In this document: positions 1 to 64,000 of the stretch, piece after piece
Numbering within the stretch: position 1 is the stretch's first letter
How the letters are laid out: the number at the start of each line of letters is the position of its first letter
DNA from: Synechocystis sp. LKSZ1
Lineage (GTDB): Bacteria; Cyanobacteriota; Cyanobacteriia; Cyanobacteriales; Microcystaceae
Assembly (NCBI RefSeq): GCF_040436315.1
Contig: NZ_AP031572.1
Span: 3,472,001-3,536,000 of the forward strand
DNA: 64,000 nucleotides
Direction of reading: 5' to 3'
Position numbers and translations under genes: made by a program
The notes under the pieces: model-generated
Seen by the model: only the letters and a program-made list of their open reading frames with translations
Told to the model about the DNA's origin: nothing
The model's database searches: none

Positions 1-1
1 T

Positions 2-1072
2 ACCCTCTACAAGCGCATTAATGCCCGCGAACTGTTTAAGCACATCATGCGGGCCCAGGTGGAAACGGGGATGCCCTACCTGGCCTTTAAGGACACCCTG
101 AACCGAGCCAATCCCAACAAGCACGATGGCTATATTCCAGGGGTTAATCTTTGTACTGAATCCTTTAGTAACGTTACCCCAGGACAAACAGCTCACTGCT
201 GTAATCTGGTCAGCCTCAACTTGGCCAACCTGGATGATAAAGACCTACCCCAGATGAGTCAGATCGCGGTGCGTCTGCTGGATAACACCATTGACCTCAC
301 CCATCCCCCCTTTGCCGAGGCCCAGGAGCATAATCGCCGTTACCGCACCATTGGTGTGGGTTGCATGGGCCTGGCGGATTGGCTGGCCAAACGTCGTCTC
401 AGCTACGACAGTTTGACGGAAATTAACCGTCTCTTTGAAGAAATGGGCTACTGGTGTACCCAGGCCTCCATGGAGTTAGCCAAGGAACGGGGCTTTTATC
501 CAGCCTTCCCCGGTAGTGATTGGAGCCAGGGCCTGCTGATCGGTTCTAAGCCTGTGGCGTGGTTTAGCCAAAACGCCGCCAAGCCAGAGCGCTGGGCCAA
601 ATTAGCGGACGATATCCAGACCTACGGCATCCGTAATTCCCACATTACCGCCATTGCCCCCAATACCTCTTCGTCCCTGGTACAGGGCTGTACCGCCAGT
701 ATTTTGCCGGTTTATAGCCGCTTTTTCTACGACAAATGGGCCAAGGGCACCGTCCCCATCGCGCCCCCCTTCATCAATAACTGTTTCTGGTTTTATCCCG
801 AAAACAAGACCCTGAATCAAGTCAAGGTCGTCAAGGCCGTAGCGGCTATGCAACAGTGGATTGATACCGGGATTTCCATGGAGTTGCTGTTTAACCTCAA
901 TCAAGGGGTCTATTTCCCTGACGATCCGGAGCGGAGCCTCAACGCCAAGGATATTTTTGAGACGCTAGTACTGGCCTGGGAATCGGGTTGCAAGGCCATT
1001 TACTATATCCGCACCGTCCAAAAAGACAACTTTAAAGAAGCAGACGCCGATTGTGTCGCCTGTGCCAACTAG
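2..1072 (+). CDS. nrdA: Class I ribonucleoside-diphosphate reductase alpha subunit (5' end outside window)
   Basis: Large subunit of class I ribonucleotide reductase, which reduces ribonucleoside diphosphates to deoxyribonucleotides with a radical supplied by NrdB. The frame is open from base 2, so the N-terminal half (any ATP cone and the first active-site cysteine) lies outside. Visible family features: the N-x-C-x-E active-site motif (NLCTE, just after 'IPGV', codons near 146-160), the following CCNLVSLNL stretch where the second redox cysteine falls, the paired tyrosines of the radical path in YYIRT near the C-terminus, and a cysteine pair CxxC in the last six residues (CVACAN) as expected for the swinging thiol arm. 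The arm spacing is shorter than the E. coli one. The next gene starts 4 bp after the stop. Confidence 0.93.
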   Translation, partial: TLYKRINARELFKHIMRAQVETGMPYLAFKDTLNRANPNKHDGYIPGVNLCTESFSNVTPGQTAHCCNLVSLNLANLDDKDLPQMSQIAVRLLDNTIDLTHPPFAEAQEHNRRYRTIGVGCMGLADWLAKRRLSYDSLTEINRLFEEMGYWCTQASMELAKERGFYPAFPGSDWSQGLLIGSKPVAWFSQNAAKPERWAKLADDIQTYGIRNSHITAIAPNTSSSLVQGCTASILPVYSRFFYDKWAKGTVPIAPPFINNCFWFYPENKTLNQVKVVKAVAAMQQWIDTGISMELLFNLNQGVYFPDDPERSLNAKDIFETLVLAWESGCKAIYYIRTVQKDNFKEADADCVACAN

Positions 1073-1076
1073 GGCC

Positions 1077-1616
1077 ATGGAGAACTTTGTCCTTACGCCC
1101 TTTACCCCCCTCGCTGCTTTGGACGGGATTACCCTAGCGGGCCAGGTACAACACCAGGGCCTCCAACTAGACCTCTGCTACCGCTTGGGGGGAGACCTGG
1201 GTCGGCTCCAACTTCCCCCAGCGGCCCAGCAGCCCGAACGTCAAGATTATCTCTGGCAACAGACTTGCTTGGAGTTTTTTCTGGCCCCCCAGGGCCAAGC
1301 CCATTATTGGGAATTTAATCTATCTCCCGCGGGCCATTGGAACTGTTATCGCTTTGAGCAGTATCGCCAGGGTATGGCCCCCGAAGTGGCCTATGGGGCC
1401 CTGCCCTTCCAGGTCGAGTATCAGCCCGAGCAGTTGACCCTGCACCTCCGCTTAGACTTGAGTCCGATGCTGACAGGGCCAGAAATTTTAGAGATGGGGA
1501 TTACCGCAGTGCTGGCAGCCAAGGCCGGAGACCTGAGCTATTGGGCCCTGACCCACCCCGGCCCCGTTGCCGATTTTCACCGTCGAGAGAGTTTTTGTCT
1601 GGCCCTGGCCCCCTAA
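1077..1616 (+). CDS. DOMON-like domain protein
   Basis: 179-residue single-domain protein. I recognise the DOMON-like family seen in many cyanobacteria from the beta-rich body, the 'WQQTCLEFFLAP' strand, the 'YWEFNLSPAGHWNCYRF' strand and the C-terminal 'YWALTHPGPVADFHRRESF' segment. DOMON-type folds bind haem or sugars in other proteins, but the ligand of this group is unknown to me. ATG 1077 is preferred over an upstream in-frame GTG at 1053 because the latter lies inside nrdA. It follows nrdA by 4 bp and may be cotranscribed. The 3' end overlaps the convergent gene by 4 bp. Confidence 0.75.
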   Translation: MENFVLTPFTPLAALDGITLAGQVQHQGLQLDLCYRLGGDLGRLQLPPAAQQPERQDYLWQQTCLEFFLAPQGQAHYWEFNLSPAGHWNCYRFEQYRQGMAPEVAYGALPFQVEYQPEQLTLHLRLDLSPMLTGPEILEMGITAVLAAKAGDLSYWALTHPGPVADFHRRESFCLALAP

Positions 1617-2800
1617 AGATGAAGTTGGATTTCTCGCTTACTGAAGGGTAAATCTTGGTTAATCGCCTCAATTTCCGCCTGCTCCATCTGGTTAATTTCA
1701 TCAATGTAGTAGTTGAGGATTTGGCTCATTTTGGGATGGTAGAAGCGATGGAGGCTGTAGTTGGGGGTGGCGGGAAAACCCCGACGCCGTTTGTGGCGGC
1801 CGCCGGCCCCCGGATCAAATAGCGTAATGCCCTGGGCAATGGCCCATTCGATGGGACGGTAGTAGCAAGCCTCGAAATGCAGACAGTCGTAGTCTTGGTA
1901 ACTGCCCCAATAGCGGCCGTAGAGGCGGTCATTTTTATAGAGACAAAACGATAGGCCAACGGGATGCTCAGGGTCGCCGGTATGGGCGGTAACTAATAGA
2001 ACCCGATGGCGATACTGGGGGTACAACTGGGCAAAAAATTTACGAGTCAGGTATTTACTACCCCAATAAAATTTATCGCAGGTATGGCTATAGAAACGGT
2101 AGATCAGAGGAAAAAGATGGTGGGGAATCTCGTCTCCTGTCAGAACTTGCAGATTTAATCCCGCTTGACCCACTGCTTTGCGTTCCCGTTTAATATTGCG
2201 TCGTTGGTTGGCATTAAAGGCCCCTAAATAATCCTCAAACTGTTGGTAGTTGTGATTTTGCCAAATGTAACTATGGTGGAGCCAACTTCTAAATTCCAGT
2301 TTTTCTAGCAAGGGCCGCCACTGGGGATCGACAAACAGAAAATTACAGCTTGATAATTGATTACGCTGGCAGAATTGGTCGATGGCCCGCACCATTTGCT
2401 GGGTGATTTGTTCCTCATCGACTTCTGGGGCCACTAAAAAACGATAGCCCTCCGCGGGGGTAAAGGGAGTCATTCCCAGCAGTTTGGGATAGTAGGCAAG
2501 GCCGAGACGATGGGCCAAGTCCGCCCATTGGTGATCGAAAACAAATTCACCATAGCTATGGCCCTTGAGGTAGAGGGGCGCGGCCCCGACCAAACGAGAC
2601 CCCTGCCAGAGCGTGAGATGACAAGGTTGCCAGCCCGTATTACTGCCCACACTGCCGGAGGTTTCGAGGTTATGCAACCATTCCCATTCCAAAAAGGGCG
2701 TGGCCAAGGGAAGGGCCAGGGCATCCCACTGGTCTTGGGGAATTTCCGCGATTTTTTGATGCCAGGCCACGCGATAGGCAGAGATAAAGGGATTCGCCAT
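1613..2800 (-). CDS. FemAB-like / GNAT-fold protein (DUF482, COG3146 type)
   Basis: 395 residues, full length for the DUF482 family, a double GNAT-like fold related to FemAB peptidyl transferases. Typical segments: the N-terminal 'TPFLEWEWLHNLETSGSV' block, 'WQPCHLTLW' and 'GAAPLYLKGHSYGEFVFDHQWA', the central 'NANQRRNIKRERKAV' and the C-terminal 'FDPGAGGRHKRRRGF' block, all conserved landmarks of the family. Annotated homologues are called peptidoglycan biosynthesis or N-acetyltransferase proteins without proven substrate; FemAB relatives use aminoacyl-tRNA as donor, and that role here is only inference. Monocistronic, convergent with the DOMON-like gene. Confidence 0.8.
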   Translation of the reverse strand: MANPFISAYRVAWHQKIAEIPQDQWDALALPLATPFLEWEWLHNLETSGSVGSNTGWQPCHLTLWQGSRLVGAAPLYLKGHSYGEFVFDHQWADLAHRLGLAYYPKLLGMTPFTPAEGYRFLVAPEVDEEQITQQMVRAIDQFCQRNQLSSCNFLFVDPQWRPLLEKLEFRSWLHHSYIWQNHNYQQFEDYLGAFNANQRRNIKRERKAVGQAGLNLQVLTGDEIPHHLFPLIYRFYSHTCDKFYWGSKYLTRKFFAQLYPQYRHRVLLVTAHTGDPEHPVGLSFCLYKNDRLYGRYWGSYQDYDCLHFEACYYRPIEWAIAQGITLFDPGAGGRHKRRRGFPATPNYSLHRFYHPKMSQILNYYIDEINQMEQAEIEAINQDLPFSKREIQLHL

Positions 2801-2975
2801 AGCAGGAGGGAGATTGACAGTATTCAGACTTATTATTGAATATCCGGCTCAGAAAAGCTGCTGTTTCAGAGGAGGCAGACCTCAGTGGTCAGGGCGGAGT
2901 TTTGTCGTTAGAACAGGCCATCGGCCCTGTAATCTTAACTACATCCCTTTTTTTTGATCCCATTCCCTGGAGACT

Positions 2976-3491
2976 ATGGTTAGACGACGACGCATATCGG
3001 ATCTCTTACGTGAAGGACTCCAATCGGATGACCGGCCAGCGGCCCCACCTACCAATCCCGAGCCGGCCCCAGTTGTCGAGGCCACGACGGATCTCAACCC
3101 AAACCCCACCGAACTAGAGCGCCTCCAGGGCCAACTGCATCAAGAACGGCAACGTTCGGAACAACTCCAGGGCCAACTCCAAAGCCAACAGCAAGAGATC
3201 CAAGCCCTGACCCAGGCCCTCCAAGACGCAGAAAAGACCCAAGCTAACCTGGCCCAGAGTCAGACCGCGGTGCAGAAGCTCCAGGCCCAGATCCAGCACC
3301 TGGAGGGCAACCTAGCCCAACAGCAACACTTGATTGGCCAACTGGAAAGCCAAGTCGAAACCCTGCAGGCCCTCGCCGATACCCCCTCTACTGTTACCAC
3401 CCTGGTTTCAAAGGCTTTAATCAAACGCTACATAGGCCCTGCTCAACAATTTGCGGTTCTATCTAATGATGATATCGGCTGGTTTGATTAA
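2976..3491 (+). CDS. Coiled-coil protein of unknown function (171 aa)
   Basis: Starts at ATG 2976 with GGAGA just upstream. The N-terminus is basic (MVRRRRISDLLREG), followed by a Pro-rich linker, then about 90 residues of uninterrupted Gln/Leu/Glu heptads (residues roughly 48-138) typical of a long coiled coil, then a short non-coiled C-terminal segment ending in DDIGWFD. I do not recognise a family beyond small cyanobacterial coiled-coil proteins. The Gln- and Leu-rich repeats make similarity searches unreliable. It sits directly before another coiled-coil gene on the same strand, which suggests a shared structural role, but nothing shows what. Confidence 0.65.
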   Translation: MVRRRRISDLLREGLQSDDRPAAPPTNPEPAPVVEATTDLNPNPTELERLQGQLHQERQRSEQLQGQLQSQQQEIQALTQALQDAEKTQANLAQSQTAVQKLQAQIQHLEGNLAQQQHLIGQLESQVETLQALADTPSTVTTLVSKALIKRYIGPAQQFAVLSNDDIGWFD

Positions 3492-3567
3492 GGGAGATTG
3501 CTAACCGCATCGAGAGATCCAGCGCCGCCCTATAATAGGCCAAGGAGTTTTATCGATAGGCGCTATT

Positions 3568-4557
3568 GTGAAAATCCCCCCATTTTCCCTTCCTCAGCCC
3601 AGTTCTGATGGTTCCAACAAACGTCTACGACGCGACCGACTCTGGGGAGCTTTGGGGGCCGGCTGTTTTGTCGCTCTCTTAACTGGAACCGTTACCAGCA
3701 AACTAGAATCAGCACTTGTTTCTGGCCTGGCCACGATTCCGGCCTGCTGGGGCAACCACTGGTGGCAGGAAAGACGGCGCCATCAGGATCAATGCTATCG
3801 CTACTCACAGCTTGTTTACGATATCCAGGCCTTGGAACTCCGCCTGCTGGAGCTGGAACATTATGAAGAACAAATCAACCAAGTCATTGCCGTTGCTGAT
3901 ACCTTTAGTCAACGGATTAGCGACGAAAATCAAAAACTGAAAGCGGAGCATTCCCACCTCAGTCGTCAAATTTCGGCCCTGCAAAATAAGCGCCAGGAAT
4001 TGGGCCAGCGCTTTGCAGAACTCCAACCCCAAAAAGAACAACTGGAAGCGGAATTACAGGAACTCTGTCAGCAAATTGAGATTACAGGTAACCATAAGCA
4101 GGAAATCGAAAAAAATCTGATTGAGAGTACCTATAACCTCAAAATTATTGAAAATACTTGTTACTTTATTCGGGAAGAGCTTGAGCAACTCCATCAAGAA
4201 GTCCTCGACCGTGTGCAATATCGCGAAGAACTGACCCAATCCATCACCTCCCTAGAGCAACAATCCCAAAAGACGAACCAGCAACTGCAATCGATGTTGC
4301 AACAGGAAGACCAGTTACAGACTATGCTGGCCCAGTTAGAAGCCCAAAGGGCCTCGTTGGAAGTAACCTGCGGTGAATTGGCCCACAATATCAGTACCTT
4401 GCAACGGGAAGAGAAAATTCTGTCGGAATCTATCACCGAAAAACAAGAAGAGGTGCAATCCATGGAGAGTTGTTTAACTTACCTGCGCCAGGAATACAAC
4501 AACCTGCCCTCAGAGTCCTTGGCCCTGCCCTTTCTCCGCACGATCCCCCCCGCCTAG
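3568..4557 (+). CDS. Membrane-anchored coiled-coil protein of unknown function (329 aa)
   Basis: GTG start at 3568; an AAGGAG lies about 20 nt upstream, too far for an ideal ribosome site, so the start is not certain. A single hydrophobic segment at about residues 27-59 follows a basic stretch (KRLRRDRLW). From about residue 75 to 315 the protein is almost continuous coiled coil rich in Glu, Gln and Leu. Architecture is that of a membrane-tethered rod. No catalytic motif is visible and I do not recognise the family. It lies 76 bp downstream of another coiled-coil gene and is the last core gene before the AT-rich island. Confidence 0.65.
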   Translation: MKIPPFSLPQPSSDGSNKRLRRDRLWGALGAGCFVALLTGTVTSKLESALVSGLATIPACWGNHWWQERRRHQDQCYRYSQLVYDIQALELRLLELEHYEEQINQVIAVADTFSQRISDENQKLKAEHSHLSRQISALQNKRQELGQRFAELQPQKEQLEAELQELCQQIEITGNHKQEIEKNLIESTYNLKIIENTCYFIREELEQLHQEVLDRVQYREELTQSITSLEQQSQKTNQQLQSMLQQEDQLQTMLAQLEAQRASLEVTCGELAHNISTLQREEKILSESITEKQEEVQSMESCLTYLRQEYNNLPSESLALPFLRTIPPA

Positions 4558-5045
4558 AGTTTTCCTTCTTCCAATCCATTAGAATAAATCCCTGAGGCTC
4601 AGTGACATCACTAACCTCACCCGTCGGATGTATCCCACTTGGCGTCGTGCAATTCAAAATAAGTTTGCTCAATTCGGTGGAAATCATGCTTGAGGCAGAT
4701 AGTCCCACGCACTACATCCGGACATTTTCGGGGTAGCGAATAGTTCAGAAAAAATACACTAATCGGTGTACAAGCTTTGGGGTATACATATTCAGTCCAA
4801 CTTCTTGCCGTCTCTCTATTTGGAGTAATATGTAGAAAAATTCTTAAAAAAATGCGTATGTTTCATGATATTTGAAAACTTTCTGTATAATCTCTAGCTA
4901 TATAAAAGTTTCCACCGCGTTCTATTTTTTTGATATCAGAATTGTAGCCAAAGTTACAAGAGATGGTTGATAGCATAAGCCTTTGTCTTAGATACTAGAT
5001 AATATAATTATGTTTTATAAATCTCTATTTTGAGAAATAAGAGTT
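4558..5045. other. 488-bp intergenic region at the island's left edge
   Basis: No convincing gene. Composition changes from the GGCC-rich style of the core to AT-rich DNA at about 4735. A possible -10 (TATAAT, 5003-5008) lies 37 nt before the downstream ATG, and a second TATAAT at 4886-4891 is present; neither has a good -35 at the usual 16-18 bp. A short minus-strand reading frame over 4557-4708 is not supported by anything I recognise. Confidence 0.5.
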
Positions 5046-6710
5046 ATGTCATTCGACTATATTGGAGCCTTTCCAATTCCTGTAGCAATCCTTCCTGAAA
5101 AACTGCGTAACCTTCTAGAATCTATCAGCTTCGATCCCCAGCAGAGGGTCGAAGTTGCCTGCTTTTTCGAGTCAGATCCACATGGACCTAATGTCGAGCA
5201 TGTATATTTACAAACTGCTGTGGTTGTAGACAATAGAGATGAGCCAATTGAAGTTTTGGATGAAGCTGGACAGGGCGTAGTCAAATTTTGCGTTCCTATA
5301 GATACGAAGGGGGGGGCTTCCAAATTCATCCCATCAATTTCAGGGCAAGATTATGTTATTGCTAGTTGGGGCAATAATTATTTTTATTCCTTTCATTTGG
5401 CTGAGAAAGTTTGGATGACGTTAGGATTGACGCCTCGATGTGTGGGGAATGAGCACCAACGCCTTATCTATGATGATCTTGGCCTTCCTGAATTTGGAGT
5501 CGTAGAAGGTGAAGTTTCCAGCGAGTACTACGGGGAATTAAAGCGCAATGTCAGCTGGAAAATGTCCAATGAGTATTTACGAAAGTATCTTTGGTTACGC
5601 GGGGCCAGAGCAATAAGGGTGTTCTATTACAGGAAGTTGTTCCCTGATCAAGCTGAGCTTCGTGAGCTTATGAAGGGTAACACGCACATTGAACTGAAGC
5701 CTTGTACTGGGCCTGCTTGGTATCTTCTCGATATTCGCCAGCACAACGGTGGCTTATTACTTCAGGTATGGGCATCTGTAGAATCAGTTTCCTGTAAGCT
5801 GTGCCCTGAACAAAGTGCAGATGGTCTTGTGTGGCCAGGAAGTACAGAGCCGATGACTCATAGTCACGCCAATGCTCTGGTTGGGATGAACTCAGTTTAT
5901 TTGGACGACAAGTTTCTTCAGCGTTATGAACAGAACACTTTTTATGACACGGTACCATTTCGGCTTTATGGTGTTTGGCACTGTAGCCCATCATACAAAG
6001 GACAATGGAACTTTACTGATTGTGTCAGGGTGGGGCGGAATCTCATTCAAGTTCCCCTGCGAGAGTTGTACAAGCCAAAGCCAGATCGAGAGATTATCCA
6101 TGCGCATAAATTCGCACTAAGTTCAGCGGAGATCGCACATCTTGACATGGATGCAGAACATATAGTTGCGAAAACACAGCGACTTCTTGACCAACTTTTA
6201 TGGTTAGGGGATAACCTGTCGAGACTTGGTGCGTTGTTCGGGTTGGCAAAGACTGGAGCAGATCTGGTTGGATTTTCGCGCGAGGAGTTGCAGTCGAACA
6301 GTTGGGCGCAGTATCCAAACCTATGCAAGTTGGCTCAGGTTGCCCCCTTGGACATGTCCCAGCAAGACTTTCTTGCAAGGTGCAAAAGCCTACATGAAAT
6401 CTGGCAGAAATTTCCCAACGGATATCTGAAGAGACTACTTGAAAAAGCAGGTTGTCCGCGTGTTGCCATTAAAGAGCTAGGGTCAATCAAGTTGCTCCAA
6501 GCACTGACAAATATTATTCAACAGTTAAATAGGCACGAGGAACCGATCGATACCTTCAGCTCGACTTCTGAACATGAAGGATGGTCCGACAGAAATGACG
6601 CTATGGCATTTTTATTCCTGAACAATGATTTACGAATTGCCGACGCGCACGAGTCCTTTAGCAAATGCCTTCAAACTCTTCAAAATATGGGTTTTGACCA
6701 GAAGTGTTGA
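5046..6710 (+). CDS. Unrecognised accessory protein, 3' end replaced by IS sequence
   Basis: 554-residue reading frame with no family I can name. It starts at ATG 5046 in AT-rich DNA with a weak AAGAG before it. No signal peptide or membrane segment is visible; the N-terminal 350 residues look like mixed alpha/beta and the last 200 mainly helical. Only residues 1-551 are native: the coding sequence reaches GGT TTT GAC at 6690-6698, and the last three residues (QKC) and stop are read from the left inverted repeat of an IS4-family element. The missing 37 codons are intact at 7884-7997, so the ancestral protein had 588 residues. Near the end, R530-IADA-H535 matches the Rx4-6H signature of HEPN ribonuclease domains, which is suggestive only. 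The neighbouring toxin-antitoxin pair and the base composition point to an accessory, perhaps defence-type, locus. Confidence 0.7.
   Translation: MSFDYIGAFPIPVAILPEKLRNLLESISFDPQQRVEVACFFESDPHGPNVEHVYLQTAVVVDNRDEPIEVLDEAGQGVVKFCVPIDTKGGASKFIPSISGQDYVIASWGNNYFYSFHLAEKVWMTLGLTPRCVGNEHQRLIYDDLGLPEFGVVEGEVSSEYYGELKRNVSWKMSNEYLRKYLWLRGARAIRVFYYRKLFPDQAELRELMKGNTHIELKPCTGPAWYLLDIRQHNGGLLLQVWASVESVSCKLCPEQSADGLVWPGSTEPMTHSHANALVGMNSVYLDDKFLQRYEQNTFYDTVPFRLYGVWHCSPSYKGQWNFTDCVRVGRNLIQVPLRELYKPKPDREIIHAHKFALSSAEIAHLDMDAEHIVAKTQRLLDQLLWLGDNLSRLGALFGLAKTGADLVGFSREELQSNSWAQYPNLCKLAQVAPLDMSQQDFLARCKSLHEIWQKFPNGYLKRLLEKAGCPRVAIKELGSIKLLQALTNIIQQLNRHEEPIDTFSSTSEHEGWSDRNDAMAFLFLNNDLRIADAHESFSKCLQTLQNMGFDQKC
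6690..6698. repeat. Target-site duplication, left copy
   Basis: GGTTTTGAC immediately before the left IS end. The same nine bases occur at 7875-7883 immediately after the right end. Including neighbouring matching bases the shared string is TGGGTTTTGAC (6688-6698 and 7873-7883). Confidence 0.88.
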
Positions 6711-6737
6711 ATGTTAGAAGAAAATCAAAAAGGTAAA

Positions 6738-6763
6738 GCCCCTAAACTTGTATAATTAGGGGC
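6738..6763 (+). terminator. Hairpin before the transposase gene
   Basis: Perfect 8-bp stem GCCCCTAA / TTAGGGGC with a 10-nt loop, 21 bp before the transposase ATG. It is followed by an A-rich, not T-rich, stretch on the plus strand and is flanked by direct repeats AAAATCAAAA (6721-6730 and 6766-6775). It could block read-through transcription or translation from the host gene into the transposase, a device known in several IS families; this role is inference. Confidence 0.4.
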
Positions 6764-6784
6764 ACAAAATCAAAATAACTGAAT

Positions 6785-7807
6785 ATGATTATATCAAACT
6801 TTCCTCAAGTTGTGCAAAAGCATCTGGGTCACTTGCCCAAAAAGGATTATCCAGAACTGGACACCTTTAAGTTTGTCTCAATTTGGCTAAGTTTCGTGCT
6901 AGACCAAAGCCAAACAAGCATGAGAAGTCAATTCAAGAGATTAAACGCGAGAGGAGAGTCAGTAGATATATCGACCTTCTCAAAAGCAAGTAAAAAGCGA
7001 AACCCAAAGGTTTTTAAAGAAATATTAAAAAAGCTAAAAAAAGAAGTAGAAGTCTCTCGAGAACCAGAAAAAAGGGAACTGGTTTTGTTTCCACTGGACT
7101 CAACAGTGATATCGTTAACGAGCAAATTATTATGGAGACAAGGACATCATCAGGTAAAACTATTTAGTGGGATTAATTTAGACACAGGAGCCCCAGGAGG
7201 AATAGTAATTAATTTTGGTCAAGGGCATGATAGTAAATATGGGAATGAAACGATAGAAGCAACGCCAGAGAATGGAGTTGGGATAATGGATAGAGGATTT
7301 TGTAGTCTAGCAAGAATAGCAAAACTGCAAGAAGAGAAAGAGCGTTACTTTGTGTTAAGAACAAAGAACAATATAAGCTTAAATATGCTGGAAAATGGAA
7401 AGTATGAAATAGGAAGTGGGAAGGAAAAGCTAGAAGGAAGAGTAGTAGTATTTAGTGATAGAGAAGAAAGAACAGAGTTTAGGTTGGCAACAAATTTACC
7501 AGAAGAGGGAGAGGGAGGAATAAGTAATGAAGAGATAGCTGAGTTTTATCGATTGCGTTGGCAAATAGAACTATTATGGAAGTTCTTAAAAATGCACTTA
7601 AAGTTGGACAGGCTAATCACTAAAAATACAAACGGAATAGAGATTCAGATTTATAGTTGCCTGATTGGATATTTAATGTTGAGATTGGTAAGAATTCCGA
7701 AAGAGTTTGGGGAATCTTTATTAGATAAGCTACGGTATTTACAGGCATTTATGTGTGAAAAAATAAGTTATGTACACTGGCTAAGAGAGTTAGTGGTAAA
7801 TTGTTGA
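6785..7807 (+). CDS. IS4-family DDE transposase
   Basis: 340 residues, full length for a compact IS4-group transposase. DDE catalytic residues are recognisable: first Asp in 'FPLDSTVI', second Asp in 'GIMDRGF', and the glutamate in the diagnostic Y-(2)-R-(3)-E-(6)-K signature, here YRLRWQIELLWKFLK, which is perfect. The gene has much lower GC and more AGA/ATA codons than the core genes, consistent with transfer. It has no frameshift or missing catalytic residue, so the element may still be active. It lies inside the 6699-7874 element. Confidence 0.95.
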   Translation: MIISNFPQVVQKHLGHLPKKDYPELDTFKFVSIWLSFVLDQSQTSMRSQFKRLNARGESVDISTFSKASKKRNPKVFKEILKKLKKEVEVSREPEKRELVLFPLDSTVISLTSKLLWRQGHHQVKLFSGINLDTGAPGGIVINFGQGHDSKYGNETIEATPENGVGIMDRGFCSLARIAKLQEEKERYFVLRTKNNISLNMLENGKYEIGSGKEKLEGRVVVFSDREERTEFRLATNLPEEGEGGISNEEIAEFYRLRWQIELLWKFLKMHLKLDRLITKNTNGIEIQIYSCLIGYLMLRLVRIPKEFGESLLDKLRYLQAFMCEKISYVHWLRELVVNC

Positions 7808-7874
7808 ATCTGGGCTTTTACAGAATCGTTGTGTCTATTCCTTGGTGGTTCAAATAAACCATTCAATATTTCTG

Positions 7875-7883
7875 GGTTTTGAC
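7875..7883. repeat. Target-site duplication, right copy
   Basis: Second copy of GGTTTTGAC. It encodes Gly-Phe-Asp in frame with the severed 3' end of the interrupted gene, exactly as the left copy does for the front part. Confidence 0.88.
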
Positions 7884-7997
7884 ATTGCTCATATAAATGA
7901 TGGATATGGATTAGCACTAGATTTTGTAATGGACGGAGTAATTGACTCTCTACAGATCTTTAACTCCGCTACTGCATGCTTGCTCAATCGCTCATAG
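7884..7997 (+). pseudogene. Severed 3' end of the IS-interrupted gene
   Basis: Directly after the right target duplication the frame continues for 37 sense codons to TAG at 7995-7997. The peptide starts IAHINDGYGLALDF and ends ATACLLNRS. It is in the same frame, relative to the duplicated GGT TTT GAC, as the front part at 5046-6698. Joining the two at the duplication restores a 588-residue product. The fragment has no start of its own. Confidence 0.85.
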
Positions 7998-8347
7998 GAA
8001 AGCTAAAAAAGCCTGAAGTAGATGTCAAATAGAAGTGCAACATTATAAACAAGGCCAAACCTCCAATTGATGCCATTGAGCTTATTTAGTTTGCGCAGTA
8101 GTGGCTAACAATTGACTACCAGCACGATAACGCTATAACGACTTATCCATAACCCCCGATGAAACATTCTCCCCATCACCGATGATAGCCTGGGGAAGCA
8201 AGCATTTATCCCGCCGATACTGACCCGTTGCACAGTCCTCACGGCCGGACTGGCGCAGGGCCAACAGGATAGATTCAATGTTGACATACGGCAATATGCC
8301 GGATATGCTTGATTCATAGGTTTATCTCATTGTATGGGTCTAACGCC
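7998..8347. other. 350-bp stretch between the broken gene and the toxin-antitoxin pair
   Basis: No intact gene. On the minus strand about 60 codons (8140-8320) read in a style like the Cys/Gly-rich tails of cyanobacterial transposon-associated TnpB proteins (contains CATGQYRRDKCLLPQ and ends VMDKSL), so a decayed element end is possible, but I cannot confirm it. Promoter elements for the downstream pair were not clear. Confidence 0.25.
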
Positions 8348-8635
8348 ATGACGACTCCCCCTCATCCACCAACGCCAGCGCGATTAGAAGCTCGTATCAG
8401 CCAAGAAACTAAGGCTCTAGTGCAAAAGGCTGCTGACCTAGAAGGGCGAACCCTTACAGATTTTGTGGTTGCCAGTGTTCAAGCCGCCGCCTACAAAGTT
8501 ATTGAGCGTCATCAAACGCTAAAACTTAGTTTTGAAGACAGCGAAGCTTTTGTTGATGCGATCCTTAATCCTCCTAAGCCGAATGATGCATTAAAACTGG
8601 CTGCTTTACGATACAAGCAAACAATGTCGGTTTAA
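8348..8635 (+). CDS. DUF1778 (TacA-type) antitoxin
   Basis: 95 residues from ATG 8348; an in-frame start at 8309 would add 13 residues with no family match. The N-terminal part (ARLEARISQETKALVQKAADLEGRTLTDFVVASVQAAA) is a ribbon-helix-helix DNA-binding domain of the DUF1778/TacA type, followed by a C-terminal tail (SEAFVDAILNPPKPNDALKLAALRY) that in this family wraps the toxin and blocks its acetyl-CoA site. The family normally autorepresses its operon. The stop overlaps the toxin ATG by one base (TAATG), so the pair is translationally coupled. Confidence 0.92.
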   Translation: MTTPPHPPTPARLEARISQETKALVQKAADLEGRTLTDFVVASVQAAAYKVIERHQTLKLSFEDSEAFVDAILNPPKPNDALKLAALRYKQTMSV

Positions 8636-9165
8636 TGGTTTTCAAAATCATCCCTCTTGATAGCCGAAGTCATATCCGTTCCAGCTTTTGCTGTGGAAAA
8701 GAGAGTTTAGATACTTACATCCGTAAGCAAGCATCTCAAGATCTCAAAAAACGAGTTTCCACTGTGTTTGTTTTAATTGACGATCCTGAGGTCAATGTTT
8801 TGGCTTACTATACCCTATCTTCCTATACTGTTAATATTGCAGCTTTGGAGGAAAATTTTGCTAAGCAATTACCACGTTACCCAGTATTGCCAGCAACATT
8901 ATTAGGTCGTCTTGCTGTTGATAATGCTCAGAAAGGTAAGCGGTTCGGTGAACTATTATTGATAGATGCCCTTAAAAAGTCTTTAGATGCGGCTATGCAA
9001 GTGGCATCTTTAGCTGTAATTGCAGAAGCTTTGGATGAGAGAGCCTTGAGTTTCTATATAAAGTACGGTTTTAAACAATTTAATCAAGAGCCGATGAAGC
9101 TGTATTTGCCGATGAAGTCTATTGAAGAACTAATGGTCGGTAGTGCCAAAGAAGCAATGGACTAA
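8635..9165 (+). CDS. TacT-type GNAT toxin
   Basis: 176-residue GNAT N-acetyltransferase. TacT-family toxins acetylate the amino group of charged tRNAs and stop translation. Landmarks: N-terminal 'FCCGKESLDTYIRKQASQD', the acetyl-CoA loop in 'GRLAVDNAQKGKRFGELLL', and the conserved C-terminal tyrosine in 'ALSFYIKYGFKQF' that serves as general acid. The acetyl-CoA loop has Arg where many relatives have Gly (KGKRFG against QGxGxG), though lysine or arginine at this site also occurs in family members I recall. Length is normal and the frame intact. Partner of the overlapping DUF1778 antitoxin. Confidence 0.92.
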   Translation: MVFKIIPLDSRSHIRSSFCCGKESLDTYIRKQASQDLKKRVSTVFVLIDDPEVNVLAYYTLSSYTVNIAALEENFAKQLPRYPVLPATLLGRLAVDNAQKGKRFGELLLIDALKKSLDAAMQVASLAVIAEALDERALSFYIKYGFKQFNQEPMKLYLPMKSIEELMVGSAKEAMD

Positions 9166-9181
9166 AACTATTACCAGGGCT

Positions 9182-9355
9182 TTATTGAGAACAACAGACC
9201 TCACGGTCGGTCAGGGCCAGTCTTCTATCGGCCCAAAGACCGTAGAGCCAATCTACCCAGGGACGGAGCAGGGGCCGAAATGTCCACCAAGACAACCCGG
9301 CTCTGGCCCAAGGAGAGGGGCCAAGAGCTAACGCACCCAATGGGGAAAATGGGTA
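9182..9355 (-). pseudogene. 3' remnant of a DCC-family (DUF393) thiol-disulfide oxidoreductase gene
   Basis: Directly after the glgB stop codon, the same strand reads 57 codons to TAA at 9184-9182. The central part contains 'LRPWVDWLYGLWADRRLALT', which matches the characteristic C-terminus of cyanobacterial DCC-family proteins (Trp/Tyr-rich, xxDWLYxLWADxRLxLTGR). The N-terminal half with the DxxCxxC motif is absent and there is no good start codon or ribosome site. I read it as a gene that lost its 5' half; it also marks the right edge of the accessory island. The match is from memory of the family. Confidence 0.5.
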
Positions 9356-11656
9356 TTAATCCGCTTGGACTTCAGTTGAGGCCAAGGTATTACTGCGGTC
9401 TAATTTCAAGAGCAAGACCGCTAGGGGCGGCAGGCAGAGGTCGAGGGAGTAGGGCATACCATGGAAAGACCATTCCTCCGTCCATTTGCCACCGAGGTTC
9501 CCCAGGTTACTGCCACCGTACTGGCGAGCATCACTATTAAACAGTTCGGTATAAAAACCGGCCTCGGGAACCCCAACGCGATAGTGACTATGGGGCTGGG
9601 GGGTGAAATTGCAGATAGCCACGATAAGCTCGCGGGAATCACTACCCCGACGAATAAAGGAAACGACACTGTGGCGATTATCACTGCAATCAATCCATTG
9701 GAAGCCTTCTTCTTGGAAGTCGCGGCTGTAGAGGGCTGGCTCTTGGCGATAGAGATGATTGAGGTCAGTAAAGAAACGCTTTAGGTTTTGGTGGGGTTCG
9801 TACTGTAACAAGGGCCATTCCAAGTCGCTCCAGACGTTCCACTCACTCCACTGGCCAAACTCCATGCTCATAAACATGGTTTTCTTGCCAGGATGGGCAA
9901 ACATATAGGTAAACAGGGCCCGCACATTGGCAAACTTTTGCCACTCGTCCCCGGGCATTTTGCCTAACATATTGCTCTTGCCGTGAACCACTTCATCGTG
10001 GGAGAGGGCCAGCATGTAGTTTTCGCTGTGGTGGTACCACATACTAAACGTAATATTGTTCTGGTGGAACTGGCGGAACCAGGGGTCCATGCTGAAGTAG
10101 TCGAGCATGTCGTGCATCCAGCCCATATTCCACTTCAAGTTAAAGCCCAGGCCCCCGACGTAGGTGGGCCAGGAGACCATGGGCCAAGAGGTAGATTCTT
10201 CGGCAATGGACAGGACACCGGGGAAATAGCTAAATAGAACGCTGTTAACCTGGCGGAGGAAGTCGGCGGCCTCTAGGTTTTCCCGACCACCGTACTGGTT
10301 TGCTACCCATTCTCCCTCCTTGCGGCAATAGTCCAGGTAGAGCATCGAGGCCACGGCATCCACCCGCATCCCATCAATGTGGTACTTATCAAACCAGAAC
10401 AGAGCATTGGCCACCAGGAAGTTCCGTACCTCATTACGACCATAGTTGAAAATTAGCGTCCCCCATTCCTTATGTTCTCCCTTGCGGGGGTCTGCGTGTT
10501 CGTAGAGGTGGGTGCCATCAAAAAAGGCCAGGCCATGACCATCCTTGGGAAAATGGCCCGGTACCCAGTCAATAATCACCCCCAGCCCATGACGGTGACA
10601 TTGATCCACAAAATACATAAAGTCTTCCGGGGTTCCGAACCGAGAGGTGGGCGCGTAGTAGCCCGTCACTTGATAGCCCCAGGAACCATCAAAGGGATGC
10701 TCGGCAATGGGCAATAGCTCAATGTGGGTGTAGCCCAGTTCCTTGACGTAGGGGATCAGTTTATCCGCCAGTTCGTAGTAGGTCAAAAAGCGGGCTCCCG
10801 TATTCCATTCCGAGACCGCCACCGATTCCCCTTCCCCGTGTAATTGCTGGGGTTTCTCCGCCGCTGAGGTGTGTAACCAGGAACCGAGGTGCAGTTCATA
10901 GACCGAGATCGGTTTGCTGAGGGGGTCGCTATTGCGGCGCTGTTCGAGCCAGTCTTGGTCATGCCATTCGTACTGATCTAGATCAACCACGATGGAGGCA
11001 GTTTTGGGCCGGACTTCTTGATAAAAGCCGTAGGGGTCAGATTTTTCGTAGATATGGCCCTCCCAATTCTTGACTTCGTATTTGTAGCAGGTGCCTACCC
11101 CTAGGTCGGGAATGAAGAGTTCCCAAACCATATTGTTGTTCTTACGCATCTGGTGGAGACGGCCATCCCAGTTATTAAAATCTCCCAGAATGGAGACATT
11201 GCGAGCATTGGGGGCCCAAACGGCAAAATAGACGCCCTGGATACCATCGACTTCCATCAGGTGAGCGCCGAGTTTTTCGTAGATGCGGTGGTGATTGCCT
11301 TCCCCAAAGACATGGAGGTCAAAGTCCGTGAGCTTGGGCGACCGAAAGGCATAGGGGTCATGGATGACGCGCTGGTGTTCCCCTTCCTGGAGTCGGAATT
11401 GGTAGTTGGGAAGGGTGGCCCCATCGAGGGTACATTCAAAAAAATGGGGATGGTGAACGGACTGCATCGGATATTCTTGGCGTTCCGTTGGCAGTAGCAC
11501 CGTGGCCGATTGTGCAGTGGGAAGATAGGCCCGAATAATCCACTGTTTAATCGTTCCGTTGATTGCAATCGGATGGCCCCCTAAAATTTCAAAGGGGTCG
11601 TGGTGGAGATTATAGACAATTTGATTAACTTGGTCTGGGGTTATAGTGCTAGTCAT
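9356..11656 (-). CDS. glgB: 1,4-alpha-glucan branching enzyme
   Basis: 766 residues, full length. It cuts alpha-1,4-glucan and rejoins the piece as an alpha-1,6 branch in glycogen synthesis. Order: N-terminal CBM48-type modules (about 20-240, with '[25 protein letters not shown]'), the GH13 barrel (about 250-640) and a C-terminal beta domain. Catalytic residues visible: nucleophile D433 in '[11 protein letters not shown]', acid/base E486 in 'SIAEEST' and transition-state stabiliser D554 in '[10 protein letters not shown]'. ATG start is followed by the family-typical '[23 protein letters not shown]'. It is transcribed alone, divergent from the DUF2993-cobN pair. Confidence 0.97.
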
Positions 11657-11956
11657 TCGGCTAAGAGAATTTCTAAAGAAAAATTTGATGAAAGGATGCC
11701 AGGGCGCAACCGGGCCAAAAGTTATATCTACTTTACACAGTTTTTCCGTTTTTCTACCCCGCGTGCTGAACTTCCCAACTCGACCTAGAGGATTACTGTG
11801 GGCATGATGAAAGTTTAGACTGTATTAGCCTCGTTTCTCGACTTCTAATGGGTCAGGGGAAACTATTTAAGGGCCAAGTCGATCTTCTAGTCAGCGATTC
11901 TGAGGTTTAATAGGCCAGTCCGAAAAGCCCAATTGTTCTAAACACGTTTATTTTGA
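11657..11956. other. 300-bp divergent intergenic region between glgB and the DUF2993 gene
   Basis: Should hold the promoters of both divergent transcripts. A possible minus-strand -10 (complement TATAAC around 11732-11738) lies upstream of glgB without a clear -35. I looked for a cobalamin-riboswitch B12 box because cobN is downstream on the plus strand and saw none. Confidence 0.4.
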
Positions 11957-11962
11957 TTGGTT

Positions 11963-12787
11963 ATGGAATGGTTACTTATTGCCCTATCGAGCCTGCTCAC
12001 GGCCCTGACCCCCCTGGGCTTGGTAGTCGATCAAACCGTGGCGGACAATATTCGCAGTAGGGTGAGTGGGGTAGAGGACTTAGCCGTTCGAGTTGATAAC
12101 ACCCCCAGTTGGCAGTTAATCAAGGGCCAAGTCCAGCGAGTCCGTCTGGCCAGCCGGGGTCTAGAACCGATTCCCTCCCTGCGAATTGAGCGCTTCGACC
12201 TGGAAACGGATCCCATTGCCCTGAAGCTCGACCAACTCAATACCCGCAACCTACGGGATTTCCGGGCCAGCCTGGGCAAACCTCTCCAAGGGGCCATCCA
12301 AGTCGTAATGACCGAAAAGGATATTAACCAGGCCCTGGCCGACCCCAAATTTAAAACCCAACTCCAGGCCTGGCTGAAAAAAGTATTACCCGCCGAGGCC
12401 CCGCCCCTAGAATTAAAGACCGCCACGCTCCAGTTTGGCCAAAACAATACCCTCAGCGTCCAAGTCGAACTCCTCCAGGCCGGTGAAGCTGGTCAGCCGC
12501 CGGAATCCTTGGCCATTGCGGTTAATACAGGCTTCCAAGTTGAACAAGGCCATACCCTGAAACTGATCGAGCCCAGCGCCAGTCTCAATGGCCGTAAAAT
12601 TTCCAACCGCATTGTCAGTAGTGTGGTCGGCAGTTTTAGTGAGCGTCTCAGCCTAAAGTCTCTAGAAAAACAGGGCGTTATTGCTCGACTGTTGACGTTG
12701 CAAACCGAGCCGGGCCAGCTATCCCTAGCAGCCTTTCTGCGGCTCAATCCCCTCGGCTCAGACCTCCAACCAGACGCTAAAAACTAA
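11963..12787 (+). CDS. DUF2993 (LmeA-like) phospholipid-binding protein
   Basis: 274 residues from ATG 11963; an in-frame TTG two codons earlier (11957) is possible. The N-terminus is a hydrophobic export segment (MEWLLIALSSLLTALTPLGLVV), then the DUF2993 body, whose landmarks are 'VRVDNTPSWQLIKGQVQRVRLASRGL', 'LRIERFDLETDPIAL' and 'VMTEKDINQALADP'. Relatives such as mycobacterial LmeA bind phosphoinositides; in cyanobacteria the family is widespread and unassigned. It lies 13 bp upstream of cobN and is probably cotranscribed with it, an arrangement that need not mean a shared function. Confidence 0.88.
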   Translation: MEWLLIALSSLLTALTPLGLVVDQTVADNIRSRVSGVEDLAVRVDNTPSWQLIKGQVQRVRLASRGLEPIPSLRIERFDLETDPIALKLDQLNTRNLRDFRASLGKPLQGAIQVVMTEKDINQALADPKFKTQLQAWLKKVLPAEAPPLELKTATLQFGQNNTLSVQVELLQAGEAGQPPESLAIAVNTGFQVEQGHTLKLIEPSASLNGRKISNRIVSSVVGSFSERLSLKSLEKQGVIARLLTLQTEPGQLSLAAFLRLNPLGSDLQPDAKN

Positions 12788-12800
12788 ATTAGGAGAATTC

Positions 12801-15800
12801 ATGCACCGATTAGCCGCAACCCCCGGAGGATGGTCCCCGGATCTCGAAGGGGTGATTATCCTAGAGCAAACGCCTGGGGCCCTGGTATTGCTGACGGCGG
12901 CGGATACGGATATTCAAAGTGTGGCGGCGGCCCTGCCAGCAACCTTTCCGGCCCTGCGGGCGGCCAACCTGCTGAATTTGCAACAACCCTTGAGTATTGA
13001 CGACTATGCTGAACGGGTGCTCCGTCAGGCAAAGGTGATTATTCTACGCCTATTGGGGGGCCAGAGTTATTGGCCCTACGGCCTAGAGGTGGTCAGGGCC
13101 TTGGCCGAAGAGCAACAAATTGCCCTCCTGGTTTTGCCGGGGGATGACCGGCCCGATCCGGCCCTGTTTAGTCAATCCACAGTTCCCCTGAGGGACGTCC
13201 ATCAGTTTTGGCAGTACCTTCAGGAAGGCGGGCCAACCAATTGGGAGCAGGGCCTGCAATGGTTAACGAATCAATACCTAGGAACGAACTATCCTTGCTT
13301 ACCGCCGCAACCTATTCCCAAAGTGGGCCAATATCACCCGTCCCAGGCGGGAGATTTAAGTTATTCCCTGGCGACAGTAGCGATTCTGTTTTATCGCTCC
13401 CACTATTTGGCGGGCAATACCCAACCCATTGATGCCCTTTGCCAGGCCCTCCAGGCTCGCAATTTACAGCCCCTGGCCCTATACGTTTCCTCTCTGCGGG
13501 AAGCCGATGTCCAAGAAGCTATTCTAGAAATCTTGGCCCTGGAACCCTTGGGCCTGATCCTCAATACCACCAGTTTTTCCCTGGCCCAACTCCAACGGGA
13601 GGCGGGAGAGCCGGATTGTATTCCCCTCTGGCAGGCCCTGAATGTGCCAGTTTTTCAGGTTGTTTTCAGCGGCAGTACCCAGGAACAATGGCAAGGGGGC
13701 CTGCGGGGCCTCAGTCCCAGGGATCTAGCCATGAATGTTGCTTTGCCGGAGGTAGATGGCCGCATTATTACCCGCGCAATTTCCTTTAAATCGGCCCAAA
13801 CCTGGCAAGAAAGGTTAGAAACGAATATCGTCCGCTACGAGGCCGAGGCTAGTCGGGTGGAATGGCTGGCAGATTTTGCCTGGCATACGATCCACTGTCA
13901 GCAAACGCCGGTTGCTCAGCGTAAAATTGCCCTGATCTTGGCCAATTACCCCAACCGGGATGGTCGTCTGGCTAATGGTGTGGGTCTCGATACCCCTGCC
14001 AGTTGCCTCGAAATTTTGCGAGCCTTACAGCAAGCCGGCTATGGGGTCACGGATCTACCGGGCAATGTTGATGACTTGATGGCCCGGCTCACCCGTAGTG
14101 TCACCAACGACCCCGATCCTTACCACAGCAAACAGGTAAACCAATCTTTGGCCCGAAGCGATCTCTGGGCCTATTTTCAAAGTCTACCAACGGCGGTGCA
14201 AGACCAACTCCAGGCCCGCTGGGCCGAACGGGAGGCCTGGAACAAGTTACCGGACGAGATACCCATTGCTGGGATTCAGTTGGGTAATATTTTTGTCGGT
14301 ATTCAGCCCTCGCGGGGTTACGACCTAGACCCCAGTTTGAATTACCACGCCCCGGATCTGGAGCCAACCCTAGCCTACCTGGGCTTTTACCATTGGCTCA
14401 GAACTCAATTTCAGGCCCAGGCCCTAGTGCATGTCGGCAAACACGGCAATTTAGAATGGTTGCCCGGTAAGAGTGTCGCCCTTGCCGATACCTGCTATCC
14501 TGAGCTGGCCCTCGGGCCGCTTCCCCATTTTTATCCCTTTATTGTCAATGACCCTGGTGAAGGCACCCAGGCCAAACGCCGCGCCCAGGCCGTAATTATC
14601 GACCACCTCACGCCGCCCCTGACACGAGCCGAACTCTACGGCGATCTACTCAAGCTCGAGGCCCTGATTGATGAATATTACGAGGCCCAGGCCCTGGATC
14701 CCAGTCGTTTAGTTACCCTGCGTGACCGCATCCAGGCCCTTTTACAAGAGACTCACCTCGACCGGGACTTAGGCCTGGCGACTAGTTCAGAGTTAACCGA
14801 CCTGTTAAGCGGGGCCGATAATTATTTGTGTGAACTGAAGGAAGCGCAAATTCGAGATGGCCTGCATATCTTGGGCCAATGTCCCCAGGGCAAAGCGCTG
14901 CGGGATTTAATGCTCAGTATCGGCCGGATGCCGGGGGGCCATCGTCTCGGTCTGACCCAGGCCCTAGCGGTAGATTATCAGTTGGACTTTGACCCCGTAT
15001 TAGATGATTGGGGCCAACCCTTTACCTTCCCCGCCAACGCTCAACAGCTTTTGCAGGACAAAGGGGAGAAAGACCTTCTACAAGCGCTCCAGGCCTGTCG
15101 TCATGGTGGAGACGTGGTCGCAGTCCTGGAAACCCAGGCCCAGCAGTTACTGACAACAGGGGAACAACTTTCCTTGCTTGGCCCTCAAACGACCATCAGT
15201 TTAGCCTGGTTGACCCAGACGCTCCTACCGCTTCTGCAACAAACCCCCCAGGAAATTACCAATCTTCTGCGGGGCCTGGCAGGAGAATACATTGTCAGCG
15301 GGGCTTCTGGCGCTCCGACCCGAGGCCGGCCGGAAGTCTTACCCACTGGCCGTAATTTCTATGGCGTCGATATCCGGGCCATTCCCACGGAAACCGCTTG
15401 GGATGTCGGGCGACGGGCCGCCGAGGCCTTAATTGAACGCTACTGCCAGGATCATGGGGACTATCCCAAAACCTTGGCCCTCTCCATTTGGGGCACCTCC
15501 ACCCTCCGCACCGGGGGCGACGACGTGGCCCAAGTACTGGCCCTGTTAGGGGTACAACCCCGCTGGGATGGCCCTTCTCGCCGGTTGGTGGATTTTGAAA
15601 TTTTACCCGTGGCGGCCCTGGGACGGCCCCGTGTTGATGTGACGGTGCGGATTTCTGGCTTTTTCCGGGATAGTTTTCCCAATTTAATTCAACTGCTCCA
15701 TCAGGCCATAACGGCTGTGGCCCAGTTGGAGGAGGCCCCAGAAGATAATCCCTTAGCCTACCAAGCCCGCCAGGAACAGGCCCTGTGGCAAACCCAGGGC

Positions 15801-16565
15801 CTAGAATCAGACCAAGCCTTAGAACGTGCTACCTACCGCATCTTTGGTTCCAAACCGGGGGCCTACGGGGCCGGCTTGCAGGGCCTGATCGAAGCCCAGA
15901 ACTGGCAGGATGACCAGGATTTAGCGCGAGCCTATTTGAACTGGAGTTGTTACGCCTACGATGGTCAGGGCCTTGGCCATAGTCAACCGGAGGTCTTTGC
16001 CCAACGGCTTAAACAGTTGGAAATTGTTCTCCATAACCAGGACAATCGGGAACATGACCTGTTGGATTCCGATGATTACTACCAATTCCAAGGCGGCCTA
16101 ACGGTGGCGGTGCGGGCCCTGACAGGTCAGAATCCGGCAGTTTATTTTGGCGACCATGCCATTCCCAGTCGGCCTAAAATCAAGCGTCTGGAGGAAGAGA
16201 TTGCCAAGGTCTATCGTTCTCGGGTAATTAACCCCAAATGGATTGCCGGGGTGATGCGCCACGGTTACAAAGGAGCATTTGAAATGGCGGCGACGGTGGA
16301 CTATCTCTTTGCCTACTCCGCTACCACCCAGACCGTTGCGGATTATATGTATCAAGGAGTCGCCGAGGCCTATCTCTTTGACCCGGAAGTTCAGGCCTTT
16401 GTCCAGGCCAAAAACCCCTGGGCCCTGCGGGATATGGCGGAACGATTATTAGAAGCCCATCAGCGGGGTCTCTGGTGGGATGTTGAGCCGCAAACCCTAG
16501 ACCAACTAAGGGCCCTGGCCCACCAGGCCGAAGGGGTTCTCGAAAACCAACCCTTTCCGGCCTAG
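12801..16565 (+). CDS. cobN: Cobaltochelatase large subunit CobN
   Basis: 1254 residues, normal length for CobN. It inserts cobalt into hydrogenobyrinic acid a,c-diamide in B12 synthesis, powered by a ChlI/ChlD- or CobS/CobT-like AAA+ pair not present in this window. It belongs to the CobN/magnesium-chelatase H family: the conserved 'ALVHVGKHGNLEWLPGKSVAL' block lies in the middle, 'INPKWIAGVMRHGYKGAFE' near the C-terminus, and 'LSIWGTSTLRTGGDDVAQVLALLG' before it. A good ribosome site (AGGAG) precedes ATG 12801. Magnesium chelatase ChlH is a paralogue, but the N-terminal 'PLRDVHQFWQYLQEGGPTNWEQGLQWL' is CobN-like. The stop overlaps the convergent hydrolase by 4 bp. Confidence 0.95.
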   Translation: MHRLAATPGGWSPDLEGVIILEQTPGALVLLTAADTDIQSVAAALPATFPALRAANLLNLQQPLSIDDYAERVLRQAKVIILRLLGGQSYWPYGLEVVRALAEEQQIALLVLPGDDRPDPALFSQSTVPLRDVHQFWQYLQEGGPTNWEQGLQWLTNQYLGTNYPCLPPQPIPKVGQYHPSQAGDLSYSLATVAILFYRSHYLAGNTQPIDALCQALQARNLQPLALYVSSLREADVQEAILEILALEPLGLILNTTSFSLAQLQREAGEPDCIPLWQALNVPVFQVVFSGSTQEQWQGGLRGLSPRDLAMNVALPEVDGRIITRAISFKSAQTWQERLETNIVRYEAEASRVEWLADFAWHTIHCQQTPVAQRKIALILANYPNRDGRLANGVGLDTPASCLEILRALQQAGYGVTDLPGNVDDLMARLTRSVTNDPDPYHSKQVNQSLARSDLWAYFQSLPTAVQDQLQARWAEREAWNKLPDEIPIAGIQLGNIFVGIQPSRGYDLDPSLNYHAPDLEPTLAYLGFYHWLRTQFQAQALVHVGKHGNLEWLPGKSVALADTCYPELALGPLPHFYPFIVNDPGEGTQAKRRAQAVIIDHLTPPLTRAELYGDLLKLEALIDEYYEAQALDPSRLVTLRDRIQALLQETHLDRDLGLATSSELTDLLSGADNYLCELKEAQIRDGLHILGQCPQGKALRDLMLSIGRMPGGHRLGLTQALAVDYQLDFDPVLDDWGQPFTFPANAQQLLQDKGEKDLLQALQACRHGGDVVAVLETQAQQLLTTGEQLSLLGPQTTISLAWLTQTLLPLLQQTPQEITNLLRGLAGEYIVSGASGAPTRGRPEVLPTGRNFYGVDIRAIPTETAWDVGRRAAEALIERYCQDHGDYPKTLALSIWGTSTLRTGGDDVAQVLALLGVQPRWDGPSRRLVDFEILPVAALGRPRVDVTVRISGFFRDSFPNLIQLLHQAITAVAQLEEAPEDNPLAYQARQEQALWQTQGLESDQALERATYRIFGSKPGAYGAGLQGLIEAQNWQDDQDLARAYLNWSCYAYDGQGLGHSQPEVFAQRLKQLEIVLHNQDNREHDLLDSDDYYQFQGGLTVAVRALTGQNPAVYFGDHAIPSRPKIKRLEEEIAKVYRSRVINPKWIAGVMRHGYKGAFEMAATVDYLFAYSATTQTVADYMYQGVAEAYLFDPEVQAFVQAKNPWALRDMAERLLEAHQRGLWWDVEPQTLDQLRALAHQAEGVLENQPFPA

Positions 16566-17335
16566 CCGACGCCGGACAATACCTTCGGCAACAGATCGTA
16601 GCGTCGCAAAATAGCCCCCAAGTCTAGGCTGGTTTCCAGCAGACAGGCATGGCCACTGTCGGGTAGCGGATGGATCACGGCCTGGGGGAGGTGTTTTTGT
16701 AAAAAGGCGGCCTCCTGGACAGACGGAAGCAAGCGGTCGCCCTCACTGGCCAGGATCAGGGTGGGCTGGGTAATTTGGCTGAGCTGAAATGCTGACAGGG
16801 CAAAGGTTTGCAACAGGGCCAGCCGTTGACTCACCATTGCAGGAGAAAGCGTGGCCATGGCCTGACGCAGTCTTTGTTGGTCGTAGGCAGTGAGCCGCTC
16901 TAATTGGGCCAGCCAGGGCAGAAAGGCCCAAGTCCCCAGGCTATAAAGTAGATCGGGCAACCATGGGGCTAAAGGAATCCCCCAGCTCAACCAAGGGGCC
17001 AACCGAAAGGAGGAGGCAGGATTCACCAAAATCAACTGTTCCACCTGAGAAACGGCTTGACTGGCCAGGGACAAAGCGAGACAGCCGCCAAAGGATTCCC
17101 CACAGAGTACCAGGGGCGCTCCTGACTGTTCCTCGTACCAGAGGTCTAACACCTGTTGACTCAGAAGCGGCCAATCCGTGAGCGGGTGAGGGGGTAAGGA
17201 CAAATAGCGGAGATTAAAGCAGGTACTCAGAGAAGCGGCCTGGCGATAAAACAGTTGGCCTGTACCGTCCAAACCCGGCAGGTAGAGAAGGAAGGGGAAA
17301 TGGGGCCGGTCGGGAAAGGGTTGCAGGAGTTTCAT
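16562..17335 (-). CDS. Alpha/beta hydrolase (phytyl-ester-synthase-like group)
   Basis: 257 residues from ATG 17335, which overlaps the upstream stop codon (TGATG); a longer in-frame start at 17458 would run far into the upstream gene. Complete alpha/beta-hydrolase triad: nucleophile in G-E-S-F-G ('LVLCGESFGG'), Asp in 'LASEGDRLLPS' and His in 'LPDSGHACLLE'. The N-terminal 'FLLYLPGLDGTGQLFYRQAASL' is typical of the cyanobacterial and plastid group that includes the hydrolase half of phytyl/diacylglycerol acyltransferases; the acyltransferase domain itself is absent, so a plain esterase or lipase role is as likely. Coupled to the MliC-like gene upstream. Confidence 0.85.
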   Translation of the reverse strand: MKLLQPFPDRPHFPFLLYLPGLDGTGQLFYRQAASLSTCFNLRYLSLPPHPLTDWPLLSQQVLDLWYEEQSGAPLVLCGESFGGCLALSLASQAVSQVEQLILVNPASSFRLAPWLSWGIPLAPWLPDLLYSLGTWAFLPWLAQLERLTAYDQQRLRQAMATLSPAMVSQRLALLQTFALSAFQLSQITQPTLILASEGDRLLPSVQEAAFLQKHLPQAVIHPLPDSGHACLLETSLDLGAILRRYDLLPKVLSGVG

Positions 17336-17811
17336 CAACGGGAGCGGGGATAACAATGGTAAATAAACAAGGCCCCGTCGCGCTTCAGCCGTAGTTTTTC
17401 GGCCTGGACTAGGCTCAGGTTTTCCTTGTCGGGGAAGGGGGCCACCTGGGCTGGGCAATCGTAGCGCAAATCCAAGTTAACCACGGGTCGCTGGTCTTGG
17501 CATTGGTCGTAGAGACGTTTTTGGCCCAGGGCTAGATAGGCCGTGTTGCCGTTCAGAACCAACGTCCATTGTTCGTTGCGGTAGGCTGTCTCCATCGCCT
17601 CGGGTTGTAATCGAAGACGTTGCGGGGGCTGCCCCCGGATGAATAGTTCCACCGCATTGGCCTGAAAGCGGGCACTAAAGGTTTTACCCTGATAGCAGTA
17701 GTAAACCCGCGACTGTTCCACGGGCGGTGGGACTTGTTGGGCTAAGGCCGGGGAGCTAAAAACCAGTAGAAGCAGGAAAAGTACCATCAAAAGGGGGCGC
17801 TGTCTAACCAA
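17335..17811 (-). CDS. MliC-family lysozyme-inhibitor-like exported protein
   Basis: 158 residues with a clear signal peptide (MVRQRPLLMVLFLLLLVFSSPALAQ, cleavage after ALA). The mature part matches MliC: 'VYYCYQGKTFSARFQANAVELFI', 'QRLRLQPEAMETAYRNEQWTLVLNGNTAYLAL'. MliC/PliC proteins inhibit C-type lysozymes; the active loop normally reads SGAKY, here 'ETAYRN', so inhibition is doubtful and this may be a divergent relative. A C-terminal extension of about 60 residues contains two more cysteines. Its stop overlaps the hydrolase start, so the two are an operon. Confidence 0.7.
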   Translation of the reverse strand: MVRQRPLLMVLFLLLLVFSSPALAQQVPPPVEQSRVYYCYQGKTFSARFQANAVELFIRGQPPQRLRLQPEAMETAYRNEQWTLVLNGNTAYLALGQKRLYDQCQDQRPVVNLDLRYDCPAQVAPFPDKENLSLVQAEKLRLKRDGALFIYHCYPRSR

Positions 17812-17875
17812 TACGCCAACAGGGCCTAGGCCTATGCTAAAGCGGTTTTAGCGCAATTGGAGGACTGGTATTCGG

Positions 17876-18511
17876 CTATTTCAGGGCATCCTTCAGGGCC
17901 ACTCGGGCGGCTAGATGATTGCGGGTCGAGAGTAGGATTTCCGCTTCCCGTTGCAGACGCTGGGCCGTATCTTGCAGTTCTAGCAGGCTCTGCTGTTCAC
18001 TGGCCACACCGTAGAGATTACCAGCTACCCAGTAGGAGAGTTCGACGGGTAAAACAGGCAAATCATCGGGCAGTTCTAGGGGTTGGTCGGTTAGCTTAGC
18101 CGAGAGACGTACCACATCTTGTAAAAGGCGGTCAACTTCTTTTGCCAGCAGGTGGAGATCTTGGCCGGTATAGGTATCATCAATCCATTCCACCAGGCCG
18201 ACTCGATAGGGCTTTTCCCGGACGTATTCTAGGACGCGAAAGCGTTGTTGGCCAAGGGTTAGGATCTTCATGCGGTCATCCGGCAAACGTTGACAACGTA
18301 CCACCTCCGCACAACAACCCACATTGGCAATCTGACCGGAACTCGGGTCGATCATCAATACGCCAAAACGACGGTCATCTTCCAAAATGGTATTCATCAT
18401 CATGCGATAACGAAACTCGAAAATATGGAGAGGGAGGGGCCGCCCTGGAAAAAGCACCACTTCAGGCAGGGGAAAGAGGGGGAGTTCCCGAATCGCAAGG
18501 GAAGAAGCCAT
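17876..18511 (-). CDS. LON substrate-binding-domain protein
   Basis: 211 residues that correspond only to the N-terminal substrate-binding domain of Lon protease, without AAA+ or protease domains. Landmarks: 'ELPLFPLPEVVLFPGRPLPLHIFEFRYRMMM' at the start, 'FGVLMIDPSSGQIANVGCCAEVV' and 'LTLGQQRFRVLEY'. Such stand-alone proteins are common in cyanobacteria and plants; the role is unproven, perhaps substrate recognition or regulation. It lies 65 bp downstream of tatC on the same strand. Confidence 0.92.
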   Translation of the reverse strand: MASSLAIRELPLFPLPEVVLFPGRPLPLHIFEFRYRMMMNTILEDDRRFGVLMIDPSSGQIANVGCCAEVVRCQRLPDDRMKILTLGQQRFRVLEYVREKPYRVGLVEWIDDTYTGQDLHLLAKEVDRLLQDVVRLSAKLTDQPLELPDDLPVLPVELSYWVAGNLYGVASEQQSLLELQDTAQRLQREAEILLSTRNHLAARVALKDALK

Positions 18512-18576
18512 TGTGTATCGTTATATTAAGCGTTTTTTTAAACTATAGCGAAGTTCTGGAGCCGATGGGGGCCCGC

Positions 18577-19341
18577 CTAACGTCCCGTTAGTTTGACGAC
18601 CCAAATCCCGCCAAAGTAGAGGATCAGCACGGCCCCAGCCAGCAGCGATTGAGTTAAAGGATCCGTCGAGGGGGTTAAGACCGCGCCCAAAATCACGGCC
18701 CCCAGCACGATGTAGCGCCAATTTCGGAGCATCATCTGGGAATTAGTAATACCGAGATAGCCCAAAATGATTTGAATGACGGGAATCTGAAAGGCCAGGC
18801 CGGTGCAGAACATCAGCAGTAGGACAAACTCAAAATAGCGCTCGATCGACCAGAGTTGTTCCACCACATCGGCTCCATAGCTAATGAAAAAGCGCAGGGC
18901 CGCTGGAATCAGGGCATAGTAGGCAAACAATAGACCCGCAAAGAAAAGGACACTGGAACCGAGGACGACGGGGGCCAGCAATCGCCGCTCCCGACGGGTT
19001 AGTCCCGGTAAAACGAACTGGATAATTTGGTAGAGAATGAAGGGACTCGCTACGAGAATACCGCTGTATCCTGCCACCTTGAGGGAAGTAAAGAAAAACT
19101 CCCCTGGGGCCAACTGGAGAAACTTGACCCCTTGAGCCGGCACCTCCAGCCACTGGACTAAGGGCTTCACTTCTACAAAGCAAAGGACAACCCCCACTAC
19201 AATGACCCCGAGGGAATAAAAAATCCGTCGGCGTAATTCCTCTAGATGATCGAAGAAGGACATTTCCACTTCATCGGGAAGTTCATCGAGAAAAGCTTGG
19301 GAATCGGGGGTGGCGGTGGAATCTAGCTCGGTGGGCGGCAT
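18577..19341 (-). CDS. tatC: Sec-independent protein translocase subunit TatC
   Basis: 254 residues, six predicted membrane helices starting about residue 41. It is the twin-arginine signal receptor of the Tat pathway, acting in the plasma and thylakoid membranes. Landmarks: '[21 protein letters not shown]' at the cytoplasmic N-terminus, the conserved '[37 protein letters not shown]' loop, and '[20 protein letters not shown]'-like fifth helix. The N-terminal extension of about 25 acidic residues is usual in cyanobacteria. tatA is not in the window. Divergent from dprA by 91 bp. Confidence 0.96.
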
Positions 19342-19432
19342 TCTGGCTCAATCTTTCGGTCTCAAAATCTAGACCCCACGATAACATAAACTCGAAGACA
19401 GCCTATCCCGAGGGGATGGGAAAGGAGTTGGG

Positions 19433-20554
19433 GTGAGTCAAGAACGTGCCTACTGGTTTGCTTGGTCGCAATTAAACGGCGTTGGCCCGGTCTTGCTCAA
19501 GCGCATTTATCAACATTTTGAAACCCTAGAAAATGCGTGGAAGGCAACACCTCGAGCCCTAGGAGAAGTCCAGGGCCTAGGGGCCAAGTTAATCCAGGGT
19601 ATTGTTGAGCAACGGGGAGCCATCGATCCAGAGTCGGCCCTGGCGGCCCATACACAAAAAAATCCCCGTTTTTGGACACCGGCCGATCCTGAGTATCCCC
19701 AACTACTCTGGGAAATCCCCAGCCCACCGCCTCTGCTCTACTACCAGGGCCAGGTGAACACCTTAGAAAATCAGGGCCAAGTTCCGGGCATTGGCATTGT
19801 CGGCACCCGTTACCCTACGGAGCATGGCCAACGCTGGACGCACAATCTGAGTCGCACCTTAGCCCAGCATGGCTTTACGATTATTTCTGGCCTGGCGGCG
19901 GGCATTGATGGCATTGCTCATCAGAGTTGTCTCGCGGCCCAGGGCCGCACCATTGCCGTGTTGGGGACGGGCTTGGATCTGGTCTATCCACCCCAGCATC
20001 GTCAACTGTTTGAGCAGATCGTGGCTGAGGGCCTGGTGGTAACGGAATATCCCGTGGGGACGAAACCGGACCGGGGTAACTTTCCGGCCCGGAACCGAAT
20101 TATTGCCGGCTTAAGTCGCGCGGTGTTGGTGCTAGAGGCCCCGGAAAAATCGGGTTCTCTGATTACGGCCCGCTACGCCAGCGACTTTAATCGCGATGTC
20201 TATACCCTGCCCAATTCCCCGGAAGTTGAGGAAGCGAGGGGTTGTCTGAAGCTGATCCACAACGGCGCTGAAGTGATTTTCTCGGAGCAGGAATTACTGG
20301 CCAGCTTGGGGGCCATTCCGGCTCTGGATCAACCCCAGCAGTTGACCCTATTACCCACCTCGGAGATGTCTCCTCCCGATTTAGAACCAGCCCTGGCCCA
20401 ACTCTTGCAGGCGGTTCCGCAGCAACCGGCCCTCTTTGATGTCATTGTGGCCCAGGCCGGCCAGAGTGCTGGCGACGTTTCCGGGGGGCTCTTGCAGTTG
20501 GAACTTCTAGGCTTGGTGACTCAATTGCCGGGGATGCGCTACCAACGCCGCTAG
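19433..20554 (+). CDS. dprA: DNA-processing protein DprA
   Basis: 373 residues, GTG start at 19433 with AAGGAG five bases before it. DprA loads RecA on incoming single-stranded DNA in natural transformation. Order: N-terminal helix-hairpin-helix-like domain (about 5-70), Rossmann-type DprA core (about 80-290; 'GIGIVGTRYPTEHG', 'TIISGLAAGIDGIAHQ', 'IAVLGTGLDLVYPPQH', 'GNFPARNRIIAGLS') and a C-terminal winged helix (about 310-373; 'DVIVAQAGQSAGDVSGGLLQLELLGLV'). The last 113 bp overlap the convergent cobA-hemD gene. Confidence 0.96.
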   Translation: MSQERAYWFAWSQLNGVGPVLLKRIYQHFETLENAWKATPRALGEVQGLGAKLIQGIVEQRGAIDPESALAAHTQKNPRFWTPADPEYPQLLWEIPSPPPLLYYQGQVNTLENQGQVPGIGIVGTRYPTEHGQRWTHNLSRTLAQHGFTIISGLAAGIDGIAHQSCLAAQGRTIAVLGTGLDLVYPPQHRQLFEQIVAEGLVVTEYPVGTKPDRGNFPARNRIIAGLSRAVLVLEAPEKSGSLITARYASDFNRDVYTLPNSPEVEEARGCLKLIHNGAEVIFSEQELLASLGAIPALDQPQQLTLLPTSEMSPPDLEPALAQLLQAVPQQPALFDVIVAQAGQSAGDVSGGLLQLELLGLVTQLPGMRYQRR

Positions 20555-22097
20555 GAGTTGACCAATTTTCCCCTTTGGCCCAGGTCACCAGGGTCTGGGT
20601 CAATCCCTCTAGGGTATATTCCTGGGCTTCTAGGTCAACCCGCCCCAATAGCTCTCGACAACGCTGGGAGGTTTGCGGGCCAATGGAGGCCAGGCAGACG
20701 GGGGCCAGGTAATCGGCGAGGCGTTGGTTGTCCCCATCCAGGGCCTGGAGTAAAAGCGTATGGAAATTTTGCACCGTTTTGGCGCTGGCAAAGGTCACGA
20801 CATCGACTTGGCCCTGCTGGAGGGCTTCTAGAATGGTCGGGGCCAGGCTTTCTGGGCAAGCAGATTGATAGGCCGGCACCTCTACCACCGTTCCCCCTTG
20901 CTGCGTGAGGGCCTGGACAAGCACTTCGCGGCCGCCACTTTCCACTCGCGGGAAAAGAAACCGCTGGTCGGCAATCGGTTCAGGAAAATGGCTCACCAGG
21001 TCATCGGCAATAAATTGGGGGGGAATAAAGTCCGGGCGGAGGCCGTAGGCTTTTAGGGCCTGGGCCGTTTTTTGGCCCACGACGGCAATTTTCAGGCCCT
21101 GGAGAGCGCGGCTATCTTGACCATGATCTTCCAGGCGTTGGAAAAAGAAGTTGACCCCATTGGCAGAGGTCAGAATCAACCAGTCAAAGGTCGTCAAATG
21201 AGCCAAGGCTTGGTCTAGGCCCTGCCAACTGGAAGGGGGTTGGATCACGAGGGCCGGCAATTCTAAAACCTGAGCCCCTTGGGCTTGTAAAAGCTGGCTA
21301 AATTGGCTTGATTGTTCCGCAGAGCGCGTGACGACAATAGTTTTATTTGATAAAGGGCGTTGGGGGGGCATGAAACGCTGGTTGACCACTGGGCCAAGGA
21401 CAATGACAGCGGGGGATAGAGACTGGCCACGGGTCTTTTCCACCATATCCGCTAAGGTTCCCCACCAGGTTTGCTGGCTGGGACGACCACCGTGGCGAAT
21501 GATCACCATTGGGTCTTCGGGAGAACGCCCCGACTGAAGTAGATGGGTCACAAGGGGGGCAAGGGTCTGGCCGCCCATCAGGATCACGAGGGTATCGATC
21601 CCGGCCAGGGCCGACCAATCCAAGCTTGCAGGGTCATGGCCCGTCAGAACCGCAAAACTACGACTGAGGTTCTTCTCGGTGAGGGGAATCCCCGCTAGGC
21701 CCGGAACCGCTAGGGCCGAGGAGAGGCCCGGAATCACCTGAAAAGGACAATCGGCCTCGCTAAGGGCCTGAATTTCCGCATTGGCCCGGCCAAATACCAG
21801 GGGGTCACCACTTTTGAGGCGTACCACCCGCTTACCTTGCTGACAGTGATGAATTAGAAGTTGGTTGATGCGGGCCTGGGGCGTACTGGGTCGGCCGCCT
21901 CGTTTTCCCACCCAGATCTGTTCACAATCGGGCGGTAGGTATTGGAGCAAACTCGGTTCCACCAGGTCATCGTAGACGAGTACCTCGGCCTGCTCTAGGC
22001 AGTGGAGGGCCTGTAGGGTCAAATAATCTAGGGGGCCAATTCCTGCACCGACAAGATAGACACAACCGGACGGGATAGTTTGCTGATCCATAAACAA
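20442..22097 (-). CDS. cobA-hemD: Fused uroporphyrinogen-III C-methyltransferase / uroporphyrinogen-III synthase
   Basis: 551-residue fusion. Residues about 10-245 are the SUMT domain, which makes precorrin-2 for sirohaem and B12 (GAGIGPLDYLTL, the 'YDDLV' loop, 'VRLKSGDPLVFGR', 'VIPGLSSALAVPGLAGIPLT'). Residues about 255-510 are HemD, which cyclises hydroxymethylbilane to uroporphyrinogen III ('IVVTRSAEQSSQFSQLLQAQG', 'FDWLILTSANGVNFFF', 'VTFASAKTVQNF'). The last 37 residues are read antisense to dprA and look like random Pro/Ser/Arg-rich read-through rather than a folded part. The ATG at 22091 (two codons in) is an equal start. It links tetrapyrrole supply to cobN upstream. Confidence 0.94.
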   Translation of the reverse strand: MFMDQQTIPSGCVYLVGAGIGPLDYLTLQALHCLEQAEVLVYDDLVEPSLLQYLPPDCEQIWVGKRGGRPSTPQARINQLLIHHCQQGKRVVRLKSGDPLVFGRANAEIQALSEADCPFQVIPGLSSALAVPGLAGIPLTEKNLSRSFAVLTGHDPASLDWSALAGIDTLVILMGGQTLAPLVTHLLQSGRSPEDPMVIIRHGGRPSQQTWWGTLADMVEKTRGQSLSPAVIVLGPVVNQRFMPPQRPLSNKTIVVTRSAEQSSQFSQLLQAQGAQVLELPALVIQPPSSWQGLDQALAHLTTFDWLILTSANGVNFFFQRLEDHGQDSRALQGLKIAVVGQKTAQALKAYGLRPDFIPPQFIADDLVSHFPEPIADQRFLFPRVESGGREVLVQALTQQGGTVVEVPAYQSACPESLAPTILEALQQGQVDVVTFASAKTVQNFHTLLLQALDGDNQRLADYLAPVCLASIGPQTSQRCRELLGRVDLEAQEYTLEGLTQTLVTWAKGENWSTPSGVGSASPAIESPSLEVPTARAPRKRRQHSGRPGPQ

Positions 22098-22140
22098 CCT
22101 CGAGGGGGTTCCTCATTCTGACGGATGCGATGGCCTGGCA

Positions 22141-25100
22141 TCAAGCACCTGTGGATAACGACGGATTTTCCTGCAACGTCTTGGGAATTTCCATATTAAT
22201 GGTCAATTTAACGACACAGAGTTGTTTATCCTTTTCCGGAACCGAGGGATTGTGGTTGAGGTAATCCTCTAGCCACTGACAACCCCGGTCTAGGAGTTGG
22301 TCTAGGTTATCAACAGGCCAGAGGCGTGCCGTGCCATCGGTGGAAGCGGTGACGACCCAACGACCATCGGGACTAAATTCCGCACTCCTCACCCAACCAC
22401 TGTGGCCGCGAAAGATAGCCAATTCTCGTCCTAGGAGATCCCACAGACGAGCCGTGCCATCCGTAGAGGCCGTCACAATGATCTGTCCATCCGGGCTAAA
22501 TTGGGCCGTATTGACAAAGGCTTGATGGCCATAGAGAGCCACCAACTCCTGGCCCTGGCGATTCCAAATCCGGGCGGTGCGGTCAGCGGAAGCGGTGACA
22601 ATGTTTTGGCCATCGGGGCTAAATTGCGCTTGGTAAACAATATTTTGATGGCCCGTCAGCACGGCGATTTCCTGGCCCGCCAAGTCCCATAATCGAGCAG
22701 TATGGTCGGCGGAAGCCGTGAGCAAGTAATGGCCCTGGGGATCAAATTGAATGGTATGAACGGCCCCTCGGTGTCCCCGACAGACGGCTAATTCTTTGCC
22801 AACAATGTCCCACAGCGTGGCGCTTTTATCGGCAGAAGCGGTCGTAATAAACTGGCCATCGGGGCTAAATTCCGCGCTAAATAATGCTTGCCCCTGTTGT
22901 CGTAATACCGTCAAACACTGGCCTGTCGTGTTCCAAAGGCGGGCGGTGCCGTCCTTGGACGCCGTCAGCACAAACTGGCTATCTGGGCTGAAGCGGACAC
23001 TTAAAACCGCATCCTGATGGCCGCGGAGGGTCGCTAATCGCTTGCCGGCAGAGTTCCACAGTTGAGTATTTTTATCAGCGGAGGCGGTGGCAATAAAATG
23101 GCCATCGGGACTAAATTGGCCCTCTCGAATCCAGTCATGGTGACTTTCAAGGGTTGCTAAACAGCGACCTTGATCACTCCAGAGACGGGCAGTATGGTCA
23201 CGGGATACCGTTAAAATTCGATCCCCTTGGCTATTGAAGTGAGCATTGCGAACCCAATTGCTGTGGCCCTTGAGAACCGTAGCGCTTTTTTCCGACAGAT
23301 CCCAAACGCGGGCGGAATGATCGGCGGAAATAGTGAAAAGACGACGACTATCCTGGCTGAATTGGGCTTCATAGACTTCTTTTTGGTGGCCCCGCATCAC
23401 AGCTAGTAGTTGACCGGAACGTTGCCAGAGCCGAACAGTGCCGTCGTTGGCGAGGGTGACAATCGATTGGCCATCGGGGCTAAAACTGGCATCATAGACC
23501 GCTTGCTGTTGGGCCGAGAGAATTGCCACTGTCTTACCTTCTTGGTTCCACAGGCGAGCTGTACCATCACTAGAGGCCGTTAGCACCAGTTCCCCGTCGG
23601 GACTCCACTGGGCATTGCGCACCCAATTGTAGTGGCCCTTCAGAATGGCCAGACAATGGCCAGACAAATCCCAAATCCGGGCGGTGGTATCCGTCGAAGC
23701 GGTGAGAATCCGCTGGCCATCCGGACTAAACTGGGCATTGCGTACCCAATTTTGATGGCCCCTAAAGACTTGTAATTCCTGGCCCTGCAAATCCCAGAGC
23801 CGTGCCGTACCATCCCGAGAGGCGGAGAGAATCTGTTGGCCATCGGCGCTAAATTCTGCGTTTCTCACCCAGTGTTGGTGGCCCTGACATTGGGCCTGTT
23901 CTTCTCCTGCAAAATTCCACAGCCGCACGGTGCCATCCCGGCTACTGGTGAGCAGTAGCGCAGCAACCGGGCTAAACCGGACGCTGCGCACGGCTTTTTG
24001 ATGCCCTTGCAAGGTGGTCTGGAGTTGGCCCTGCCGGTTCCACAGACGAGCCGTGTGGTCGCTAGAGCCACTGAGGAGATAATCCCCCTGGGGACTCCAG
24101 TGGAGGCTAGTAATATCCCCCTGATGGCCCCGCAGGACATGGTACAGTTCCCCCGTTGTGGCCCAGATCCGCACAACGCCTTCGGTGCTTCCCGTGGCGA
24201 GGGTATGGCCCTCGGGATGCAAACAGAGGGAAGATACGGCCACCGGATGTTCTAAACGATTCCGCTCATGGATTTGTCCCAAAATTTGTTGCAATGCCAG
24301 TAGCGGCCCGAGACTGGGGTAGTGACTCACCCCCGGCTCCGCAGGGAGGAGGGAACGCAGTTCTTGGCCCAGACTTAAGGCGGCTAACAGGGCCTCAATG
24401 GGCTGAAATTCCGCTTGTCGGAGGATAATCTGGGACTGACGTTCGAGGCGTAGGCCCACTAAGAGTTTCTGATAGGCCTGCTCAGTGTGGGTCAACTGAC
24501 GACGTAGGCGTTGAATGCCATCAATGGCCTCGGAGCCCTCAGGAAAATACAAGGGCCAGTCCGGTTCCGGAGTCGCGGGACTGGTGAGGGATTCGGGGGG
24601 CTCAGGGGAGGGGAGTTGGGCCAGTACCTGGGTCAGCAATGGGGTACTGAGCCGGTAATAGGTGGTATCTCCCAGGGGAACAGCCACCACTAACCGTAAT
24701 TGTTCAAGGCACTGGAGCATCAGGTGGCCCTGGGAAGACTCTGGAGCCAGGAGTTCCGTAGCCGTTCGCAGGCTCGGTAACGGCGAAGATTCTGCTAAGC
24801 GCTGTAATATTTCCTTGGCCAGGGTTTGGAGGGCCATGGGCAGGGGAGTCAGTAGACGCTCAATACGATACCAATACAGTTTGTCTCTCCCCAGGGCCTG
24901 GTAAGCTTCCAGACTCGTGATCTGCCGTTCTTCCAGCTCACTGCCGAGGCGTTGCCAATCGAGGGGCACAATGCACTGATGGCTATCACTCAAATCCTCA
25001 AGGACTTGGGCCTGGAGGTCAGCATCCCAGCCCAGATCCGCTTTAACTTGCTGGAGATAGGCTTGAAAGTAGGACTTGGGAATCGGTGGAAAACGAAGAT

Positions 25101-27030
25101 GTTGAAAGGCCGGGAGGGGAATCCCGGTGCCCAGACGGTCAATCACCGTTGTCAGGGCCAGCGGGGGTAGGGCAATGAGAATCTTTAGACTTTTTTGGGC
25201 CAACCCCCGGCAAAGAAAAGAAACCAATGATGGGGGGCAGGCCTCTGGGTCGCCATCCAGCAGGAGAACCGTAGACTCCAGAGAGGCTAGACTTTGGTTC
25301 AAGGTTTCGACCTGAAAGTGTTCTAAAAGCTTGCTCTCCCACTCAGGATCTATTGGCAAGAGCAAGGGGCATTGGTGGGAGTAGTGTTCCTGGAGTTCTG
25401 GGAACAAATGGCAGGTCAGCCAAGAGCTTTTACCCATCCCGACTTCCCCAGACAGTAGAAGCAAGGGCGTATCCGTTGCCAGCCAATCCGCCAGGGATAG
25501 GGCCGGGAATAGGGGGAGGGGGGGAGGGAGCTCCGGTTGGGAGTCGGCGAGGGGAACACCGAGGGGATGACGTTTCATCCGGGCCAACGGCTCTGGCCCT
25601 AGTGGATAGCTACCGATAAAGGCCCGCTTGCCAATCTGGTATTCCAGGGCCTGGTATTCCTGGTCAATGGCAAGAACCTGTTGCCACTGCTGAGCTTGGT
25701 AGTAGCATTCCCGCAGTTCGATTAAAATGCCTGAAAAGAAATGGGGATTATCTTCTAGACAAGCCAATTGCTTAGCCAATTCCAGACTTTCCTGGGCCGC
25801 TTCCAGTTGCTCTTCTCCCAGAAGACAGCGCCCCGCCAGATAATGGAGCCAACTCTGCCAAACTGGGGTAATGCTAGGTTCCGGGGGTAAACTTTCCCAG
25901 GCCCGCTGGAGAGATTCCTTCGCTTCCGTAAAGCGCCACTGTTCAATTAAGGCTTCCGTTAACAGGCCATAGGCCATCGCCGTTTGCAGGGCCAGTTGGG
26001 AACGAGACCAGGGACAGTCCCCGTGCTTCGGTTCGGCCCCTGTGATCAGGGGAGAGAGTTGATAAAAAAAGACTAAAAAATGTTCTGCACACTGTTGGAG
26101 ATATTGCCAACTTTCCAGACCCCGTAGAATTGTTGCCAGTAGGATTAAGGTATCGTTGCGACAATCCCGCCAATCTCGCTCTTGGAGAGCCGCCATGGCG
26201 ATAGAAACCGCCTCTTGGGTCGCTTGCCAGAGAAAATGTCCCCGGTCTTTTTCCGACCAGGCCTGGAGCAGGTAGACGTAGGCCAAGCGGAGGCTCACCC
26301 AGGTGACTTCAGCCCGGTCTTCCAGTTGCTGAAAACAGACCAGGCTTTGGTGGTAATAGTAAACCGCACTGGGCAGACTGGGATCTAATCCTCCCCACTG
26401 CTGTATTTTTTCATAGTACAGGCCCTGGAGCAAACTGAAATGGGCCTGCTGGGCCGGGGTGAGTTCCGCCAGCGGTACCATTGTCCCCTGGAGTTGATAA
26501 ATCCTATCAGCGAGCTCGTCATCCCAATGGCAGTGGGGCCGCCAATAATCAGCAATGGCTGCCGCCAGGGCCTGGTCTAGACTCTCTCCCCCGAGGCAAC
26601 TATCCACCCAGGAACTGGTTCCCCCCAAAAAAGAGAGTAGGCCCCGAAATTCCGCTTCAATGCCAGGGGTTAGACCGATCACCCAGTGAAACGCCTGCTC
26701 AGGATAGGTTTTTTCTTTGGCTTGGGCTATTCGCGCCAAGGCTTCCTGGGGTTGAGCACAGTCTTCTAGGCCGACGAGTAACAACACCCGAGGGGGAGCC
26801 TCCAGGGTCAGCGCCAACCCGCCATCGGTTTCCGTTCCCTGACTCAGATCAAGCATCTGAGCCTCTTGAGTCAACATCCCCTGAAATTCCGTCAGAATAG
26901 CCCGAGGGCGGGGAGTCCGCACAAAATAGGCATGGTCTAGGGCCGGTGATTCCTGGAGACGAGTTTGCAGGGTTGCCCATTCTTGCTGGGGCTGGGGCCA
27001 ACGTAACAAAAAGGTGAGGAGGGGGGTCAT
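22141..27030 (-). CDS. Giant P-loop / 16-repeat WD40 protein
   Basis: 1629 residues from ATG 27030, chosen because GGGAG lies 7 bases before it; an upstream ATG at 27054 has no such site. The first 500 residues are helical and TPR-like. A Walker A motif GEVGMGKSS (about residue 528-536) follows, then a degenerate NTPase/NACHT-like region with 'VLLLDGD' as possible Walker B. Residues about 940-1590 hold 16 consecutive WD40 repeats of 41 residues, most ending TARLWxxxG, enough for two eight-bladed propellers. Cyanobacteria carry several such STAND-like proteins, thought to be stress or signalling switches; the ligand is unknown. It lies 60 bp downstream of rsmH. Confidence 0.9.
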   Translation of the reverse strand: MTPLLTFLLRWPQPQQEWATLQTRLQESPALDHAYFVRTPRPRAILTEFQGMLTQEAQMLDLSQGTETDGGLALTLEAPPRVLLLVGLEDCAQPQEALARIAQAKEKTYPEQAFHWVIGLTPGIEAEFRGLLSFLGGTSSWVDSCLGGESLDQALAAAIADYWRPHCHWDDELADRIYQLQGTMVPLAELTPAQQAHFSLLQGLYYEKIQQWGGLDPSLPSAVYYYHQSLVCFQQLEDRAEVTWVSLRLAYVYLLQAWSEKDRGHFLWQATQEAVSIAMAALQERDWRDCRNDTLILLATILRGLESWQYLQQCAEHFLVFFYQLSPLITGAEPKHGDCPWSRSQLALQTAMAYGLLTEALIEQWRFTEAKESLQRAWESLPPEPSITPVWQSWLHYLAGRCLLGEEQLEAAQESLELAKQLACLEDNPHFFSGILIELRECYYQAQQWQQVLAIDQEYQALEYQIGKRAFIGSYPLGPEPLARMKRHPLGVPLADSQPELPPPLPLFPALSLADWLATDTPLLLLSGEVGMGKSSWLTCHLFPELQEHYSHQCPLLLPIDPEWESKLLEHFQVETLNQSLASLESTVLLLDGDPEACPPSLVSFLCRGLAQKSLKILIALPPLALTTVIDRLGTGIPLPAFQHLRFPPIPKSYFQAYLQQVKADLGWDADLQAQVLEDLSDSHQCIVPLDWQRLGSELEERQITSLEAYQALGRDKLYWYRIERLLTPLPMALQTLAKEILQRLAESSPLPSLRTATELLAPESSQGHLMLQCLEQLRLVVAVPLGDTTYYRLSTPLLTQVLAQLPSPEPPESLTSPATPEPDWPLYFPEGSEAIDGIQRLRRQLTHTEQAYQKLLVGLRLERQSQIILRQAEFQPIEALLAALSLGQELRSLLPAEPGVSHYPSLGPLLALQQILGQIHERNRLEHPVAVSSLCLHPEGHTLATGSTEGVVRIWATTGELYHVLRGHQGDITSLHWSPQGDYLLSGSSDHTARLWNRQGQLQTTLQGHQKAVRSVRFSPVAALLLTSSRDGTVRLWNFAGEEQAQCQGHQHWVRNAEFSADGQQILSASRDGTARLWDLQGQELQVFRGHQNWVRNAQFSPDGQRILTASTDTTARIWDLSGHCLAILKGHYNWVRNAQWSPDGELVLTASSDGTARLWNQEGKTVAILSAQQQAVYDASFSPDGQSIVTLANDGTVRLWQRSGQLLAVMRGHQKEVYEAQFSQDSRRLFTISADHSARVWDLSEKSATVLKGHSNWVRNAHFNSQGDRILTVSRDHTARLWSDQGRCLATLESHHDWIREGQFSPDGHFIATASADKNTQLWNSAGKRLATLRGHQDAVLSVRFSPDSQFVLTASKDGTARLWNTTGQCLTVLRQQGQALFSAEFSPDGQFITTASADKSATLWDIVGKELAVCRGHRGAVHTIQFDPQGHYLLTASADHTARLWDLAGQEIAVLTGHQNIVYQAQFSPDGQNIVTASADRTARIWNRQGQELVALYGHQAFVNTAQFSPDGQIIVTASTDGTARLWDLLGRELAIFRGHSGWVRSAEFSPDGRWVVTASTDGTARLWPVDNLDQLLDRGCQWLEDYLNHNPSVPEKDKQLCVVKLTINMEIPKTLQENPSLSTGA
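22315..24280 (-). repeat. 16 tandem 123-bp WD40 units
   Basis: The DNA encoding the WD40 repeats has a 123-bp period across almost 2 kb. Units share blocks such as GGCCATC-GG-CTAAA (the antisense of FSPDGQ) and the codons for TARLW. Some neighbouring units are clearly closer to each other (the 'WVRNA' units at about 23240-23330 and 23600-23870), which suggests duplication in blocks. Confidence 0.85.
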
Positions 27031-27089
27031 GCCATTGCTCCCATCGAAAAACAATCATCCAGCATGGGATAGACCAAATCACTTCTAGC

Positions 27090-28016
27090 CTAGCGGCAAG
27101 TTGCTCCATCTAGGATAATTCTTTCGGCCCAACGCAGTTTAGCAGAGCGAGAACGAGGATTGCGGGCCTGTTCCGCTTCATCGGACATCACGGGCTTTTT
27201 GGTCAGTACCTTGAGCAGGGGAGATTCCCGAAAGCGGTGTTTTACCAGCCGGTCTTCAAGGCTATGAAAGCTGATAATACCAAGGCGGCCAGCCGGCTTT
27301 AGCCATTGGGGGGCCAGGGCCAGAAAACGTTCCAAGGAGCCTAATTCATCGTTGACTACAATCCGCAGAGCCTGAAAAACCCGTGTCGCCGGATGAATGC
27401 GGCCGTAGCGGTACTGACCCGGAACAGAACGGGCAATGGTTTCGGCCAGTTCGGTGGTGGTTGTGAAGGGCCGCTGTTGGGCGATCTGACGGGCAATGCG
27501 CCGCGATAGGCGTTCTTCACCGTACTCGAAGAAAATACGGACGAGATCGGCTTCCGACCAATGGTTAATGATCTCCGCCGCTGTCAAGGTCTGGCTCTGA
27601 TCCATCCGCATATCTAAGGGAGCCATTTGCCGAAAACTAAAGCCCCGCTCCGCCTGGTCGAGTTGGGGTGAGCTTACCCCCAGATCAGCAATAATACCGT
27701 CAAAAAATTGATCTTGACCTGGAAAATCTGCAAAATTCCCCTGCCAAAAACTAAGGTGATTAGCCGGAAAAGCAGACAAGCGCCGCTGAGCCGCGGTGAT
27801 TGCCTGAGCATCCCGGTCAATAAGGGTCAAATGAATCGTCGGGTCAGTGCAGAGGAGTTGATAGCTATGCCCCCCCCCGCCGGCCGTTGCATCGAGGTAA
27901 TAACCACTGGGTCGGAGAGCTAGACCTTGCTGAATAGCCTCACTTAAGACCGACAAATGAACAAAGTCAGCGGAGTGAGCAGGGTCAGAGACGGAAGCAT
28001 CCATAGAAAATAGCAC
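27090..28016 (-). CDS. rsmH: 16S rRNA (cytosine-1402 N4) methyltransferase
   Basis: 308 residues, full length. It methylates N4 of C1402 in the 16S rRNA P-site using S-adenosylmethionine. Landmarks: '[13 protein letters not shown]', SAM motif I '[13 protein letters not shown]', '[10 protein letters not shown]', '[23 protein letters not shown]', 'LDMRMDQ' and the C-terminal '[16 protein letters not shown]'. A start four codons later (ATG 28004) is possible. Unlike in many bacteria it is not in an mra/dcw division cluster here; its downstream neighbour is the WD40 protein. Confidence 0.96.
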
Positions 28017-28157
28017 CGGAGGAGCAGGGGTAAGCCGACAAGAGATGACCCAGAGAGAGTCCCCTCCAGGAACTTATGGCGCGGAAAGTGCTTCAAACAG
28101 GGGAGAGAACCTTATCGGGATTTCGATATCATACTCATTCAGAGCGACTAAACGCGC

Positions 28158-28640
28158 ATGATCATTAGCTCCCGTTCTATTACCGACTTGAACAAAGTTC
28201 TGAGTCGATTTTTTATTGCTAATTCTCTCGCTCTCCTCGGACTCCTTGGTGGGGTTATTCCCGACTGGAGTGGGCGCTTTCCCGTGCCAGTGACCTTTAG
28301 CCAGTTAGCCTATAGCCAAGAATTTAGCCCAACCCAAATTAATCGCTATGCTAAGGCTGTATTGGACATTGAAGCAGAACGCAAGGTAGCCTACCGCAAA
28401 ATCCAAGACTTGATCGGTCGGGTGCCCCCTAACATCGTTTGTAACCAAAAAGAGAGTATTCGGCAACTCCCCAAGGAAGCCCAAAGTATTGCCGTCAATT
28501 TTTGCAATCGTTCCAAAAAAATTGCCCAGGCCAGTGGTTTGTCCCCCACCGAATTCAACACCATTACCGATGCGGCTCGTAAAAATGCCCCCCTGAAAAA
28601 ACGGATTCAACAGGCGATCGTTAAAATTCGTCAGCCCTAG
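28158..28640 (+). CDS. DUF4168 exported protein
   Basis: 160 residues. The N-terminus has a hydrophobic export segment (about residues 17-36, LALLGLLGG) and an Ala-Tyr-Ser region before the mature part. The DUF4168 domain starts at 'FSPTQINRYAKAVLDIEAERKVAYRKIQDLIG' and ends with 'LSPTEFNTITDAARKNAPLKKRIQQAI'. Periplasmic helical domain of unknown function, widespread in cyanobacteria. Its TAG stop is in frame with the ureE remnant that follows directly. Confidence 0.88.
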   Translation: MIISSRSITDLNKVLSRFFIANSLALLGLLGGVIPDWSGRFPVPVTFSQLAYSQEFSPTQINRYAKAVLDIEAERKVAYRKIQDLIGRVPPNIVCNQKESIRQLPKEAQSIAVNFCNRSKKIAQASGLSPTEFNTITDAARKNAPLKKRIQQAIVKIRQP

Positions 28641-28997
28641 GGGGAAAGGCGTCCGTATGCTGATTTTTTGCCCACGGTTAATCCCCCCGCTTTTCTTGGC
28701 CTATCGCGCAGCACCATTGTGCAATCGGGCAATTACCTCCAAGCCGATGCCAGCGAAATTTTCCAAATTTTGGCCAAGCCCGAACCCATCTTAACCGTTA
28801 CCGTGAACGATGCTGTAGCACTGCTGAGGGTCGCCTGCCATCTCGGTAATCCTCACGTGCCGGTAGAAATTTGTGCCGAATACCTGCAACTGTCCCCCGA
28901 CTCGGTGCTAGCCGATCTGCTCCGACAGTTTGCGATTCTTGTCACCGATCGTCGCGTTCCCTTCTATCCAGAATCGGGGGCTTATAAGCCTCACTGA
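28641..28997 (+). pseudogene. ureE: 5'-truncated ureE (urease nickel chaperone)
   Basis: The frame that opens right after the DUF4168 stop reads GERRPYADFL, then a UreE-like body: 'FLGLSRSTIVQSGNYLQAD' aligns with the family's LPRGTVLxxGDxLQ, and 'AKPEPILTVTVNDAVALLRVACHLGNPHVPVEI' with the metal-binding domain including the conserved histidine after GN. It ends 'PFYPESGAYKPH' as UreE usually does. About 20 N-terminal residues are missing and no in-frame ATG exists; a TTG at 28668 is the only nearby start and would drop still more. No other urease gene is in the window. UreE delivers nickel to urease; this copy is probably dead or translated poorly. Confidence 0.75.
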
Positions 28998-29122
28998 TTA
29001 AAATTATTGTTAAGTTTAAAGGATATTATTTAGTATAGTGCATCACATTCCCGTACACTGGCTAGAATCGCCTCCGGCTAATCGACGTCGTAATCACCTC
29101 AAACTCAAACCATTATCCAAAT

Positions 29123-29500
29123 ATGAGCAATATAAATGAATTACTAGAAGAAACCCTCAACCTAGACGGCGCATTGCTCGCCGCTTTAGGTGACTGGAAA
29201 ACGGGAATGTGCTTGGCGTCAGTTGGTACCGATAATCCCCGCTTTCCGCTCAAAAATGCTGAACTAGCAGTGGCCGGTAACACGCAGGTTATCCGCACAA
29301 AATTGAAGGTAGCTGCGTCCTTGGGGATGAAAGAAAAAATTGATGATATTTTAATTACCCTCGAAACGCAGTATCACTTAATGAGCATCACTCACTCCTT
29401 CGAGGGTCTCTTTTTCTATCTTGCCCTCGATCGGGATAAGGGAAATCTGGCCCTGGCCCGCATGAAGCTGAGAACCCTTGAACCCAAATTGGTGATCTAA
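29123..29500 (+). CDS. Roadblock/LC7-like protein
   Basis: 125 residues, one domain. The pattern 'MSNINELLEETLNLDGALLAALGDWKTGMCLAS' followed by 'LAVAGNTQVIRTKLKVAASLGMKEKIDDILITLETQYHLM' and 'FFYLALDRDKGNLALARMKLR' is that of the small Roadblock/LC7-fold proteins common in cyanobacteria. In other bacteria such proteins (MglB-like) regulate small GTPases or act in motility and signalling; here there is no GTPase neighbour. A possible -10 (TATAGT, 29034-29039) lies about 85 nt upstream. Confidence 0.7.
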   Translation: MSNINELLEETLNLDGALLAALGDWKTGMCLASVGTDNPRFPLKNAELAVAGNTQVIRTKLKVAASLGMKEKIDDILITLETQYHLMSITHSFEGLFFYLALDRDKGNLALARMKLRTLEPKLVI

Positions 29501-29959
29501 AGCCCTAAGTTGTTACCGATCGTCGGCGATCGGAATCGCAACAAGACTAGCCGCAACGGTGAGGGTAGAAAGGTAGCGAGCATCTCAATACCTGTCGTAC
29601 TGCGGCAAACCTCCGGCATTTTTCTTGGTTTCGGCTCCCCTTATCCGAAAAGGGATTGTAAACTGGATTTGACGCCCTGCTCCACAATTTTTAGACGGCG
29701 TTCGATACCATTTCAGGTTTAGTGCCCCCATCGCCCGGTAAAAGACGCGCTGCAAAATTCCCTTCGACTGATGGGCCGCCCCCAGCCCCGATCTTAGGAG
29801 AACGTCAAGGGATTCGCTACAATGTCTCATATAAATCGTGTAAGATAATGCCTCAATCGACTCCAAACCAGCGAAGTCGATCGCAACTTAACCTGAGAAA
29901 AGTAGTTTTAAACGACTAGCTTTTTGACCATCTGCCCGAGCAGTGAATGCCAAAACACA
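29501..29959. other. 459-bp intergenic region before the PRC-barrel gene
   Basis: No gene seen on either strand. TACAAT at 29818-29823 with TTAGGA 18 bp upstream is a weak promoter candidate. The GGGCCGCCCCCAGCCCC stretch near 29773 could fold, and the size leaves room for a long leader or a small RNA, but nothing here is diagnostic. Confidence 0.4.
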
Positions 29960-30907
29960 ATGACCATTGATAACATCCGCCTAAGAAACGAGTTCATTAA
30001 CACCCAAGTCATTACCCGCAACACCGGTAAGAAACTAGGCGTTGTCAAAGATGTGTTAGTCGATATTGACCAGCGCGAAATTGTGGCTCTCGGCCTACGG
30101 GATAATGCCCTCTCCCTGTCTGGTATGCCCCAATACATGTACCTGAACCGTATCTGTCAAACGGGGGATGTGGTGTTGGTGGAAGATGAAGATATTTTTG
30201 AAGCTGTTGATATTGATGCCTATACGCCCCTGATCAACAGCGAAGTGATTACCGAAACCGGGGAACCCCTGGGGCGCGTCCGCGATTTTCAATTTAATCT
30301 TGAAAGCGGCAAAGTTTCCTCGATTATTATTGCCTCCCTGGGTATTCCTCAAATTCCTGAACAACTAATCAGCACCTACGAGTTATCCATGGAAGAGGTG
30401 GTCAGCAGTGGCCCGAATCGCCTGATTGTCTTTGAAGGTGCCGAAGAACGCCTCAGTCAATTAAGCGTGGGTCTCCTAGAGCGATTGGGCATTGGCCGCC
30501 CCTCTTGGGAACAGGCACAAGAGGATATGTACTATCCCCCCACTACCCGCCCCGAAAATCAATTGGGGAGCGGTATTCCGCTACAAACCCCTGTCCAGGT
30601 ACGCCAGCCCGAACCCGTCGTAGAAGAACGCTGGCACGAAGATGATTGGCAAGAAACCCGTCCAGTGCCGCCTCTGCGCCGCCAGGCCGAAGTCAATCGT
30701 TACCCTGAACCCGACTACGAAACTGACAACTGGGGAGAAGCCGAGCTAGAGGCCCCTAGTCCAGCCCCCAGCTACGAGTATCAGTACGAAGAAGAGGACT
30801 ACGCCGGGGATATGTGGGACGATAGCGAACCCGAACCCTACAATCCCCCCCGCGTCAATATTCCTGAAAAACGCCGGGAAAAAATGCCGGAATACTACGA
30901 AGATTAG
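29960..30907 (+). CDS. PRC-barrel protein with acidic tail
   Basis: 315 residues from ATG 29960; an earlier in-frame ATG (29924) gives a non-conserved leader. Two PRC-barrel domains: residues about 5-75 ('LRNEFINTQVITRNTGKKLGVVKDVLVDID') and about 85-165 ('LINSEVITETGEPLGRVRDFQFNLESGKVSSIIIASLG'). The last 130 residues are a low-complexity Pro/Glu/Tyr/Trp tail. PRC barrels occur in photosynthetic reaction centre H subunits and in RNA-maturation proteins; in cyanobacteria these double-barrel proteins are membrane-associated and of unclear role. Confidence 0.85.
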   Translation: MTIDNIRLRNEFINTQVITRNTGKKLGVVKDVLVDIDQREIVALGLRDNALSLSGMPQYMYLNRICQTGDVVLVEDEDIFEAVDIDAYTPLINSEVITETGEPLGRVRDFQFNLESGKVSSIIIASLGIPQIPEQLISTYELSMEEVVSSGPNRLIVFEGAEERLSQLSVGLLERLGIGRPSWEQAQEDMYYPPTTRPENQLGSGIPLQTPVQVRQPEPVVEERWHEDDWQETRPVPPLRRQAEVNRYPEPDYETDNWGEAELEAPSPAPSYEYQYEEEDYAGDMWDDSEPEPYNPPRVNIPEKRREKMPEYYED

Positions 30908-30924
30908 CCGCGGTATTGAGTTGT

Positions 30925-31644
30925 CTAAAGGACACAATGGGCCAGGCCTCGGTAGGAGAGGCCGTGGGGACTAACCTCAAAACGACAGGGGAGTATCTGT
31001 AAACCCTGGGCCTGCCCTTGCTGTAATAATTCAGCGTAGCGGGGGTCGTAGGCCTGGCCCGGAGCAAATTCCGTACAATCACCTCGATTAATGAAGTAAA
31101 GCATGACCGCTTTGGCCTGGGGCATCACGCCCATCAAGTCGAGGAGATGCTTTTGCCCACGGGTGGTCACTGTATCGGGAAAAAGGGCCAGGGAGCCTTC
31201 AGCCAGGGTGGTGTTTTTAACTTCAACGTAGATGGCAGGTTGGTCAGGGTGGCTCAGGAGAAAATCAATACGGCTTTTTTGGTCTTGGCCGTAGGCCACT
31301 TCCGGGCGGATGGCCTCGTAGCAGTCAGCAAGTTCGGGAAAAATCTGTTCTTCCAGGGCCTGTTTAATCACCCGATTCGGCAGACTGGTATTAACGCCGA
31401 CCCAGGTTTCTCCTATTTGAATCATTTCCCAGGTATAGGCCAGCTTGCGTTTAGGACTCGGATGATAGGAAACCTGCACCGGTGCTCCGACCTGGCAGAC
31501 ACCGGTCATCGGCCCGGTATTGGGGCAGTGGGCCGTGATTATTTCCCCTGAATTTAGTTGGATATCAGCAAAAAAGCGTTTATACCGCTTGAGCAATGTT
31601 CCCGACTGGAGGGGCGGATAGGCATAGAAAAAATCCGTGGCCAT
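30925..31644 (-). CDS. sfsA: SfsA family protein
   Basis: 239 residues from ATG 31644; a longer frame to 31725 would overlap the DUF1997 gene. Full SfsA pattern: 'LLKRYKRFFADIQLNSGEIITAHCPNTGPMTGV', 'SRIDFLLSHPDQPAIYVEVKNTTLAE', 'ALFPDTVTTRGQKHLLDLM'. The PD-(D/E)xK-like core (D, ExK) suggests a nuclease fold; the original E. coli name is from sugar fermentation stimulation and the real activity is unsettled. Start lies 6 bp after the DUF1997 stop, so the two are cotranscribed. Confidence 0.93.
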   Translation of the reverse strand: MATDFFYAYPPLQSGTLLKRYKRFFADIQLNSGEIITAHCPNTGPMTGVCQVGAPVQVSYHPSPKRKLAYTWEMIQIGETWVGVNTSLPNRVIKQALEEQIFPELADCYEAIRPEVAYGQDQKSRIDFLLSHPDQPAIYVEVKNTTLAEGSLALFPDTVTTRGQKHLLDLMGVMPQAKAVMLYFINRGDCTEFAPGQAYDPRYAELLQQGQAQGLQILPCRFEVSPHGLSYRGLAHCVL

Positions 31645-31649
31645 GGCAC

Positions 31650-32240
31650 CTAGGCCTCTAGCAGGGGATTCAAGGCTGAGCGGAGAGGGGTTTCCGCCAA
31701 TGGTGTCTCGGCTTGGGCTAACCAATACCGATAATCCTCCAGAAGCTGGCCCAGGAGACGGTGTTTGATGCGGCCGAGGACTCCCTTGAGTAGGCTATTA
31801 GCCGTCATTTCCAGCAGGGGGGCCGGGGTTAACCAGAGGGGGGGGGGTAGATCCACACTCACCCGCAGGTCGGCTTTACCCTGGAGTAGGGTTTGGCCCT
31901 GGTGCTGGTAGGGGGCCAACCGACCTTTGAGATCCAACGAAAAGCGGTGGTTAATGTAGTCAATACCGCGAATTTCACAGCTCTCGGATTCGAGGTAGAC
32001 GGTACCCGTCGCCGTTGACCAGACCTTCAACACCACGGTTGGTTGAAAATGGTACAAGTCCATGAAGTTGAGGGGGCGCATGGTCAGACGAAAGTGATTC
32101 TCGGAAAGCACGGCCGTTCGCTTCGGGTCAGCAATGGCCTGCACCAGACGCTGGGGTTGACGAAGATAGTGTTGTAGGGAAGCCAAGGGCTCCGTCAGGG
32201 TCAGACTGAGAGACTCCGTTGCGCTAAAGCAAACATTCAT
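31650..32240 (-). CDS. DUF1997 protein
   Basis: 196 residues, typical length. Pattern of this cyanobacterial and plastid family: 'LQHYLRQPQRLVQAIADPKRTAVLSENHFRLTMRPLNFMDLYHFQPTVVLKVW', 'CEIRGIDYINHRFSLDLKGRLAP' and C-terminal 'LLKGVLGRIKHRLLGQLLEDYRYWL'. Function unknown; the fold resembles lipid- or ligand-binding START-like domains, which is inference. First gene of a two-gene unit with sfsA; divergent from pheA. Confidence 0.87.
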   Translation of the reverse strand: MNVCFSATESLSLTLTEPLASLQHYLRQPQRLVQAIADPKRTAVLSENHFRLTMRPLNFMDLYHFQPTVVLKVWSTATGTVYLESESCEIRGIDYINHRFSLDLKGRLAPYQHQGQTLLQGKADLRVSVDLPPPLWLTPAPLLEMTANSLLKGVLGRIKHRLLGQLLEDYRYWLAQAETPLAETPLRSALNPLLEA

Positions 32241-32455
32241 GGATTCGTCAAGGATAAAAGGCGTTGTTCTTAATTTTAGTTTACATTTCTTAAACTGTTG
32301 AGCCAGATTATACGGTTTTATTGACCTGGCTAGGGGCCTTTCGGTCAGTTCCCTTACAAAACTTAGCCATTTTGATGATATTTCTTTACGGATAAGCTGG
32401 TCAGAGCCGATAGCTTTGATGGAGAATAGGTTGTGAATCCTGAGGAATGCGACCC

Positions 32456-33334
32456 ATGTCCCTTGTCATTGCCCACCTTGGCCCCAGGGGAACCAACACG
32501 GAAACTGTAGCCCTGGCCTACGCCGATTGGCTCCAGCAGACGCAAGGCCAGACTGCCCAATTGTTGCCCTATCCCAGCATTGGCCAAACCCTCCACAGTG
32601 CCGCCGACCCGTCTATTGATGTGGCCATTGTGCCAGTGGAAAATTCGACAGAGGGCAGTATTGGCGTCACCCTCGATACCCTCTGGGAACGGGGGAATTT
32701 ACAAATTCAGCAGGAACTAGTGCTCCCAATTATCCACGTTCTCCTGTCCCACGGAAGGGCCCTTGAAGGACTGGCAAAGGTTTATTCCCATCCCCAGGCC
32801 CTGGGACAATGCCAGAAGTGGTTGGCCCAACACCTCCCCCAGGCCGAGTTGATCGCCACCAATTCCACCTCCGAAGCGGTACAGCTGATCCAGCAAGACC
32901 CGACGGCCGCGGCCATTGCTGCTCCCCGAGCCGCCCAACTGTTTGAGGTTCCAGTCCTGCGGGCCGGGATTAATGACTATGCCGATAATTGCACTCGTTT
33001 TTGGGTCGTGGGGCGACAACCCAGTCACCACGGCAGTCATACGGCCCTAGCCTTTACGGTTCCCACCAATGTGCCCGGAGCCTTGGTGCATCCCCTCCAG
33101 GCCCTGGCCAAGCGTCAGATTAATCTCTGTCGCATTGAATCCCGGCCCACTAAGCGTTCCCTGGGCGAATACCTGTTTTTTATGGATCTTGAAGCCAGTC
33201 AGACCGATGAGCATTTGCAGGCTGCCTTGGCAGAATTAGAACAGTACACGGAAATTTTGAAACTTTTCGGTAGTTACCGTGTCCAGCACCTAGACCCGAT
33301 CCAAGGGACGCTGGCGGGGCAGACAAACGGATAA
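32456..33334 (+). CDS. pheA: Prephenate dehydratase
   Basis: 292 residues. Converts prephenate to phenylpyruvate in phenylalanine synthesis. ATG 32456 is favoured over ATG 32447 because GAGGA sits nine bases before it. Catalytic domain about 1-185 ('HLGPRGTNTETVAL', 'DVAIVPVENSTEGSIGVTLDTL', 'DYADNCTRFWVVG' with the conserved TRF motif) and a regulatory ACT domain about 195-285 ('PGALVHPLQALAKRQINLCRIESRPTK', binding phenylalanine for feedback). There is no chorismate mutase domain, as in most cyanobacteria. The 3' end overlaps the convergent kinase by 45 bp. Confidence 0.96.
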   Translation: MSLVIAHLGPRGTNTETVALAYADWLQQTQGQTAQLLPYPSIGQTLHSAADPSIDVAIVPVENSTEGSIGVTLDTLWERGNLQIQQELVLPIIHVLLSHGRALEGLAKVYSHPQALGQCQKWLAQHLPQAELIATNSTSEAVQLIQQDPTAAAIAAPRAAQLFEVPVLRAGINDYADNCTRFWVVGRQPSHHGSHTALAFTVPTNVPGALVHPLQALAKRQINLCRIESRPTKRSLGEYLFFMDLEASQTDEHLQAALAELEQYTEILKLFGSYRVQHLDPIQGTLAGQTNG

Positions 33335-34594
33335 ATGGGCACCACCGGTATCGGGGTCGTTGCTTGCCGTAATCTGGCCCCCGTGGGCGATGATAATTTC
33401 CTTGGCAATGGCCAGGCCCAGACCACTCCCCTGGCGGCCTGCCCGGTACTGAGTGCGGGAACGGGAGGGCTCCCCCTGGAACAATCGCTCAAAAATGTGG
33501 GGCAAATTATCGGGATGAAATCCTTCCCCCTGATCAACAATATCAACCTGGAGGACAAATTCTTCTAAGGCCCTGGCCTGCACCGAAATCTTGCTTCCTG
33601 GTGGACTATGTTTGATGCAGTTGTCTAATAAATTCATAAACACTTGAATCAATCGGTCATGGTCGGCTTCGCAGGGTAGTTGGTCGGGGCCATCATAGGC
33701 AATGTGAACTTGTTTTTCCGCGGCCAGGGGAGATAGTCGTTGCCAACTGGAAATGAGAATATCGTGGAGATCCACTACTTGATAGTCTAAACATTGTTTC
33801 GGGTTCTCCCCAAGCCGGGCTAAACTGAGCCAATCATCCACAAGGGTGCGTAGCCGCTCTGTTTCCTCCAGCATTTGCTTTAACCAGTCTTGTTCCGGTG
33901 GCTGGAGCCGGTGATGGAGGGCCTCGGCGACCAGGGAGATGGCCGTTAAGGGAGTGCGGAGTTCGTGGGTTAAGTCGGAAAAAATTCGGTCTTGTTGACG
34001 CTGAATTTCGGCCAGGGGCTGTAGATTTTCCAAGAAGACGGCGACTTTTTGTTGGGGGAGGGGATAGCTATGACCTTTAAGGAGCAAGGATTCTGAAGAT
34101 AGCTTGGTTTTTGTTTCTTGAAAGGAGATGGGCGACGGAAAAAAAAGCCATTCCTGGACGTGGGGTTGTTGGGTATGACGGGTATGTTGAATTAATTGAT
34201 CCAACTCGTAGGAACGAACTAGTTCCAGGAGCAAGCGGATTTGCGGAGGTCGCCAACGGTCAATCTGGAGTAGGGCCTGGGCGACGGTATTGCACCATAG
34301 CAGATGATCCTCGGCATCCACGTATAAAAATCCGATGGGGGCCTGGTCGAGAAGTTGTTGCCAAGCCTGGGATTCCGCTTGATAGATCTGGCACTGTTGC
34401 TGGAGGTAGCTCAACTCTCGACGAACGAGGGAGGTAAGGGACAAGGACTTGGCCACTTCAGCGGTATCTTGCAAACTGGTCAATAGGGGCTGGAGGCGGC
34501 GTTTTAGTTGATGACGTTCCCAAGCACCAATCGCCAGGCCCAGTAAGCCACCTAGGAGCAAAAATAGAACATTCACCGTGACTTTCATAAGCAA
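33290..34594 (-). CDS. SphS/PhoR-like PAS sensor histidine kinase
   Basis: 434 residues. One N-terminal hydrophobic helix (about 5-24), a PAS domain (about 80-200, 'LLDQAPIGFLYVDAEDHLLWCNTVAQALL', 'LLLELVRSYELDQLIQHTR'), HisKA with 'FSDLTHELRTPLTAIS' (phosphorylated His) and a HATPase domain with N box 'FMNLLDNCIKHS', G1 'DQGEGF' and G2 'GSGLGLAI'. The 'LLLELVRSYELDQLI' PAS block is what I associate with cyanobacterial phosphate sensors of the SphS/PhoR type. The gene just upstream encodes a receiver-only regulator rather than the DNA-binding SphR, so a phosphate role is uncertain. Last gene of the signalling run; one base separates it from that regulator. Confidence 0.85.
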   Translation of the reverse strand: MLMKVTVNVLFLLLGGLLGLAIGAWERHQLKRRLQPLLTSLQDTAEVAKSLSLTSLVRRELSYLQQQCQIYQAESQAWQQLLDQAPIGFLYVDAEDHLLWCNTVAQALLQIDRWRPPQIRLLLELVRSYELDQLIQHTRHTQQPHVQEWLFFPSPISFQETKTKLSSESLLLKGHSYPLPQQKVAVFLENLQPLAEIQRQQDRIFSDLTHELRTPLTAISLVAEALHHRLQPPEQDWLKQMLEETERLRTLVDDWLSLARLGENPKQCLDYQVVDLHDILISSWQRLSPLAAEKQVHIAYDGPDQLPCEADHDRLIQVFMNLLDNCIKHSPPGSKISVQARALEEFVLQVDIVDQGEGFHPDNLPHIFERLFQGEPSRSRTQYRAGRQGSGLGLAIAKEIIIAHGGQITASNDPDTGGAHLSVCLPRQRPLDRV

Positions 34595-34595
34595 C

Positions 34596-34979
34596 TTAGG
34601 CGGTTGGGGCCTCTCCTAGAATGGCCTGGAGTTGTTGGGCCAACTGGAGAGGACGAAAGGGCTTAGGCAGGATCCCAACGGCACCAAGGGCAGTTAGGGT
34701 TTCCGGCGGGAGGGGAGCCGCCGTCATCAGGAGTACGGGGATAGATTGGGTTTGGGGATGGGCCTTGAGCTGTTGTAGGGTGCTGGGGCCATCCATGCCG
34801 GGCATCATGCGATCCAGCAGGATTAGATCAGGCTGTTGAGTCTTGGCCAAACTGAGGGCTTCGGGGCCAGAGCTAGCGAGGAGAACTTGCCAAGGGGTCT
34901 GCAGGGTCAGGGCCAATTGGATAATTGACCGGATATCTTCCTCATCATCAACGACTAAAATCCTTTGGGGGCTTGACAC
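34596..34979 (-). CDS. Receiver-only response regulator
   Basis: 127 residues from GTG 34979. A bare REC domain: acidic pair in 'ILVVDDEEDI', phosphoacceptor D56 in 'LILLDRMMPGMDG', Thr/Ala switch in 'VLLMTAAPL' and the conserved Lys in 'ILPKPF'. No output domain, so it acts by protein contact or phosphotransfer. It is sandwiched between two kinases on the same strand (32 bp after one, 1 bp before the other), which makes either a likely partner. Confidence 0.93.
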   Translation of the reverse strand: MSSPQRILVVDDEEDIRSIIQLALTLQTPWQVLLASSGPEALSLAKTQQPDLILLDRMMPGMDGPSTLQQLKAHPQTQSIPVLLMTAAPLPPETLTALGAVGILPKPFRPLQLAQQLQAILGEAPTA

Positions 34980-35011
34980 TCGCTCTAGATATTCCAGAAT
35001 TTTTTGCTAGT

Positions 35012-36508
35012 TTAGCGCACTGGGGGAAGAAGGATATGGAAAGTACTGCCTTGGCCCAACTGACTCTCGACCCAGAGGCGTCCTTGGTGTTGTTCCACCA
35101 GGCGGCGACAGATGGCTAAACCCAAACCAGTACCCCCCTTTTGGTAGGCATCGGCGGTATTCACTTGCCGGAACGGCTCAAAAACCTGCTGGAGTTGTTC
35201 CGCGGGAATGCCCCGGCCTTGGTCCCGCACCCATAGGTGGATGCCTTGTCTATCCTGACTACCCCGTAACCATACTGTTTGGCCCGGTTCAGAAAATTTA
35301 ATGGCATTGCTGAGGAGATTGGTGAGGGTCTGCACCAGACGGTCCGGATCGGCCCAGAGGGTCAGAGGAGGGGCCTGGTAATCGAGGGTAATGCCCTGGC
35401 GGTCGGCCCAGGACTGGAGGGTCTGCACTGACTCCCGAAACAGGTCTTCTAGAGAACACTCGACCTTGCTGAGAACCAGATGGCCGGCTTGAATCCGGTC
35501 TAGATCCAGAATGTCGTTCACCAAGCGGATCAGACGCTCACTGTTGCTAATGGCAATATCTAGAATATGCTGGCCCTGGGGGGTGAGGGTTCCCAATTGT
35601 CCGGTACGGAGCAGATCAAGAGAACCAACGAGGGCATTTAAGGGCGTCCGCAATTCATGGCTCACCAGGGAAATAAATTGCGTTTCTAGGCGTTTATATT
35701 CGGTAATGTCGTGGAAAATATGCAGTGTGCAGGGGTTGTCGTCTAGCTCCAGGGCCTCGATGGAGAGTAGCACGGTGCGTGTTTCTCCGGTTTTGGTTTG
35801 TAGCTCACAGGCCTGGTTGTAGAGAGCACCCTGCTGGTTTAACTGGGCTAGCCATTGCGGATAGGTTGCTTGGCCAGTGCCTAGGTGTAGGTCATCGAAG
35901 TTGCGCCCGAGAATGTCCTGCAGGTCATAGCCCGTTAATTGGCTAAAACTGGGATTGACTTCTAGAAACTGGCCCTCGGGACGGCGGAGAATGGCAAGGG
36001 GACTGGGACAGGCCCGGAAGGCCTTGGTAAATTTCTCCTGAGCCGCTAAACGTTCCGCCATTTCTTGCTGGAGTTGCTGATTTTGGGCCTGGAGTTGCTG
36101 TTGCAGACGACGGAGGGTAAGGTGGGTTTCGATGCGGGCCAGCACTTCTTCCGCCTGGAAGGGCTTGGTGATATAATCCACTCCGCCGATGCCAAAGGCC
36201 TTGACCTTATCGATCACTTCCCCGAGGGCACTAATAAAAATTACGGGAATGGCCTGGGTGTGTGCTTGGGCCTTGAGGCGTTGACAGACCTCGTAGCCAT
36301 TCATCTCCGGCATACGAATATCCAAAAGAATCAGATCCGGCGGTGCGGCCTGGGCGCCGCGTAAACCAGCCGAGCCCTTGGTCACACTCCGCACCTTGTA
36401 GCCTCTTTCTTTAAGCAGTTGGGACAACAGGGCCAGATTTTCAGGGGTATCGTCTACGACCAAGATATCTCCCTTGGAAGCACTGGAAGGGGGTTGAGTC
36501 AGGGTCAT
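35012..36508 (-). CDS. REC-PAS histidine kinase
   Basis: 498 residues. N-terminal receiver (about 13-130; phosphoacceptor D63 in 'LILLDIRMPEMNG', Lys in 'YITKPF'), a coiled-coil linker (about 135-160), a PAS domain (about 160-275), HisKA ('FISLVSHELRTPLNALVGS') and HATPase ('LTNLLSNAIKFSEPG', 'DQGRGIP', 'GTGLGLAICRRL'). No membrane segment, so cytoplasmic. A kinase with a receiver at its N-terminus is typically an intermediate in a phosphorelay, taking phosphate from another kinase; the upstream hybrid kinase 18 bp away is the obvious candidate. ATG start, normal length. Confidence 0.93.
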   Translation of the reverse strand: MTLTQPPSSASKGDILVVDDTPENLALLSQLLKERGYKVRSVTKGSAGLRGAQAAPPDLILLDIRMPEMNGYEVCQRLKAQAHTQAIPVIFISALGEVIDKVKAFGIGGVDYITKPFQAEEVLARIETHLTLRRLQQQLQAQNQQLQQEMAERLAAQEKFTKAFRACPSPLAILRRPEGQFLEVNPSFSQLTGYDLQDILGRNFDDLHLGTGQATYPQWLAQLNQQGALYNQACELQTKTGETRTVLLSIEALELDDNPCTLHIFHDITEYKRLETQFISLVSHELRTPLNALVGSLDLLRTGQLGTLTPQGQHILDIAISNSERLIRLVNDILDLDRIQAGHLVLSKVECSLEDLFRESVQTLQSWADRQGITLDYQAPPLTLWADPDRLVQTLTNLLSNAIKFSEPGQTVWLRGSQDRQGIHLWVRDQGRGIPAEQLQQVFEPFRQVNTADAYQKGGTGLGLAICRRLVEQHQGRLWVESQLGQGSTFHILLPPVR

Positions 36509-36526
36509 ACGGATTATCTTTTGAGA

Positions 36527-39500
36527 TCAGTGGGATTCTCGATTTAGGGCCTCATCGGCCAACTTAATAATGGCATCAAAGTCGTAGTCATGAGTGAGAC
36601 GGATCAGAGCCTCCGTTAAACGGGCCTGGACCGGGGGAATTTGGGCCAATAATGTTTCGATCCAGTCGCCATCCACTTCCACGGCCGCCTGTCGCAGGGC
36701 CTGTAGCCAATCCGGGGTCATGCTTTGTAGGGCCTGGGGACTAAGGGGCGCTAAGGTGATACGACGGGGGGGCAGACTCGGGTCAGCATAGAGGTATTTG
36801 AGGCCTAAATACTGAGCCATCTTATCGAAAATAATTGATTCCTGAAAGGGTTTGCGTACCATATCATCACAGCCCATGGCCAGGATTCCCGCCCGTTGTT
36901 CCTCAAAGGCCGTAGCCGTCAAAGCAATAATAATCGGCGTAGGGCCCTGGGAAGAGCGCTTGATGCGTTGGGTGGCCTCGTAGCCATCCATCACCGGCAT
37001 GCGCATATCCATCCAGATCAGATGGGGTTGCCAGGCCTGCCAGACGGCAATGGCCTCTTCGCCATTGGCGGCCGTGCGAGTTTCTAGGCCGACACTGGCT
37101 AGCAGACGAGCCAACAGTTGCCGGTTTTCTTCCCCATCATCGACGACCAGAATGCGGTACTGGGGTTGGTCGGGCAGGAGCCCAATCACCCGCCGCCGGA
37201 CCGGATTGGTGGGGACTTTACCAGGAGGGGTAACGATGAGGGGCAGAGTAAAGCTAAACACAGACCCTTGCCCCGGCTGACTCCGAACCTGAATGTCTCC
37301 CCCCATCAACTGCACAAACTTGCGACTAATGGCTAGGCCCAGGCCCGTTCCCCCTTCATTCTGGCCATCGCGGCCGGCTTGGACAAAGGGCAGAAAGAGT
37401 TGAGCAAGGTCGGCGGCCGCAATCCCCCGCCCGGTGTCTTCAACGGCAAAATAAAGCTGGCCTGGGGTTTCCAGATTCACCCGCAGCGTGACGCCTCCCG
37501 TTTCTGTAAACTTGAGGGCATTACTCAATAAGTTAATCAGGACTTGGCGGAGTTTTCCTTCGTCGGCGCGGATAAATTGCGGCAGGGTCGGCGGCAGATC
37601 CATCTGCAAAAATAGGCCTTTTTCCTGGGCCCGGGGCTGAAATAACTCCTGTAGGGCCTGCAACAGATGCTGAAAATCGAAGGAAGTCGGATGGAGCCGA
37701 GTTTGGCCGGCCTCAATTTTGGACATCTCCAGCACATCATTAATGAGATTCAGCAGGTGTTCGCCACTGCGGTTAATAATGGCTAGGGATTCCTGTTGTT
37801 GGGGCGAGAGGGTTGTATCTCGCTCCATCAATTGGGCAAACCCAATAATGGCATTGAGGGGCGTTCGTAGTTCGTGGCTCATGTGGGCCAGAAATTCACT
37901 TTTGGCTCGATTGGCGGATTCGGCGCTCCGCTTAGCCGCCTCTAAATCCCGGCGTTGGCGTTTTTCTTGGGCCAGCAGTTGACCCTGGGCAATGGCAATC
38001 CCCACTTGGGCCGCAACGGCTTCCAGTAACTCGATTTCCCCCTGGCTCCAATGGCGGACTTGGTGGCGTTGATAGACCACAATGGCCCCGTTGGGTTCAC
38101 TTTGATAGGAGGTGCGGATGGCAATTAACGATTGAATATCCATTCGTTGGTCAAGATGAGTGGGGTCGTCGTCGGCCTGCCAAATCACCGCTTGATCCTG
38201 AGTCAAGGCCTGGTCTAAACCCGCTACATCGGCCAATTGCAGGGACTCCTCGTTACCAATGTGGGAGCAGGGCTTGCGATATTCCGCCACCACTTGGGCT
38301 TGATTATCGGCCTGGTAACTGAAGATCTGACAGCCATCGACCTGAAAACTTTGGCCAATCTGGTTCACTGCCGTGCAGGAAATGCGTCCCAAGTCTAAGC
38401 TCTGGCGAATATTCTGGGTAATTTGCTCCAGCAAGAGGGCTCGCTGGAGTTGTTGTTCCAGGGCCATTTCCGTGCGCAACCGCTCTAATTCAGCTCCAGC
38501 CCGAGCAGCAAAAATCTTTAAAATCAGCTTTTGATCTTCAAAATTAGGCTCATCCAAAGGTTTAGTATCTAGTGCTGCAATATGGCCCAAAATATCGCCA
38601 GCAGGATTCAGTAGAGGCATACTGACGTAACTTTCCACTCCGAGTTTGACGAGATCGATATCTTCGGGAAAACGGGTCTGAACCGCATCCGAGTAACAGA
38701 CCATTCTGCCTTGGAGAATGGCCTCACAGGGGGTTCCAGCAATATCGTACTCAAAGTTTTCACCAAAGTCTTTACCCGTCCAGACAGCGAAGGTTCGTGC
38801 CCGCCGTTTACTGGCATCGGTAAATTCAGCAATGAGCGCATAGCGGACTTTCAGGAGTTCCACTAGGGAGCGGACACAAGAGCGGAAAAAATCATTACCG
38901 ATCTTGGCGGCGGTACCCTCCACAATCAGACGCAGGGCCTGTTCCCGCTGTTTTCGGTGGGTAATATCCTGGAAATACCAAACACGGCCGTAGTAGTCGC
39001 CCTGGCTGGAGTGAATCGGGCTAGAATAGCGCTCTAAAATACGCCCGTCCTTGAAGGGAATCTCATCCCGGCTAATTTCTAGGGGGGATTGGTAAAGATA
39101 ATCTAATTTGGCTTTAAACTCCTCGGGTTCCGCCAACTTCGACAGAACGTATTCTCGGAGGGGAATGGCGTTGTCCCCTGTCATGACGGCGGGAGGAATT
39201 TGCCAGAGATCCCGAAAACGCTGATTGTAGGAAATAATTTGGTGTTGCTCATTGACCACCAAAATACCTTCGGGGGAGGCATCGCGCTGGGCCTTGAGCA
39301 GGGCATTATTCCGCTCTAGCATGGCCTGTACCTGTTGGCGTTGGTGGGTTTCCAGAGCCAAGGCCACAAAATCAGCAATAGAGCCCGCAAAATTCTGCTC
39401 TGCCAGCGTCCAGACCCGGGGGGCTTGAATTTGTTCGTGGCAGACCACCCCAACAATTTTCCCCTTCACCCGGATCGGTGCATCCAGGTTGGCCTGGATT

Positions 39501-41422
39501 CCCAGGGGAATGAGGTAGGAATCCAGGAGTTCCTGGAGGCGGGGGTCATTCTGAGCATCGGGAAAGGATAAACTCCGGCGCGAAGTCTGGAGGGCCTCGC
39601 AATAGGAGGGATAATCCCGAATGCACAATTCCAGACCCAGACTATGACGGTCATCTGGTAATTCGTAGAGGTCGGCACAGCGGAGTTTGGTATGGTCGCG
39701 GTCAAAGAGCCAAATCCCCACCCGCTCAACCCGGAGGGAACTGGCGGCGGCTTCGGTAATGGCGCGGAGGGCCAAATCGAGCTGGCCCAGGGCCAGGGCC
39801 TGACTTTGGGCCAGACTTGCCAAGGCCTGACTTTGTTGCTGTAAGCGCCGTTCACTATCGGCTAGGGCCATTTCGGCCTGTTTACGGTCACTGATATCGA
39901 GCATTACTCCTTCTAGGCAGTTCTCCTCCCGATTAAGCCGAACCGAGCAGAGGCCCCACCGCAGGGACTGGTCGTGGCGACGAAAACGCAGTTCGTAGTA
40001 GCCCAATTCTCCCTGCTGTTGCAATTGGGCCACAATCCGTTCCCGGTCACTGGGATCGGCGTAAAAGTCCAGGGTGCGTAATTTCCCGACCACCTCTGAG
40101 GGGTCTTGGTAGCCCCCCAATTCAATAAAGCGTTGATTAGCTTCGAGAACCAGACCATCGGTTACCCGAGTGCGAAAAATACCAACCTGGGAATTTTCAA
40201 AGAGGTTGCGGTACTTGAGTTCACTGCGCCGCAGGGCCTCTTCCGTCCGCTTACGCTCTGTGAGGTCGTAGATAATGCCTTGAACAAGACGACGATCACC
40301 AATCTGAATCGGGGTTAACCAGACCTCGGCTAGAAAGTCAGTGCCATCGGCCCGGCGATGAATCCATTCAAAACGATGACTCCCCTGGGCAAAGGCCTGC
40401 TGGATATATTCATTGGCCAACTCCTGGGAAGAACGTCCATTGGGTTGCTGGGGCGGGGATAAACGACTGGGGTGTTTGCCGATAATATATTGGCGACTGC
40501 ATCGAAAAAGGATTTCCGCCGCATTGTTACAGTCAAAAATCCCCTCATCGTTGCCGGTAATAATGCCCAAGCTAATGGAATCGTAGAGGACGCGCAGGCG
40601 GGTTTCCGATTCTAAAAAAGCCTGCTCCGAACGCTTCCGGTCAGTAATATCTTCACAAATCACCAGCAAATGTTGGGGTTGCTGGGCCTCATCGTAGAGG
40701 GGAATCTTGCGGGTATGGAGTATCCGCTGTCCTTGGTGAGGAGTATCAATAAACTCCTCGGGAATTTCTTCGGAGTGGCCCTGCTCAAAGGCCTGGTGGT
40801 CTTTTTGCTCAAAAAACTGGGCCTGCTCTAAGGGTGAAATATCATAGACGGTTTTTCCCAGGGCCTGCTCAGCGGAAATACCAAACATGCGTTCACAGGT
40901 TTGATTCCAAAATTGAAACTGGCCAAAGGTATCAGGACGGCCATCCTTAACAAACAGGGCCAGGGGAATGTTATCAATCAGCGTTTGTAAAAAGGCCTGG
41001 GAGCGCTGGAGTTCCCTCGCCAGAGCTTGGGCCGGCCCCCCATCGGCCGGAATGACTTCCATCAGCCAAAAGGTACCCAGGTCGGGTCGCTCTCGATCGA
41101 TCCAACCTCCCCAAATTTGCAGGGACTCCTCTCTGTAATCATAGATTCCTGCTCCGGTTTGGCCCCGGCGGAATCGGGCCTCGGGATAGTCGCTGGCTGC
41201 AAGGAGCCGGCCGCCCTGACGGAGGGGCATCACATCGGGCCAGGTTTGGCCCTGGAGTGGTCTAGGATTCGGGCACCAACTGGCCCAGCGGGAATTGTAG
41301 TGACTAATTTGTCCTTGGGCATCCAACCACACCACCCCCTGATTCAAGGCCGCTATGACCGCCCGATACTGGGCCAATTCCGTCTGCAGTGGTTCGACAG
41401 GGGAGACAGTGGGGGTAGACAT
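36527..41422 (-). CDS. Large multi-PAS/GAF hybrid histidine kinase
   Basis: 1631 residues from ATG 41422; an in-frame TTG at 41440 adds six residues. No membrane helix is seen. Visible order: about four PAS domains (1-540), each pair joined by 'ITDRKR..E' or 'LTERKR'-type linkers, a GAF (about 545-710), another PAS (about 720-850), two more GAFs (about 855-1015 and 1030-1180), HisKA ('FLAHMSHELRTPLNAIIGF'), HATPase ('LINLLSNALKFTETG', 'EDTGRGI', 'GTGLGLAISRKF'), a C-terminal receiver (phosphoacceptor in 'LIWMDMRMPVMDGYEA', Lys in 'VRKPF') and a short tail. None of the GAFs shows an obvious bilin-binding cysteine environment. It leads the four-gene signalling run. Confidence 0.93.
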   Translation of the reverse strand: MSTPTVSPVEPLQTELAQYRAVIAALNQGVVWLDAQGQISHYNSRWASWCPNPRPLQGQTWPDVMPLRQGGRLLAASDYPEARFRRGQTGAGIYDYREESLQIWGGWIDRERPDLGTFWLMEVIPADGGPAQALARELQRSQAFLQTLIDNIPLALFVKDGRPDTFGQFQFWNQTCERMFGISAEQALGKTVYDISPLEQAQFFEQKDHQAFEQGHSEEIPEEFIDTPHQGQRILHTRKIPLYDEAQQPQHLLVICEDITDRKRSEQAFLESETRLRVLYDSISLGIITGNDEGIFDCNNAAEILFRCSRQYIIGKHPSRLSPPQQPNGRSSQELANEYIQQAFAQGSHRFEWIHRRADGTDFLAEVWLTPIQIGDRRLVQGIIYDLTERKRTEEALRRSELKYRNLFENSQVGIFRTRVTDGLVLEANQRFIELGGYQDPSEVVGKLRTLDFYADPSDRERIVAQLQQQGELGYYELRFRRHDQSLRWGLCSVRLNREENCLEGVMLDISDRKQAEMALADSERRLQQQSQALASLAQSQALALGQLDLALRAITEAAASSLRVERVGIWLFDRDHTKLRCADLYELPDDRHSLGLELCIRDYPSYCEALQTSRRSLSFPDAQNDPRLQELLDSYLIPLGIQANLDAPIRVKGKIVGVVCHEQIQAPRVWTLAEQNFAGSIADFVALALETHQRQQVQAMLERNNALLKAQRDASPEGILVVNEQHQIISYNQRFRDLWQIPPAVMTGDNAIPLREYVLSKLAEPEEFKAKLDYLYQSPLEISRDEIPFKDGRILERYSSPIHSSQGDYYGRVWYFQDITHRKQREQALRLIVEGTAAKIGNDFFRSCVRSLVELLKVRYALIAEFTDASKRRARTFAVWTGKDFGENFEYDIAGTPCEAILQGRMVCYSDAVQTRFPEDIDLVKLGVESYVSMPLLNPAGDILGHIAALDTKPLDEPNFEDQKLILKIFAARAGAELERLRTEMALEQQLQRALLLEQITQNIRQSLDLGRISCTAVNQIGQSFQVDGCQIFSYQADNQAQVVAEYRKPCSHIGNEESLQLADVAGLDQALTQDQAVIWQADDDPTHLDQRMDIQSLIAIRTSYQSEPNGAIVVYQRHQVRHWSQGEIELLEAVAAQVGIAIAQGQLLAQEKRQRRDLEAAKRSAESANRAKSEFLAHMSHELRTPLNAIIGFAQLMERDTTLSPQQQESLAIINRSGEHLLNLINDVLEMSKIEAGQTRLHPTSFDFQHLLQALQELFQPRAQEKGLFLQMDLPPTLPQFIRADEGKLRQVLINLLSNALKFTETGGVTLRVNLETPGQLYFAVEDTGRGIAAADLAQLFLPFVQAGRDGQNEGGTGLGLAISRKFVQLMGGDIQVRSQPGQGSVFSFTLPLIVTPPGKVPTNPVRRRVIGLLPDQPQYRILVVDDGEENRQLLARLLASVGLETRTAANGEEAIAVWQAWQPHLIWMDMRMPVMDGYEATQRIKRSSQGPTPIIIALTATAFEEQRAGILAMGCDDMVRKPFQESIIFDKMAQYLGLKYLYADPSLPPRRITLAPLSPQALQSMTPDWLQALRQAAVEVDGDWIETLLAQIPPVQARLTEALIRLTHDYDFDAIIKLADEALNRESH

Positions 41423-41524
41423 GGGGTTCCAAGCTTGCAAGCCAGACTATGCAGACAGGATAGCTCAGCCCAAGGTCGAAAGGTTCCTCCCTCTGGGGGG
41501 ATTTTGGCCTGACCGAAGGCAGCC

Positions 41525-42481
41525 CTAGGACAGGTCTAGCATCCGCTGAATAGGTTTCAAAGCCGCCTGGAGCGTTGTCGCTGGTAACGTAATTTCCGGC
41601 TGACGATGCTTCATGGCCAGATAGACCTTTTCCAGGGTATTTAGGCGCATGTGGGGACATTCATTGCAGGCACAGTTTCCCAGGCCCGGCAGAGGAATAA
41701 AGATTTTATCGGGGCAGGCCTTTTCCATCTGGTGGATAATCCCCGGTTCCGTGGCCACAATAAAGGCTTGGGACGCACTGCGCTGGCTATAGGTCAACAG
41801 GGCCGTGGTCGAGCCAATGAAATCAGCATGCTGGAGGATCGGCGTTTCACACTCGGGATGGGCAATCACCTCAGCTTGGGGATGCTGGAGCTTGAGGTCA
41901 ATCAGTTTACGTTCCGAAAAGGTTTCATGGACGATACAACTGCCCTGCCATAACACCATCTCGCGGCCCGTTTGTTCCATCACGTAGCGGCCCAGGTTCC
42001 GATCCGGAGCAAAAATCAGCGGCTGGGAAGGGGGCACTTGCTGGACAATCTTAACGGCATTGGAGCTAGTACAAATAATGTCGCTCATGGCCTTGACTTC
42101 CGCCGAGCAGTTGATATAAGAAATCACCCAATGGTCGGGATACTGGGCCTTAAAACGGGCAAAGGCCTCCGGGGGACAGCTATCAGCCAAAGAACAGCCC
42201 GCCGCCAAGTCGGGTAACAACACCAATTTATGGGGATTGAGAATTTTGGCCGTTTCCGCCATAAAATGCACCCCGGCAAAGAGAATCACATCGGCCTGGG
42301 TTTGGGCCGCCTGCTGGGACAGTCCCAGGGAATCTCCTAAATAATCAGCAATGTCCTGGATCTCTGCGGCCTGGTAATAATGAGCCAAAATCACCGCATT
42401 TAATTCCTGCTTGAGGGCCTGGATGGCCCCTACTAAATCTCGGGGCAGGGGAGTAGACGGACGAGCAACGGTGGTGAACAC
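41525..42481 (-). CDS. nadA: Quinolinate synthase
   Basis: About 318 residues from GTG 42481, supported by AGGAG 11 bases before it; an in-frame TTG at 42505 would include that site, so is less likely. It condenses iminoaspartate with dihydroxyacetone phosphate to quinolinate in NAD synthesis. The three [4Fe-4S] cysteines are in '[15 protein letters not shown]', '[14 protein letters not shown]' and '[12 protein letters not shown]'; '[19 protein letters not shown]' is the N-terminal signature. nadB and nadC are not in the window. Two 22-bp tandem repeats lie 33 bp upstream of the start. Confidence 0.95.
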
Positions 42482-42513
42482 TAACGGAAAAACTCCTGCG
42501 GTCAATAACTAGC

Positions 42514-42557
42514 TTATAGTTTATTCTACCAAAAATTATAGTCTATCTTACTAAAAA
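42514..42557 (-). promoter_or_regulatory. Two tandem 22-bp repeats before nadA
   Basis: 42514-42535 and 42536-42557 abut exactly and match at 18 of 22 positions; each begins TTATAGT and ends AAAAA. On the minus strand the junction reads TATAAT, a good -10 for nadA, 54 nt before the start codon. Each unit also has a weak inverted symmetry (TATAGT-N7-ACTAAA in the second). Two-helical-turn spacing places both copies on one face of the DNA, as for a repressor with two adjacent sites. An NAD-responsive regulator such as NrtR would fit by context, but this is inference. Confidence 0.55.
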
Positions 42558-42610
42558 AAGGCCAGGGAAGGGAGAGCCGTCCCAAGCCAACTTCAATCCA
42601 GCGGAGGGGC

Positions 42611-43567
42611 CTAACTGGCCAAGTATTCTCGAATCACTGATTTGCGCTTACGGAGTTTCGTTAAGGCCTCCCGTTCGATCTGACGTACCCGCTCCCGGCT
42701 GATATTCAGGAGAGTGCCAATTTTGGCCAGGGTCAGGGGTTGGCCGTTAGTCAGGCCAAAGCGGAGAGTCAAGACTTCACGCTGTTGGGGGGTCAGGTCA
42801 GCCATCAAATTATCAAGGTCTACTTGTAGGGCAACGTGGGTGGCGAAGTCTTCCGGTTGAGGGCCATCATCCTCGAGCAACTCCCCGAGTTCGGTATCTT
42901 GGTTATCTCCCACCCGCAGATCTAAAGAGAGGGGATGGCGGGCCCGTTCCAGATAATCTCGCACCTGACGGGGGGTCAGCTCCAGGGCCTCTGCTAGTTC
43001 GCCAATGGTGGCCGCTCGTCCTTTCTCCTGGGCCAGTTGCCGCTGGGCCTTTTTGATTTTGTTCAGTTTCTCGGTGATGTGGATGGGGAGTCGGATGGTG
43101 CGGCTCTTTTCCGCAATCGCTCGGGTAATGGCCTGGCGGATCCACCAGTAGGCATAGGTCGAAAAACGATAGCCCTTGGTGGGGTCAAACTTTTCCACCC
43201 CCCGTTGCATCCCGATGGTTCCCTCTTGGATCAGATCCAGAAGGTCAAGATTCCGCTTGAGATATTTTTTGGCCACGGACACCACCAGTCGGAGGTTCGC
43301 TTCCACCATTTTTCGCTTGGCCGCATCCCCTGCCGCCGTGGCCGCCAGTAATTCTGTTTCTGTCAGACCCGTGGCCTCTGCCCACTGCTCTAGGCTGGGT
43401 TCCTGCCCTAACTGTTCCTTTAACGTCGCTTTTACCTCTGCCAGAGAGACAGAACGCTGAATCCGTTTCGCATAGAGAATTTCTTCCTCGTGGGTTAAGA
43501 GAGGAACGCGACCAATTTCTCGTAGGTAGGAACGTACTGGATCAGGGGTGTTTTTCGCAGTCTTCAT
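42611..43567 (-). CDS. Group 2 RNA polymerase sigma factor (sigma-70 family)
   Basis: 318 residues. It has region 1.2 ('[21 protein letters not shown]'), 2 ('[63 protein letters not shown]'), 3 ('[21 protein letters not shown]') and 4 ('LTLRFGL', '[29 protein letters not shown]'), but lacks the long region 1.1 of the housekeeping SigA, so it is a non-essential group 2 factor (SigB-SigE type). The start has the family's common 'DPVR(S/M)YLREIG' near residue 9. Its promoter region and first 17 codons are duplicated upstream (43516-43945). Confidence 0.95.
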
Positions 43568-43945
43568 AGCAGAAAGTGGGGTAAAAAGGCAATCCTAGGC
43601 AATAGAAGCAGGGGTCGTGCAAAGCGGACGGTTGTCAGGGCCTTAATCAGGTCAGCAGTGGAGAGAAGTCGGCGAACTAGAAGTGTTAGGGAAAGGCAGG
43701 CAGACTTCAGGAGTTGCTAGGGTAGAAGCGATTTTCTCGTAGGTAGGAACGTACTGGATCAGGGGTGTTTTTCGCAGTCTTCATAGCAGAAAGTGGGGTA
43801 AAAAGGCAATCCTAGGCAATAGAAGCAGGGGTCGTGCAAAGCGGACAGTTGTTAGGGCCTTAATCAGGTCAGCAGTGGAGAGAAGTCGGCGAATTAGAAG
43901 TGTTAGGGAAAGGCAGACTTCAAGAATTGCTAGGGTAGAAGCGAT
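43516..43945 (-). repeat. Tandem duplication of the sigma gene's 5' region
   Basis: 43516-43732 is repeated at 43733-43945 with a few base changes and a 4-bp deletion in the distal copy (CAGGCAGA against CAGA near 43698). The unit (217/213 bp) spans the first 17 codons of the sigma gene and about 165 bp of its upstream sequence. The high identity says the event is recent. It puts a second start codon and the start of the coding sequence (ATG 43784) into the leader. Confidence 0.9.
43707..43784 (-). other. 25-codon leader reading frame made by the duplication
   Basis: From the duplicated ATG 43784 the frame reads the sigma factor's first 17 residues ([17 protein letters not shown]), then NRFYPSNS and a TGA at 43709-43707. 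If the sigma transcript starts upstream of this point, ribosomes would translate the short peptide before reaching the real ATG 140 nt further on. This makes it a possible attenuating uORF; translation is not shown. Confidence 0.4.
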
Positions 43946-44550
43946 CGGGAAAAACGGTGTTCCTTAATAATACTAAACAAATCTTTAAGTTTTGTAAAGC
44001 AAAGCTGAGGATTACAGGGCCTCCTTCTTAACTTTGATGATCAATCGTTACCATTGGCCCTCCGACAAACTCATCGGAAGCCTCCGGTGTCCACAACCCA
44101 TTGTGGCCATCATCTCCCCTAGACTTCTGTGTTCACAGTAGCCAAACGCCAGAAATAGTTCAAAAGATCCAATGGCAGACCAAGAAGAGTAACCCGCGAG
44201 GTGTCCTTGTAACTAGGCTAGACTCCCACAAATGTTAGCCTTGGAAATCTTGCGCTATCCTACTTTTAGTACAAAATCTTTATTCTGTCTGCTCACAACA
44301 AAGCTGCCAACTGGAGTGAGGAAAACTACTTATTTTATCGACATTTAGCTTGTAGCCTAGATACAGCAAGGGTTGTAAGACTCAGGAGAGTCCCCTTAGA
44401 TGAATTTTTCACTACATAGATAACACCAATCAGAGGTCTTTGGGCTCTAGATTAACGACTTCTGGCTTGTTTCCGCTACTCCTAGGTTTTCATAAGCTTG
44501 CGAAGTACTTGAATGGAATCTTTCGATTTCGCGTAGTATCCTAAAAATGA
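43946..44550. other. 605-bp non-coding stretch upstream of the sigma-gene duplication
   Basis: No reading frame of note on either strand. With the duplicated region it makes about 1 kb of non-coding DNA between the sigma start and the stop of the polyketide operon. It holds a small inverted repeat CTTTA-N7-TAAAG at about 43983-43999. I could not identify promoters or an RNA gene. Confidence 0.45.
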
Positions 44551-45666
44551 TTACGCAGCTTTTCCCCTCGTAGAGGCAATCAACCAACGACCGAGGGCAG
44601 GGAAGAAACGACAACTATTCACCCCGATCGCCGCAAGAGTCGGATTAATAAAGGCCTGGTGCATAAAACGACCCAGTTGTAAGCGTTGGTTAAATTCCTG
44701 TCGCCAAGCACGCTCATAAAGGTCTTTAAAGGTTGCTAAGGGAAAGGAATCTTGTAATAGTTGACTGATTAAAGGAACCACTAGATCGGCAGACCGCAGG
44801 GCCATGGCCATGCCATCCCCACAAAGCGGCGTAATCATCCCTCCTGCATCCCCAATCAAACAAAGGTCGTCTTCAAAGGGGTCTTTACGGGCAAAGGAAA
44901 TCTGGGCGAGATTTTTGGGACTCGTCACCCGTTCCCAGGACTGTAATCGCTCGGCTAACATCGAATTCTGAAACAGGGCTTCTGGGGTATGACGGTCTCT
45001 AGGGTTATTTTTCAAGACACGCTGATGGGCAATCCAGCACACATTGATTTTGCCCGCTTCCACCTGAGACAGTCCACAGTAACCCCCAGGAAAAGCATGG
45101 AGTTCAATTCCCTGAGGTAATTCTTGCCCCTGATAATGGGCTTTACTGGCAATCCAGGGAGATTTTTGCTGGATAAAGGGTCGGTTTAGCTGGTGATCCA
45201 AGGATGAGGCTTTACCAAAGGCTCCTAGGACAAAACGACCGTCAAAGTTGCCCCGATGGGTACTCACTTGAAAGCCTTCTCCAAAAGACCCGGCGATCGC
45301 CTTGACTGCTGTTCCTTGATGGGCGATCGCTCCCACCGCCTCGGCCCGTTCCCACAAAATACGATCCAATTGGTAACGACTGAGTCCTAGGGCGGTACCC
45401 GGTAATTCTCCGCGAAATTCTGCCCCCTGATTGTTAGTGAGATAGACGTTTTGGATGGGATAGGCCCCGACAGCTCTCACGGTTTCTAAAATGCCTAGCC
45501 GTGCAAAGATTTCAATCACTTCAACGGATAAAAATTCGCCACAAAGTCGGTGGGTGGGATAACGAGCTTGTTCTAATAGCAGAACCTGATAACCTCGTTG
45601 GGCCAGTTGAATGGCCGCGCTAGACCCCGCTAATCCTGCGCCGACAACAATCACGTCATAAATCAT
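44551..45666 (-). CDS. FAD-dependent oxidoreductase of the type III PKS operon
   Basis: 371 residues from ATG 45666, which overlaps the methyltransferase stop (ATGA); an upstream frame to 45720 is not a real extension. Belongs to the geranylgeranyl-reductase/halogenase-like flavoprotein group: N-terminal 'DVIVVGAGLAGSSAAIQLAQRG' (GxGxxG FAD loop), 'HRLCGEFLSVEVIEIFARLG', and C-terminal 'LCLIGDAGGMITPLCGDGMAMALRSA' (GD motif). In bacterial type III polyketide operons a flavoprotein like this hydroxylates or oxidises the aromatic product, e.g. to a quinone. Its substrate here is inferred from position only. It contains two HIP1 octamers (45293-45300, 45323-45330). Confidence 0.88.
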   Translation of the reverse strand: MIYDVIVVGAGLAGSSAAIQLAQRGYQVLLLEQARYPTHRLCGEFLSVEVIEIFARLGILETVRAVGAYPIQNVYLTNNQGAEFRGELPGTALGLSRYQLDRILWERAEAVGAIAHQGTAVKAIAGSFGEGFQVSTHRGNFDGRFVLGAFGKASSLDHQLNRPFIQQKSPWIASKAHYQGQELPQGIELHAFPGGYCGLSQVEAGKINVCWIAHQRVLKNNPRDRHTPEALFQNSMLAERLQSWERVTSPKNLAQISFARKDPFEDDLCLIGDAGGMITPLCGDGMAMALRSADLVVPLISQLLQDSFPLATFKDLYERAWRQEFNQRLQLGRFMHQAFINPTLAAIGVNSCRFFPALGRWLIASTRGKAA

Positions 45667-46412
45667 TTGCTTCTTTCCCTCCGTACTGTACTGAGTAACC
45701 AGCGAAAGGGAAAATACCACCGCAAGGAAAAATCCGTTAACCCTGCACCTTCGGCGATCGTCGTCAAATCATTAGCCCGAAAACCGCGCAATACGGACAG
45801 AGGGCCGTCATGGCGTACCATCGGAGCGGCGGGTAATAAACGGGTCAAGCTATAGATGCCCGCATAGGCCAGGGGATGACGGTGGAGATCGTTGATAATA
45901 ATGCCGTGCTGGGAAACCCGTTGCAGATCTTTCACAATGGCGATCGCCTTGGGTTGGGCAAAGTGATGTAAAAACATGGCTCCCATACCAATATCAAAGG
46001 CATGATCAGCGTAGGGTAAGGCTAAAGCATCGGCCACTTCGAGACTAATTTTTGCGCGTTGGCGATCATTTAAACGTTTTTCTAGGGTTTGCTGGGCATA
46101 GTCAATGGTGGCCGGGTTGGCATCTACCGCCGTAATTTCTATCGGTATATCAACGGATTGAGCCTCCGCCCAGCGCACAATATATTCGGGAAAATCGGCA
46201 ATCCCTGTTCCTAAATCCAGAATGCGTGTCACCTGGCCCGCCCTTGACTGCAAAAACGGAGCCAAAATCGCCATCGTGGTACTATAGCCCCCCAATAAAC
46301 GATTGACCCAACGTAATTGCTCCAAAGCCTCGGTTAAGCGTTCATCGGTAATGGAAAAATCATCCATTAATTCATCGGTGTCGGTACGAATTTGAAAAGA
46401 CGGAAAAACCAT
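45663..46412 (-). CDS. Class I SAM methyltransferase of the type III PKS operon
   Basis: 249 residues from ATG 46412, which shares one base with the polyketide synthase stop (TAATG). SAM motif I is 'RILDLGTGIADFPEYIV', with 'ITAVDANPATIDYA' as the acidic post-I loop and 'DIGMGAMFLHHF' as the later motif. Such a methyltransferase beside a type III synthase usually O- or C-methylates the polyketide or phenolic product. A start at 46445 would overlap the synthase further. One HIP1 octamer lies at 45940-45947. Confidence 0.88.
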   Translation of the reverse strand: MVFPSFQIRTDTDELMDDFSITDERLTEALEQLRWVNRLLGGYSTTMAILAPFLQSRAGQVTRILDLGTGIADFPEYIVRWAEAQSVDIPIEITAVDANPATIDYAQQTLEKRLNDRQRAKISLEVADALALPYADHAFDIGMGAMFLHHFAQPKAIAIVKDLQRVSQHGIIINDLHRHPLAYAGIYSLTRLLPAAPMVRHDGPLSVLRGFRANDLTTIAEGAGLTDFSLRWYFPFRWLLSTVRRERSK

Positions 46413-47539
46413 TATGCGTTTGCCCCTAGCTGTTGCCATAAACAACTTTCAATGGTTAAGCCCGGCCCAAAGGCCAGACCTACCAGATGATTGAAACCGT
46501 TTCCCGCCGTTAAACCTCTGTGATGACGGGCCAGTAAGCGTTGCAAGATAAATAAAATCGTGGGAGAACTCATGTTGCCATACAAACGTAGAACTTCAAA
46601 GGAATCGTGAACTAATGAATCGGACAGAGCTAACAGGTCTTGAATGGTTTCTACAATTTTTCTACCCCCTGGATGAATCGCCCAACCGTCAATCATGGCA
46701 GGATTTAATTGGTGTTTAGCTAAAAAGTCGTGCAAAAAATGTGGTAAATATTCGGCAATGACTTCTGGTACTTTTGGCGACAATCCCATCAAAAAACCGG
46801 TATCACCAATCGTCCAATTCATTAAATCTTCCCCCGCCAATAGTTGGCTATAACTGTCTTGATAGATCAGTTTTCCTACGGCTTCTGAATAAGACTGCGA
46901 TCGCAGAATGGCGGCAGCGGCTCCATCGGCAAAAATGGCATTAATCACCAAATTTTCCACCGAATCATTGATCTGAAAATGAAGCGAACAGAGTTCCACA
47001 CAGACCAGTAAGACCTGAGCTTGATCGTCTCCCTGACAAATAGCATGGGCTAATTTCAACCCGTTTAAGGCGCCATGACAGCCCATAAACCCGACGAGAG
47101 TTCTGGCTACCATTGCGGGGAGTCCCAAACTTTGGATGAGATGAATATCTACCCCTGGCGCAGAAAAGCCTGTACAACTGACCACAATCAGATGGGTAAT
47201 GGTTTCTGGTTTTAAGCCTGCTTTTTCGAGGGCCTGTTGGGCCGCGCTGGTGGCGATTGCCTTGGCCCAGATTTGATACTGTTGATTACGGTCGCGGGTA
47301 CTGGGGGCGGGTTGTAGGTAAGGGTTATTGGCAAAAAAGCGAAATTGATCTGGCTCTAACCCATAGTCTTCAAGACAGCTATAACGATAATCAATGCCCG
47401 ATTGTTGATAAATACGAGTAATACGATTTTGTGTAGCCTCGGAAAATCGCTGAACACGGATCATAAACGCGGCGGCTTCTGCCTGGGATCGCCGAAAAGG
47501 AGGATTAGCCGTCCCAATAGATTCCAAAACCGTGTACAT
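46412..47539 (-). CDS. Type III polyketide synthase (chalcone-synthase superfamily)
   Basis: 375 residues from ATG 47539, close to the length of chalcone synthases; an earlier in-frame start at 47578 adds 13 unlikely residues. The Cys-His-Asn triad is complete: C154 in 'GFMGCHGALNGL', H289 in 'WAIHPGGRKI' and N322 in 'RLYGNMSSPT'. It is a homodimeric enzyme that extends an acyl-CoA starter with malonyl-CoA without carrier protein; products of bacterial relatives are alkylresorcinols, pyrones or tetrahydroxynaphthalene. The starter cannot be read from sequence. One HIP1 octamer lies at 46897-46904. It heads a three-gene overlapping operon. Confidence 0.95.
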   Translation of the reverse strand: MYTVLESIGTANPPFRRSQAEAAAFMIRVQRFSEATQNRITRIYQQSGIDYRYSCLEDYGLEPDQFRFFANNPYLQPAPSTRDRNQQYQIWAKAIATSAAQQALEKAGLKPETITHLIVVSCTGFSAPGVDIHLIQSLGLPAMVARTLVGFMGCHGALNGLKLAHAICQGDDQAQVLLVCVELCSLHFQINDSVENLVINAIFADGAAAAILRSQSYSEAVGKLIYQDSYSQLLAGEDLMNWTIGDTGFLMGLSPKVPEVIAEYLPHFLHDFLAKHQLNPAMIDGWAIHPGGRKIVETIQDLLALSDSLVHDSFEVLRLYGNMSSPTILFILQRLLARHHRGLTAGNGFNHLVGLAFGPGLTIESCLWQQLGANA

Positions 47540-47920
47540 AGAGGCATCATTCCTAATTGGCAGACTCAAGGTTAACACAGAAAATGGTATTCAATTTGTG
47601 TGTATTGTTTGAGCAAATCAAGGGAGTGTAAGTAGCTAGGTGCAATTAAATATAAAACGCTCAAGGGAGTATCCACCGGCCTCTCTACAAGCTGTCATCC
47701 CATCTATTACCGCTCTGGCTAAATCATATTCGTTATCAATGGGGATTGAGTGCAGTTGCGGTCATTGATGGATTGAGTTGATACAGTGCTGACGTAAAAT
47801 AGTACCTTTGATTCGATCGTCTGCGGAATGGCAGGTATAAGCCTAGACAAGAAACCTAATCCTGGAAAATCGAGTCTACACTAGGGGTCGAGTTGTCTCT
47901 TCGTTTACCCTGTCTCTGGC
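47540..47920. other. 381-bp divergent region between the PKS operon and the TamB-like gene
   Basis: Holds the promoters of both transcripts. TCAAGGGAGT occurs twice (47618-47627 and 47661-47670), 43 bp apart, about 80-130 bp from the PKS start, as possible regulator sites. TTGATA at 47778-47783 has no -10 at a proper distance. No gene seen. Confidence 0.45.
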
Positions 47921-50900
47921 ATGTCTTCTCCCCGGCCAAGATTTTTCCGTTTTCCTCCCCTTGGGCGATGGCTGAGAAAGCCTGCTGTCCTGGGGGTAAC
48001 CAGTGGTGTACTGGTTTCTCTAGGGGGAATCTGTGCCGGTCTCCAGTACTGGGCCTATCATCATCTCTCCCCCTGGCTCTCGTCCGAATTATCTCGCCAG
48101 CTTCGGCGGCCAGTGGAAATCGGGCCAGTGCAGCATTTTTACTTCACTGAAGTCCGCTTCGGCCCTTCTCGCCTCTCGGCTACAGCCAAAGATCCGACCA
48201 GCCTAAACCTGCCCAATCTGACCATTGCCCTCAATCCCTGGTCTTTCTTGATGGGGCAACCCCTGGCCCTAGAGGCCAAGGCCAATAAACTAGTACTAAC
48301 TTTGCAACAAAATACGGCGGGGAAATGGTCTAACTTCCAACTTCCGGAGGGCCAAGGCCCCCTACGTTTGCCCACAGATATTGCGGCCCGGTTGCAAATC
48401 CAGGAGGGCCAAATTAAACTACTACCCCACGGGGCTCCCCAGGCCCTAATGCTCAAGCTTGAGGGTACGGGCCAGTATCAGTACCAAAGAAGCAACCAGG
48501 CACAGACAATTGACTATAATCTGGCGGTCGGCCTCCAAAAGAGTCAAGTTCAAATCCAGGGCCAAACCCAACTCAATACGGGCCAGAGTCAAGTGGCCTT
48601 GAGTCTCAAAAAACTTAATTTAACTGAACTAGTCGGCCTGTTCCCCCGTTTTCCGGGCCAACTCCAGCAGGGGTCGGTGCAAGGCCAAGCCAAGATTCAT
48701 TTGCCCAGTTGGCAACAGGCTAAGGAAGCTGAGGTCAAGGGCAATGTCACTCTGCAACAACTCCAGGCCCAATGGCAGGGTCTCAAGGCCCCCCTCCAGG
48801 CCAATCTAGAGTTGGGCTTGATTGGCCAGAGCCTGGTAATTCGACAAGGGCAGTTGGCCCTCGGCCCTTTGAAAACAGCCCTGCAAGGGACGGTGGATTG
48901 GCAAAAGGGTTACGCCCTTGCCTTCCAGACAGAGGACATTAATACGCAAGCTTTCCTCAAAACCTTCCAACTGACCTCACCCCTGCCCCTGACGGGTTCC
49001 CTCAAAGCCCAATGGCAAGTCACGGGGGCCTTGGATAACCCTCAATTTCGAGGTCGTCTTGGCAACATAAAACCCCTCCGCCTCGATAAAGTCAGTATTT
49101 CTACCCTGGGGGCCGAGTTCCGGGGCAATCTAGACCGATTGGAACTAACTCAGTTCCAAGTCCGGCCGACCACGGGGGGAAACATCCAAGCTCAGGGCCA
49201 AGTCCAGTGGCAACTGCGGCCCCTGTTGAGAGGTCAAGCTTGGCGTTGGCAGACGATTCCCTTGGCCCTGCAATGGCAGGGAGAATTAGCCAGTCAAAAA
49301 CTGCTCCAACCCTACCAAGTCCTGGCCGATGACATCCAAATCGGCAATCTCCAGACTCGGGGGAATCTATCGGGAACCCTGGGAAATCCCCGCGCCCGTC
49401 TCGATTGGCAAACTACCACTCCCAACCGGTGGCAAGACCTCAGCTTGGCCTTGGCGGGGCAGGCCAGTCTAGAGGGCCAAACCCTGCGCCTAAACCAGGC
49501 CCGCGTCCAAACCCAGGGGGGCGAACTCCAGCTAACGGGCCAAGGAGATTGGAGCCGTAACCAATGGCAGACTCAAATTCAGGCCAATCAGTTGGCCCTA
49601 GCGCCATTTTTCCCGTTGCTTTGTCGTTCCGTCTCCTGTCCCGAGACCTTAGCCCAGCGGCCACTCACCCTCCAACAGGCGAATCTTCGCTTAGCAGGGA
49701 CGCTCCAAGACTTGAACCCGGAGACCTGGCAAGGGAGTGGACAGTTGCAGATCCGGCGTGACGCAGAACGCCTAGCTCTCCAGGCCGAGTTAAACCAAGG
49801 GGAACTCAAGACGGCCCTTGCCCTGAACAATTGGCAACTCCAGCCTTTTTTAAGAGAACTCCCCCCAGAGGTTCGCTTGGCCCAGGCAACCTTGAATCTG
49901 CGGGGCCGTTTAGCCGATTATCAGACTCTGAATTGGCAGGGCCTGACCGGACAAACGCAAATGGCCTTGAGCCTGGGAAGAGATCAAATTAATCTCCAAG
50001 GGGACATTGCCCAGGGTCAACTCCGGGGTCAAGCCCAGATGGGGACGCTAAATCTCCAGGCCCTGGCCCCAGCCCTCACGATTCCGGTGCAATTACAGGG
50101 GGGCCAGATTCAATTCACCGCGCCCTTAGGGGATTTGCTTCAGGCCCAACCGCAACTCCAGGGGGTTCGCGCGACGGCGGATCTGCGCTTCCGGCTGGGC
50201 GGCGGGACTATCCTCAGCACCACGCAACTCACGGCCCGGGGTTGGCAAAGCCGCCTCATGGCCCAACGGGTCAACCTGCAAAGTCTTTTCCCTGAACAGG
50301 GCCTGGCCCTAGACCCCCTTTCGGCCCAAGTGCAAGTCGCGGGGACGTTTCCCCAGAATTGGGGCCAATCCCTCGCCGTCCAGGTGAAAACGGCTCAGCT
50401 CAAGCTTGGCCCTGAAAGCCTCCAGGCCCAGGGAAGCCTAACGTTAGCCAATCTGCTCCAGCAACCCCAACTGGCCCAGGTTAAGCTCCAGGTGCAAAGT
50501 CAAACCAATCTGGCTAAGTTCCCCGTGAATACTTGGTTAGATCATCTCCCCCTGGCCCCGAGTCTACGCCCGGAATCCCTAAGCTTGGCGGGATTAGCTC
50601 GCTTTAAGGGCCAATTAACAGGAAAAGCGGTCACGGATTGGCGGGATCTGCAACTCCAGGGCCAGGTTAATTTGGCCAATCTGGTGGTTAATCAAAGGAC
50701 GTTTGAACCAATCTTGCAGGGAACCCTCGGACTGAGCCGGGGCCGACCCTTAAGCCTGAAACTCAAGGGCCAAGAAGATCTACTGGCCCTGACCCTAGGC
50801 TATTGCCCCAGGGAAGCCTGCCTCCTGCCCCTCCTGCCGACCCAGTTTAGCCTGCGCCAGACTTACCAAACCGATAGTCCCCTGGCCTTAGAGGGCTATC

Positions 50901-53563
50901 AAAATGGTGATTACCTGCGGGTTAATGTGCGTCAGTTGCCTCTAACAGCCCTAAACCTACAACCGGGCCGTCAGTACAATATTCCCGGTCTTCTCACTGG
51001 CCAAGCCGAAGCTCAATTTGACCTTAATCTCCAGGATGGCACGGGCCAGGGCCATCTAAGAATTGATCAACTTGGCCTGGGGGGCCTAAAAGCCGATATC
51101 CTCAAGACCCAGGTAGCCTATCAGAATCAAGTTCTTAGTTTTGATCATACCGTCCTACAACTGGGTCAAAGTCGCTATAACCTCCGGGCCAGTTTGGATC
51201 TGAAAACCCAGGCCCTCCAGGGCAACCTGCACATTAGCCAGGGCAAGGTCAATGAATTGTTGAGTGCCCTCCGTATTTCTGATGTGGATTCTCTCCTGCG
51301 CCTCCTGCAATGGCAAGCGCCTCCTGACAATGTAGCTCAATCCCTGGCCCCACTCACGGTGGGGAATCCCAATTATCCTCTAGAGCACCAACTCAATCTC
51401 CTCTACGTTATCGATCAAAAAATTCGTTTGCTGGCTCAACAGTACCAACAAGGAACCCTACCTCGAGAACTGAACATTGATGGTCTATTTGATGCCGACA
51501 TTAGCCTGAGTGGCAATCTCCAGGCCCCCCAACTCGATCTGCGTCTCCAGGGCCAGCGTTGGAGTTGGTATCCTCAGCAGGCCTTTCCGAATATTGTGCC
51601 GCCCCTCGGCCTGGTGCTGAATAATACCCGCTTTTTGCCCATCCATCGGGTGGATCTCCAGGCCCGTTTCCGCAACGGTGTGGTCACTGTCAAACCCTCC
51701 TTTGTGGATCTTCGGGATGCCCGGCTGGCCCTCGAAGGGAATTTCTCAGCGAAGCAAAATGCCGCCGTCTGGTCGGTAAGCAACTTTTCCCTCGATACCC
51801 TGGATATTTTTCTGCCGCTTCCCAGCGAGGTGGCCGGTAAACTCAATGCCCAGGGGAGTATTCTCGGCACTCTCCAAAAGCCGCAGATTCGCGGCTTATT
51901 TAGCGTGGATGAACCAGCGCTAAACGCTCGTCCCCTACGCCGGAGTCTAGCAGGGAATTTTAGCTTTACCGATGGCCGTATCCAGGTGGCGACGGACGGC
52001 CAATCCCCCCTCTCCTTCTACGCCAATATTCCCCTAGTGCCCCAAAGCAAGCACCACGGTACTATTACCACTAAGCCCTTTGAGGTGCGTCTGAACTTGC
52101 AATCAGAAGCGATGCAACTGCTGGGGGCCCTGACCCAAGACCAATTAGTCTGGCTGGATGGCCTCGGTGAAATTAATCTCAATATTCAGGGAGAACTGGC
52201 CATTAATTCCCATGTCCAGTTGTCTAATTTTGATGCACGGGGCCAGATTCGCTTAGAGAATGCCCGCCTCAAGAGTGCGGCCCTGGAAGATCCCCTACAA
52301 GTTAGTGGCCTGATTAATTTTGACAACGAAACCCTGACAGTTGAAGAATTGGTCGGTATTTTTGACCAAAGTAAGGTAAGCGTCCGGGGCCAACTCCCTT
52401 TGTTTACGGCCCAGGCCCAGGTAGAAAATCCCCTTAGCATCAGTATCAACAAAGCCACCCTCAACCTGCCGACTCTCTACACCGGTGCTCTGGAGGGCCT
52501 GATGAGTGTTGATGGCACCCTGTTCAAGCCACGGGTGAGCGGCTATCTGCAATTGGCTAACGGGCAAGTGTTGCTGCCGGCCCAAGTGTTCCAGGCCAAT
52601 AATACGGCCCCCGGCCTCCCCCGAAACGATTGGTTCCGACCCCAGCAGAGTCAGCCCCTGATCACCCCGGAATTGGATAATCTCCGGCTCCGCATGGATA
52701 ACCTCTTCATTGAGCAGAATCCTCTCTACAGTTTCGCCTTTGGCGGCAATTTACGATTGAATGGCCCGCTCATGGATCCCGAGCGCATTCGTCCGGAGGG
52801 AGAGATTGCGATCCAACGGGGCCGGGTTAGTTTTCTGGATACCCGTTTTCTCCTCGATCCACGTAACTCCAACCAGATCGTTTTCAAACCCAATCAAGGC
52901 CTGTTTAATCCTGACTTGAACGTGGCGATGCGAACAATTGTCTCGGAATTGCCCCAGTCCCAGCGTATCCGCTCTGCTGATAGTAATGAAATTCCCGACG
53001 ATAGCATTAATAAAATTCAGCGGATTGATATTCGTCTCTTGCTCAACGGTTCTCTCAATCAACTCCTGCCCAAGCTCAATGCCCAAAAGGCCAGGGCCTG
53101 CCGCGCTACGCCAGAATTTAAGCCCCTACCAGGGGTCAGTAGCTTTTCCGAGTATCAACTCCGTAATTTATCTAACTGTTTAGATGTACTGGCTTCCCAA
53201 GGCTTTAATGATAAACAGGTCTTTAGCAATCCCGCTATTCGCCTAACCAGTAGCCCACCTCGTAGTGAGGGGGAAATTATTCGCCTGTTAGGAGAACAGG
53301 TGATTGTGTTGGTGGATGCCTTCCAAGGGAAAAATTCTAGCCAGTTAATCGATGTCGGCATTACCCAATTAGCCATTCCCATGATCTTCCAGGGCCTGGT
53401 GTACGATGTGGAAACTGCCATTAGCAATACAATTAGTAGCACGGATTTCCGCATTGCCCCCTTCCTGGAGGCCATCTACGAAGTAGAAAAAAAAGGCTAT
53501 GTCCGCTTTACCTATGACTACGGTGTTAACGAAGTCCGGGTGCGGTACGAAAAGCAATTTTAA
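47921..53563 (+). CDS. TamB/TIC236-like translocation and assembly module protein
   Basis: 1880 residues. An N-terminal membrane anchor (about 22-48) is followed by a very long beta-repeat body rich in Gln, Leu and Gly, and the C-terminal DUF490 domain of the TamB family (last 400 residues; 'LPEIGEINLNI'-like repeats, 'RGRVSFLDTRFLLDPRNSNQIVFKPNQGLFNPDLNVAMRT', 'LLNGSLNQL'). TamB-like proteins bridge inner and outer membranes and move lipids or help BAM-type assembly; the plant relative TIC236 links TIC and TOC. Cyanobacterial copies are this large. Intact, no frameshift. The lipid kinase follows after 22 bp. Confidence 0.92.
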   Translation: MSSPRPRFFRFPPLGRWLRKPAVLGVTSGVLVSLGGICAGLQYWAYHHLSPWLSSELSRQLRRPVEIGPVQHFYFTEVRFGPSRLSATAKDPTSLNLPNLTIALNPWSFLMGQPLALEAKANKLVLTLQQNTAGKWSNFQLPEGQGPLRLPTDIAARLQIQEGQIKLLPHGAPQALMLKLEGTGQYQYQRSNQAQTIDYNLAVGLQKSQVQIQGQTQLNTGQSQVALSLKKLNLTELVGLFPRFPGQLQQGSVQGQAKIHLPSWQQAKEAEVKGNVTLQQLQAQWQGLKAPLQANLELGLIGQSLVIRQGQLALGPLKTALQGTVDWQKGYALAFQTEDINTQAFLKTFQLTSPLPLTGSLKAQWQVTGALDNPQFRGRLGNIKPLRLDKVSISTLGAEFRGNLDRLELTQFQVRPTTGGNIQAQGQVQWQLRPLLRGQAWRWQTIPLALQWQGELASQKLLQPYQVLADDIQIGNLQTRGNLSGTLGNPRARLDWQTTTPNRWQDLSLALAGQASLEGQTLRLNQARVQTQGGELQLTGQGDWSRNQWQTQIQANQLALAPFFPLLCRSVSCPETLAQRPLTLQQANLRLAGTLQDLNPETWQGSGQLQIRRDAERLALQAELNQGELKTALALNNWQLQPFLRELPPEVRLAQATLNLRGRLADYQTLNWQGLTGQTQMALSLGRDQINLQGDIAQGQLRGQAQMGTLNLQALAPALTIPVQLQGGQIQFTAPLGDLLQAQPQLQGVRATADLRFRLGGGTILSTTQLTARGWQSRLMAQRVNLQSLFPEQGLALDPLSAQVQVAGTFPQNWGQSLAVQVKTAQLKLGPESLQAQGSLTLANLLQQPQLAQVKLQVQSQTNLAKFPVNTWLDHLPLAPSLRPESLSLAGLARFKGQLTGKAVTDWRDLQLQGQVNLANLVVNQRTFEPILQGTLGLSRGRPLSLKLKGQEDLLALTLGYCPREACLLPLLPTQFSLRQTYQTDSPLALEGYQNGDYLRVNVRQLPLTALNLQPGRQYNIPGLLTGQAEAQFDLNLQDGTGQGHLRIDQLGLGGLKADILKTQVAYQNQVLSFDHTVLQLGQSRYNLRASLDLKTQALQGNLHISQGKVNELLSALRISDVDSLLRLLQWQAPPDNVAQSLAPLTVGNPNYPLEHQLNLLYVIDQKIRLLAQQYQQGTLPRELNIDGLFDADISLSGNLQAPQLDLRLQGQRWSWYPQQAFPNIVPPLGLVLNNTRFLPIHRVDLQARFRNGVVTVKPSFVDLRDARLALEGNFSAKQNAAVWSVSNFSLDTLDIFLPLPSEVAGKLNAQGSILGTLQKPQIRGLFSVDEPALNARPLRRSLAGNFSFTDGRIQVATDGQSPLSFYANIPLVPQSKHHGTITTKPFEVRLNLQSEAMQLLGALTQDQLVWLDGLGEINLNIQGELAINSHVQLSNFDARGQIRLENARLKSAALEDPLQVSGLINFDNETLTVEELVGIFDQSKVSVRGQLPLFTAQAQVENPLSISINKATLNLPTLYTGALEGLMSVDGTLFKPRVSGYLQLANGQVLLPAQVFQANNTAPGLPRNDWFRPQQSQPLITPELDNLRLRMDNLFIEQNPLYSFAFGGNLRLNGPLMDPERIRPEGEIAIQRGRVSFLDTRFLLDPRNSNQIVFKPNQGLFNPDLNVAMRTIVSELPQSQRIRSADSNEIPDDSINKIQRIDIRLLLNGSLNQLLPKLNAQKARACRATPEFKPLPGVSSFSEYQLRNLSNCLDVLASQGFNDKQVFSNPAIRLTSSPPRSEGEIIRLLGEQVIVLVDAFQGKNSSQLIDVGITQLAIPMIFQGLVYDVETAISNTISSTDFRIAPFLEAIYEVEKKGYVRFTYDYGVNEVRVRYEKQF

Positions 53564-53585
53564 TTTAATTAGGGCCGAGGCAACC

Positions 53586-54488
53586 ATGAGCAAACGCGCA
53601 CTCCTGCTAATTAATCGACAAGCCCGCAGTGGTCAACGTTTTTTTGCCCAGGTTATTGATACCCTCGACAATTTTGGCTTTGAATTAATCACTGTTCCCA
53701 GTCAAAATGCCCAGGCCTGGCCCGACCTAATCGCCTACCATGCGGCCACGGTGGATCTGGTCATCGTGGGTGGGGGAGATGGCACCCTGAATCGGGTAGT
53801 CAATAGCCTTGTAGATCACCAGCTACCCTTAGGGATTCTGCCCTTGGGCACGGCCAACGACCTAGCCCGGACTCTGCAACTCCCCTACAACCTGCCGGAG
53901 GCCTGTCGGGTAATTGCCGAGGGCCATACCAAAAAGATTGACCTGGGAGTCGTTAACGGCCACTGTTACTTCAATGTGGCCAGCCTGGGCCTGAGCGTGG
54001 ACATTACCCAAAAATTAACCCAGGGAGCCAAGCAACGCTGGGGCATTCTCGCCTACGCCATCACGGCCCTGCAAGTGCTGAGCCAATTGCGTCTTTTCCA
54101 TGCCACCCTACGCTACGAAGGCCAATCCCTACGGGTGAAAACCCTGCAAATTGCCATTGGCAATGGTCGTTACTATGGCGGGGGGCTAGCCGTCGCCGCC
54201 GATGCCACCATTGATGACCAACGCTTAGATATCTATAGCCTAGAAGTGCGCCACTGGTGGCAGGTTTTTTCTCTGCTCTTTCATCTACCCCGTGGCCAAC
54301 AGCAATTGCTTCCCTGGGTTCGCACCATCCAGACCGATGCCATTCAAATTCTCACCTCCCGTCCCCGGCCCATCAACACCGATGGAGAATTGACGACCCA
54401 AAGTCCAGCCAAATTTTCCCTACTGCCCCAGGCCCTTTCCGTTTTTGTCCCTGCTCCCGATGCTCCCTGGCTACGCAATGGGTACTAG
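53586..54488 (+). CDS. Diacylglycerol/lipid kinase (YegS/DgkB family)
   Basis: 300 residues from ATG 53586; an in-frame start at 53499 lies inside the TamB-like gene. Pattern: 'LLLINRQARSGQ' (nucleotide loop), 'DLVIVGGGDGTLNRVVNSLV' (GGGDGT, the family's central motif), 'LGILPLGTANDLARTLQLP' and 'DLGVVNGHCYFNVASLGLSVDITQ', with 'LTSRPRPINTDGEL' near the end. It phosphorylates diacylglycerol or a sphingoid-like lipid. Grouping with the TamB-like gene (22 bp) hints at envelope lipid handling. Last 18 bp overlap the convergent channel gene. Confidence 0.93.
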   Translation: MSKRALLLINRQARSGQRFFAQVIDTLDNFGFELITVPSQNAQAWPDLIAYHAATVDLVIVGGGDGTLNRVVNSLVDHQLPLGILPLGTANDLARTLQLPYNLPEACRVIAEGHTKKIDLGVVNGHCYFNVASLGLSVDITQKLTQGAKQRWGILAYAITALQVLSQLRLFHATLRYEGQSLRVKTLQIAIGNGRYYGGGLAVAADATIDDQRLDIYSLEVRHWWQVFSLLFHLPRGQQQLLPWVRTIQTDAIQILTSRPRPINTDGELTTQSPAKFSLLPQALSVFVPAPDAPWLRNGY

Positions 54489-56450
54489 ACCGGCCTTGAC
54501 CTGTACTTTTCGCAGGGCTCGGATGAGGCGTTGCCCTTGGGGCCGATAGAGGGGTGTGGCCAAGGTTGCGGGTAATTGGGCGATAAGTTGTCGGGCCTGT
54601 TTGAGGGAACAGCCGGAAATGCGACTGAGAATATTGGCTCCTTCAAAGGCAGCTTCTTCGTTGCGGATGGCCTCGACTCGGACTCGCCAGGTTTTGGGCT
54701 GGAGGTCACGGATCTCGATTTTTTTCAGCCCCTCGATGGTGCCCAACACCACCAAGCGGTCGCCGGCCTTGAGCGCGATATCATCGGAGGGCAGAAAAGC
54801 AGAATTGTGGCCGGCTGTCTGATAGAGAATGGGAATAATACCGTAGCCGTAGGCAACTTCGGCTAAGAGTAGACCACAAAGCGTATCTTTGCTCTCAATT
54901 TGGTATTCCGTGACCAGGATGGTTTGTTTTTGTAGACGAAACAGATTCAGAATATTTTCCCCGAAGGCTGCTCCTACAAACACCTCAGCGGCCAAGCGAT
55001 AGGTTTCTAACACCTGGGCTCGGGGCAAGAGGCCCATCAGGCTCTGACTCAGGCCCTCCTTGCCGGTGCGGATCACGAGACGGGCCTGGGCATTTTGTTT
55101 CTGGGTCATCAGGGCCACTTCCAGGTTGAGCAAATCATTGTCCGTCACTACCACCACACTATTAGCCGTCATTAGGTTGGCCCGGCTTAAGCCATCCTGA
55201 AGTGAACCACTAATCACGGGCACTTCAGGCAAAATTCGGGCATCCATTGTCCCGCTAAAGGTCACGCCCACCGTCGCCTGTTTCCAACTCTTGAGGACTT
55301 GGGCGACCCGTTGGCCCACTCGTCCCAGACCAATCACCACCGTATGGCCATGGCTAGGAATGGGTAGGCGTTTACGAATAAAGTTCAGCTTACTGGAAAT
55401 CAAATTATCCGTCAGCAGGGCGTAGAGAATGCCGACAAAGGCCGTCCCCGCTAGGGTTAAGAGCAGGGCCACGGGCTGGAGCAACCAGCGATTGGCCTGG
55501 GCTGCCTGAAATTCGGAAAAGAGGTCGCCGTAGCCGCCTAGGAGCAGAATAGCCGTTCGATAAAATGAGTCCACCAGCGGGGTTCCTGGCAGAGCCAGGT
55601 TCAGGAGCAGAGTTCCCAGGAGAATCAGGCCCAGTACCATACAACCCGCCAGGGCAATTACCGGCCGGGATTCCAGCAATTGACGATAATTTTGGCCCTG
55701 TTGCCACAGCCATTGGCCCCCACGACCCAGCCAGGAAGAAGAAGGAAGCGTCGGCAGGGCCTGGGTCTGAGCACGTTGCAAGGGATGCAGGCCCCAGGCA
55801 TCCAGCAGTTCCACATAGATCAAATAGTCGGCCATCTGGAGGGTACTGTCGGCATCCCATTCATGGAAACCGGGCCAGGCAAACTCCCGCAAGGGCTTAT
55901 GGATTAAGATACGCCTTGTTCGGCTATGGAGTTCGTGGAGCCGAAAGTTGTGAAGCCAGGGGTGCTTGGCATCCAGTTGAATTTGCACCACCCTCAGCCA
56001 TTGTTGATCCAACTCGAAAAAGCCCAGGGTTTCACTGCCCAGAGCTGCCAGGGCAAAGGCATTGGCAGGGAGTTCTAGGGGTTCGTAGGCAATAAAGTTG
56101 CCCAATTGTTCGCTTAATAATTCATTCAAATTCTGCTGGCCAGAACGCACCACTAGACGGGTTTTGGGGCTTAACTGACGAATCAACAGGGCCGTTTCAA
56201 TATTGACTTCCTCTAAAGACGTGGCCAATAGGGCCGCCCGACAAAACTCTAGATTAAGCTGTTCTAGAGTTGGTGGGTAGGCACAGTCTCCAATCACCAG
56301 TTGATCAAGCAGATCCGGCAGATGGGGAATTTCGTAACTGTCCAGGCTCTGTTTTTCCACAGCCTTAACGCGAACCCCAAACTGCTTCAGGGCCAGGACA
56401 CATTGCTGACCAAGGCTACCCAGACCACAGACCAGAAAAAATTCATTCAC
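54471..56450 (-). CDS. Two-TM potassium channel-like protein with RCK domains on both sides
   Basis: 659 residues. An N-terminal RCK/TrkA-N domain (about 1-215, 'FFLVCGLGSLGQQCVLALKQFG'), two membrane helices (about 263-287 and 325-347) around a pore loop whose filter reads GGYGD (305-309) instead of the usual T(V/I)GYGD, then a second RCK-N (about 370-520, 'VVIGLGRVGQRVAQVL') and a C-terminal RCK-C-like domain. Double RCK flanking the pore is unusual: most channels carry their RCK domains only at the C-terminus. The change in the filter raises doubt over K+ selectivity. Start ATG 56450. Confidence 0.88.
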   Translation of the reverse strand: MNEFFLVCGLGSLGQQCVLALKQFGVRVKAVEKQSLDSYEIPHLPDLLDQLVIGDCAYPPTLEQLNLEFCRAALLATSLEEVNIETALLIRQLSPKTRLVVRSGQQNLNELLSEQLGNFIAYEPLELPANAFALAALGSETLGFFELDQQWLRVVQIQLDAKHPWLHNFRLHELHSRTRRILIHKPLREFAWPGFHEWDADSTLQMADYLIYVELLDAWGLHPLQRAQTQALPTLPSSSWLGRGGQWLWQQGQNYRQLLESRPVIALAGCMVLGLILLGTLLLNLALPGTPLVDSFYRTAILLLGGYGDLFSEFQAAQANRWLLQPVALLLTLAGTAFVGILYALLTDNLISSKLNFIRKRLPIPSHGHTVVIGLGRVGQRVAQVLKSWKQATVGVTFSGTMDARILPEVPVISGSLQDGLSRANLMTANSVVVVTDNDLLNLEVALMTQKQNAQARLVIRTGKEGLSQSLMGLLPRAQVLETYRLAAEVFVGAAFGENILNLFRLQKQTILVTEYQIESKDTLCGLLLAEVAYGYGIIPILYQTAGHNSAFLPSDDIALKAGDRLVVLGTIEGLKKIEIRDLQPKTWRVRVEAIRNEEAAFEGANILSRISGCSLKQARQLIAQLPATLATPLYRPQGQRLIRALRKVQVKAGLVPIA

Positions 56451-56466
56451 GGGAACTCACCAGGGC

Positions 56467-57660
56467 TTAGCGGGCCGTGGCCAAGGGAATCTGAGTCGGT
56501 TTCTGGAGACGAATCACCTCTGCTTCATTGCTTTCCCGAGCGACCCGCACCAGTAGGCCCGCCAAGATCAAGCTTGCTAGACAGGAACTGCCACCGTAGC
56601 TAAAGAACGGTAGGGGTAAACCGGTGGTGGGCAGGGCTCCACTGGCCACGCCAATATTCAATAGAGATTGACCTACCAGTACAATGACAGCACCCATGGC
56701 GATCAATCGCTTCACCCGATGACGACAGCGCATCGCCACCCGCAGGCCAATGGTGGCATAGAGTAGGAGAAACGCTAAAAATACAAGACAACCAATCAGG
56801 CCCAATTCCTCGGCAAACACGGAGAAAATAAAATCGGTGGTTTGAATTGGCAGATAGAATAGCTTCTGTTGGGACAGGCCATAGCCCGTACCTGTTACCC
56901 CTCCTGACGCAATAGCATAAAGACTTTGTACCAGTTGGTAGCCATTCCCCATTGGATCCGCAAAGGGATTCATAAAGGAGGTAATCCGCTCCCGTTGGTA
57001 TTCTCGAAAGGCAATACTCGTCACCGCAGCCAAACAGCCTAGTGTCGCCGTTGTGCCGAGATAAACAAGTGGTAGCCCAGAAGAGAGCGCAACTAGCCAG
57101 AGGGTAATACCGCAGAGGGCTGTCGTACTTAAGTTGGGTTGGAGCAGAATGCCTGCTAAGGTCAGGCAGAAAATGCCAACCCAGAAGGCTCTAACCCGGA
57201 CAGGTAAACGGGGCCAATTGCCGAAAATATGAGCACTCTGCAGCACCAGACAGGGCTTCATAAACTCGGAGGGCTGTAATAAAAAAGGCCCAAGGGCAAT
57301 CCAACGTTTAGCCCCATTAATTTCTGTCCCCAGGCCAGTTTTAGTGGAAATGATCAACCCTAAAAAGAGCAAGAGAAACCAAGGGGCTAAGCCAAGAACA
57401 TCAACCAGGGGCCGTCGCACCAAAAAATTAAAAGCCAGGAGACCCACCCAAAAGTAGGCCGCTTGTTTCCAAACGATAGAAAAACCATTGCCGCTATTTT
57501 CGAGACCTTCCGGGTAGGACGCCGAAAAAAGAACGATCAGGCCAACAAGCATCCAGGCAAAGGTGAGGGTGCGGAGGAGACGCGCTTCACCGGCCCAACT
57601 GTTGACTGTTGGATCATAAATAGGAATTAGATAACGGAGAATGGTGCCAAATTTCAGCAA
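56467..57660 (-). CDS. ftsW: SEDS glycosyltransferase FtsW
   Basis: 397 residues, ten membrane helices in the usual FtsW/RodA/SpoVE pattern. It polymerises lipid II glycan chains at the division septum with its partner class B PBP. Landmarks: 'GAKRWIALGPFLLQPSEFMKPCLVL', 'AGILLQPNLSTTALCGITLWLVA', 'LVQSLYAIASGGVTGTGYGLSQQKLFYLPIQTTDFIFSVFAEELGLIG' and C-terminal 'LPTTGLPLPFFSYGGSSCLASL'. RodA is the main alternative; the 'SQQKLFYLPIQTTDFIFSV' block and length favour FtsW. ATG start, 16 bp before the channel gene, same strand. Confidence 0.93.
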   Translation of the reverse strand: MLKFGTILRYLIPIYDPTVNSWAGEARLLRTLTFAWMLVGLIVLFSASYPEGLENSGNGFSIVWKQAAYFWVGLLAFNFLVRRPLVDVLGLAPWFLLLFLGLIISTKTGLGTEINGAKRWIALGPFLLQPSEFMKPCLVLQSAHIFGNWPRLPVRVRAFWVGIFCLTLAGILLQPNLSTTALCGITLWLVALSSGLPLVYLGTTATLGCLAAVTSIAFREYQRERITSFMNPFADPMGNGYQLVQSLYAIASGGVTGTGYGLSQQKLFYLPIQTTDFIFSVFAEELGLIGCLVFLAFLLLYATIGLRVAMRCRHRVKRLIAMGAVIVLVGQSLLNIGVASGALPTTGLPLPFFSYGGSSCLASLILAGLLVRVARESNEAEVIRLQKPTQIPLATAR

Positions 57661-57781
57661 GGGCGTTCAACGGGTTCCTAGACCATAACTCTGAAGCAAA
57701 AATTTCCTCTGAAGTTCCCTAGACCTTAGAAATGGCTGAATTCCCCCATTCTTAGGCGATTTCCCCAGAGGAAAAGGCCAT

Positions 57782-58477
57782 CTACACTGCAGCTAACTGG
57801 GGTTCAGGACGTTTGCTGTTCCGCACGCCTTCAATCGCAGTGGTGTAGTCCGGTGCGTTGAAAACCGCTGAACCGGCCACAATGGCATTGGCCCCCGCTT
57901 CTAGCACTTGCCAGGTATTGGCGGGCTTGAGGCCACCGTCCACTTCAATCCAAGGATCTAAGCCTCGCTCATCACACATCTGACGAAGCTTACGAATTTT
58001 TGGTAACACTTCGGGAATAAAGCTCTGGCCCCCGAACCCTGGGTTCACACTCATGATCAGTACCAGGTCACAGACGGGCAAAACGTATTCAATTAAATCC
58101 AACGGTGTTGAGGGATTGAGCACCACACCGGACTGTTTTCCGAGCTCGCGAATCTGACACAGAGTGCGGTGGAGGTGGGGAGAGGCGTTGTGTTCTGCGT
58201 GTACCGAAATAATATCGGCGCCAGCCTTCGCAAAATCTGCGACGTATTTTTCCGGCTCTACAATCATCAAGTGGACATCAAGGGGCTTTTGCGTGTAAGG
58301 GCGGATGGCACTGACAATCAGAGGGCCAATGGTGATGTTGGGAACAAAGCGTCCATCCATCACATCAACATGAATCCAATCGGCCCCAGCCCGATCCACG
58401 GTCTGGATTTCTTCACCAAGACGGCTAAAGTCGGCAGACAAAATAGAGGGCGCAACGACAATCGGTTTCTGGGACAT
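57782..58477 (-). CDS. rpe: Ribulose-phosphate 3-epimerase
   Basis: 231 residues, full length TIM barrel. It interconverts ribulose 5-phosphate and xylulose 5-phosphate in the Calvin cycle and pentose phosphate path. Metal-binding and catalytic residues are in '[12 protein letters not shown]' (Ser, catalytic Asp), '[19 protein letters not shown]' (His, Asp), '[10 protein letters not shown]' (His) and '[10 protein letters not shown]' (Asp). '[18 protein letters not shown]' is the phosphate region. Start ATG 58477. Divergent from the P-ATPase; upstream 260 bp. Confidence 0.97.
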
Positions 58478-58740
58478 GGCAGAATATCGGAGGATAAGGC
58501 TTGGAAATTGAATTTAGTGTAAACAATTACGGTCATTTCCGTAACCCCTGGCGACTGGGGCCTAATTTTTGATGGTTCTCCCCCAAGACAATGGTTGTTG
58601 AAACGTGCCCCGGTGGCGTTAACTTAAGCTTGAGGGCAGAGGCTCCCCCTGTATCATAGGAAATAGCAAGGGCCTATTTGGGTTTAGAGAGCTTATCCCG
58701 ATCAACATCCCTTGAGCGCTCAAACTATTCAGGGTTTCCC

Positions 58741-61590
58741 ATGATTTCCGCTGAGTCCCATCCGTTGCCAGATCAAAACCAGCGCTGGCATAGCTACAGC
58801 AGTGAGAAAACTGTAGAAATTTTAGCCAGCGATCCTCAGCAGGGCCTCGATCAAGCGGAACTCCAGCAACGACAACAACACTACGGCAAAAACGAACTGG
58901 TCGAAGGGGCCAAGCGCAGTAACGGGGAAATTTTCCTGGACCAATTCCAGAATGTCATGCTGTTGATGCTGATCGCGGTGGCCTTGATCTCTGGTCTGCT
59001 AGACCTCTGGCAAATCCACAGCGGCCGTGGGGCCAGTATGGGATTCCCCTTTAAAGATACCATTGCCATTTTTGCGATTGTGCTCCTTAACGGCGTCCTC
59101 GGTTATCTCCAGGAAAGCCGAGCCGAAAAGGCCCTAGCGGCCCTGAAGCGATTGGCGGCTCCTAAGGTGCAGGTGATTCGAGAGGGTCAGCGTCAGGAAG
59201 TGGAGGCCCCTAGCCTCGTTCCGGGAGACATCATGCTCTTAGAAGCGGGAAGTCAGCTCTGTGCCGATGGCCAATTGCTAGAGGCGGCGAATTTATACCT
59301 ACGGGAATCGGCCCTGACCGGAGAGGCCCAGGCTGTGGTCAAGGTTCCCCATGCCGAAGGTTGGCCGGCCGATACCCCCGTGGGAGACCGCCAAAATATG
59401 GTCTTTATGGGCACTGAAGTCATTCAAGGCCGGGGCAAGGCTATTGTCACAAGTACTGGAATGAGTACTGAACTGGGGCGAATTGCCCAGATGCTTCAGG
59501 AAGTTAAAAATGAACCCACGCCTCTCCAGCGACGCATGGCCGACCTGGGTAATGTGTTAGTCAGTGCTTCTCTCATCCTAGTGGCCCTGGTGGTGACGCT
59601 GGGGGTAGCCCAAAAGGGCTGGGGCATGCTCCAACAGTTGGTGGAAATTTCCCTGAGTATGGCCGTTGCAGTGGTGCCCGAGGGCCTGCCTGCTGTGATT
59701 ACGGTGACCTTGGCCCTGGGGACTCAACGGATGGTGCGACGCAATGCCCTGATTCGCAAGCTCCCTGCCGTCGAAACCCTCGGCTCTGTCAATGTCATTT
59801 GCTCCGATAAAACCGGCACCTTAACCCAGAACAAAATGGTGGTGCAGGAGCTACAAACCCTAGAGCATCAATTACAGGTCACTGGGGACGGCTATGCTCC
59901 TGAGGGGGACTTTAAAACCCTACAGGGAGAAACTATTTCACCCACTCAATGCTTACCCTTTTCCCTGCTCTTGCTGAGTGGTCTGCTCTGTAACGATGCT
60001 CACCTGAACTATAGCGGGCAGGAATGGGCCATTATGGGCGATCCTACAGAAGGGGCCCTCCTGGCGCTAGCGGGGAAAGCTGGTTTTCAGCAAGAGGCTC
60101 TACAATCCCGTTGGCCGAGGATGGGAGAGTTTCCCTTTTCGTCCGAGCGTAAACGCATGAGCGTTATTGTCGCAGTACCCTCCTCTTCCGATGTGCTGAG
60201 CTTGCTGCCCGCCTGTCAAGATGCTCCCTTTCTATTGATCACCAAAGGTTCTCCCGAACTTGTTCTGGCTAGTTGTTGTTATGGCCAACGGGAGACGGGA
60301 GTCCAGGCCTTAGAGCCGACCCTGAGACAAAACATCCTGAGGGCCAACGATACCATGGCCAGTCGAGGCCTACGGGTTCTAGGTTTGGCCTATCGACCCT
60401 TGCGTCAGATTCCAACCGCCGATAGCGAAACGGATATGGAAACAGACCTGGTCTGGCTCGGCCTGGTGGGAATGCTAGATGCCCCCCGCCCTGAGGTCAA
60501 GGCTGCCGTGGATAAATGCCTGGCGGCGGGGATTCGTACCATCATGATTACGGGAGACCATCAATTAACGGCGGCAGTCATCGCCAGGAGTCTCGACATC
60601 AATCCCCAGGGAGGGCCAGTTTTAACAGGAAAAGAATTGGATCAGCTTTCCCAGACCGACCTAGAAGCCAAGGTCGAACAAGTCAATATTTTTGCTCGGG
60701 TTTCTCCAGAACATAAGCTAAGGATTGTCAAGGCCCTGCAAAAGCGCAACTGTTTTGTGGCGATGACCGGCGATGGTGTTAATGATGCCCCGGCCTTGAA
60801 GCGGGCGGATATTGGCATCGCTATGGGGATTACCGGCACCGATGTCAGCAAAGAGGCCAGTGATATGGTGTTACTCGACGATAATTTCGCCACCATTGTC
60901 GCGGCTACCGAGGAGGGGCGTGTCGTCTACAGCAATATTCGCCATTTTATCAAGTACATTTTGGGCAGTAACATTGGCGAAGTGATCACCATTGCCGCCG
61001 CTCCGATTATTGGCCTGTCGGGGGTTCCCCTCACGCCGTTACAAATCCTGTGGATGAACCTGGTCACGGATGGTTTACCGGCCCTGGCCCTGGCAGTGGA
61101 ACCCGGCGACCCCAATATTATGAACCGCCCGCCCTTTAGCCCGAAGGAAAGTATTTTTGCCCGGGGCCTGGGTTCCTACATCATTCGCATTGGCATTATT
61201 TTTTCGGTGATTACCATCAGTCTCATGGTCTGGTCTTACCATAGCGCCATTGATTCAGGCGCACCGGATAGTTGGAAAACCATGGTCTTTACAACGCTCT
61301 GTATCGCGCAGATGGGTCATGCCATTGCGGTACGTTCCAATAGCCGCCTTACCATTGAAATGAATCCCTTCAGTAATCCTTACCTATGGGGCTCTGTGAT
61401 CGTCACCACTGTTTTGCAGTTAATGCTGATCTATGTGGAACCCCTGCGGAACTTTTTTGAAACAGATCTGCTAACTCCCCAGCAACTGCTGATCTGCTTG
61501 GGTTTTAGTAGCCTGATGTTTCTGTGGGTGGAAATGGAAAAAGTTGTGATCCGGTTCTACCATCAGTTCAGTAGCCGTCGGCAACCCTAG
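58741..61590 (+). CDS. Ca2+-type P-type ATPase (P2A/P2B-like, PacL group)
   Basis: 949 residues from ATG 58741; an in-frame TTG 63 bp upstream (58678) is less likely. Phosphorylated D356 in '[13 protein letters not shown]', the actuator '[13 protein letters not shown]' (TGE), '[12 protein letters not shown]', '[37 protein letters not shown]' hinge, and the cation-coordinating '[15 protein letters not shown]' in M4. That PEGLP sequence with the N-terminal and C-terminal cation-ATPase domains is the SERCA/PacL pattern, so calcium export is the best call; Na+ or K+ would need other residues. Intact. Confidence 0.9.
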
Positions 61591-61654
61591 TCATTATGCT
61601 AGTCTCTAGCCCAGCCAAGCGCTACAATGCTCAACGATATCCCGGCATTTTGCT

Positions 61655-63073
61655 TTGAAATCCCTGCTGTCTTCCGAAAACCGATTTTTACTGATGCTGA
61701 TAGGGGTCAGCACGCTGGTTTTGAGTCTAGCCAGTGTTAGTCGTCATCTTTTATTTCAGTCCAATGCCCTAGACCTCGGCTTTTTCGACCAGGTTACCTA
61801 CTTGATCAGCGTTGACCAGCCGCCCATCACCACTTTTCAGGATTTGCATATTTTGGGGGATCACGCCGCCTTTATTTTTTACCCCCTGGGGCTTCTCTAC
61901 CGTCTCTATCCCTCGGTCTATTGGCTTCTGGCAGTCCAGGCCCTGAGTTTATCCCTAGGGGCCTGGCCGAGTTACCATTTGGCTTGTCAGGCAGGGGTGA
62001 AACCAGCGCAGGCCAAAGCGATTGCGGTTGTTTATTTGCTCTACCCCCTTATCTTTAACGTTAACCTGTTTGACTTTCATCCCGAAGTGATCGCGCTACC
62101 AGCAATACTCTGGGCCGTCTGGGCGGCTAGGGAGCAAACGTTAACGCAATTTATCGGGGCTATTATCTTAGTTCTGAGTTGTAAGGCAGTCTTATCCCTG
62201 ACGGTGATCTTTTTAGGGCTTTGGTTACTTATCTGGCAACGGCGCAGACTCTACGGTGCTATTGCCCTAGGTTCTGGCGCGTTTTGGTTCATTTTCACGA
62301 CCCAATGGCTTATTCCCCACTTCAAAGGTGGTGAGGTGGCCGCCGTGGGCCGCTACGATTTTTTAGGTAGTTCGGTTCTGGAAATTGCCGTCAATTTGTT
62401 GCTAAAACCCCAACTTGTCCTGGGCCATCTCTTCACTGGGGCCAACTTCATTTATCTGCTACTGCTAATAGCTCCTTTGCTCTGGGGCCTGACTTGGCGA
62501 CATCTGGATCCCCTGATCCCGGCCTTGCCGGCCCTGGGCTTAAACCTGTTGACGGATCATCTGCCCCAAAAAGACCTGGTTCATCAATATTCCATTGCCA
62601 TTTTTCCCTTTTTACTGATTGCTGTGATTGATAGTTTGGCCCATCAACGGGCTTGGCTTCAGCGGCCCCGTTGGATTCTGCTCTGGGCCTTGGTGGCGTT
62701 TCTGGCTTTGGCCAAGTTTGGTTATTTTACGTCTCTCTACCTGCAAAACCTGGACACCTGGCAGGCCTCGCGTCAGGCCATCCAGCAAGTCAGAACCTCT
62801 GGGGGCGTCCTCACAACGGCTACCTTGGCCCCGCACCTGAGCCATCGTGTTCTGATTAAACTAGCTATTAATGGAGCTGAAACCCTTGATTTGGGCCAGT
62901 TTGACTATGTTGTCCTGAATCAACGCCATCCGGGCTGGGAGATTGAGCCTGGCCTTTTGCCCCGACTCCGAGAGAGCCTCAGCCAACGGCACGATTTCCA
63001 GCTTCGTTACCAGCAAGATGAGGTGGTAGTTTTTCAAAAGCAGTCGCTTCAGACTGGGGAGCGTCAATCCTAA
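61655..63073 (+). CDS. DUF2079 integral membrane protein, first of tandem pair
   Basis: 472 residues from TTG 61655 (no ATG in frame nearby). About 8-10 membrane helices. DUF2079 landmarks: 'NALDLGFFDQVTYLIS' near residue 42, 'DHAAFIFYPLGLLYRLYPSVYWLLAVQ' and 'YPLIFNVNLFDFHPEVIALPAIL'. The family belongs to the membrane GT-C-like group, so glycosyl transfer from lipid-linked sugars is a guess. It has a close copy immediately downstream with a TAATG stop-start overlap. Starts 64 bp after the ATPase. Confidence 0.88.
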   Translation: MKSLLSSENRFLLMLIGVSTLVLSLASVSRHLLFQSNALDLGFFDQVTYLISVDQPPITTFQDLHILGDHAAFIFYPLGLLYRLYPSVYWLLAVQALSLSLGAWPSYHLACQAGVKPAQAKAIAVVYLLYPLIFNVNLFDFHPEVIALPAILWAVWAAREQTLTQFIGAIILVLSCKAVLSLTVIFLGLWLLIWQRRRLYGAIALGSGAFWFIFTTQWLIPHFKGGEVAAVGRYDFLGSSVLEIAVNLLLKPQLVLGHLFTGANFIYLLLLIAPLLWGLTWRHLDPLIPALPALGLNLLTDHLPQKDLVHQYSIAIFPFLLIAVIDSLAHQRAWLQRPRWILLWALVAFLALAKFGYFTSLYLQNLDTWQASRQAIQQVRTSGGVLTTATLAPHLSHRVLIKLAINGAETLDLGQFDYVVLNQRHPGWEIEPGLLPRLRESLSQRHDFQLRYQQDEVVVFQKQSLQTGERQS

Positions 63074-64000
63074 TGGCTGGGTTATTTCCCCTGAATACCC
63101 GTTTGCCTGTAGCCCTCTGGAAAGCGGTGGGGGTCAGTTTTATGATTCTTTTAGGGGCCAGCTCTCTAAGGCATCTGCTCTATCATTCCACCGCTTGGGA
63201 TTTGGGTATTTTTGACCAGGCTATCTATCTGATTAGCCAGGGCCAGCCACCGATTTCCTCTTTTCTCCAGGGCCACATTTTAGGAGACCACGCCGCTTTT
63301 ATTTTTTATCCTCTGGCCCTGCTGTATTGGGTTTATCCCAGTGTCTATTGGTTGCTGGGACTCCAGGCTTTCGCCTTAGCCCTGGGAGCTGTTCCCTGCT
63401 ATGGGTTAGCGCGTCAGGCGGGTCTTAGCTGTGGTCTGGCCCTGACCCTGGCTTATGTCTACCTGCTCTATCCTCTGGTTTTCAATCTCAATCTATTTGA
63501 TTTTCACCCGGATGCATTGGCCCTGCCGGCCCTGTTGGGGGCTATCTGGGCCGCACGGGCCCGGCGACCGTTGGTGTTTACCCTGTTGTTGGTGTTGATC
63601 TGTAGCTGTAAAGCGGTATTGGCCTTGGCTGTCGTTGGCTTGGGAGCCTGGTTGGGATTGGAGAAACGTTGGCCCTATGCCGGAATTGCCCTGGGATTGG
63701 GGATTATCTGGTTTGGCCTAGCTACGCAGATTATCATTCCCTACTTTAGTCAGAATCCCGAATCAATTAGCCGCCACCTCTCCCGCTACGGCTACCTGGG
63801 GGCCTCCTTTACCGAGATTGCGGCCAATCTTCTATTCAAACCCTGGTTATTTTTGGGCGGTCTCTTCAATGGCCCTAATCTAGGCTACTGCCTTCTGCTG
63901 GTGCTACCACTCCTCTGGGGCCTACACCCCCACCAGGGCCTGGCCCTCGTTGCTTTGCTGCCTTTTCTGCTGATGAATCTGTTGTCCCAAGACCCCAGTC
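63073..64000 (+). CDS. DUF2079 integral membrane protein, second of tandem pair (3' end outside window)
   Basis: Starts at ATG 63073, overlapping the previous stop (TAATG), and runs open to the window end (309 codons). Peptide begins MAGLFPLNTRLPVALWKAVG. It repeats the family landmarks of the first copy almost line for line: 'WDLGIFDQAIYLISQGQPPISSF', 'LGDHAAFIFYPLALLYWVYPSVYWLLGLQ', 'YPLVFNLNLFDFHPDALALPALLGAIWAA'. So it is an ancient tandem duplicate. Multi-helix membrane protein, role unknown. Missing the C-terminal third. Confidence 0.85.
   Translation, partial: MAGLFPLNTRLPVALWKAVGVSFMILLGASSLRHLLYHSTAWDLGIFDQAIYLISQGQPPISSFLQGHILGDHAAFIFYPLALLYWVYPSVYWLLGLQAFALALGAVPCYGLARQAGLSCGLALTLAYVYLLYPLVFNLNLFDFHPDALALPALLGAIWAARARRPLVFTLLLVLICSCKAVLALAVVGLGAWLGLEKRWPYAGIALGLGIIWFGLATQIIIPYFSQNPESISRHLSRYGYLGASFTEIAANLLFKPWLFLGGLFNGPNLGYCLLLVLPLLWGLHPHQGLALVALLPFLLMNLLSQDPS

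Follow-up and report, generated by a model that had tools for sequence, protein, structure and literature searches.

The 64,000-nucleotide stretch of Synechocystis sp. LKSZ1 analyzed here (the window) carries on its minus strand three genes, for a type III polyketide synthase (PKS), a methyltransferase (MT) and a flavoprotein, and all three reading frames are intact. The features are as follows:

46412..47539, minus strand: type III PKS (HidC-like), 375 amino acids; ATG at 47539, stop TAA at 46414-46412
46410..46414, minus strand: TAATG stop-start overlap of the PKS and MT genes, one A common to both
45663..46412, minus strand: class I SAM-dependent methyltransferase (MT), 249 amino acids; ATG at 46412, stop TGA at 45665-45663
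45663..45666, minus strand: ATGA start-stop overlap of the MT and flavoprotein genes
44551..45666, minus strand: FAD-dependent oxidoreductase (flavoprotein), 371 amino acids; ATG at 45666, stop at 44553-44551

The two overlaps bear out the preliminary description, in which the three genes were taken as one coupled operon. The neighboring genes encode a sigma factor, NadA and a large protein that we ourselves read as TamB-like. In the intergenic stretches on either side, the open reading frames (ORFs) in plausible frames reach at most 55 amino acids, short of a carrier protein, and one 85 amino acid ORF near the operon overlaps the TamB-like gene. Because the flanking ORFs are too short and the neighboring genes are of other kinds, there is no fatty-acyl ligase or carrier among the immediate neighbors, as had also been stated before. 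Elsewhere in the genome there are three AMP-binding enzymes, one of which resembles a long-chain acyl ligase; a search for a UbiA-like gene, run without a positive control, gave no match in this genome. A promoter scan gave 8 hits against 5.3 (sd 2.6) in shuffles, and a terminator scan gave fewer than in shuffles. A pair of ORFs of equal length (1637 amino acids) in the window is not a DNA duplication.

The PKS has the domains Chal_sti_synt_N (1.1e-25) and Chal_sti_synt_C (1.2e-21) and the catalytic triad Cys154-His289-Asn322; the catalytic Cys, His and Asn are kept in all 68 aligned PKS rows (64 family and 4 reference). In ArsB and ArsC of Azotobacter, a Trp/Gly exchange switches the product between resorcinol and pyrone, Trp directing alkylresorcinol formation (PMC6274091). 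Trp242 of the window PKS can be matched to ArsB Trp281 through motif spacing (ArsC Gly284/Met293) and the PKS18 alignment, and we take it to be the same switch site. Met251 lies at the position of Phe265 in CHS, where 62 of the 64 family rows have Met and where Met is also reported for HidC-type enzymes (Larsen et al. 2021, PMC8086630). The two residues agree with the phenolic-lipid type of synthase proposed earlier, and the presence of Trp at the ArsB-281 position predicts an alkylresorcinol synthase. Could the PKS make alkylpyrones or acyl-resorcylic acids, to be decorated by the MT and the flavoprotein? Type III PKS cyclization can be switched by single residues, but position 242 is Trp in 62/64 family rows (Phe in the other two) and Leu in the pyrone synthase PKS18, so that this outcome seems very improbable. 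Among the other reference rows, Leu is found in Ectocarpus PKS1 and L112, and Trp in Steely1.

The MT has the domains Methyltransf_25 (6.4e-10) and Methyltransf_11 (1.8e-8), and by sequence it finds weak, generic matches among solved structures. The top fold matches of its predicted structure (pLDDT 93) are CouO (Z 21.6), NovO (21.4) and Coq5 (20.4), a lead of only 0.8 to 2 Z over the next match (19.6), which is followed by N- and other methyltransferases. CouO is a C-methyltransferase according to the title of its structure, and NovO and Coq5 are C-methyltransferases as well. We slightly favor methylation of a ring carbon over O-methylation.

The flavoprotein has the domain FAD_binding_3 (1.1e-16), and its predicted structure (pLDDT 87) matches the folds of halogenases, squalene epoxidase and p-hydroxybenzoate-type hydroxylases, with Z from 32.6 to 38.9 among the 50 matches shown. 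Its best NCBIfam match is the geranylgeranyl (GG)-reductase superfamily (1.3e-33), under the cut-off (117 vs 158.8 bits). By profile and predicted fold it is a member of the GG-reductase/flavin hydroxylase/halogenase superfamily, in keeping with the GG-reductase/halogenase-like group named in the preliminary description. WxWxIP is the motif of flavin-dependent halogenases. It is missing in all 15 aligned flavoproteins (one row is partial), and halogenation was dropped as the main reading despite the halogenases among the top folds. The "DG" motif, for NAD(P)H in single-component hydroxylases, is not evident in the aligned flavoproteins, where the window has AFGK, a point against the hydroxylase reading. 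The NCBIfam match would suit an enzyme of the geranylgeranyl-reductase type that saturates either the alkyl chain or some intermediate, so that the pathway would end in a methylated resorcinol with no added oxygen. We consider this rather unlikely, as halogenases and aromatic hydroxylases lead the structural matches and a starter from fatty-acid synthesis would presumably need no further reduction.

The PKS>MT>flavoprotein set recurs in the same order in relatives and is therefore more than a chance association. The stop-start overlap of MT and flavoprotein recurs too, as ATGA in L132 and L045, GTGA in L036 and TAATG in L048, and there is none in L037 or L035. The same operon is found in G389, a genome of another genus of the same family (identity: PKS 55%, MT 71%, flavoprotein 61%), and the window operon is near those of Pseudanabaena, Chamaesiphon and Thermosynechococcaceae, as well as that of a second genus within its own family. 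Eight genomes were picked for a PKS locus without a flavoprotein: all eight have the flavoprotein elsewhere and seven have the MT, which adjoins the PKS in four Pseudanabaena and the distant flavoprotein in three Salinibacter-type genomes. Searches of 386 genomes, in which scoring was limited to a few top candidates from each and absences are provisional, found the flavoprotein (E<=1e-40) in 10 cyanobacterial genomes, 8 of which have the PKS (E<=1e-30). Because unlinked genes co-occur, the three-enzyme pathway is a firm, testable unit. Bacteroidota and a different class of Cyanobacteriota have related operons in which a UbiA-family gene lies beside the PKS.

We consider it fairly likely that the operon encodes a hierridin-like phenolic-lipid pathway, whose product would be a long-chain 5-alkylresorcinol, methylated on the ring and hydroxylated by the flavoprotein to a hydroquinone/quinone lipid. 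The gene content, the coupling and co-occurrence of the genes, the fold classes and the diagnostic residues are observed; from these we infer the starter, product, order of tailoring, regiochemistry and biological role. The PKS would take a long-chain acyl starter, either acyl-ACP from fatty-acid synthesis or a ligase-activated acyl group, and add three malonyl units; the tetraketide would be folded by C2-C7 aldol closure to the 5-alkylresorcinol. The MT would then methylate the ring, and the flavoprotein would hydroxylate it to a methylated alkyl-hydroquinone that could oxidize to the quinone. As of 2021, only two product families of type III PKSs had been isolated from cyanobacteria (Larsen et al., PMC8086630). 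The host belongs to a unicellular genus that is apparently close to a laboratory model; with three genes, such a host and recurrence across phyla, a single expression experiment in a heterologous host could reveal what a widespread cluster makes.

How did the operon reach this genome? Its GC content is 0.485 vs 0.54 to 0.55 in the flanks, and GC3 lies in the low tail: over 400 kb of genome, 11 of 183 ORFs are at or below the PKS, 29 at or below the MT and 18 at or below the FAD gene. The four other genomes of the genus yielded no such PKS, a match in G078 being under the family cut-off. An empty site could not be demonstrated either: beside the TamB-like gene of these four relatives, none of the left-hand neighbors from the window turned up. 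A recent insertion was not adopted as the reading: the operon is GC-poor relative to its flanks, but its GC3 is only in the low tail, and G389 has the operon too. Its history may be one of acquisition or of inheritance with loss.

The PKS tree was built from 64 loci (41 from 80 named of 577 relatives), the window and two references; L003 (which has a stop), the duplicates L002 and L004, and others were left out, and Steely1 was excluded once flagged as a long branch. The picocyanobacterial loci of family f25 ("hid-order") stand in, by gene order, for HidC of Cyanobium LEGE 06113. The window PKS falls outside a 17-row clade of hid-order and planctomycete sequences (two of the latter) at 100/100; a position as sister of that clade is allowed (p-AU 0.3), and its place among the cyanobacterial rows is weak (87/37). 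The 13 cyanobacterial rows of the PKS>MT type form no single clade, and their joint grouping is allowed (p-AU 0.136). In the flavoprotein tree, from which four long-branched plasmid rows were left out, a six-row hid-order clade with one planctomycete is found at 100/100 without the window. A joint clade with the window is rejected (p-AU 0.014, for a group chosen after an earlier tree and with a long branch). A 10-row clade of cyanobacterial flavoproteins is not recovered, and the window protein branches off at a polytomy. MT kinship was judged from identity and profile score only, and L093 was left out of alignment A3. The preliminary description had named, as evidence against itself, a phylogeny with all three proteins inside one characterized cluster. 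Within the comparisons made here, this does not overturn a possibly new product: the flavoprotein result speaks against such a placement, and the PKS is outside the clade with the sister position still allowed.

Hierridin-like clusters of cyanobacteria were catalogued in 2021 with the arrangements hidA>hidB>hidC or hidC>hidA>hidB (Larsen et al., PMC8086630). In this broad sense the window operon belongs with the hierridin-like clusters: the same three families lie side by side, the order PKS>MT>oxidoreductase is that of hidC>hidA>hidB, and the PKS has the catalytic triad and Met gatekeeper of the HidC clade. The earlier suggestion was of a possibly new product. The gene set is of a known hierridin-like kind, but the operon lies in a branch for which no product was found in the open-access literature searched. 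By gene order only, the operon likely belongs to Larsen clade 3.2221. In contrast to hid proper (HidC clade, 3.2222), the window PKS and flavoprotein fall outside the picocyanobacterial clades. In the picocyanobacterial loci, unlike the window, the MT precedes the PKS in 20/20, with the flavoprotein between them in 13/20 (where detected).

A plain hierridin B pathway, in which the MT would O-methylate both phenols and the flavoprotein hydroxylate the ring of pentadecylresorcinol, shares the three families and the order filed as hierridin-like by Larsen et al., and the allowed sister position suits it. Against this, identity to the picocyanobacterial proteins is low: 38-45% for the PKS (tblastn, 20 loci), 25-30% for the MT across complete ORFs (6 loci), rising to 44% in a fragment of 79 residues, and 23-36% for the flavoprotein over partial stretches. 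The best NCBIfam match of the window MT, PRK06202, reaches 142.6 bits, under the model's cut-off, while one picocyanobacterial MT scores 310, and the flavoprotein joint clade is rejected. We regard this pathway as unlikely, and the product is probably not hierridin B itself.

The planctomycete operon has the same three families in the order MT-oxidoreductase-PKS (also in L184), in contrast to the window (PMC10896814). Expressed in C. glutamicum, its HidC relatives yield C15/C17 alkylresorcinols; there the Gimesia MT and flavoprotein add one methyl, probably on carbon, the role of the flavoprotein being left open (Milke et al. 2024, PMC10896814). Two Deinococcus plasmids carry the genes in the window's order, touching or overlapping; PKS and MT are 38-39% and 27-28% identical, and the flavoprotein shows hardly any similarity (22% identity across 298 residues at E 2e-4, or 38% across 42). 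Two plasmid-borne Streptomyces PKSs have other gene contexts, and the three-gene set was not found in five actinobacterial plasmid records (annotation, and BLAST of unannotated stretches).

It is tempting to speculate, though we would not expect it to hold, that this branch (some cyanobacteria with Rhodothermia/Salinibacter) makes a C-methylated alkyl-hydroquinone/quinone lipid other than the hierridins, an accessory membrane redox carrier like the actinobacterial polyketide quinones, and that the UbiA-bearing operons make a prenylated version. The actinobacterial pkqABC and srsABC of Streptomyces griseus, whose product class is methylated alkyl-benzoquinone and whose synthases have Trp at ArsB 281 (PMC9927152), likewise combine a PKS with a downstream methyltransferase and an oxidoreductase/hydroxylase. 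The parallel to srsABC drawn in the preliminary description stands for the gene set, likened by description alone. SrsA, PKS10 and PKS11 sit in another PKS clade, 2.22, of the Larsen tree, and the better parallel is the hierridin-like cluster, which in one of its two arrangements has the exact gene order of the window operon (PMC8086630).

The operon consists of three intact ORFs on the minus strand:

44551-45666, minus strand, FAD oxidoreductase (flavoprotein)
45663-46412, minus strand, SAM methyltransferase (MT)
46412-47539, minus strand, type III PKS

The preliminary description held that TAATG and ATGA overlaps couple the three genes, and on re-reading the window sequence we find both: the PKS stop and the MT start have one base in common (TAATG), and the MT stop overlaps the flavoprotein start (ATGA). 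Its family names (type III PKS, methyltransferase, flavoprotein) match the Pfam and NCBIfam results. Among related loci, the MT/flavoprotein overlap recurs as ATGA (L132, L045), GTGA (L036) or TAATG (L048), and the PKS-MT gap varies from a few bases (L132, L048) to longer distances (L035, L036, L037, L045), so coupling is common, not invariant. The operon is real and well formed; its kind is known, its branch has no known product. In gene content it is ordinary, and as an untested branch it is moderately interesting. The window also holds two same-strand ORFs (22141-27054 and 36527-41440), both of 1637 amino acids with a TTG start; a search for DNA duplication between these two found none.

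What does the operon make? The catalytic Cys-His-Asn is kept in all 68 aligned PKS rows. Of 64 family rows, 62 have Trp at position 242 of the window PKS and two have Phe; the equivalent residue is Leu in PKS18, Ectocarpus PKS1 and the relative L112, and Trp in Steely1. By motif spacing, we matched Trp242 to the site in the Azotobacter PKSs ArsB and ArsC where, according to PMC6274091, a Trp/Gly exchange switches alkylresorcinol versus alkylpyrone. Trp242 stands nine residues before Met251, the same spacing as Gly284/Met293 in ArsC; this spacing and the kept Trp make a 5-alkylresorcinol the likely PKS product. The starter would probably be a long-chain acyl-ACP or acyl-CoA. The genome encodes three AMP-binding enzymes: L195, which most resembles long-chain acyl ligases though with a score under the cut-off, an acetate-CoA ligase (L194) and a MenE-like enzyme (L196).

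The MT model (pLDDT 93) has its top fold matches in CouO (Z 21.6), NovO (21.4) and Coq5 (20.4), with others from 19.6 down, and these lean toward C-methylation. For the flavoprotein, the predicted structure (pLDDT 87) resembles halogenases, squalene epoxidase and hydroxylases of the p-hydroxybenzoate type. The halogenase reading was rejected as the main one, the halogenase motif being absent. AFGK stands in place of the DG motif of single-component hydroxylases, so electrons may have to come from an outside donor. The best fit is hydroxylation of the ring to a hydroquinone able to become a quinone. The operon most likely yields an alkylresorcinol/quinone lipid that is methylated and hydroxylated.

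Among the best 80 of 577 PKS relatives, cyanobacterial sequences share 51-62% identity with the window PKS and Rhodothermia/Salinibacter-type records 48-53%, while those at 40-45% are mostly Bacteroidota. The flavoprotein lies away from the PKS in Salinibacter-type loci and several Pseudanabaena, as does the MT in the former. In eight genomes chosen for a PKS locus without flavoprotein, the flavoprotein was found elsewhere in all eight and the MT in seven, next to the PKS in four Pseudanabaena and next to the distant flavoprotein in three Salinibacter-type genomes; the eighth, a 2.6-Mb draft, gave no MT match. In the Salinibacter-type genomes, MT and flavoprotein form a separate two-gene unit (L144/L150, L143/L151, L141/L149), the pathway being split over two loci. 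No other evidence supports a single three-enzyme pathway as strongly as this co-occurrence without linkage.

Across 386 cyanobacterial genomes, the PKS is matched in 37 (E<=1e-30) and the flavoprotein in 10 (E<=1e-40), eight of which also have the PKS; scoring covered the top few candidates in each genome, which makes absences provisional. The two others are G032, a draft 83% complete, and G344. The flavoprotein has no match at its threshold in 29 of the 37 PKS genomes; 21 of these belong to family f25, whose hid-type flavoprotein is too distant to score. G344, a one-contig genome whose genus code is shared with a Pseudanabaena, carries a flavoprotein and a shortened MT (L162, 3663-4775 and 6264-6545) and had no PKS match among the best few candidates scored; this locus is probably a decaying cluster.

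Within the host genus, the operon PKS is present in one of five genomes. The operon is mildly GC-poor and a second genus of the same family carries it; acquisition by transfer is possible. On two Deinococcus plasmids (L183, NZ_OV024759.1, 4929-7888; L188, NZ_CP086381.1, 4001-6975), PKS, MT and flavoprotein genes stand in the window's order and touch or overlap; in both, a phospholipase D-like gene follows two genes further downstream. A Psychrobacter plasmid (L185, NZ_CP012711.1, 5001-7824) has another layout, the PKS being convergent with a flavoprotein-MT pair.

A UbiA-family prenyltransferase match occurs in 34 of the 80 best PKS loci (of 577; within L053-L110), and in 30 of them it lies no more than 400 bases from the PKS match. 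It also adjoins the PKS in three of four f32 loci, which come from another class of Cyanobacteriota:

L133, 6824-7657, UbiA-family gene
L134, 4500-5369, UbiA-family gene
L135, 3530-4387, UbiA-family gene

Pfam confirmed the family in four tested genes; no UbiA-family match was found in the 11 cyanobacterial loci among the 80, nor in L132. UbiA beside the PKS suggests that such loci might make prenylated phenolic lipids.

Of the cluster types described so far, hierridin-like clusters come nearest. The window's order is the second of two hierridin-like arrangements (hidC>hidA>hidB) in Larsen et al. (PMC8086630). PKS>MT order is found in the window, L002, L004, L008, L009, L020, L022, L031-L037, L045, L048, L049 and L132; in contrast, the MT lies 5' of the PKS in all 20 f25 loci examined, and 13 of these loci show a flavoprotein between the two (the hidABC order). 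We infer, partly from gene order, that f25 represents picocyanobacteria. In a 67-row maximum-likelihood tree, a 100/100 clade of 15 f25 and two planctomycete PKSs excludes the window PKS, which is placed weakly beside Pseudanabaena (87/37); a tree placing it as sister to this clade passes the AU test (p-AU 0.3). A 32-row flavoprotein tree unites five f25 rows and one planctomycete row at 100/100, set off by a very long branch. The window flavoprotein lies outside this group, attached at an unresolved fork close to further cyanobacterial sequences; joining it with the group in one clade is rejected (p-AU 0.014), the group having been picked with an earlier tree in view. The window MT scores 142.6 bits against PRK06202, under the 243-bit cut-off, versus 310 for one picocyanobacterial MT. 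On these tree positions and this profile score, the operon is hierridin-like in the broad sense and lies outside the hid cluster proper. Milke et al. (PMC10896814) showed that pentadecyl- and heptadecylresorcinols are products of related synthases from planctomycetes; with the Gimesia MT and flavoprotein added, one methylation followed, probably on carbon, the flavoprotein role being left open. A Pseudanabaena galeata type III PKS is termed "standalone" in a 2024 genome paper (PMC11356792), and the actinobacterial srs and pkq operons yield benzoquinones of the kind proposed here (PMC9927152).
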